This document shows, piece after piece, positions 1 through 21,937 of a DNA stretch of 21,937 nt. The DNA comes from a virus, in IMG/VR virus record IMGVR_UViG_3300037070_008393, positions 1 to 21,937 of that record, one strand, 5' to 3'. The position numbers were made by a program, and so were the translations under genes. The notes below the pieces were generated by a model. It was not told the origin of the DNA. It did not search any database and saw nothing but the letters and a program-made list of their open reading frames with translations. How positions within the stretch are numbered: position 1 is the first letter of the stretch; each line of letters opens with the position of its first letter.

Positions 1-20
1 ACTCTCCCTCGACGGAGAGT
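1..20 (-). terminator. Hairpin downstream of the exonuclease gene, possible terminator
   Basis: A perfect 7-base inverted repeat (ACTCTCC / GGAGAGT) with a six-base loop lies 37 bases past the stop codon of the exonuclease gene. It could end that transcript, but the window edge cuts off whatever follows on the minus strand, so a T tract cannot be checked. The 36 bases between it and the stop codon show no gene. Confidence 0.35.
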
Positions 21-56
21 CGGGGCGTCGCCGTTCCGGCAGCACATAAGGGAACG

Positions 57-1013
57 TTATGCGCTAGCCGCCATCTCCCCGAGCACCTCAATGACGGCCC
101 GGCAGTCATCGGCCGCGCGATGCCCGGCGCCGGGTAGGGGATGCCACCGGTAGTCGCCTTGCCGGTACAGCGGTTCACCGTCGCGCGCTTCGTAATCCCA
201 CGTCCAGTCCCCGCACCATTCGGCGTAGGCCTGCATGGCGCAGTCTTCCCAGGTCTGTGCGGCGAGCCAGGCGCGTGCTGCCGGGTGGATGCGCCGCTGG
301 CCGTGGCGGGGCTTCTCCAGGTTCGCGTAGCGGGCGCTGTAGTGGTGGTGGAGGCCGACGGCCAGGCGGCGTTTGTCGAAGTCCCGGTTGTAGATGACTA
401 CCTTGCGGTCGTGGAGAGCTTCGGTGAGCGGCAACAGCAGGTCGCTGAAGGTGGGGGCCGTCGACACCGCAGCGTCGGTGATGCCGTGAATGCGGGTCGC
501 TTCGGCCGGGATGGGTACGCCCGGGTTGACGAGGCTCTCGAGGAGAACTGTCCCGTCGATATTGAGGATGGCGATCTCGACGATGCGCGCTCCGTCGTGA
601 AGGCCAGTGGTTTCCGTGTCCAGGATGACGCTGGCCGGGTCGTCGAGAACCTGCCGCGCCCACTTCGATGCAGCGTCGCGGTCGGCGCGCCACATCGCCA
701 TCAACTCCTGATCGCACCAGCCCTTGTGGATGCCGTCGCAGTGCGGGCACGCGCGCTGCTTCCACCAGGTCGCGCGTCCGGCGGCGAGCGCGGCGAGTTG
801 AGCCGGGGTCGACTTGAGCTGCGCGGTGGTCTGCTCGAGGACGTAGAGCGGGGCGTGGTGGTGGCGGGGCATGCAGTACAGCCACGCCCGCGGGCGAGCT
901 TTCTGCCCCGGCCGCAGGCGGCGGCCGGCGTTCCGGAGTTGAGCGCGGGTCATGAGCTGGGCGGGGGCGCTGCCGGTGCTGTAGACGGGCAGGTCCTGGT
1001 AGGTGGTGGTCAT
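57..1013 (-). CDS. DEDDh 3'-5' exonuclease (DnaQ/RNase T-like)
   Basis: A 318-residue protein whose C-terminal two thirds is a DEDDh exonuclease. Such enzymes remove nucleotides from 3' ends of DNA or RNA with two metal ions. The ExoI motif DTETTGL gives D132 and E134, the ExoII motif YNRDFD gives N209 and D213, and the ExoIII motif HRAADD gives H298 and D303, so all catalytic positions are present. The N-terminal 120 residues are not part of the nuclease core; they are basic and contain a possible zinc knuckle (C89, C92, H96, C100). The ATG is chosen because it follows AGGAG at five bases and overlaps the stop of the preceding gene as ATGA, implying translational coupling; longer upstream readings lack such a site. 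Whether the substrate is RNA (RNase T-like) or DNA (proofreading-like) cannot be told from sequence. Confidence 0.9.
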   Translation of the reverse strand: MTTTYQDLPVYSTGSAPAQLMTRAQLRNAGRRLRPGQKARPRAWLYCMPRHHHAPLYVLEQTTAQLKSTPAQLAALAAGRATWWKQRACPHCDGIHKGWCDQELMAMWRADRDAASKWARQVLDDPASVILDTETTGLHDGARIVEIAILNIDGTVLLESLVNPGVPIPAEATRIHGITDAAVSTAPTFSDLLLPLTEALHDRKVVIYNRDFDKRRLAVGLHHHYSARYANLEKPRHGQRRIHPAARAWLAAQTWEDCAMQAYAEWCGDWTWDYEARDGEPLYRQGDYRWHPLPGAGHRAADDCRAVIEVLGEMAASA

Positions 1014-1255
1014 GGCTGCTCCTGGGCGGGCGGGATGACGAGGGTGAGGTAGGCGCGGAGGGCGCCCGGGGTGTACCTGCTGGGTCGGTACGAGACGGCG
1101 CCAGCTGCGCCCTCGGCGGCTTGCTGCATGGCGGCGACCAGGCGCTGTACGTCCGTCTCGTAGCCGACGAGTCGGATCTCGACCGGAGTTCCAGGGGCGA
1201 CCGGCGGGCTTTCGGTTCGCGGTCGAGGTGCGCGGCGGGCTGGGGTGCGGGCCAT
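1010..1255 (-). CDS. Small protein of unknown function, coupled to the exonuclease
   Basis: An 81-residue protein. The first 25 residues are rich in Arg, Pro and Ala and probably disordered. Residues 25-80 look like a small alpha/beta fold: a strand (VEIRLVGYE), an amphipathic helix with VQRLVAAMQQ, and a final strand (LRAYLTLVIP). I recognise similar small proteins as hypothetical genes of Streptomyces phages and integrative elements, but no function is known to me. The ATG follows GAGGAG at seven bases. Its stop overlaps the exonuclease start (ATGA), so the two are one operon and probably work or are expressed together. Confidence 0.75.
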   Translation of the reverse strand: MARTPARRAPRPRTESPPVAPGTPVEIRLVGYETDVQRLVAAMQQAAEGAAGAVSYRPSRYTPGALRAYLTLVIPPAQEQP

Positions 1256-1458
1256 GGGTGAACTCCTCGGCGCGGGCGGCTGGTTGGGGCGGGTTCTGAT
1301 GCTGCCCTGTTCCTCGCATTGCTCGCAATCCCCCGCAAACTGGTTACACGCACCCCTATAGGGACGCGTGTGCGTGCGGGGATCTAGCGGCCTACCGCAG
1401 GTCCGGTAACGGCTTGGTAAAGAGTCGGTGCGTGTCCCTGCGCTCGAGCACGCCAGAA
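1256..1458 (-). promoter_or_regulatory. Non-coding leader of the exonuclease operon
   Basis: No gene is visible on either strand between the Ro60-unit terminator and the small gene starting at 1255. Because the terminator should block read-through, the promoter of the two-gene exonuclease operon should lie here. I see no convincing -35/-10 pair. The only clear structure is the 26-base palindrome at 1346-1371, annotated separately. Confidence 0.5.
1346..1371. promoter_or_regulatory. 26-base palindrome, candidate operator
   Basis: The left arm ACACGC plus CCC is matched by GGG plus GCGTGT around a central TATA, with only two unpaired positions (A·C at 1352/1365 and C·A at 1353/1364). As minus-strand RNA both mismatches become G·U pairs, so it could also fold as a hairpin of 11 pairs. 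It is 91 bases upstream of the small gene start in an otherwise empty leader. A symmetrical site like this is typical for a dimeric repressor, but no matching repressor gene is in the window. Confidence 0.4.
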
Positions 1459-1501
1459 CGCCCCCGCTCCCCCACCGCAGATGCTGTGAGGAGCGGGGGC
1501 G
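1459..1501 (-). terminator. Terminator of the Ro60 unit
   Basis: A perfect 12-base inverted repeat (CGCCCCCGCTCC / GGAGCGGGGGCG) with a 19-base loop starts 12 bases after the Ro60 stop codon. On the minus strand the 3' arm is followed by GTTCTGG, a weak T tract usual in high-GC actinobacteria. Its 3' arm plus tail, GCGGGGGCGTTCTG, is identical to that of the late-operon terminator at 3538-3567. Confidence 0.75.
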
Positions 1502-1513
1502 TTGCCGTTCGGG

Positions 1514-3187
1514 TCAGGACGCCTCTGTGGTCCAAGGCCACTTGGCGTCGCGGCCGGCTTCGAGGAGCGGAATCATGCGGAAGGCTGCATCGGTGAGACC
1601 GCCGAAGCAGTGCCGTCCGGCTGTCCCGCTCGGCATCACTCCAGGCTTGTAGCCAGCGAAGTTCCAGACGTACACGGGCGTCGTCCTCGGTACGAGGTCG
1701 TCGATGGCCGTCTCCCGCATGCCGCCATGGCCGTGCATGTTGGAGGGGAGCCATCCGGGACGGGTCTGTTCGTCGGTGACGATGACGATGCGGTCGTGGG
1801 CGAACCAGTGCTGTTTGACAGCGGTGGGGATGTCGGTGCCGTCGATCTGCCCGTACTGCTCGATGAGCTTGAGGACGCTGCCGCCCTTGGAAACGTCCAA
1901 CTGCTTGGACTGGCCGCCGAACTCGACGAGGGTCGGCTTCTCGGCGCGGAGGGCGAGCGCGGAGCCGAAGACCGCGGCCTGCTCTGCGAGAGGGATGTCC
2001 GACTGGTTCGGGGTGGAGAACATGTAGCCGGGGAACATCGACGGCGACCGGTCGACCAGGATCAGTGTGCTGCCCTTCAACTGGGGCACGTTGGCGAGCG
2101 AGTGGTTGAGAGCCTGCTCCAGGGCGTGAGCCCACCGCAGCGACGGGGCGTGCTTGTAGGCGGCCCACCAGCGGAACGGGAACATGCGGGACTTGGCGAC
2201 CTGCTCCAGGTCAGCGAACCGTGCGCAGATCTGCGCGGCCACCGAGTCGGAGACTCCGGCCTCGTCGAAGTTCCGCAGGTTCCGCGCGAGAGCCATTACG
2301 CCCATGGACGGAATCATCGCCTCCCAAGCGGCCTTATCCATCGGACCCTGCAGCCAGCCGGCCAGCGCCTCCCAGGTCATCCCAGCGGCCTCGAAGGTCG
2401 GCGCAAGGTCGTGGTGCTCGAGCATCTTGCGCCGTTCCTCGACGGGCCAGGCGAGAATTTCACTACGCCGCCGCAGAAGCTTCAGCGGCTCCGGGATCTC
2501 ATCGGCGTTGCCGTGGCGTCGGTCGAGGGCGTGCTGGAAGAGGTAGCCCTGCCAGGCCTTGCTGGAATCCGGGCTGGCGTGGACGAGGTTGAGGACGTCG
2601 CCGAATCGGTAGCCCTTGGAGTCGGTGTCGTACTTGAGCAGGCTGCGCTCGGAGTAGAGGCGCTGAACCGCATCGGCGATGCCGCGCTTTACTGGCTTGG
2701 GCAGCTTCCGTCCGTACTTGCTGGTCCAGTAGCCGAGCATCTCCCCCGGCTCGTCGGCGCGTTGGAGGACGGCGGCGATGACCTGCCGGTTCCAGCCTCC
2801 CCCGTTGGCGTTCTCGGCGCCGACGTCCGGTACGAGGTCTCCAGCGGCTGCCGCGTCGAGGCGGGCTTTGACGAACTCGGCGGCGCCGACGAGGGAGGCG
2901 CTCCGCATGTTGCCTTCACCGCGGAGCCAGCCGAGCAGGCCGACGGTCCACGCGGGGTCTTCGACGGCGAGCTGCCGGACGAGCTGGGTGTACCGGTCGT
3001 CGCGGTCGCCTCCCTTCTCGTAGAAGGCATCCTGGCCGACAAAGTTGCTGACGGCGAGGAGAAAGAGTTCGCCCCTCGCGTCGCGGAGGCGCCCGGTGGC
3101 GCCTTCGTGGGTGACGGTCTGCTCCCCGGTCGTGGTCACGGGTGAGTGGACGGCGGGACGAGCGCCGCGCTGATTGAAGCGAGACAA
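1514..3187 (-). CDS. Ro60-family RNA-binding protein (TROVE + vWA domains)
   Basis: A 557-residue protein of the Ro60/Rsr family, ring-shaped proteins that bind Y RNAs on their outer surface and the 3' ends of structured or misfolded RNAs in the central hole. The TROVE HEAT-like domain covers about residues 25-355; it opens with THEGA and holds the conserved-looking helices ELFLLAVSNFVG and KYGRKLPKPVKRG. The vWA domain (about 370-540) has a full MIDAS metal site: D379-x-S381-x-S383, T451 and D472. The TTG start is preferred: it gives an MSRFN N-terminus that I recall from related actinobacterial proteins, and GAGGGG lies seven bases upstream. A GTG at 3202 sits inside a hairpin and a GTG at 3139 has no ribosome site. 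The gene is directly downstream of two Y-RNA-like RNAs, the usual partners, and has its own terminator. Confidence 0.93.
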   Translation of the reverse strand: MSRFNQRGARPAVHSPVTTTGEQTVTHEGATGRLRDARGELFLLAVSNFVGQDAFYEKGGDRDDRYTQLVRQLAVEDPAWTVGLLGWLRGEGNMRSASLVGAAEFVKARLDAAAAGDLVPDVGAENANGGGWNRQVIAAVLQRADEPGEMLGYWTSKYGRKLPKPVKRGIADAVQRLYSERSLLKYDTDSKGYRFGDVLNLVHASPDSSKAWQGYLFQHALDRRHGNADEIPEPLKLLRRRSEILAWPVEERRKMLEHHDLAPTFEAAGMTWEALAGWLQGPMDKAAWEAMIPSMGVMALARNLRNFDEAGVSDSVAAQICARFADLEQVAKSRMFPFRWWAAYKHAPSLRWAHALEQALNHSLANVPQLKGSTLILVDRSPSMFPGYMFSTPNQSDIPLAEQAAVFGSALALRAEKPTLVEFGGQSKQLDVSKGGSVLKLIEQYGQIDGTDIPTAVKQHWFAHDRIVIVTDEQTRPGWLPSNMHGHGGMRETAIDDLVPRTTPVYVWNFAGYKPGVMPSGTAGRHCFGGLTDAAFRMIPLLEAGRDAKWPWTTEAS

Positions 3188-3194
3188 GAGAAAG

Positions 3195-3211
3195 CCCCTC
3201 ACTTGGAGGGG
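3195..3211 (-). promoter_or_regulatory. Hairpin holding the Ro60 ribosome binding site
   Basis: A perfect 6-base stem (CCCCTC / GAGGGG) with loop CAAGT is followed on the minus strand by CTTTCTCTT. The 3' arm GAGGGG is exactly the Shine-Dalgarno sequence for the TTG start at 3187. The element could therefore act as an intrinsic terminator for the upstream Y RNAs, as a structure that hides the ribosome site, or both. It lies 13 bases after the end of the Y RNA base stem. Confidence 0.6.
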
Positions 3212-3261
3212 AGGTTCAGCAGTGGGGTGCCCGAGATCAAGGTCGGCTGCGGAGACAAAGC

Positions 3262-3341
3262 GCTCTGGGCCACTGAGCTACCTCCGGTCCCCTGGACCGG
3301 CGGCCGGGATTCGAACCCGGGTCTCTCTCTTAGCAGGAGAA
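3262..3341 (-). other. Circularly permuted tRNA-like domain inside the Y RNA
   Basis: In transcript order: an anticodon-like arm (TTCTC, loop CTGCTAA, GAGAG; 3341-3325) with T33, A37 and a would-be GCU anticodon; a 4-base variable loop; a perfect T arm (CCGGG, loop TTCGAAT, CCCGG; 3320-3304); an acceptor-like 3' strand CCGCCGG followed by T-CCA (3303-3293); then the matching 5' strand GGACCGGAGG (3290-3281), giving ten positions with one A·G mismatch; TA; and a D arm (GCTC, loop AGTGGCCCA, GAGC; 3278-3262). The 3' acceptor strand is thus joined to the 5' strand, and the molecule opens between D arm and anticodon arm, where the Y stem attaches. It is not a standard tRNA gene because the parts are out of order. 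Confidence 0.8.
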
Positions 3342-3350
3342 GTATCCGCT

Positions 3351-3364
3351 GCCTGCGCACCGGG
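3351..3364 (-). repeat. Ro-binding 5' strand, repeated
   Basis: The 14-base minus-strand sequence CCCGGTGCGCAGGC occurs here in the tRNA-like Y RNA and again at 3448-3435 in the compact Y RNA, at the same place in each predicted stem. The flanking bases differ, so conservation is limited to the proposed protein-binding site and is not a general duplication. Confidence 0.85.
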
Positions 3365-3380
3365 CACCCCCGATGCTGTG

Positions 3381-3451
3381 CCTCCCGAGATCAAGTCGAC
3401 CTGCGGCAGAACTTTTCCAAAGAAGTAGCCGCGGGCCTGCGCACCGGGAGG
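3381..3451 (-). ncRNA. Compact second Y RNA
   Basis: About 71 nt, directly upstream of the tRNA-like Y RNA with nine bases between the stems. The base helix is CCTCCC (3451-3446) with GGGAGG (3386-3381). The next part repeats the Ro-binding strands: GGTGCGCAGG on the 5' side and CGACTTGATCTC on the 3' side. Above it a helix GCGGC / GCCGC (3432-3428 / 3407-3403) leads to a small ACTT/AAGT hairpin. There is no tRNA-like part, so this RNA would occupy Ro60 without offering the tRNA mimic. No promoter or terminator separates it from the next RNA, so both probably come from one transcript by processing. Two adjacent Y RNAs are also known in some bacteria (YrlA and YrlB of Salmonella). Confidence 0.75.
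3384..3395 (-). repeat. Ro-binding 3' strand, repeated
   Basis: The 12-base minus-strand sequence CTTGATCTCGGG occurs here in the compact Y RNA and at 3241-3230 in the tRNA-like Y RNA. It resembles the CUUGACU-type 3' strand of animal Y RNAs. Together with the 14-base 5' repeat it defines the shared binding module of both RNAs. Confidence 0.85.
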
Positions 3452-3470
3452 TGCATGAAGTTGTGGACCC

Positions 3471-3501
3471 ACTGTAACCGGTATGAGCAGTTACCTGTCC
3501 A
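3471..3501 (-). promoter_or_regulatory. Candidate promoter of the Y RNA/Ro60 unit
   Basis: On the minus strand TGGACA (3501-3496) is one base from the -35 consensus, and TACAGT (3476-3471) fits a TAnnnT -10 box. The 19-base spacing is longer than usual, which lowers confidence. Transcription would start near 3464, about 13 bases before the compact Y RNA stem. A promoter is expected here because a strong terminator lies just upstream at 3538-3567. Confidence 0.35.
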
Positions 3502-3537
3502 GACGATTGCTTGAACTCCCGCCCCAAACGACAGAAC

Positions 3538-3567
3538 GCCCCCGCCCTGCCGAAGCAGGGCGGGGGC
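3538..3567 (-). terminator. Terminator of the late operon
   Basis: A perfect 13-base stem (minus strand GCCCCCGCCCTGC / GCAGGGCGGGGGC) is closed by a TTCG tetraloop with a C-G closing pair, the very stable cUUCGg type. GTTCTGTCGTTT follows. It starts 11 bases after the stop of the 32-residue gene and marks the end of the structural and lysis transcript. Confidence 0.88.
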
Positions 3568-3577
3568 TGGGCGTCGT

Positions 3578-3676
3578 TCATTCACCGTCGTCGTTGGGCG
3601 GTGGTGGCAGGTCGGGCTCGATGAATGGTCTGGGTGACAGCCAGAACGGCGGCTGCTCGACGGTCTCTTCCTGCAT
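3578..3676 (-). CDS. 32-residue proline-rich small protein
   Basis: A very small gene at the end of the late operon. The product begins MQEETVEQPPFWLSPRPF and ends with PPPPNDDGE; it is acidic and proline-rich, with no membrane segment or cysteine. AAAGGAC lies seven bases before the ATG, a good ribosome site, and the gene fits between the stop of the previous gene (12 bases away) and the operon terminator. These two points are the support; I do not recognise a family and assign no function. Confidence 0.6.
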   Translation of the reverse strand: MQEETVEQPPFWLSPRPFIEPDLPPPPNDDGE

Positions 3677-3687
3677 TGTTCGGTCCT

Positions 3688-4002
3688 TTACTTGCCGCCC
3701 GGAGTCTCGGGCTTGTCCTTCTTGGTCTTGAGCCAGCGCGTGACGGCCTCGACTGTGGCCGGGTCGAGGACGGCGAGGGCCTGCACTGCAGCGTGATCGC
3801 CGGCGGTCGCGGTGACGCCGGCCTCGCCGAGGGCTGCCGTGAGCGCCGCTTTCTCCGCTTCGTCGGCAGGGTCTGGCCGACTGCCCGGTTCGGGCCGCGG
3901 CGAGGGCACGGGTTGCAGACCGATGCGGCCCATCTGCTCAAGGGTGCCGGAGTCGCCGACGCTGGCATCGAAGCGCGACTGTACAGGAATGACGTCGGGC
4001 AT
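3688..4002 (-). CDS. Small late protein of unknown function
   Basis: A 104-residue protein with no recognised domain. The first half is Pro/Gly-rich and probably extended, then an alanine-rich helical part (about residues 44-92) with ALTAALGEAG and DPATVEAVTRWLK, and a charged Lys-rich tail ending PETPGGK. The ATG at 4002 is preferred over a GTG six codons upstream because GGAG lies five bases before it. It lies one base-frame step after the single-helix membrane protein in a tightly packed operon. The lysis-cassette position hints at late expression only. Confidence 0.65.
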   Translation of the reverse strand: MPDVIPVQSRFDASVGDSGTLEQMGRIGLQPVPSPRPEPGSRPDPADEAEKAALTAALGEAGVTATAGDHAAVQALAVLDPATVEAVTRWLKTKKDKPETPGGK

Positions 4003-4016
4003 TCGTACTCCAGTTC

Positions 4017-4370
4017 TCACACCTCGATGTGCTCAAGGTAAGGGCGGGCCCGATGGGGGATCGGGCGCGGCGCTGGCGGCTCCAACCCTGCTTGGCGAAT
4101 GTAGGAGACGAGGCCGCGGCGGTCGACGACGAGCCACGAGATCGCCGCACCCTGCCCGTTGATCTGCTCCTGCTGGCCAGTGATCTGAGCTTGCTGGCCG
4201 ACAACGTCTTCCTTGAGGTCGTCGATCCGCTCGTTCAGCGCCTTCTTGATCTCGGTGAAATCATCCCGCCGTTCCTGTCGCTTGGTGCGCCGCGCAGACC
4301 GGGCCGCCACCACACCGCCTGCCGTACCCACCAGCGCCAACCCAGCCTGGATCCAGGTGTCCACCGTCAT
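4017..4370 (-). CDS. Single-helix membrane protein with coiled coil
   Basis: A 117-residue protein. Residues 4-21 (DTWIQAGLALVGTAGGVV) form one probable membrane helix, followed by a basic stretch (RSARRTKRQERR) that should stay in the cytoplasm. Residues 37-70 are charged and then Gln-rich with repeated GQQ units, consistent with a coiled coil. The start overlaps the stop of the membrane protein before it (ATGA). Proteins with this layout next to phage holins are often called holin-like or lysis-associated, but I cannot show an activity. Confidence 0.75.
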   Translation of the reverse strand: MTVDTWIQAGLALVGTAGGVVAARSARRTKRQERRDDFTEIKKALNERIDDLKEDVVGQQAQITGQQEQINGQGAAISWLVVDRRGLVSYIRQAGLEPPAPRPIPHRARPYLEHIEV

Positions 4371-4792
4371 GCGCTGCTCACTCTCTTGATGCGGGGCGGC
4401 TCGGGCCATCCCGCCGTGACCCAAACCGGCACCGAGATCAGCCCCCACACTGCAGCGGCGATCCATCCCCGCGGATAGTCGCCTATCGCCCACGTTGCCA
4501 GGTAGCAGCCCATCCAAGGCAGTACCACCAACTGCAGCGCCGGATAGGCAGGCCAGTCACGGCCCGTCGGCAGCCATGCGGCCACCATCGCCAGTACGCC
4601 GGCCGCCATCCACAGCCCGCCCCACACGTCGAGCGGCATCAGCTGGAGCAGCGGCTGCAGTCCGCGTTGGTCGGGTGGCGGGGATGCGATCTGTGCGTAC
4701 CCGTACAGGGCCCATACGGCGCCGTAGCAGAGGAGGATCGCACCGCGGCGCCCCAGCATGACGCCCAGCCGCCGGACCACCCGGCGCGGCAC
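4367..4792 (-). CDS. Membrane protein with about four helices, lysis region
   Basis: A 141-residue hydrophobic protein. An Arg-rich N-terminus (MPRRVVRRLG) precedes four likely membrane helices, around residues 15-35, 55-75, 82-102 and 108-126, many with Trp and Tyr. The GTG follows the holin stop immediately (TAG then GTG) with a G-rich ribosome site overlapping the end of the holin gene. It may modulate the holin or be a second holin-like protein; topology and position are all that can be seen. Confidence 0.75.
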   Translation of the reverse strand: MPRRVVRRLGVMLGRRGAILLCYGAVWALYGYAQIASPPPDQRGLQPLLQLMPLDVWGGLWMAAGVLAMVAAWLPTGRDWPAYPALQLVVLPWMGCYLATWAIGDYPRGWIAAAVWGLISVPVWVTAGWPEPPRIKRVSSA

Positions 4793-5140
4793 CTACACCC
4801 CCCGCGGGGCGGACGGGCTCGCCGGCGAGACTTGGACGCGGGTCAGCAGTGTCAGCACGGCGAGGACGACGGTGTTGATGGCGCCGATGGTCTCCTGCGA
4901 CACCTCGTAGCCGAACGTGCCGACGAGGACGGCGCCTGCGGCGACGACGGTGGTGAAGGCCTGAGGGGCGATCGGGCGGGTCATCGCGGCGGCGATCGCG
5001 CCGAGGATGGCGGTGGCGATGCCGACGATGGCACCTGCCATCTCTGCTGTGAGCGGCGTGACGCCGAGGCTGACGACGAGTCCGAGGACGGCGGCCAGGG
5101 TGTTCAGCACTACTACCGGCTCGCGGCCGAAGAGCTTCAT
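4793..5140 (-). CDS. Holin
   Basis: A 115-residue protein with three probable membrane helices (about residues 9-28, 34-54, 61-76) and a fourth weaker one at 86-100. A short basic N-terminus (MKLFGREP) and a polar C-terminus (VSPASPSAPRGV) flank them. Size, helices and position directly after the endolysin gene match actinobacteriophage holins, which open the cytoplasmic membrane so the endolysin reaches the cell wall. GAGAAG lies before the ATG. Confidence 0.85.
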   Translation of the reverse strand: MKLFGREPVVVLNTLAAVLGLVVSLGVTPLTAEMAGAIVGIATAILGAIAAAMTRPIAPQAFTTVVAAGAVLVGTFGYEVSQETIGAINTVVLAVLTLLTRVQVSPASPSAPRGV

Positions 5141-5157
5141 GGTCTTCTCACTTCTGT

Positions 5158-6135
5158 TCAGGCGCCGTCGGCGTCGAGGTGGATGGTGACGGTTTCGATC
5201 GACGCCTTCAGTTCGGCGATGATCGCGGCCGGGTCCAGGTCGCCGATGCCGGCTGCCAGGGTGCTCACGGCCTTCACAAGTTCGCCGTTCATCGCGGTGA
5301 GCGCCTTCAGGTCCGTCTGGAGGGAGCGGAGCCGCTTCCCCTGGTCAATGAGGAGCGATGCGGCTGTCCAGGCGTCGTTTCCGGGGGACCAGTCGGCGGG
5401 TACGCCGATGATGTTGTCGGTCGTCCAGACCTTCTTGACGTCGTCGGTGGTCAGCGGCATTTCTTCCTCCTTGGCCTCGCCCTTGGCGAGTTGGATGACG
5501 CGGGCGAAGTCCATGGAGCCGGGGTCGCCGTGGTCGTTCTCGGGGACGTGCTGGTGGCCGCACCAGCCTTTGAATGCCTGCCACTGGGAGAAGGTCATAC
5601 GGGCCGGGCTTGCCCCGTAGGAAGCGGGGGTGATGCCGGGCCGACGGGAGTCCTGCCCGTAGGCGAGCCAGTCTTTGACGCAGGTCAGCGGGATGCCGTG
5701 GTTGGTGTTGAGCCAGCGAACCAGCCAGGCGACCTCGGCGAGCGCCCAGTCGGGGGCGGCCGGCCAGTAGATGTAGTCGACGTCGGCCTTCTTGCCGCTC
5801 CAGTCGGTGGCCTTGGTGGCGTCGCACGTGCCGACGAGTTCGATCTGGAAGGTGTTGGCGGTGTTCGTTTCGACGCCGCCGAGCTTGTTGGCGAGGGCGC
5901 GGGCGGATTCGTCGACGTCGTAGTGCTGGTACCAGCGGATCTTCTTGGCGGCGATGTCCGGGACGCCGGTCACGGTCGGGGCGAGGGCTCCGCTGTTGTA
6001 GCTGGGGAGGGTTCGGCCTTCGGTTGTGTGGACGACGCCGCAGTTCACTTCCATGTCGGAGCCGGAGTAGCCGCCCGTCCCATAGAAGTACGTCTGCGAT
6101 GCGCCTGGGATCTTCTGCGGGCCTGTTTTGGCCAT
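5158..6135 (-). CDS. Endolysin, N-acetylmuramoyl-L-alanine amidase
   Basis: A 325-residue lytic enzyme. Residues 25-210 form an amidase_2/PGRP-type domain that cuts the bond between muramic acid and the stem peptide. Zinc ligands appear to be H36 (VVHTTEG), H196 and D204 (HQHVPENDHGDPG), with H202 in the place of the catalytic Lys/His. There is no signal peptide, so release depends on the holin. The C-terminal part starts with MPLTTDDVKKVWTTDNI and continues as a helical, Leu-rich region (about 226-320); similar tails occur in Streptomyces phage lysins and may bind the wall or oligomerise. The ATG shares GGCCCGCGCCATG with the start of the tail chaperone gene. Confidence 0.93.
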   Translation of the reverse strand: MAKTGPQKIPGASQTYFYGTGGYSGSDMEVNCGVVHTTEGRTLPSYNSGALAPTVTGVPDIAAKKIRWYQHYDVDESARALANKLGGVETNTANTFQIELVGTCDATKATDWSGKKADVDYIYWPAAPDWALAEVAWLVRWLNTNHGIPLTCVKDWLAYGQDSRRPGITPASYGASPARMTFSQWQAFKGWCGHQHVPENDHGDPGSMDFARVIQLAKGEAKEEEMPLTTDDVKKVWTTDNIIGVPADWSPGNDAWTAASLLIDQGKRLRSLQTDLKALTAMNGELVKAVSTLAAGIGDLDPAAIIAELKASIETVTIHLDADGA

Positions 6136-6156
6136 GGCGCGGGCCCCTTCCTCTGT

Positions 6157-6588
6157 CTAGTAGTCGCAGGTCATGCCGACGAACTGGGCGTGTTCGACGG
6201 CCCAGGGTTCGGTGTGGTCGTGCCATACCTCGACGCCGACGGGCTGGCCGGTTTGCCCGGCGAACGGCCAGGTGACGGTCTGCCAGGAGCGGCCGGGGGT
6301 GGCCGTGCGGTCGTCTGCGCCGGTGTCGTCGCGGATGCCGTGCGGGTCGCGGATGAAGCGGGACATGAACTGCCGGGGCCTGAGATCGCCGTCGGGGGCG
6401 GTGATCGCAGCCCACCGGAGGTTGCGGGACCACAGGAAGTCGCCGTCGAACGGCGGCATGATCAGGCAGTAGTCGCGCGCCATGTACCGGTCGTTGCTGA
6501 TGATCTTCTCGTAGGTGAGCAGCGTCCACGTGTTCGGCAGGATGAACTGCGGTTTGTCTCCGCGGTACAGCTTGCACAGAGTGGCCAC
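6157..6588 (-). CDS. Late protein between tail tip and endolysin, unknown function
   Basis: A 143-residue soluble protein rich in aromatic residues (WTLLTYEK, RYMARDYCLIMPPFDGDFLW, WQTVTWPF) and ending FVGMTCDY. The pattern suggests a beta-sandwich. Related proteins of unknown role are common near the tail-tip and lysis genes of Streptomyces phages. Location 10 bases after the probable tail-fibre gene suggests a tail-associated protein, but this is inferred from position only. Confidence 0.7.
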   Translation of the reverse strand: MATLCKLYRGDKPQFILPNTWTLLTYEKIISNDRYMARDYCLIMPPFDGDFLWSRNLRWAAITAPDGDLRPRQFMSRFIRDPHGIRDDTGADDRTATPGRSWQTVTWPFAGQTGQPVGVEVWHDHTEPWAVEHAQFVGMTCDY

Positions 6589-6598
6589 GACCGCCTCC

Positions 6599-7228
6599 TC
6601 ACAGGCTGCAGAAGACGCCGTTGAAGGAGACCCACGGCGGCTGGATCTTGGGGTTGGCGGTCGACGAGGTCGTGCCGACGATCTGAATGTGGCCGTCCGT
6701 GGCGATGTCCAGCTTCACTGACAGGACATCCGAGTTCGTGGTGGAGCATGCGCCGGTCAGGGAGCGGAGCGAGGTGGGCCGTGCGGCGGCCGGCAGCGGC
6801 GTGCCTGTGATGACGCCACCGTTCGCGATCACCGACGGTGAGCCGGAGTAGGTGACGTTGACGCCGCCGCGGAGCATCAGCGTGCTCTCACCGAAGAGGT
6901 TGACGACCCGGTACTGCAGGTTCCCGTTGCTGTTGCCGTTGTTCGAGAAGCCGGCGGCCAGGGTGACGTTTGTCCACGCCTGGGTGCCGGAAGCGATCGC
7001 GACCCAGGCGGTGCCGTCGTAGACGGTGAGGGTTTTTTCGCTGTTCAGCCATGCCGTCATGCCCGCGACCGGGGAGGTGAGGGTGGCGTTGCGGGTGGAG
7101 GCGGTGGCGAACCGCATCACCGTCTGCCCGACCATCAGCAGCAGGCCGTCGCCCATCACTTTGAGATCGGGCAGGTCGCCGTAGTCCAGGGCGGCGATGG
7201 CCTGCCCGTAGTTGTCTGTGATCGGCAT
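6599..7228 (-). CDS. Probable tail-tip or fibre protein
   Basis: A 209-residue protein. The N-terminal 30 residues (ITDNYGQAIAALDYGDLPD) look like the attachment segment of phage fibres, followed by a short adapter with YDGTAWVAIASG, which resembles the trimer-forming segments common in fibres. Residues 80-209 are beta-rich, Gly, Ser, Thr and Asn-rich, with low charge, and fit a C-terminal receptor-binding beta-sandwich. It is the last clear tail gene before the lysis genes, the usual place for host-recognition proteins. Confidence 0.65.
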   Translation of the reverse strand: MPITDNYGQAIAALDYGDLPDLKVMGDGLLLMVGQTVMRFATASTRNATLTSPVAGMTAWLNSEKTLTVYDGTAWVAIASGTQAWTNVTLAAGFSNNGNSNGNLQYRVVNLFGESTLMLRGGVNVTYSGSPSVIANGGVITGTPLPAAARPTSLRSLTGACSTTNSDVLSVKLDIATDGHIQIVGTTSSTANPKIQPPWVSFNGVFCSL

Positions 7229-7231
7229 CGG

Positions 7232-7510
7232 CTACGCCTCCTCGGCTTCCTCGACGAAGCGCCGCGACACCGAGGTCTCCTCGAACCGCAGATCCGCGGT
7301 CCACTCGTCTGCCTTCAGGGCGCTGTAGAGGACGCCCAGCCATTCGAGGACCGTCTCCTCGGTCGGGGTCGGTCCTTCGACGCCGATGCTGATCTGTGCG
7401 GTCAGGAACACGCTGTTGCCGTCCCCGAGGTCTTTCGTCGCGGACACGTCCACGTTGGCCGGCAGGACAGGGAACTCGGGCGGGCTGGGGGTGCTCCACT
7501 GCAGGGCCAT
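7232..7510 (-). CDS. Small tail-region protein
   Basis: A 92-residue protein. It begins MALQWSTPSPPEFPVLPANVDV, has a beta-rich centre (VFLTAQISIGV) and ends in a charged helix (RRFVEEAEEA). The ATG follows AGGAG at five bases, and that ribosome site overlaps the stop of the previous gene. No family is recognised with confidence; its position within the tail-tip gene set suggests a structural or assembly role. Confidence 0.65.
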   Translation of the reverse strand: MALQWSTPSPPEFPVLPANVDVSATKDLGDGNSVFLTAQISIGVEGPTPTEETVLEWLGVLYSALKADEWTADLRFEETSVSRRFVEEAEEA

Positions 7511-7518
7511 GCGGTCTC

Positions 7519-8244
7519 CTATGCGAGTCGGGTGGCGCGCATCCACGAGCCGAGGCCCATCCGGGTGGCTGTGGCGTTCGACGCGGACGGCGCCCACGAC
7601 AGAGCGCATGTGCCGGCGGTCGTGGTGGTCACGACCCCGGTTTCGATGGCGTACAGCAGGTTCGTGTTGGTGTTGCGGCGGCCGTAGGTGATGGTCGTGC
7701 CGAAGCCGTGGGAGCCGGCCCGCATGCTGATGTTGTCTGCTGCGGTATCGGTGGCGGCCGAGCCGGGCCCGTGGACGCCTTTGAGGCCTCCGGCGCTGGC
7801 CGGGGTGGTCCAAGCCGTGACCATGAGGCCGGCGGACGGTCCGCCGACGAACAGGTGGAACTCGACGACGTACACGGCTGTGGCGTCGAGTTGCATGGTG
7901 AGGTCGGGGTCGTCGGCGAAGGTGGTTGTGTTGGCGCGGTCTGTGGGCGCGGTCTTGTACTTGTAGAGCGGTTCGCCGAGCGGTGACGCTGCGGTGGCGG
8001 TCCGGCCCGCTGCCCACCAGTTGCCGGTGCCGCCCTGGACGAGCAGTACTTGGTCGCCGACGGTCGGGCGCTGGTACGACTCCAGGCGGCGGGCCCGTAC
8101 ATCCCCCACATCGACGGTTCCTGCGGCACCAACTGCGGTGACCGTTCCGGTGCGTACATCGGCGCGGCGTACATCCGGGTCGTCTCGGCCTGCCTGGGTG
8201 GCGGCGGCGGCGATGGCGGCGGCCACGTTCAGGGGGCCGGTCAT
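7519..8244 (-). CDS. Minor tail protein
   Basis: A 241-residue protein. An Ala-rich helix (PLNVAAAIAAAATQAG) leads to a small barrel-like domain at about 28-75 (GTVTAVGAAGTVDVGDVRARRLES...PTVGDQVLLVQ), a pattern seen in phage baseplate and tail-hub OB-type domains. The remaining part, about 85-241, is beta-rich with many Thr, Ser and Gly residues and aromatic strands, consistent with a jelly-roll receptor or sugar-binding module. Its start overlaps the stop of the hub-like gene by one base (TGATG), implying coupled translation. The structural call rests on composition and gene order. Confidence 0.75.
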   Translation of the reverse strand: MTGPLNVAAAIAAAATQAGRDDPDVRRADVRTGTVTAVGAAGTVDVGDVRARRLESYQRPTVGDQVLLVQGGTGNWWAAGRTATAASPLGEPLYKYKTAPTDRANTTTFADDPDLTMQLDATAVYVVEFHLFVGGPSAGLMVTAWTTPASAGGLKGVHGPGSAATDTAADNISMRAGSHGFGTTITYGRRNTNTNLLYAIETGVVTTTTAGTCALSWAPSASNATATRMGLGSWMRATRLA

Positions 8245-9341
8245 CAGGTGTCCTGCTTTCCGCCGATGGTGGCGATGGTGATCGAGTCGAGGCCGAGGCT
8301 GATCGAGAACGACTGGATCTGCTGGAGTTCGCGCTGGCCGTCCTCGTAGGTGACGCGCAGCACGTCGCCCGGCTCCAGGCACGGGTTGGGCAGGGAGGTC
8401 AGCGACACGGTGGCGGTCGGCTTGAGGGCGTCCCGCAGCAGCTTCGCCGCAGCGCCCTGGGCCAGCCCAGAGTTGATGAGGGTGGCCGATGAGTAGAACT
8501 TGGGCACCCTGCCGAACGGCCCGGATACGTAGGTGGGGCTGGTCGGATCAGTGTCCGAGGCGGTGGCCGACACGGGCACCGCATTGTCTTCGGCGTTCTC
8601 CCCGGAGGCGACGACCACGTTGTACATGCCCTCGCGGGAGAACGACCGGTTCGCGGAGATGAGGACGCCGTCCGCGCCAGCATCGATATCCCAGGCGACT
8701 GCGGCGGTCAGCATGTCGGGGAGCTCGGCGATGATGAACTGGCCGTCGGCGTCCGCGTACACCTCGGCGCCGATCGCGGTGGCGCACTCCTGCACGGCCG
8801 CCCACCGGTCGCCCTGCGTATCCCACGTCATCGTGCCGAGCGTCGCGTCGCTGGCCCGGTTCACTACGACCGCGTCTGGCATCGAATCCTGGATCAGTCC
8901 TGTGATCGCCGTGACCGCCGCGGTTGCGCCGCGTGTGCTGTACGGGGCGAGGAACTTGTCGTCGGCCAGGACGGCTTCGAGGCCGGATCCGTTGATGGTG
9001 ACGGGGCCGAGCGTCGGATCGCCCTCGATGGAGTCGATCCGGAACAGGCCCAGCGGCACGCTTTCGGCGGTGCCGTCTCCGTAGATGATGCCCCGCCGGA
9101 TCAACAGCCTGCCGCCGTAGATGGCCATCTGCCCGGACGGGGTCATCGGGATCAGGCTCGTGTCGGGCACGGTGACCGTGCAGGTGCGGCGGACCGCACT
9201 GCCGCGGTCGACGGTCACGCTGCCGTCCGTGTGATCCAGGGACTGCACAACGCCGTCACTCCGCAGCAGCTGCACCTGCGTGTACGGGACGTGAGACTCG
9301 CGCAGCGCCGGCAGGAACCGGGCAGAGGGGACGGGATACAC
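8244..9341 (-). CDS. Tail hub protein (DUF5047-like)
   Basis: A 365-residue protein beginning MYPVPSARFLPALRESH, which matches the opening of DUF5047 proteins, a family of actinobacteriophage tail proteins that I take to be hub or distal-tail components. The first 110 residues are beta-rich with a DGSVTVDRGSAVRRTCTVTV segment, followed by helical parts (ITGLIQDSM, AAVQECATAIGAE) and a C-terminal domain ending in GDVLRVTYEDGQRELQQIQSFSISL. The GTG start follows GAGAGGGGG; only 12 bases separate it from the gene before. Confidence 0.85.
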   Translation of the reverse strand: MYPVPSARFLPALRESHVPYTQVQLLRSDGVVQSLDHTDGSVTVDRGSAVRRTCTVTVPDTSLIPMTPSGQMAIYGGRLLIRRGIIYGDGTAESVPLGLFRIDSIEGDPTLGPVTINGSGLEAVLADDKFLAPYSTRGATAAVTAITGLIQDSMPDAVVVNRASDATLGTMTWDTQGDRWAAVQECATAIGAEVYADADGQFIIAELPDMLTAAVAWDIDAGADGVLISANRSFSREGMYNVVVASGENAEDNAVPVSATASDTDPTSPTYVSGPFGRVPKFYSSATLINSGLAQGAAAKLLRDALKPTATVSLTSLPNPCLEPGDVLRVTYEDGQRELQQIQSFSISLGLDSITIATIGGKQDT

Positions 9342-9353
9342 GAACGCCCCCTC

Positions 9354-11600
9354 TCAACCCCCGGTGCGTTGGTCGAGCGCCAGGTCCAAGACGGTCGCAT
9401 AGCGGCTGATCAGGCTGAGGACGCTGGCGTTCTCAATGCCCACGTCGCGGACCGTCCAGGTAGCCGAGCCCAACGTGCCGCCCGTCGGCCGGTCGACCTC
9501 CGTCAGCGGCAGCTGCCACTCCCGCCAGCCCTCCGGCGCATACGAGGAAACCCGCGGGAACGAGGTCTGCGCGACGGACACGTACACATCCGGCTCGCCC
9601 ATGCCGGGCGCCGACTGCCACAGCAGAACGTTGCCCGTCGCCATGAGGAATCGAAGGGACTCGCGTTCATCGTCCGACTGCGTCCACACCGTCAGCGAGC
9701 CCTCGCGACCCGATCGGATCCGCGACAACACCACTGCGTTCTGCCGCCCGGCCAGCCGCATAACGCTCTGCTCGATCGGCTGCTGCCAGTCCGGCGCCTG
9801 CTTCACCAGCACCCGGCGGTTGAGCTGCGGTCTCAGCGGGTCCTTCAGCCAGGCGTAGTTGATGTCGCCCGGGTCGAGGGTGAACACGCTGGTCGTCCGC
9901 CAGGCCGCCAGCGCGCCCGTGGACGAGCTGTAGAACTCGATGCGGTAGGAGAACGGAACGCCAAGGGGCGCCTCGTAGTCGGTGACGATGTACGTGTCGG
10001 CGTCGGCGTCGAGCTGGTCGATCAGCCCGGATGGGCCACGCACCAGCGTCCTGGCGCCGTCGGCGAGCACCCGGTACACGGTCATCAGGTGCGATGTGTT
10101 GATCTCCCGCAGAGTCAGCTGTGCAGACGCCGTCGCATCGTCCACGGTGACGGCCGTGGCCGGCAGCACCTGCAGCAGTTCGATCTCATCCAGTTGCAGG
10201 GTGCTGCTTCCGGATGTTGCTGTCAGCGTGTAGTCGATCTGCGCGAACGCGGCGTTGGCCGGGGCCGTGAAGTCCTGTTGGAGGACGTACCAGAGACCGT
10301 CGGACGGGATTCCTGCCGCGACACTCGATGTGGTGGAGATGAGACTGCTCCCGGCGTCCAGCCAGCGGATTGATGCTGCGAGCGTCCAACCGCCCGCGGT
10401 CCGCTTCGCCCCAGCCGAGAGCCGCCAGTTGACGCCGCCGGTCACCGCGTACTGACCGGATCGGATCGTGCTGGCGGTAGCGGTGCTGCTGGTGACGGTC
10501 AGGCTGTACGTCTCGACGAACATCTGGGCGCCCCACGGCGTCGACCGGGCGATCGTCGCCACACCGGACGGCACCGTCCACTGCCCCACACCCTGCTCGA
10601 ACCCCGAGTCCGCGTACAGGACGACGCTGGGCTCGGGGATGCTGCTGATCGTCGTCGTGGTCCGGACTTTCAGAACGATGCCCTCTGTACGCACCACCTG
10701 CGCGGCCGTACCCGAGGTGATGCCGATCGCCAGGGAGGCGGAGGCCGCGCCCGACGGCGCGACCGCCGACGCTATCTGCCGGTACCAGCCCGTTCCCGGA
10801 GCCGCCAGAACGGATCGGGTGGCCTGGATCTGAGTGCCGGCCCCGTTGTAGAACCGCAGCTCGATCCAGCACGACGACCCGGACGTCGGGGGGTTGATGT
10901 ACGCGTACCCGAGATACTCCGTACCCGGCTCGACCGCGGGCCGCTCCACGCACAGCGCGGAGGCGTTGCCGTTCGCCGTCACCGTCAGGGTGAGGACTTC
11001 TCCGCCTGCGTAGTACCAGTACTCGGGCCAGGACACGACGGGCGCGGTACGAGACAGGCTGCAGTTCGTCTCGGCCGCCCACGCCGCCCCGTTGATCTCC
11101 AACTGCTCCGCGTCGAAGCTGAGCAGGTTGAGGGCGAACCGCAGCGGATAGCCCAGGTACACGTTCTCGAAGAACGTGTTCTGGTTGCCCGCTCCCGCCG
11201 TCGCGGACACCAGAACCTGCGCGCGAGCCGCCCCCACCGGCGCCACGCCTCCGACCGAGATGCGATGCCACGACGCCGAAGCCGCCGCCGTGGTCAGCGA
11301 CCAGGTGATCGAGATTTCCGTACCGGAGGCGTTCAGCCAGCGGATACCGATCCGCTCAGGGACCGATGTTCCGCTGGCGTCCGCGAACGCCCAGTACGTT
11401 TCCGCCGGGGTGACGGCGTAGGAGGAGTAGGTGCGGGCCTGCATCTCCCCCGCCGCCACAGACTTCATCTGCACGCAGCCGTCACCGCTTCGGCCGCCCG
11501 TGCCCAGCGTGAGCGTGCAGTTCAGCTTGGCCGCCCAGCCGGACGTGTTCGGGTCAACCGTCTCGGTCGTCACCGACAGGAAGTTCCCGGGGATCGCCAC
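9354..11600 (-). CDS. Large minor tail protein with three carbohydrate-binding-like modules
   Basis: A 748-residue protein. Three consecutive modules of about 155 residues (roughly 1-155, 160-315, 325-485) each show the pattern of CBM4/9-like jelly rolls: an opening strand, a Y-AVTPAETYW or Y-AVTGGVNWRL type motif, a W-RISV/WYRQI/WYVLQQ motif and a closing segment with QVLVSATAG or QIDYTLTATSG and a strand before the next module. A fibronectin-III-like segment follows (about 488-580) with PFSYRIEFYSS. The C-terminal 160 residues resemble a siphovirus distal tail domain. The modules may bind cell-surface sugars. The GTG has an exceptionally strong ribosome site overlapping the tape measure stop. 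Confidence 0.85.
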   Translation of the reverse strand: MAIPGNFLSVTTETVDPNTSGWAAKLNCTLTLGTGGRSGDGCVQMKSVAAGEMQARTYSSYAVTPAETYWAFADASGTSVPERIGIRWLNASGTEISITWSLTTAAASASWHRISVGGVAPVGAARAQVLVSATAGAGNQNTFFENVYLGYPLRFALNLLSFDAEQLEINGAAWAAETNCSLSRTAPVVSWPEYWYYAGGEVLTLTVTANGNASALCVERPAVEPGTEYLGYAYINPPTSGSSCWIELRFYNGAGTQIQATRSVLAAPGTGWYRQIASAVAPSGAASASLAIGITSGTAAQVVRTEGIVLKVRTTTTISSIPEPSVVLYADSGFEQGVGQWTVPSGVATIARSTPWGAQMFVETYSLTVTSSTATASTIRSGQYAVTGGVNWRLSAGAKRTAGGWTLAASIRWLDAGSSLISTTSSVAAGIPSDGLWYVLQQDFTAPANAAFAQIDYTLTATSGSSTLQLDEIELLQVLPATAVTVDDATASAQLTLREINTSHLMTVYRVLADGARTLVRGPSGLIDQLDADADTYIVTDYEAPLGVPFSYRIEFYSSSTGALAAWRTTSVFTLDPGDINYAWLKDPLRPQLNRRVLVKQAPDWQQPIEQSVMRLAGRQNAVVLSRIRSGREGSLTVWTQSDDERESLRFLMATGNVLLWQSAPGMGEPDVYVSVAQTSFPRVSSYAPEGWREWQLPLTEVDRPTGGTLGSATWTVRDVGIENASVLSLISRYATVLDLALDQRTGG

Positions 11601-11603
11601 AGG

Positions 11604-11613
11604 TCACCTCCTT
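11604..11613 (-). promoter_or_regulatory. Near-perfect Shine-Dalgarno overlapping the tape measure stop
   Basis: The minus-strand sequence AAGGAGGTGA is complementary to the 3' end of actinobacterial 16S rRNA over at least nine bases. Its last three bases are the stop codon of the tape measure gene, and the GTG of the large minor tail protein follows three bases later. It fixes the GTG at 11600 as start and couples the two genes. Confidence 0.85.
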
Positions 11614-14600
11614 GTCGGCCGTGCCCCGAGGGCTGTCAGCAGCTGCCCGTTGTTCTGGTCCACCACCTGTTGCGCCTCACCGCGGACCCGGCCGAGCCAT
11701 TCGCCGGAGTCGAGGTACAGGTCGCCCTCGAACGAGGCGGGACCCGCAGCTGTGCCGCGGCCGGCCATCGAGGTGAGCGCGTTGGCCTGCGCCGTCGTGA
11801 ACACCGGCTCCGGCCTGCCCGTCCCGTTGTAGGCGAGGTTGAGGCCCGGTTGCAGGTAGCCGCCCGAGTCGTACTTCCCGGGCATGAACCCGTACCAGCT
11901 GCTGAACAGGCGGTCGTTGTAGCCGCGGGCCCGCTTCCCGACGACCACGCCGTCACCGCCGCGCGACTCCACTTTCGTCTTTCCGACGGTGCCCGCGGTG
12001 TGGCCGACACCGGCGTGTGTGATGCCGACGCGGAAGGCGGAGTTGCCGTTCTTCACCCAGCCGGGCGGTGTGCCGCCGTTGAACGCGTGGGTGCTCCACC
12101 TGCGGTGCGGCTTCTGGCCCCGGATCACAGATTCGATCGCGGACATGAAGCCGGAGCAGTCCCAGCTGGGGTTGCCGTTGCCGCCCCACTGGTACGGCAG
12201 GCCGTTCTGCGTTTTCGCCCACTTCGTGGCGGCCTGGATCTTCGGGCCGCCGATCCCGCCGCCGCCCTTCTTGTCGGCCTGCTTGGTGTAGCCGAACAGC
12301 GCGTCGATGATCCGGTTGGGAACCTTGCGGATCATGCGGCCGAAGCCGGTGTCCATGCCGGGGAACGACTTGAGCAGGGGGTCGACGACCTTCTTCACTC
12401 CGGCCCGCGCCGACTCCTCCAGGGAGTCGCTCAGCCATCCGGTCGTCGCCTTGATCCCATTCCATGCCGCCGACCCGGCGCCGGCAGCCTTTGAGGCCGC
12501 CGAGCCGATCCAACCGAAGATGCCGCCGTCCTCGAACCGCTGCACCACGCCGCCGTTCGCATACCGCAGCGACGTGTCGGTGTGTGTGGTCGGGTTGCCG
12601 CCGAACACCGGAGCCAGAGCGGCCTTGACGCCCTGCGCGCCGCGGGACTTGGCGATCGAGTTCATGGCGCCGACGAAGCCGGAGCCGACAGCCCGTGTGA
12701 ACTCGGGCCGCATGATGGCCTCGCCGCCGGACAGTTCGAGCGCGCCGCCCGTCGGGGAGACGAACTTGTGGACATCACGACCAGGCGTGTAGCCAGGCAT
12801 GACGCCGCCAGCGGCGAACTTGAACTTGTCGAGCTTCTTCGCCCCGAAGGCGCCGGCGACCTTGTTCCAGACGCCGCGGATGCCGTTGTTGTAGACGACG
12901 TCGACGACGTACTGGACCGGTGTCCTCGCGATGCCCTTGAGTTTGTCCCAGGCGATTTTGATTGCCGCTCGGGCAGCGTCGAAGGCGTCCGCGACTTTCC
13001 CGACTGCGGTCTTCACGGCGTTGAAGGCCGGTTTGATACCGCGGGTCCAGACGCCGCTGATGACGCTGGAGATGGAGTTCCACGCCGGTTTGATGGCCTT
13101 GTTGTAGAGCCACCTGAAGGCGTCCGCGAGCACACTGATCGCGCCTCGGACGAACCCGAAGTACCGCTTGACGATGTTCGTCCACCACCACGCGATGATG
13201 GAACCGATGCCGCGGAAGGCCGGGGCGAGGATGGTCTTCCACAGCCAGATGGCGACGTCGGCGACCTTCCGCCAGTAGGCGATGAGGAAGCCGATGTACG
13301 GCTTGATGATCTTCTGCCAGAGCCAGACGACTATCCCGCCGAACCACACGAAGAACGGGCTCAGCACCGTGTTCCACAGCCATACCGCGACCTGCGCGAC
13401 GGTCTTCCAGTACGCGATCAGGAACCCGATGTACGGCTTGATGATCCGCTGCCACAGCCAGACCATGATCTGACCGAACCAGGCGAAGAACGGCTTGAGC
13501 ACTGTGTTCCACAACCACAGCGAGGCCGTCTTGATCCCTTCCCAGGCCTTCAGCACCAGGTCGCGGAACCAGGGGAACTTGTTGAAGGCGTAGATCCCGA
13601 TGGCGACGAGCGCAACGATCCCGATGATGATCAACGTGATCGGGTTCGCGCTCATGGCCGCGTTCAGCGCCCACTGAGCGATCGTCCACACCCGCATCGC
13701 CACGATCGCCAGCCAGATGCCCTGCACCAACCACGGCGCGTGCTCGGCGACGATACCGATGGCCTCCGCCAAACCGCCCAGAAAAGCCAGCAGCGGACCC
13801 GACAGCGGCGACAAGGCCTGACTCACCGAAAGGAACCCGCCGCCGATCTTGCCGAGCGCCTCCGCCAGCTTCGGACCCATCTCCGACGAGTACGACAGGA
13901 ACCGCTCGAACTCCGGAGAGCCCTTCAGACCCGTGCCCCACTTCGCGAACCGGCCCGTGATCCGCCGCATCCGATCAGAGATCGAATCCATGTGCGGGAA
14001 GAAGGCCTGCATGATCCCGCCCATGCCCTTGAAGACACGGCCGAAGGACACACCCAGCCCGATGATCGCGGGCCGCACTGAGCCCCGCAGATCCTTCTTG
14101 AACGTCTTCCACCACGGCGACTTGAAGCCCCGCGACGCCCGGTCCTGCAGGTCGCCGATAGCGCCGGCTGCCTCCTTCACGAACGGAGTAATCCCGGGCA
14201 GAGCGCGCCGCATCCCGTTCAGTGCCCGCGTGAAGATCGGCATGACCTTCGGCTGCAGCGACTTCGACCACGAACCGAAAGCCGACCGCAGATCAACGAA
14301 GGCGTCGAAGGTGTCCCGAGCGCTCGGCGTCAGCTTGGCCAGCTCAGCCTGATACTTCGCCTGCGCGACCGCAGCCTGATCGATGCCGCCTGCCGCCGAC
14401 AACGACGACGACGCGATCTGCCGCTGCGCCGACGCAATCGAATCCGCCGCCGACTGCTGAGCCGCCGCCAGATTCTCCTGCGCCCGCGCAACACTGCGCG
14501 CCCCATCCTCCTGAGTACGGGTGACGTTCCTCTGCGCCTCCGCCACCCGCGCCTGCGCCTCGGCGATGCCCTGAGCACCCTGCACCGCAGCCCGCTGCTG

Positions 14601-16505
14601 CTCCTGCCGCGCCTTCGCCAGACCCTTCTGCTGATCGGCGACCGCCTGGTCCGCATCCGCGATCCGCTGCTGCGCGTCCCGGACCGTCTCCGACCCCTCG
14701 ACGCCCGCCTTGTCCGCGGCCTTCTTCTCCGCCGAGAGATCCTTCGTCTCCTGCTGCTGCTCCTTCAGCCGCTGCACAGCCTGGTCGTAGGCAAGCTGGG
14801 CACGCTGCTGCTCAATCACCGAGGCCTTGCTGCCCTGCGCCTTCACCTGGCGCAGACGGACCTCTGCCTCCTGCACCGACAGAGCCGCATCCCGCTCACT
14901 GAGCTGGGCGCCCGCCACTCGGTCCGACAACTCCCGCAGCTCATCCGCAGCCTCGCGGCGGGCCTGCGTCAGATCGGCCTGAGCCTGCCGGGAGGTGCGC
15001 TGCGCATCTGCGAGAGACCTCTCCGCATCCACGACGCGAGCCGCCGCATCACGCTGCCGGTCTGCGGCCTGCTGCACCGCGTCCGCCAGAGCGCGCCGCG
15101 ACTGAGTGACCTGCTCGGCCGCCCGACGGTTCGCATCCGCCGCATTCCGGACCGCATCCCCGACAGCCTGCTCCGCTTGAGAGATCTGCCTGGCCGCATT
15201 GCGGTGCGCCGTCGCCAGCGACTGCTGGGCGCCAGCGGCAGACAGGGCTTGCCTGGCGCCCTGCGACGACGCGGCACCGCCCTTATATGTGGAGTTCGCC
15301 GCCGCATCCTGGGCAGACTTCTGCGCCTGCAGCGCGCTGGCGATGCCCTTGAACGCGGGCGCAGCGACCAGAGCAATCCCTCCGATGCCCGCCCCAGCAG
15401 CTGTCGCCGCAGCCATCACCGCGCCCAGGCCGGCCGCCACCACCGGCAACGCCGGAATGATCGCCGGGCCGAACGCAAGCGCCGCCGTCACCAGCAACTG
15501 CATACCGCTGACGTTCACGTTCACGCTGGCCGTCTGGCCGTCCAGACGATTCACCGCAGCCTGGATCGCCGCCAACTGCGCAGCCGCGGCAGCCGTGTCC
15601 ACACGGATCGCGACGTCGGCGTCCGACGAAGCCAGCGACTGAAGCCGGGCCTGGATCGCCTCGATACGGGCCGTCGCCGTCGCGGCATCCATGTCGACGC
15701 CGATCCGAACATCCCGCAGCGCCGTCAACTGCGCCCGCAGTCGGGCAATCTCTACCTCGGCCGCAGACGAGTCGGCGCGCAGATTGATGTTCGGCAAAGA
15801 CGCCTCAGCGGCCTGCACCTGGGCGCGCAGCCGCTGCCCGAACGTCCCGTCCGTCTCCACCCGGACCCGGGCCGGATCCGCCGTCACCTCGTCGATCTGC
15901 GCCTGCAGAGCCTGCAGCTGGGCGATAGCCCGAGCCGTATCGGCTCGGACCGTCACATTCGGATGCGCCGCACCCAGGCGACGCAGCCGCTCCTCAATGT
16001 CCGCGGCCTGAGCGCGCGCCGTCGCCGCATCGATGTCGATGCCGACCGTCTTGTTCGACAACGTCTCCATACGGGCCCGCAGGCGGGCGAGATCCGCGTC
16101 AACGCCCGTGTCGCTGAGGCTCACATTGAGTTTCGGCATGCTGCGGAACGCCTCTTGCAATTTCGCCCGCAGCGACCGGGCGAAAGCACCACCCGTATCC
16201 GCGCCCTGCCTGGTCGCCGCAGGCCTCGCCTGCTGCCCGCCGAGGGTGATACCGGCCTTGAGGGCGTCCTTGACCGCATCCTTGATGCGGTTGGCAATCT
16301 GAGCACCGATCTGCTCGCCGATCGAGAGTCCGATCGAACCGATCTCGCTCTGCATGGCCGGGCCGAAGGCCTTGCCCGCGGCCTCGCCCGCATCCTTGCC
16401 CGCCTTGGCTCCGGCCTCTTCCAGGGCCGTCTTGAGCCGGGCGTAGATCCCCGTGGTGTTGGGGACGATATCGACCTCGACCGAGCCGACGGAGATAGCA
16501 GGCAC
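11604..16505 (-). CDS. Tape measure protein with NlpC/P60-like peptidase domain
   Basis: A 1633-residue protein that sets tail length and forms the core of the tail tube. Residues 130-330 contain tandem repeats of about 40 residues, each with a strand like VRVDT or IGVDMDAATA and a helix like IARLRAQL. A hydrophobic stretch follows at 336-390, then a long Ala/Gln/Arg coiled coil at about 400-720. Membrane-type segments occur near 900-985, and a Trp-rich repeat unit (VWLW...FFAWFG...IIKPYIGFLIAYW) is found at about 990-1110. Residues 1411-1545 form a papain-like NlpC/P60 domain with C1450 (WDCSGF) and H1502 (GHTAGTVG) as likely catalytic pair, suited to local peptidoglycan cutting at DNA entry. 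Length predicts a tail of roughly 240 nm at 1.5 angstrom per residue. Confidence 0.93.
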   Translation of the reverse strand: MPAISVGSVEVDIVPNTTGIYARLKTALEEAGAKAGKDAGEAAGKAFGPAMQSEIGSIGLSIGEQIGAQIANRIKDAVKDALKAGITLGGQQARPAATRQGADTGGAFARSLRAKLQEAFRSMPKLNVSLSDTGVDADLARLRARMETLSNKTVGIDIDAATARAQAADIEERLRRLGAAHPNVTVRADTARAIAQLQALQAQIDEVTADPARVRVETDGTFGQRLRAQVQAAEASLPNINLRADSSAAEVEIARLRAQLTALRDVRIGVDMDAATATARIEAIQARLQSLASSDADVAIRVDTAAAAAQLAAIQAAVNRLDGQTASVNVNVSGMQLLVTAALAFGPAIIPALPVVAAGLGAVMAAATAAGAGIGGIALVAAPAFKGIASALQAQKSAQDAAANSTYKGGAASSQGARQALSAAGAQQSLATAHRNAARQISQAEQAVGDAVRNAADANRRAAEQVTQSRRALADAVQQAADRQRDAAARVVDAERSLADAQRTSRQAQADLTQARREAADELRELSDRVAGAQLSERDAALSVQEAEVRLRQVKAQGSKASVIEQQRAQLAYDQAVQRLKEQQQETKDLSAEKKAADKAGVEGSETVRDAQQRIADADQAVADQQKGLAKARQEQQRAAVQGAQGIAEAQARVAEAQRNVTRTQEDGARSVARAQENLAAAQQSAADSIASAQRQIASSSLSAAGGIDQAAVAQAKYQAELAKLTPSARDTFDAFVDLRSAFGSWSKSLQPKVMPIFTRALNGMRRALPGITPFVKEAAGAIGDLQDRASRGFKSPWWKTFKKDLRGSVRPAIIGLGVSFGRVFKGMGGIMQAFFPHMDSISDRMRRITGRFAKWGTGLKGSPEFERFLSYSSEMGPKLAEALGKIGGGFLSVSQALSPLSGPLLAFLGGLAEAIGIVAEHAPWLVQGIWLAIVAMRVWTIAQWALNAAMSANPITLIIIGIVALVAIGIYAFNKFPWFRDLVLKAWEGIKTASLWLWNTVLKPFFAWFGQIMVWLWQRIIKPYIGFLIAYWKTVAQVAVWLWNTVLSPFFVWFGGIVVWLWQKIIKPYIGFLIAYWRKVADVAIWLWKTILAPAFRGIGSIIAWWWTNIVKRYFGFVRGAISVLADAFRWLYNKAIKPAWNSISSVISGVWTRGIKPAFNAVKTAVGKVADAFDAARAAIKIAWDKLKGIARTPVQYVVDVVYNNGIRGVWNKVAGAFGAKKLDKFKFAAGGVMPGYTPGRDVHKFVSPTGGALELSGGEAIMRPEFTRAVGSGFVGAMNSIAKSRGAQGVKAALAPVFGGNPTTHTDTSLRYANGGVVQRFEDGGIFGWIGSAASKAAGAGSAAWNGIKATTGWLSDSLEESARAGVKKVVDPLLKSFPGMDTGFGRMIRKVPNRIIDALFGYTKQADKKGGGGIGGPKIQAATKWAKTQNGLPYQWGGNGNPSWDCSGFMSAIESVIRGQKPHRRWSTHAFNGGTPPGWVKNGNSAFRVGITHAGVGHTAGTVGKTKVESRGGDGVVVGKRARGYNDRLFSSWYGFMPGKYDSGGYLQPGLNLAYNGTGRPEPVFTTAQANALTSMAGRGTAAGPASFEGDLYLDSGEWLGRVRGEAQQVVDQNNGQLLTALGARPTRR

Positions 16506-16506
16506 C

Positions 16507-16520
16507 GGGAGCCTCCTCCC
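16507..16520 (-). promoter_or_regulatory. Hairpin over the tape measure ribosome binding site
   Basis: On the minus strand GGGAG and CTCCC pair around a GAGG loop just before the GTG. The best ribosome site, GGAGG, six bases from the start, is partly in the stem and partly in the loop. It supports the GTG at 16505 as start and could lower translation of this very long gene compared with its neighbours. Confidence 0.45.
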
Positions 16521-16526
16521 GACGCC

Positions 16527-17281
16527 CTACGCGGCGCCCCCATTCAGCAGGTGGAACAGCCGGTCGGCGGACTTCTCGGTGAGCTGGGCCTTCTGCTTCC
16601 TCGGGCCCGCGCCCGGACGGCGCACCGGCTCAGGCGGGTCCGGCTGCTTGTTCTTCTCCGTGTTCACGCACCACAGGACCCACTCGACCCGGCGGACCGC
16701 GTCGATCAGCGACGCAGTCAGCTGCTCCTGCTGCGACCAACGCGCCTTCTCCGGCTCACCCTTCTCCGCCTGCGCCGCCAGTTCCTCGGCCGGCACAGCG
16801 TTACGGAGCGCGGTCATCGTGTGGGACTCAGGCGGCAGATGCTGGATCAGAATGCGAAGCCGCCGCCACGACATCCGGCCGCGATGGACGTCGAGGACAT
16901 CGATGCCGCGCTCCAGAAGGTCGGCTTCTACCGCCTCCGCGTGCTCCGAGAGGACCGCGAAGGTCCACCGGATTTCCCCAACGACTCCTCGCCCGCACGG
17001 GCCGCGGCCTCCGCGAACCGGCCGATCCCCTCCGATGTCGGGTCGAGATCCTCGTAGATCTCGTAGTCGTCCTCGTGCAGGACACGCTCGAAGAATCCGT
17101 CGAAGTCGCCGCTGTTCAGGCAGCGGAGCGCGGACGCACGCCACCGGTTCGCCGGCAGAGCCCGGACGTCCTTGCTGACGCCGTCGAAGCCCGCGAGCGG
17201 CACGGTCACGTATCCGTCGTCGACGTCGGCCTCCGACTCCTGGGCCTTGGCGGCGTCGATCTGGTCTTTGGTGGCTGGCAT
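16527..17281 (-). CDS. Tail assembly chaperone, -1 frameshift fusion (G-T type)
   Basis: The long form of the tail chaperone. Translation begins at the ATG at 17281, reads 102 codons, slips back one base at GGGGAAA (16979-16973) and continues in the -1 frame to the stop at 16527, giving about 251 residues. The second part starts EIRWTFAVLSEHAEAVEADLL and contains RMSWRRLRILIQHLPPESHT, a pattern typical of actinobacteriophage chaperones just upstream of the tape measure gene. It ends Lys- and Ala-rich. The -1 open frame has no sensible start of its own in that region, which supports frameshifting. This minor product normally binds the tape measure protein. Confidence 0.85.
16928..17281 (-). 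CDS. Tail assembly chaperone, short form (G type)
   Basis: A 117-residue acidic protein and the main product of the frameshifted pair. Residues 1-25 are charged and flexible; residues 26-100 include VTVPLAGF, ANRWRASALRCLNSGDFDGFFERVL and a YEIYEDLDP motif. The last 15 residues (PSRSSRSTRRR) are a basic, low-complexity tail read only without frameshifting. The ATG follows GAGGAGG at eight bases. It acts in tail assembly and is usually absent from the finished particle. Confidence 0.88.
   Translation of the reverse strand: MPATKDQIDAAKAQESEADVDDGYVTVPLAGFDGVSKDVRALPANRWRASALRCLNSGDFDGFFERVLHEDDYEIYEDLDPTSEGIGRFAEAAARAGEESLGKSGGPSRSSRSTRRR
16973..16979 (-). promoter_or_regulatory. Slippery site GGGGAAA for -1 frameshift
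   Basis: In frame 0 the codons are TTG GGG AAA. After slipping back one base, the P-site tRNA for GGG again finds GGG, and the next codon read is GAA. This joins ...EESLG to EIRWTF..., exactly where the conserved second half begins. I did not find a clear downstream pseudoknot by eye. Confidence 0.75.
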
Positions 17282-17328
17282 GGCGCGGGCCTCCTCACAT
17301 CACGGCGCGGGCAGAAGGGAAAGGTGGA

Positions 17329-17341
17329 CGGGCCGGGCCCG
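17329..17341 (-). terminator. Hairpin after the major tail protein gene
   Basis: A perfect 5-base stem (CGGGC / GCCCG) with loop CCG, extended by one G·U pair, followed on the minus strand by TCCACCTTTCCCTTCT. It lies in the 89-base gap after the major tail protein and may partially stop transcription, lowering expression of the chaperone and tape measure genes. No other feature is seen in that gap besides the chaperone ribosome site. Confidence 0.35.
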
Positions 17342-17370
17342 CGCCGACGGAAATCAGCCCGCCCACCAGC

Positions 17371-17958
17371 TCAGGACCCGGTGTACGCGGCCGTCTCCGG
17401 CACCCGGTCGAAGTGGTAAACGGTGTTGCCGCTGAGGTCCGGGTAGGCCGTGATCGTCCACTCGAAGCCGGCCACTTCGTCCTGCTTGTGGGTGACGTCC
17501 GAGCGCTCCGTGATCTCCCCCTCGGGCACGTAGAAGCCCCGCTGGAAGTTGTCGCCGTCCAGGACGACGAACCAGAACGCGCGCCGGTCCGGGACGGGAC
17601 TCGCGGTCTCCGCGAACGTCGTCAGACCCGACACCGGCGCCAGATCGGCGACATCCAGGCGGTACTGCAGCGACTGCACCGTCGTCCGGCCGACCTCCCA
17701 CACCGTCAGCCCGAACGTCCGCAGGCTGGAGGTGATCGTGGTACGGATCGGAGCCGTGTACCCCCACGGCGTGAACGACTGCGTGTCCTCCTCGAAACCC
17801 TGCACCAGGCCGTCGTCGCTGATCGCGCCCAGCGGCGCCCACGGCGACAGCGGCTGAACCTCCGGGTCACCGGGCGAAGCCGTACCGAGCGGTGCCGTCC
17901 AGCCGGCGCCGTTGGCACCGACCTCCAGTAGATCCGCTGCGCGGGTGATGTTGACCAT
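17371..17958 (-). CDS. Major tail protein
   Basis: A 195-residue protein in the exact place of the tail tube subunit: after the tail terminator-like gene and before the chaperones. It opens MVNITRAADLLEVGANGAGW, with beta strands such as PWGYTAPIRTTITSSLRTFGLTVWE and RAFWFVVLDGDNFQRGFYVPEGEIT, and ends FEWTITAYPD-type strand plus VYHFDRVPETAAYTGS; this is the mixed beta pattern of siphovirus tube proteins. GGAG lies seven bases before the ATG. Isolated gaps on both sides, each with a hairpin, suit a gene needing high expression. Confidence 0.88.
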   Translation of the reverse strand: MVNITRAADLLEVGANGAGWTAPLGTASPGDPEVQPLSPWAPLGAISDDGLVQGFEEDTQSFTPWGYTAPIRTTITSSLRTFGLTVWEVGRTTVQSLQYRLDVADLAPVSGLTTFAETASPVPDRRAFWFVVLDGDNFQRGFYVPEGEITERSDVTHKQDEVAGFEWTITAYPDLSGNTVYHFDRVPETAAYTGS

Positions 17959-17981
17959 CGTTGTCTCCAGACATGAGTGAA

Positions 17982-17995
17982 GCCCGCGCACGGGC
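17982..17995 (-). promoter_or_regulatory. Hairpin upstream of the major tail protein
   Basis: A perfect stem GCCCG / CGGGC with loop TGCG on the minus strand, followed by TTCACTCATGTCT, within the 72-base gap before the major tail gene. It may be an attenuator or a stabilising RNA structure at the 5' side of a highly expressed message. No promoter is clear in this gap. Confidence 0.3.
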
Positions 17996-18030
17996 GGGAT
18001 CAAGGGGTCCGGCGCGGGCCCGAATACCGG

Positions 18031-18423
18031 TCAGGAGACCGGATGACAGAAGATCTCGTAGGTCGCCCCGACCCGTCGGAGACCGGTGTTCTCGTAGGGC
18101 CGGATAGCAGGCAGAGCGAGCGCCCCCGTGCGCCCGAACACCACGGTCGGGCCGTGCGATCCACGCAGCTCGCCAGTCACCCACTCATGGACATCCCTGG
18201 CCAGGGCGATAGCGTCCACCCTGGTGGCGGCGTACACGTCGATGTCGACGAGCATGCGGCCGAGGCGGATGCCGTCGTCGTCGCCAGCGGGAAGCTGATT
18301 GATCTGGATCGTCGGCAGCTCTTGGAGAAGGATGTTGTCGAGCTCGTCCCGCACTACCGCGTCGGGGAAACGGACCGTGCCCCGGGTGATGAGCTCCAAC
18401 TCGATATCGACGAGTGCCGTCAC
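18031..18423 (-). CDS. Tail terminator-like protein
   Basis: A 130-residue protein. It has a helix-strand-helix pattern: TALVDIELELITRGTV, DELDNILLQELPTIQINQLP, LVDIDVYAATRVDAIALARDVHEWVTGELRG and a final EIFCHP strand. This is the layout of minor tail/tail terminator proteins (gpU-like) that cap the tail tube and join it to the head. The GTG overlaps the previous stop by one base (TAGTG), with GGCGG upstream. Gene order supports the call. Confidence 0.75.
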   Translation of the reverse strand: MTALVDIELELITRGTVRFPDAVVRDELDNILLQELPTIQINQLPAGDDDGIRLGRMLVDIDVYAATRVDAIALARDVHEWVTGELRGSHGPTVVFGRTGALALPAIRPYENTGLRRVGATYEIFCHPVS

Positions 18424-18749
18424 TAGTTCCGCCCGCCCAACTGGGCCGCCCTCAGCAGCACGTGGTGGGCGTGGACCCGTTCGGTCCCGTACTCGACCCA
18501 CCGCGCGTAGTAGGCCGTGTTGCGGACGTAAGCGACCGCCCGGTCCCTACTTCGGCCCCCACGCGCCGAGCTGTCGGTCTCCCACGATCCCTTGTAGTGC
18601 CCGGGATGCGGGCTGTTCGGGTCGACCGGCGAGAGACCGATCGCGACGCCCTTGATGACCTCGGCACGGCGCAGCATCTCCGCCTGGATCATCGGCGAAC
18701 GCAGCAGCTGACCCACGCCTTTGCGCTTCATCTTGAACCGTGCTGCCAT
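18423..18749 (-). CDS. HK97 gp10-like head-tail joining protein
   Basis: A 108-residue basic protein. The pattern of an Arg/Lys-rich N-terminus (MAARFKMKRKGV), a helix with AEMLRRAEVIKGVAIGLSPV, the HPGHYKGSWE motif and a C-terminal AYYARWVEYGTER segment is typical of the HK97 gp10 family, which acts in tail completion at the neck. AGGAGG lies four to five bases before the ATG, a strong ribosome site. The start is only 34 bases from the oppositely oriented start of the plus-strand gene. Confidence 0.85.
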   Translation of the reverse strand: MAARFKMKRKGVGQLLRSPMIQAEMLRRAEVIKGVAIGLSPVDPNSPHPGHYKGSWETDSSARGGRSRDRAVAYVRNTAYYARWVEYGTERVHAHHVLLRAAQLGGRN

Positions 18750-18783
18750 AGCCCCTCCTGCAACTCGACCGCTGGGGGCGGAC

Positions 18784-19104
18784 ATGGACGTCAAGGGCGT
18801 GCTCGGCACGATCAGTTTCGACGGAGAATGGGTCACTATCACCAAAACACCCGTAGGGCCCAAGCCGGCGCCCGTGCGAATCCGGGCCACCGACATCACC
18901 GGAACCCGCTACAAGGCAGCCACACTGCTCATGCACGGCTACGTGCAATTCGTGCTGCCCGGCAGCCTGCCTGCAGGAGAGAAAGGCGGCGCCCTGCACG
19001 CCGGACGCCCGCCCTACGAAGACCCACACAGCCTGTCCATCCCGCGCAAATCCAACAGCCTCGCCGAGAAACTGGTCGCCGCCGTCGAACAGGCCCGCAG
19101 CTAG
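18784..19104 (+). CDS. DUF4429/PH-like protein on the opposite strand
   Basis: A 106-residue protein and the only convincing plus-strand gene. It opens MDVKGVLGTISFDGEWVTITK and contains HGYVQFVLPG and a closing helix SNSLAEKLVAAVEQA. This matches the layout of DUF4429-type domains (FDG-xxVTI strand, GYIQF strand, C-terminal helix) found in actinobacterial proteins; their role is unknown to me, and a PH-like fold is likely. GGGGGCGG lies just before the ATG. The stop shares CTAG with the stop of the head closure gene on the other strand. Placed between two neck genes that are read the other way, it looks like an inserted cargo (moron) gene. No clear promoter is visible. Confidence 0.8.
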   Translation: MDVKGVLGTISFDGEWVTITKTPVGPKPAPVRIRATDITGTRYKAATLLMHGYVQFVLPGSLPAGEKGGALHAGRPPYEDPHSLSIPRKSNSLAEKLVAAVEQARS

Positions 19105-19463
19105 CCGGTCACCCGGTCAGCAGCAAACTGGATCGGGCCGCGGGTCCCGGTGAACGGGCTTCGACCCCAGTCACCGGGTTCGCCCGTGATCTCACAGGTG
19201 ACCCCGCGGACCACGGCCTTGTCTGTGGTCCGCAGCGCCGTCCCTGGCGGGGCGTACACGGTCCAGCCGACGATGACGGTGTCGCGGCCCTGCTGCTGTG
19301 AGCCGCCCACCTGAGGCGTCTCCGCCCGCGGGGTCACCACGCAGCCGCCCAGATCGAACGACTCGTCCGGGCCCGGAAGCGGCTGCCCCCGCGGCCCACG
19401 CCCCGGAGACTCACCGGTCCGCAGAATCCGCACCGTCTCGCCGAACGGAAACGGGGCAGGCAT
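19101..19463 (-). CDS. Head closure / head-tail connector protein
   Basis: A 120-residue beta-rich protein. It opens MPAPFPFGETVRILR, has a Gly/Pro-rich loop (ESPGRGPRGQPLPGPDESF), then strands VVTPRAE, DTVIVGWTVYAPPGTAL and VVRGVTCEITGEPG, ending with a QFAADRVTG segment. This is the usual pattern of head-closure (SPP1 gp16-like) proteins. The ATG overlaps the stop of the adaptor gene (TGATG); a TTG five codons upstream is possible but badly spaced from its ribosome site. Confidence 0.8.
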   Translation of the reverse strand: MPAPFPFGETVRILRTGESPGRGPRGQPLPGPDESFDLGGCVVTPRAETPQVGGSQQQGRDTVIVGWTVYAPPGTALRTTDKAVVRGVTCEITGEPGDWGRSPFTGTRGPIQFAADRVTG

Positions 19464-19879
19464 CAGGGATACCCCCAACCCGCCTCATAGTCCTCAGCCC
19501 AGCCCGTCACATCATCGAGCGGCCAGGTAGGCGACGGGTCCGCAGTCGACGGCGTCGGGTCCACGGTGAACGCGCCTCCACGGCCGGCCAGAGACTTCAG
19601 CGCCGACTTGTCAGACTTCGTCAGGTACAGGCCGCCAGAACCCTGCGGGCGCTGCACCGACATCGGGCCGATCGTCTCGTAGGACACCTGCTGTGGATTC
19701 ACGTAGGCGCGGCCCGCAACCGACAGAACCACCGCCTCCGCACCCTCGGGCAGCGGCTTGACGACCGTCTGGCACAGCGAGATCGCCGACGCGATCAGCA
19801 GGTCCGCACGATCGCCGTCGATCTCATCGAGCCCGAGGTATAGACCGAGTTGCTCAACGGTGGGAGCCACGAACGCCAT
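19463..19879 (-). CDS. Head-tail adaptor protein
   Basis: A 138-residue protein. Its N-terminal helices (APTVEQLGLYLGLDEIDGDRADLLIASAIS) and following VLSVAGRAYVNPQQVSYETIGPMSV segment fit HK97 gp6-like adaptors that bind the portal. The remaining part has loop-rich TKSDKSALKSL and a Pro/Asp-rich tail. GGAGG lies six bases before the ATG. It is translationally coupled to head closure. Confidence 0.82.
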   Translation of the reverse strand: MAFVAPTVEQLGLYLGLDEIDGDRADLLIASAISLCQTVVKPLPEGAEAVVLSVAGRAYVNPQQVSYETIGPMSVQRPQGSGGLYLTKSDKSALKSLAGRGGAFTVDPTPSTADPSPTWPLDDVTGWAEDYEAGWGYP

Positions 19880-19892
19880 CGCGTGCCTCCTC

Positions 19893-20924
19893 TCAGGCCA
19901 TCGACTCCAGGGCGGAACACCAGGCCGTCAGATCGGTGGCAGGATCGAGCTCCACCGAGCGGGCCTTCGCACGCTTCGACGCCAGCCGGTACTCGGCCGG
20001 CGTCTTCAGTTTCCGCAGCACCGCCTCGTAGCCGGCCACATCGTTGCGGTCCACGAAGATCCCGGCCTCGCCGAGCGACTCGCACAGCCCAGGTGTCGGG
20101 TGGGCGATGACGGGGATACCGGAGGCCAGCGCCTCGCAGCCGGCCCGTCCCCACGACTCGTAGGACGAAGGCATCAGCAGGACACGAGTGCGGGCATACA
20201 CCCTCTCTCGCATGTCCTCACCGGGCACGTGCTCGACGACCTCGACGTTCGGCAGATCCGGAAGGATCTGCTCGCCGTAGGCGCCCTTCACGGCGAGGAA
20301 CTGCTGATCCGGCATGCGTTCGGCCAAGGCCCTGAGAACCTTGCCGCCCTTCTCCGGATTGCAGTTGACCAACGTGACAGCCTTCCCAGGCTTCGTCGCG
20401 TACTCGTCGGCGAACACCGGCGGACGCACAATCATCGACGACTCGGGCCGGATCGACTTCGGGTACTCGGCGAAGAACAGCTCCGCCTCCCGCTCCATCC
20501 ACAGGCTGTTGTAGACCGCCAGCGAGGTTCCGCCAGCAGCCATATCCCGGAACGTCGGACGGTGCGTGTTGTGGCAGACCACCACCAGCCGCTTCCCATA
20601 CCCGCGGGCCAGCGACGCCGTCGGCGGCACCGTCTCCAGATGGGCGAGCAGAACGTCCGCCCGCCGCACCGCAGACGGGAAGTCCAGGCGCGACTCCAAC
20701 GGCAACACCCGGATCCCGTGGTACTCGTACTCCTGGTGGGCCCTGCCGTAGCGTCCCAACCACACCGACACGTCGTGCCCGCGCTCCACCAAAGGACGCA
20801 GCATCGACACGAGCATGTGCTCGGCGCCCGCATTGTGCTCCGGGGGCATGGCGTGGACCCGGGCGACGATCCTCAGGGGCTTGGCTGCCCCGCCCGGCGC
20901 GGAAGCCGGGACAGCCCTGGCCAT
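19893..20924 (-). CDS. Glycosyltransferase, GT-B fold (family 4-like)
   Basis: A 343-residue enzyme that transfers a sugar from a nucleotide or other activated donor. The N-terminal Rossmann domain (about 15-170) has PLRIVARVHAMPPEHNAGAEHML, typical of acceptor-side GT4 domains; the C-terminal domain has the EX7E motif with E256 and E264 (ESWGRAGCEALASGIPVIA), the donor-binding mark of GT4. No membrane segment is seen. The ATG overlaps the capsid stop by one base (TGATG), so it is co-translated with the capsid. Some actinobacteriophages glycosylate their capsid or tail proteins; this enzyme is a good candidate for that, though a role in altering host surface sugars is possible. Confidence 0.9.
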   Translation of the reverse strand: MARAVPASAPGGAAKPLRIVARVHAMPPEHNAGAEHMLVSMLRPLVERGHDVSVWLGRYGRAHQEYEYHGIRVLPLESRLDFPSAVRRADVLLAHLETVPPTASLARGYGKRLVVVCHNTHRPTFRDMAAGGTSLAVYNSLWMEREAELFFAEYPKSIRPESSMIVRPPVFADEYATKPGKAVTLVNCNPEKGGKVLRALAERMPDQQFLAVKGAYGEQILPDLPNVEVVEHVPGEDMRERVYARTRVLLMPSSYESWGRAGCEALASGIPVIAHPTPGLCESLGEAGIFVDRNDVAGYEAVLRKLKTPAEYRLASKRAKARSVELDPATDLTAWCSALESMA

Positions 20925-21880
20925 CAGGACCCCGAAGGGGTGCCGGTGAACTTCACGAACGCATCCACGTCACCGAGGACGAACCCGTAGTACGCCTCGG
21001 CGAGGATGAGCACGAGGTTCTCCTGGAACGCGGAGTGGACGCCGCCCTCCTCATCCACGTAGGTGGCCTGGTCGGAGATTCGCACCGTGATGTCCATGCC
21101 CACGCCGTAGGCCGCCTGGCTCCAGTCGCCGCCGATCGCCCGCAGCCCGGTGTCGGTCGACGTGGACTGCCGGCGCTGCTTCCCCGACACCGACCGCGAG
21201 TACGCCAGCGGCTCACCGATCAGCGTGCCCGCCGCCGCCATGTTCGTGCCCGGCGTCTGTGTGTCCACCAGGATCGGCCGGCCCGTGGTGTCCGTGGCCA
21301 GCAGCAGGGACGGCTTCAGACGGTGGTCTGCGACCGTTCCGGTGTAGTCCCAGTCGTCGTCGACGACCTCGGCCATGCCGTTGACGAAGTCCGCCCAGAT
21401 GCCACCGTCGGCCTGCGCGGCCGTGCCGAGCGCCACCGAGTTCGTGGTCGCGGCGAGGTACTCGGTGAAGGGTCCGGTTGCACCCTTCATCGTCTTGCCG
21501 TGGATCGTCGCGTGGTCGAAAGCGCGGGCGAACGCCGTCGGCAGGTCCTTCTGCAACTGGTCGTACAGGCCGCCCGCGTTGGTCTTCGCGACCTCCATCG
21601 CGACCGGAATCAGCACCGCGACCTTCTTGGCCTGCATCTGCTTCACGTCGACGCCGCCCGTGGACAGCGGCTTCTTCGCAGCCTGGCCAACCCAGTCGGC
21701 GACCGGAACGTCCATCGGGATCGGCACGGACGTCGTCGCGTCCAAAGCCAGCGGAGCCGGGCGCGCGAGCTGCATGACCGCGCTCGCCTCGACGGACTTC
21801 TCGAAGATCGGAGCCGTGATGGTGCGCGGCAGCAGCGCACCATCCACATTGGCCAGTGTCAGGGGGGCGGTGACCGCCAT
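20924..21880 (-). CDS. Major capsid protein (HK97 fold)
   Basis: A 318-residue protein matching actinobacteriophage capsid subunits. Features in order: an N-arm with LLPRTITAPIFEKSVEASAVMQL, an E-loop-like segment with SVPIPMDVPVADWVGQAAKKPL, the spine helix region with LYDQLQKDLPTAFARAFDHATIHG, and a C-terminal P-domain strand with VHSAFQENLVLILAEAYYGFVL. No protease domain is fused. It begins 19 bases after the probable end of the preceding gene. A ribosome site with GGAGAAGAG lies before the ATG. Confidence 0.93.
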   Translation of the reverse strand: MAVTAPLTLANVDGALLPRTITAPIFEKSVEASAVMQLARPAPLALDATTSVPIPMDVPVADWVGQAAKKPLSTGGVDVKQMQAKKVAVLIPVAMEVAKTNAGGLYDQLQKDLPTAFARAFDHATIHGKTMKGATGPFTEYLAATTNSVALGTAAQADGGIWADFVNGMAEVVDDDWDYTGTVADHRLKPSLLLATDTTGRPILVDTQTPGTNMAAAGTLIGEPLAYSRSVSGKQRRQSTSTDTGLRAIGGDWSQAAYGVGMDITVRISDQATYVDEEGGVHSAFQENLVLILAEAYYGFVLGDVDAFVKFTGTPSGS

Positions 21881-21894
21881 GATGTCTCTTCTCC

Positions 21895-21913
21895 CGAAGC
21901 TACGTGAGCTTCG
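21895..21913 (-). promoter_or_regulatory. Hairpin just upstream of the major capsid gene
   Basis: A perfect 7-base inverted repeat (CGAAGCT / AGCTTCG) with a 5-base loop lies directly before the GGGAGAAGAG ribosome site. As RNA it would leave the ribosome site single-stranded next to the stem. It overlaps the probable stop of the upstream gene and may mark an RNA-processing or stabilising structure. Confidence 0.4.
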
Positions 21914-21937
21914 AACTCAGCCATCCCGCGAACTTTC
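21900..21937 (-). CDS. C-terminal end of the gene before the capsid (partial)
   Basis: In one minus-strand frame the last 11 codons read KFAGWLSSKLT followed by TAG at 21902-21900, with G or C at most third positions, as in the neighbouring genes. A scaffold or other head gene is expected here. A second frame ends ESSRDG at 21917 but has poor third-position GC. The fragment is too short to name. Confidence 0.4.
   Translation of the reverse strand, partial: KFAGWLSSKLT

What the first reader, a model, noticed from the sequence alone, without database searches (positions are those of the whole stretch)
1459..3501. A self-contained phage Ro60 unit with two Y RNAs
Between the late-operon terminator and its own terminator sit a candidate promoter, two Y-RNA-like RNAs and a Ro60 gene. 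Ro60 is mostly known from cells, where it binds Y RNAs, helps rRNA maturation under stress and, in Deinococcus, joins polynucleotide phosphorylase in an RNA-degrading machine. A complete RNA-protein set as an independent cassette in a phage suggests the virus brings its own RNA surveillance or tRNA-handling device, perhaps to redirect host exonucleases or to survive host tRNA damage.
Basis: partly seen in the sequence, partly recalled or inferred. Interest (0 to 1): 0.92.

Follow-up and report, generated by a model that had tools for sequence, protein, structure and literature searches.

The report
Phage Ro60 with two Y RNAs
This Streptomyces-type phage carries its own Ro60 RNA-binding protein gene plus two small Y RNAs, one shaped like a transfer RNA; the pair is real and its RNA structure is strongly supported, but phages with Ro60 and Y RNAs were already known.

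Summary
On the minus strand lie a short Y RNA (3451-3381), a long Y RNA (3370-3224) and a Ro60 gene (3187-1514, TTG start), flanked by strong hairpins. A covariance model finds exactly these two RNAs in the window (145.8 and 42.2 bits; next best 13.7). In 30 relatives of the long RNA, 95% of pair cells form and 26 of 35 pairs show compensatory changes. The long RNA holds a circularly permuted tRNA: the elbow nucleotides are invariant, the acceptor stem is hypervariable but 94% paired, and there is no anticodon or CCA. ARAGORN miscalls it tRNA-Ser.

It is not new in kind. Phage Ro60 is routinely annotated and one has a solved structure; Y RNAs in mycobacteriophages are published. Streptomyces chromosomes carry a similar layout. 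The phage Ro60 forms its own clade, so it is not a recent copy of the host gene. Relatives sit next to integrase, a lysogenic-conversion position.

Most likely it makes a Ro RNP in the lysogen or infected cell, the tRNA-like arm docking a host RNA enzyme such as PNPase (inferred). Less expected extras: Y RNA arrays in phages of several bacterial phyla, a terminator-like hairpin holding the Ro60 ribosome site (21 of 21 relatives), and two Y RNAs with an unpermuted tRNA.

The parts
3538..3567 (-). strong G+C hairpin upstream of the cassette (terminator-like, weak T tail)
   Evidence: strand folding -44 kcal/mol for 3525-3580, z -7.3
3471..3501 (-). candidate promoter: TGGACA (3501-3496), 19 nt, TACAGT (3476-3471)
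   Evidence: not found by the sigma-70 scan; the TACAGT/TATGGT element and the following ACAACTTC recur in most of 21 close relatives
3381..3451 (-). short Y RNA (Y-S): Ro-binding-type basal stem and a simple hairpin, no tRNA-like part
   Evidence: R1 42.2 bits, 4e-9, for 3378-3454; 20-sequence alignment; fold z -2.4
3224..3370 (-). long Y RNA (Y-M): 10-bp closing stem with the same GGUGCGCAGG...CUUGAUCUC basal element, UACUUC motif, then a tRNA-like module
   Evidence: R1 145.8 bits; covariation
3262..3320 (-). circularly permuted tRNA-like module: T arm (3320-3304), closed acceptor hairpin (3303-3281), D arm (3278-3262)
   Evidence: sub-threshold Rfam YrlA match to 3262-3323; the ARAGORN 'tRNA-Ser' call 3293-3363 is a false reading of it
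3195..3211 (-). terminator-like hairpin CCCCTC-CAAGT-GAGGGG + CTTTCTC; its 3' arm is the Shine-Dalgarno of Ro60, 7 nt from the start codon
   Evidence: present in 21 of 21 close phage relatives, absent from nearly all host chromosomal loci examined
1514..3187 (-). Ro60/Rsr homologue, 557 aa, TROVE ring plus vWFA domain with intact DxSxS (D379, S381, S383)
1455..1503 (-). strong G+C hairpin after Ro60 (terminator-like, same GGGGGCGTTCT tail as the upstream one)
   Evidence: strand folding z -5.6

Best explanation
It is a self-contained Ro ribonucleoprotein cassette in the lysogenic-conversion position of a temperate Streptomyces-type phage. Shown by sequence: a Ro60 protein of the right fold, two Y RNAs, the tRNA-like module, the hairpins, and integrase next to the cassette in relatives. 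Inferred: one transcript starts near 3464 and is mostly stopped at the hairpin 3211-3195, giving more Y RNA than Ro60 mRNA; occasional read-through, whose ribosome site lies in that hairpin, gives Ro60. The Ro60 ring binds the basal stem shared by both Y RNAs. The long RNA presents its tRNA-shaped arm, recognised by its elbow rather than by acceptor sequence or anticodon, to a host RNA enzyme, most likely PNPase or a tRNA-elbow enzyme, making an RNA decay or quality-control complex as in Deinococcus and Salmonella. The short RNA, lacking that arm, would only gate the ring.
For: Ro60 fold and family. Two Y RNAs above chance. In 30 of 30 long RNAs U8, A14, the D-loop GG (18-19), A21, U54, U55, C56 and A58 are kept, while the acceptor stem has entropy 1.2-1.3 bits against 0.26 for the T loop and stays 94% paired. 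A similar layout lies upstream of Ro60 on Streptomyces chromosomes. Integrase neighbours Ro60 in L002, L005, L007, L009, L013, L014, L016, L021, L022. Hairpin plus Shine-Dalgarno in 21 of 21. Literature: the YrlA basal stem holds Rsr, its tRNA-like domain binds PNPase, and it is modified by DusA and TruB (PMC8394870).
Against: No expression, binding or PNPase data; no PNPase gene seen in the 22-kb fragment. The hairpin's T tract is short. The promoter is not recognised by a consensus scan. Nothing in the neighbourhood names the effector: the DnaQ-like exonuclease beside Ro60 recurs in only one other relative.
Confidence: 0.55

Rival explanations
1. tRNA-shaped decoy: the Y RNAs, shielded by Ro60, soak up host enzymes or defence factors that recognise the tRNA elbow, protecting phage and host tRNAs during infection.
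For: The elbow is kept and the acceptor varies; arrays of several diversified mimics lie beside Ro60 in phages; two Y RNAs hold an in-order tRNA with an anticodon arm.
Against: Host chromosomes keep the same RNAs, which a purely anti-host decoy does not explain; this RNA has no anticodon loop; Salmonella YrlA was not cut by the SOS-induced anticodon nuclease (PMC7790460), though a competitive-inhibitor role was suggested there.
Confidence: 0.18
2. RNA-repair aid: the Ro RNP holds damaged tRNAs for a ligase, as in the Salmonella rsr-yrlBA-rtcBA operon.
For: In Streptomyces phage Kela the order is Y RNAs, RNA ligase (PF09414 2.5e-17), Ro60; Ro60 sits inside tRNA clusters in several large phages.
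Against: No RNA ligase near Ro60 in the window, and none annotated in the other annotated regions fetched.
Confidence: 0.14
3. Interference with the host's own Ro RNP: phage Y RNAs or Ro60 compete with host ones.
For: 26 of 41 sampled Streptomyces genomes have a TROVE gene; host Ro60 is about 60% identical and host Y RNAs fit the same model.
Against: A third of sampled hosts show no Ro60; the phage keeps a full protein with an intact MIDAS, which a sponge would not need.
Confidence: 0.1
4. An ordinary tRNA-Ser gene beside an unrelated RNA-binding protein.
For: ARAGORN reports tRNA-Ser(gct) at 3293-3363.
Against: That reading joins the Y stem to the T arm; anticodon, CCA and arm order are wrong; the 147-nt structure covaries.
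Confidence: 0.01

Closest known systems
YrlA / bacterial Y RNA with Rsr (Salmonella rsr-yrlBA operon, Rfam RF02553)
   Same: basal Ro-type stem; permuted tRNA-like module in the order T, acceptor, D; gene beside Ro60; a second Y RNA alongside (YrlB there, Y-S here)
   Different: below Rfam's gathering score (19.4 of 69 bits); no rtcBA; carried by a phage; RNAs lie upstream of Ro60 with a hairpin at its ribosome site
Streptomyces chromosomal Ro60-Y RNA locus
   Same: Y RNAs of both types directly upstream of Ro60
   Different: often three RNAs (long, short, long); separate Ro60 clade, about 60% identity; nearly all lack the terminator-like hairpin
Y RNAs and Ro proteins of mycobacteriophages and other phages; Thermus phage phiLo Ro60 (PDB 9l5y)
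   Same: phage-borne Ro60; mycobacteriophages are reported to have Y RNAs (cited in PMC12282133)
   Different: mostly large phages; here a temperate-type phage with the cassette between the late genes and, in relatives, integrase
Deinococcus RYPER (Rsr-Y RNA-PNPase)
   Same: works-like model: Ro ring tethered by a Y RNA to PNPase
   Different: PNPase contact untested here

Membership tests
Ro60/Rsr (TROVE) | TROVE sequence domain | tested here: met
   PF05731 4e-12, above cut-off; profile matches human and frog Ro60 and Deinococcus Rsr
Ro60/Rsr (TROVE) | ring of helical repeats plus vWFA domain | tested here: met
   AlphaFold model; all 13 PDB matches with E<=0.001 are Ro60/Rsr
Ro60/Rsr (TROVE) | MIDAS DxSxS | tested here: met
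   D379, S381, S383 invariant in alignments A3 and A4
Ro60/Rsr (TROVE) | binds Y RNA and misfolded RNA | not testable with these tools
   needs biochemistry
Bacterial Y RNA (YrlA type) | closing stem between the RNA's ends with a conserved internal element | tested here: met
   shared by Y-S and Y-M
Bacterial Y RNA (YrlA type) | tRNA-like T, acceptor and D arms | tested here: met
   (Y-M only; Y-S lacks it)
Bacterial Y RNA (YrlA type) | Rfam RF02553 gathering score | tested here: not met
   19.4 of 69 bits; a Xanthomonas phage member reaches 50 bits, 3e-10. The Rfam model is narrow: none of the 12 related loci scanned passes it either. A score cut-off, not a biological feature
Bacterial Y RNA (YrlA type) | encoded beside Ro60 | tested here: met
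   window, phage and host loci
RYPER (Ro-Y RNA-PNPase machine) | Y RNA tethers PNPase | not testable with these tools
   a host protein would be needed; binding assay required
tRNA gene | D-anticodon-T order, anticodon loop, open acceptor end | tested here: not met
   order is T-acceptor-D, acceptor closed by a loop, no anticodon arm
Salmonella-type RNA repair operon | rtcB/rtcA or another RNA ligase in the unit | tested here: not met
   no such gene between the flanking hairpins 1455-3567; Kela has an RNA ligase

The most novel reading that the evidence does not exclude
Phages of several bacterial phyla keep arrays of diversifying Y RNAs whose tRNA modules are mounted in two ways, by the anticodon stem (permuted) or by the acceptor end (in order), as swappable shape mimics that tie different host tRNA-binding enzymes to a phage Ro60 ring.
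Probability: 0.2. Interest if true: 0.8.

Novelty: new member of a known kind. Interest (0 to 1): 0.5.

Why it matters
Why phages carry Ro60 and Y RNAs is open. This group gives a compact, two-RNA, temperate version in Streptomyces, a genus in which some species have their own Ro60 and some apparently do not, so the function can be tested by deletion. The pattern 'elbow fixed, acceptor free, anticodon absent' narrows the partner to something that reads tRNA shape. The covariance model also recovers Y RNAs that Rfam misses and shows that several phage 'tRNA genes' in GenBank are parts of Y RNAs.

Tried and rejected
Rfam at gathering score: nothing in 12 related loci except tRNAs, and only chance matches in the whole window. 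Sigma-70 scan: no site. Folding energy alone: z only about -2.5, not decisive. The neighbouring DnaQ-like exonuclease as a partner: conserved beside Ro60 only in L016, dropped. Recent host capture: rejected, the Ro60 lies in a phage-only clade of 16 (100/99) apart from the 18-member Streptomyces and Kitasatospora chromosomal clade (100/99); the few 'cellular' sequences beside the phage clade (L039-L043) may be old prophage remnants, not resolved. A known defence family for Ro60: no PADLOC hit. Key Y RNA papers (Chen 2013 and 2014, Sim 2020) are not held; their content is cited through other papers.

Full report
WHAT IS THERE. The window is a 21,937-base virus fragment with capsid, tail, tape-measure and lysis genes on the minus strand. 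After the lysis genes, between two strong hairpins (3567-3538 and about 1503-1455; z -7.3 and -5.6), lie two RNAs and a Ro60 gene, all on the minus strand. The Ro60 gene runs 3187-1514: 557 aa, TTG start where relatives have ATG or GTG. It matches Pfam TROVE (4e-12), PHROG 850 over nearly its full length (3.5e-45), and human and frog Ro60 and Deinococcus Rsr by profile. Its AlphaFold model (pLDDT 81, pTM 0.79) finds 13 PDB chains at E<=0.001, all Ro60/Rsr, among them a Ro60 from Thermus phage phiLo (9l5y). The MIDAS residues are invariant.

THE TWO RNAS. Y-S (3451-3381) and Y-M (3370-3224) share the basal element GGUGCGCAGG ... CUUGAUCUC inside different closing stems, and the motif UACUUC. 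A 30-sequence alignment of Y-M relatives from phages gives a 35-pair structure: 95.4% of cells paired, 26 pairs with changes on both sides, 129 such cells against 31 in column shuffles and at most 40 when partners are slid. The model R1 built from it, run with all filters off on the whole window, gives 145.8 bits for Y-M, 42.2 bits for Y-S and at most 13.7 elsewhere. Y-M is part of the model; Y-S is not, so its score is independent support.

THE tRNA-LIKE MODULE. Within Y-M (3320-3262) lie a T arm, a closed acceptor hairpin and a D arm, in that order: a tRNA opened at the anticodon and mounted on the Y stalk. In 30 of 30 sequences the positions equivalent to U8, A14, the D-loop GG, A21, U54, U55, C56 and A58 are kept, while the acceptor stem is the most variable part (entropy 1.2-1.3 bits against 0.26 for the T loop) yet 94% paired. 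There is no anticodon loop and no CCA. Rfam's YrlA model matches just this module at low score (19.4 bits); a Xanthomonas phage member matches YrlA over its full length (50 bits, 3e-10). ARAGORN's tRNA-Ser and several GenBank tRNA genes in other phages fall on such modules.

THE HAIRPIN BEFORE Ro60. In 21 of 21 close relatives (the window included) a hairpin CCCCTC-loop-GAGGGG with a T-rich tail ends 6-9 nt before the start codon, and its 3' arm is the Shine-Dalgarno-like stretch. Nearly all host chromosomal loci examined lack it; most have GAATTCGGGGGAATTC instead. The reading (transcription mostly stops after the Y RNAs and Ro60 is made from read-through) is inference.

RELATIVES. 62 of 50,697 phage records have Ro60 by tblastn. 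R1 finds Y RNAs beside Ro60 in phages of Streptomyces, Gordonia, Arthrobacter, Caulobacter (six), Xanthomonas (three), Rhizobium (five) and Microcystis, and one about 2 kb upstream in Bacillus phage G; none reached in L028, L122 or L124, and only a weak match in phiLo (L119). Streptomyces chromosomes carry long and short Y RNAs upstream of their own Ro60, and 26 of 41 sampled genomes of that genus have a TROVE gene. In the Ro60 tree the window lies in a phage-only clade of 16 (100/99), apart from the Streptomyces and Kitasatospora chromosomal clade. In nine relatives a tyrosine-recombinase integrase lies within a few kilobases of the cassette, the usual place of lysogenic-conversion genes.

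HOW IT PROBABLY WORKS. Published bacterial Ro-Y RNA systems tie Rsr by the basal stem and PNPase by the tRNA-like domain, and the latter is modified by DusA and TruB (PMC8394870; PMC9879122). The anatomy here fits that model: the part that must be read is the elbow. This step, and any benefit to the phage, is inferred. Decoy, repair and interference models are listed as rivals; the Kela order Y RNAs - RNA ligase - Ro60 keeps the repair model alive for large phages.

KNOWN OR NEW. Phage Ro60 is known by annotation and structure; Y RNAs in mycobacteriophages were reported by Chen 2014 (as cited in PMC12282133), and Ro/TROVE proteins in jumbo phages are noted in PMC7824862 and PMC7765460. The window is therefore a new member of a known kind. 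What I did not find described in the papers available here: the conserved hairpin at the Ro60 ribosome site, the breadth of Y RNA arrays across phages of different phyla, and Y RNAs with an in-order tRNA (L030 6762-6908, Rfam tRNA 61.7 bits; Rhizobium phage RHph_Y65, L125 2131-2278, 33.8 bits; the only two found in a motif scan of the fetched loci). The most relevant reviews were not readable here, so these points need checking against them.

Noticed in passing
L030:6762-6908 and L125:2131-2278: Y RNAs whose tRNA part is in normal order (D, anticodon, T) and mounted by its acceptor end instead of the anticodon; found in two unrelated phages (Rfam tRNA 61.7 and 33.8 bits).
   Followed up: partly
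L031:2215-2289, L032:2223-2296, L035:2126-2197, L127:2697-2787: GenBank tRNA genes (GiJojo Arg, Alone3 Ser, VanLee Arg, Frankenweenie Pro) lie inside or overlap Y RNAs and are probably misannotations.
   Followed up: partly
L120:2608-2765 and L120:2784-2915: Caulobacter phage CcrPW: two Y RNAs of the array have a D arm of class II (Leu/Ser) type, one apparently with a long variable arm, so different RNAs of one array seem to mimic different tRNAs.
   Followed up: no
L034:1277-4117: Streptomyces phage Kela: Y RNAs, RNA ligase (PF09414) and Ro60 in one row, resembling the cellular RNA-repair operon.
   Followed up: partly
L015:3811-3916: A shortened long-type Y RNA (106 nt) that keeps a T arm but has lost the D arm and acceptor hairpin.
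   Followed up: no
window 57-1040 (-): DnaQ-like DEDDh exonuclease after Ro60, with PADLOC matches to CRISPR-associated DEDDh and PDC-S48; beside Ro60 in only one other relative (L016).
   Followed up: partly
L045-L077 (Streptomyces chromosomes), just before Ro60: The host Ro60 ribosome site sits in a conserved palindrome GAATTCGGGGGAATTC, another possible translational hairpin.
   Followed up: no
window 19893-20924 (-): A glycosyltransferase-like gene (phrog_26352) directly after the major capsid gene, inside the structural operon.
   Followed up: no

What the first reader, a model, noticed from the sequence alone, without database searches (positions are those of the whole stretch)
3262..3341. 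tRNA mimic in permuted order, with a TCCA end joined to the acceptor 5' strand
Every arm of a tRNA is present with good pairing: T arm with TTCGAAT, D arm, and a seven-base anticodon-like loop with GCT. The order is circularly permuted and the acceptor 3' strand even ends T-CCA before running through a tiny loop into the 5' strand. The opening between D arm and anticodon arm is where the Y stem attaches. If the acceptor loop were cut and the Y stem spliced out, a near-complete tRNA would result. This suggests the Y RNA arose from a tRNA, and that the mimic may attract tRNA enzymes such as RNase P, CCA enzyme, modification enzymes or anticodon nucleases.
Basis: partly seen in the sequence, partly recalled or inferred. 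Interest (0 to 1): 0.9.

Follow-up and report, generated by a model that had tools for sequence, protein, structure and literature searches.

The report
Phage Y RNA carrying permuted tRNA
A Streptomyces-type phage carries, beside its Ro60 gene, a small RNA in which a whole tRNA, anticodon arm included, is built in rotated order onto a Ro60-binding stem; comparison with many relatives suggests such tRNA parts were taken from several different tRNAs.

Summary
Window 3371-3222 encodes a Y RNA (YrlA type) upstream of a phage Ro60/TROVE gene. In order it holds: Y stem, anticodon arm (loop CUGCUAA), T arm, acceptor 3' strand, UCCA, short loop, acceptor 5' strand, UA, D arm, Y stem. RNAalifold on 37 relatives gives 33 pairs, 21 with compensatory changes. 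tRNA mimicry by bacterial YrlA is already published.

What I did not find in print: among 173 distinct relatives from phages and Streptomyces, 103 have a 5-bp/7-nt anticodon arm. U33 and A38 each hold in 102 of 103, while positions 34-36 vary. Another 56 instead have a covarying cross-strand anticodon stem, as in Rfam's YrlA model. CCA occurs at exactly positions 74-76 in 15 of 85 distinct linkers (shuffles: mean 2.3, maximum 9). Some modules resemble tRNA-Glu, Pro, Asn, or Leu with its long variable arm; the window's own isotype is unclear. So tRNA ancestry is well supported, probably more than once. Phage annotators have called such RNAs tRNAs.

Unproven: expression, Ro60 binding, and any decoy role. 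Energy models alone favour a shifted anticodon-stem register in the window RNA. Verdict: new variant of a known kind.

The parts
3342..3371 (-). Y stem, 5' strand (GGGGGUGCCCGGUGCGCAGGCAGCGGAUAC)
   Evidence: R1 covariance match 3371-3222, 145.8 bits (the window is one of the 37 model sequences); fold
3325..3341 (-). anticodon arm: UUCUC, 7-nt loop CUGCUAA (anticodon GCU), GAGAG
   Evidence: 5/5 pairs; relatives' inner pairs covary
3321..3324 (-). variable region AGAC
   Evidence: read; parse
3304..3320 (-). T arm CCGGG UUCGAAU CCCGG
3297..3303 (-). acceptor 3' strand CCGCCGG
3293..3296 (-). UCCA at tRNA positions 73-76; UCC pairs with GGA of the linker
3288..3292 (-). linker GGGGA joining the CCA to the acceptor 5' strand
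3281..3287 (-). acceptor 5' strand CCGGAGG
3262..3280 (-). U8A9 and D arm (GCUC AGUGGCCCA GAGC)
3222..3261 (-). link GCUUU and Y stem 3' strand (..GUCUCCGCAGCCGACCUUGAUCUCGGGCACCCCAC)
3376..3455 (-). second, shorter Y RNA without tRNA module
   Evidence: R1 match 45.4 bits, E 1.2e-8; fold z -1.93
3195..3211 (-). intrinsic-terminator-like hairpin after the Y RNA
   Evidence: 1 found, 0.2 expected in shuffles
1514..3202 (-). Ro60/TROVE protein gene (exact start uncertain)
   Evidence: PF05731 4e-12; phrog_850 3.5e-45

Best explanation
It is a phage YrlA-like Y RNA. Its long Y stem is held by the Ro60 ring protein encoded just downstream, and its other end is a circularly permuted class I tRNA module with a complete anticodon arm (the 'closed' class). 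The module most likely descends from tRNA genes; an arrangement such as the middle of a tandem tRNA pair (3' half of the first, 5' half of the second) would give this order in one step. The RNA probably works as an adaptor of the Ro60 particle: the Y stem clamps Ro60 and the tRNA-shaped end docks a tRNA-recognising partner, PNPase in the known system, possibly tRNA modification enzymes or tRNA-cutting enzymes as well. Shown here: anatomy, covariation, linkage to Ro60, and tRNA ancestry of the family. Inferred: expression, Ro60 binding, the partner, and the meaning of the anticodon loop.
For: Permuted order and pairs in 37 aligned relatives: 33 pairs, 21 with double changes. Ro60 gene adjacent. 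In 61 Streptomyces genomes, strong matches (E < 1e-13) occur in 35 of 39 with TROVE and 0 of 22 without; 38 of the 43 places I entered lie within 2.5 kb of TROVE. Closed anticodon arm in 103 of 173 distinct modules with no sequence criterion on the loop; U33 102/103, A38 102/103, C32 98/103, 34-36 variable. Inner pairs 29-31:39-41 formed in all of 33 dereplicated closed modules, shuffled maximum 0.75. CCA at 74-76 in 15 of 85 distinct linkers, at most 1 at any other offset. Glu-, Pro-, Asn- and class II Leu-like modules. Tandem tRNA-Asn genes match both RF02553 and R1 across the gene boundary.
Against: No expression or binding data. Rfam YrlA score 19.4, far below the gathering score 69. The 7-nt-loop register is disfavoured by the energy model in the window RNA and exceeds 0.5 probability in only 13 of 103 closed modules folded as isolated segments. 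The window module's own isotype is unclear (Thr/Gly/Met/Lys score alike) and does not match its Ser anticodon. The anticodon-body isotype match is significant over all 103 modules (0 of 500 permutations) but only modest with one module per cluster (14 of 500). My module parser selects for the permuted layout and for a UACUUC-like motif, so percentages for acceptor, T and D arms are conditioned on that.
Confidence: 0.8

Rival explanations
1. The anticodon arm is a structural relic: U33 and the C32/A38 pair keep a stable U-turn loop that caps the fifth helix, and the letters 34-36 drift freely without function.
For: 34-35 vary widely within one body cluster, e.g. Glu-type bodies with CUC, GUC, AUC, GUA, GCA, GCC, UGA; 56 of 173 relatives have no such arm at all.
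Against: Within non-Glu bodies U36-A37-A38 with U33 is kept in 70 of 88, and A34 is seen in 1 of 103, more constraint than a bare U-turn needs, though shared descent could also give this.
Confidence: 0.4
2. The anticodon arm is a lure: it presents an anticodon loop to anticodon-reading enzymes (anticodon nucleases, tRNA-cutting toxins, or t6A37/other modification enzymes), and Ro60 carries or protects the complex.
For: Loop keeps U33, U36, A37, A38 in most modules, which is the t6A-type pattern (recalled), while 34-35 vary; several phages carry arrays of such RNAs with different loops (L025, L248, L251).
Against: No nuclease or enzyme partner identified; no conserved neighbour of 12 YrlA copies taken as lying away from Ro60; Salmonella YrlA was not cleaved by the anticodon nuclease, although those authors propose competitive inhibition.
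Confidence: 0.3
3. A genuine linear tRNA-Ser(GCU) gene, as ARAGORN calls it at 3363-3293.
For: ARAGORN call; an acceptor pairing of the Y-stem 5' strand with CCGCCGG followed by UCCA can be drawn by eye.
Against: No RF00005 match up to E 10; linear acceptor pairs have probability 0; host Ser tRNAs have long variable arms; phage annotations of tRNA at 6 of 19 fetched Ro60 loci overlap YrlA matches.
Confidence: 0.02
4. A permuted tRNA gene of the algal/archaeal kind: the RNA is processed at the Y-stem junction, circularised and opened at the acceptor loop into a working tRNA.
For: 3' half precedes 5' half, CCA at 74-76, complete cloverleaf after un-permuting.
Against: Junction lies in a long conserved Y stem beside Ro60; class I body with a Ser anticodon; linker absent (0 nt) in 11 of 173 relatives; bacteria are not known to have the splicing machinery (recalled).
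Confidence: 0.03

Closest known systems
Bacterial Y RNA YrlA (Chen et al. 2014, Wang et al. 2018; Rfam RF02553)
   Same: Y stem next to Ro60; T arm, acceptor hairpin, UA, D arm in the same permuted order (RF02553 consensus); a review describes D, T and acceptor arm mimicry and DusA/TruB modification (passages of PMC8394870).
   Different: RF02553 has a short cross-strand stem where this RNA has a separate 5-bp/7-nt anticodon arm; score 19.4 against a cut-off of 69. The original papers are not held, so whether they noted such arms is not known to me.
Circularly permuted tRNA genes of algae and archaea
   Same: 3' half before 5' half, joined through the acceptor end; tandem duplication and loss of outer halves is a published origin model (passages of PMC3978253).
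   Different: Those give mature tRNAs; here the module stays on a Ro60-binding stem.
RYPER (Ro60-Y RNA-PNPase) of Deinococcus
   Same: Likely adaptor logic: Y stem tethers Ro60, other end docks an exonuclease (passages of PMC8394870).
   Different: No PNPase link tested here.
tmRNA
   Same: tRNA-like domain fused to another RNA function.
   Different: No tag frame or SmpB part was seen; no tmRNA match in the window.

Membership tests
Bacterial Y RNA with tRNA-like module (YrlA, broad sense) | T arm, acceptor hairpin and D arm in permuted order on a closing Y stem | tested here: met
Bacterial Y RNA with tRNA-like module (YrlA, broad sense) | encoded beside a Ro60/TROVE gene | tested here: met
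   family association
Bacterial Y RNA with tRNA-like module (YrlA, broad sense) | binds Ro60 through the Y stem | not testable with these tools
   needs pull-down or structure
Rfam RF02553 YrlA | curated gathering score 69 | tested here: not met
   19.4 bits, model positions 28-81 only
Rfam RF02553 YrlA | cross-strand stem (not a separate hairpin) between T arm side and D arm side | tested here: not met
   RF02553 consensus; window has a local hairpin, cross stem 4 of 5 pairs possible but probability 0 in the energy model
tRNA gene | linear cloverleaf matching RF00005 | tested here: not met
   no RF00005 match up to E 10; ARAGORN call only
Permuted tRNA gene | 3' half upstream of 5' half with intervening linker | tested here: met
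Permuted tRNA gene | bulge-helix-bulge at the junction and a mature tRNA product | not tested
   no BHB scan, no RNA data

The most novel reading that the evidence does not exclude
Phages and actinobacteria have repeatedly taken up tRNA modules of different isotypes (Glu, Pro, Asn, class II Leu and others), in permuted form, onto one Ro60-binding Y stem. They keep a true anticodon loop with changing anticodons, so that the Ro60 particle presents a repertoire of tRNA lures, in arrays in some phages, to enzymes that read or cut tRNA anticodons.
Probability: 0.25. Interest if true: 0.85.

Novelty: new variant of a known kind. Interest (0 to 1): 0.62.

Why it matters
The origin of bacterial Y RNAs and the role of their tRNA-like end are open questions. 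A class with a full anticodon arm, CCA traces at the right place and modules resembling several tRNA isotypes makes a tRNA origin testable sequence by sequence, and gives a concrete handle (anticodon substitutions) for function. It also means that some phage 'tRNA' annotations next to Ro60 genes are wrong: 6 of 19 fetched phage loci overlap a YrlA match.

Tried and rejected
Linear tRNA-Ser reading: rejected. A tRNA-Ser origin from the GCU anticodon: rejected for the body, which matches no isotype clearly. A conserved exonuclease partner: the RNase_T-family gene at 57-1328 has relatives in only 2 of 61 loci searched, L002-L062. A shared neighbour gene of 12 YrlA copies taken as away from Ro60: none in more than 5 of 12 loci, and not at one place. 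RF02553 matches in Streptomyces hosts as evidence of canonical YrlA: two of four (L093, L094) are tandem tRNA-Asn genes, while L095 is a true YrlA found better by R1; I infer, without checking each, that many of the R1 matches near 3e-8 are tandem tRNAs too. In print: searches for Y RNA + permuted tRNA, Ro60 + Streptomyces + Y RNA and phage-encoded + tRNA mimic + anticodon nuclease found 0 papers; YrlA + anticodon found 3, of which I read YrlA passages only; the library lacks the key Y RNA papers.

Full report
What was checked. The window is a whole IMG/VR virus record of 21,937 bases, with tail, capsid, endolysin and head-tail genes and a Ro60/TROVE gene at 1514-3202 on the minus strand. The feature lies just upstream of that gene, on the same strand. 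Read 3371->3222 it is: Y stem 5' strand; anticodon arm; T arm; acceptor 3' strand; UCCA; linker; acceptor 5' strand; UA; D arm; Y stem 3' strand.

Is it more than chance. RNAfold of 3222-3372(-) gives all arms (z -2.33; 3 of 200 shuffles as stable). A sequence-blind search for the layout (T 5/5, acceptor at least 6/7 in register, D 4/4, anticodon arm 5/5 with a 7-nt loop) succeeds in 7 of 20000 letter shuffles of this RNA. A second, shorter Y RNA lies at 3376-3455(-), and a terminator-like hairpin follows the YrlA at 3211-3195(-).

Relatives. The Ro60 protein gave 29 viral loci and 18 bacterial genome loci, 17 of them titled Streptomyces or Streptantibioticus and one Amycolatopsis; 19 phage records were also read. 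A MAFFT alignment of 37 YrlA units (the units had been chosen by a parser asking for T, acceptor and D pairing) gave an RNAalifold consensus of 33 pairs, 21 with compensatory changes; at acceptor columns 79-84 between 7 and 20 of 37 sequences are changed on both sides. A covariance model R1 matched the window with 145.8 bits (the window is a model member).

Linkage to Ro60. Of 199 Streptomyces genomes, 177 have an R1 match at E <= 1e-6, but weak ones can be tandem tRNA genes. Among 61 of these genomes also searched for TROVE, strong R1 matches (E < 1e-13) occur in 35 of 39 with TROVE and in 0 of 22 without (Fisher 7e-13). Of 43 strong places that I entered, 38 lie within 2.5 kb of a TROVE match.

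Two classes of tRNA module. A parser run on the window and the fetched phage and genome loci (it asks for T, acceptor and D pairing and an upstream UACUUC-like motif) gave 173 distinct modules. Acceptor pairs are 7/7 in 147 and 6/7 in 26; N8N9 is UA in 148, UC in 17, UG in 8. With no criterion on loop letters, 103 of 173 have a 5/5 hairpin with a 7-nt loop 4-5 nt before the T arm, against 1.8% of letter shuffles. In these, U33 is kept in 102, A38 in 102 and C32 in 98 of 103, while 34-36 vary. A looser class of 115, of which 113 have a 7-nt loop, shows 22 different anticodons. In that class of 115 the stem pairs in 98% of cells against a shuffled maximum of 83%; 56 further modules instead have a cross-strand 27-31:39-43 stem, 93% paired against a shuffled maximum of 70%; 2 fit neither. 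After removing near-copies, 65 representatives remain, 33 of them closed; the inner pairs 29-31:39-41 all form, shuffled maximum 0.75 (C29 is partly fixed by the parser's motif). The Rfam model RF02553 shows only the cross-strand kind (alignment). The window belongs to the closed class.

Evidence for tRNA ancestry. Re-ordered into tRNA order, 103 of 103 closed modules are called tRNAs by ARAGORN with the expected anticodon, 0 of 103 shuffles, and 11 of 103 in native order; with a foreign acceptor strand 66 of 92 are still called, so the program weighs that stem lightly. CCA stands at 74-76 in 15 of 85 distinct linkers of 4 nt or more, and in at most 1 at any other offset; shuffles give a mean of 2.3 and a maximum of 9 in 2000; among the dereplicated set 5 of 47. 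Compared with 58 tRNAs of one Streptomyces genome, Glu-type bodies (17 of 17 in three clusters), a Pro-type module with a UGG loop, and several Asn-type modules stand out; Caulobacter and Brevundimonas phage modules resemble tRNA-Leu including its long variable arm. Over all 103 modules the anticodon's amino acid ranks better than in any of 500 label permutations; with one module per cluster 14 of 500 do as well, and only 4 of 27 clusters agree outright. The window module itself has no clear isotype. Tandem tRNA-Asn genes in two hosts match YrlA models across their boundary, which shows how a permuted module could arise; tandem duplication with loss of outer halves is a published model for permuted tRNA genes (passages of PMC3978253).

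The anticodon loop. Outside Glu-type bodies, U33 with U36-A37-A38 is kept in 70 of 88 modules; in Glu-type bodies C36-A37-A38 in 11 of 15; A34 occurs in 1 of 103. U36-A37-A38 is, from recall, the pattern of tRNAs that receive t6A37. Several phages carry arrays: L025 and L251 have five or more R1 matches each, L248 three, with different loops.

Against. Rfam's YrlA model scores 19.4 against a cut-off of 69, so I do not file it under RF02553 but under YrlA-like Y RNAs in the broad sense. The energy model prefers a shifted anticodon register in the window by 2.5 kcal/mol, and gives the 7-nt register more than 0.5 in only 13 of 103 isolated segments. There are no transcript or binding data.

Mechanism. 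Published work (seen as passages of a review) has YrlA tethering Ro60 to PNPase, with DusA and TruB acting on its tRNA-like arms. The same adaptor role is the most likely one here. What the anticodon arm adds is open: a structural cap (0.4) or a lure for anticodon-reading enzymes (0.3).

Verdict. Known kind, new variant.

Noticed in passing
L051 2298-2376, L052 1769-1843, L053 1777-1850, L057 1748-1838, L058 1704-1775, L248 1828-1895: Genes annotated as tRNAs (Thr, Arg, Ser, Pro, Arg, Thr) just upstream of phage Ro60 genes overlap YrlA covariance matches and are probably Y RNAs.
   Followed up: yes
L251 1607-1767 and 1783-1917; L249 1824-1979: Y RNAs of Caulobacter and Brevundimonas phages whose modules resemble tRNA-Leu; L251 1607 and L249 1824 include the long variable arm.
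   Followed up: partly
L236-L247: Second YrlA copies in Streptomyces chromosomes, many Glu-like; those checked against TROVE positions lie away from Ro60, and no conserved neighbour gene was found.
   Followed up: partly
L093 1477-1627, L094 1477-1628: Tandem tRNA-Asn genes five to six bases apart match the Rfam YrlA model across their boundary; a source of false YrlA calls.
   Followed up: yes
window 57-1328 (-): RNase_T-family (DnaQ-like) exonuclease gene next to Ro60; relatives in only 2 of 61 loci.
   Followed up: yes
window 19893-20924 (-): Glycosyltransferase gene placed next to the capsid gene, between it and the head-tail adaptor gene.
   Followed up: no
L014 2873-2981, L044 2873-2982, L045 2855-2965: Y RNAs with a T-arm-like hairpin beside a G+C-rich hairpin but no acceptor or D arm, perhaps decayed modules.
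   Followed up: no
L056 1238-1990: RNA ligase gene directly upstream of Ro60 in Streptomyces phage Kela.
   Followed up: no
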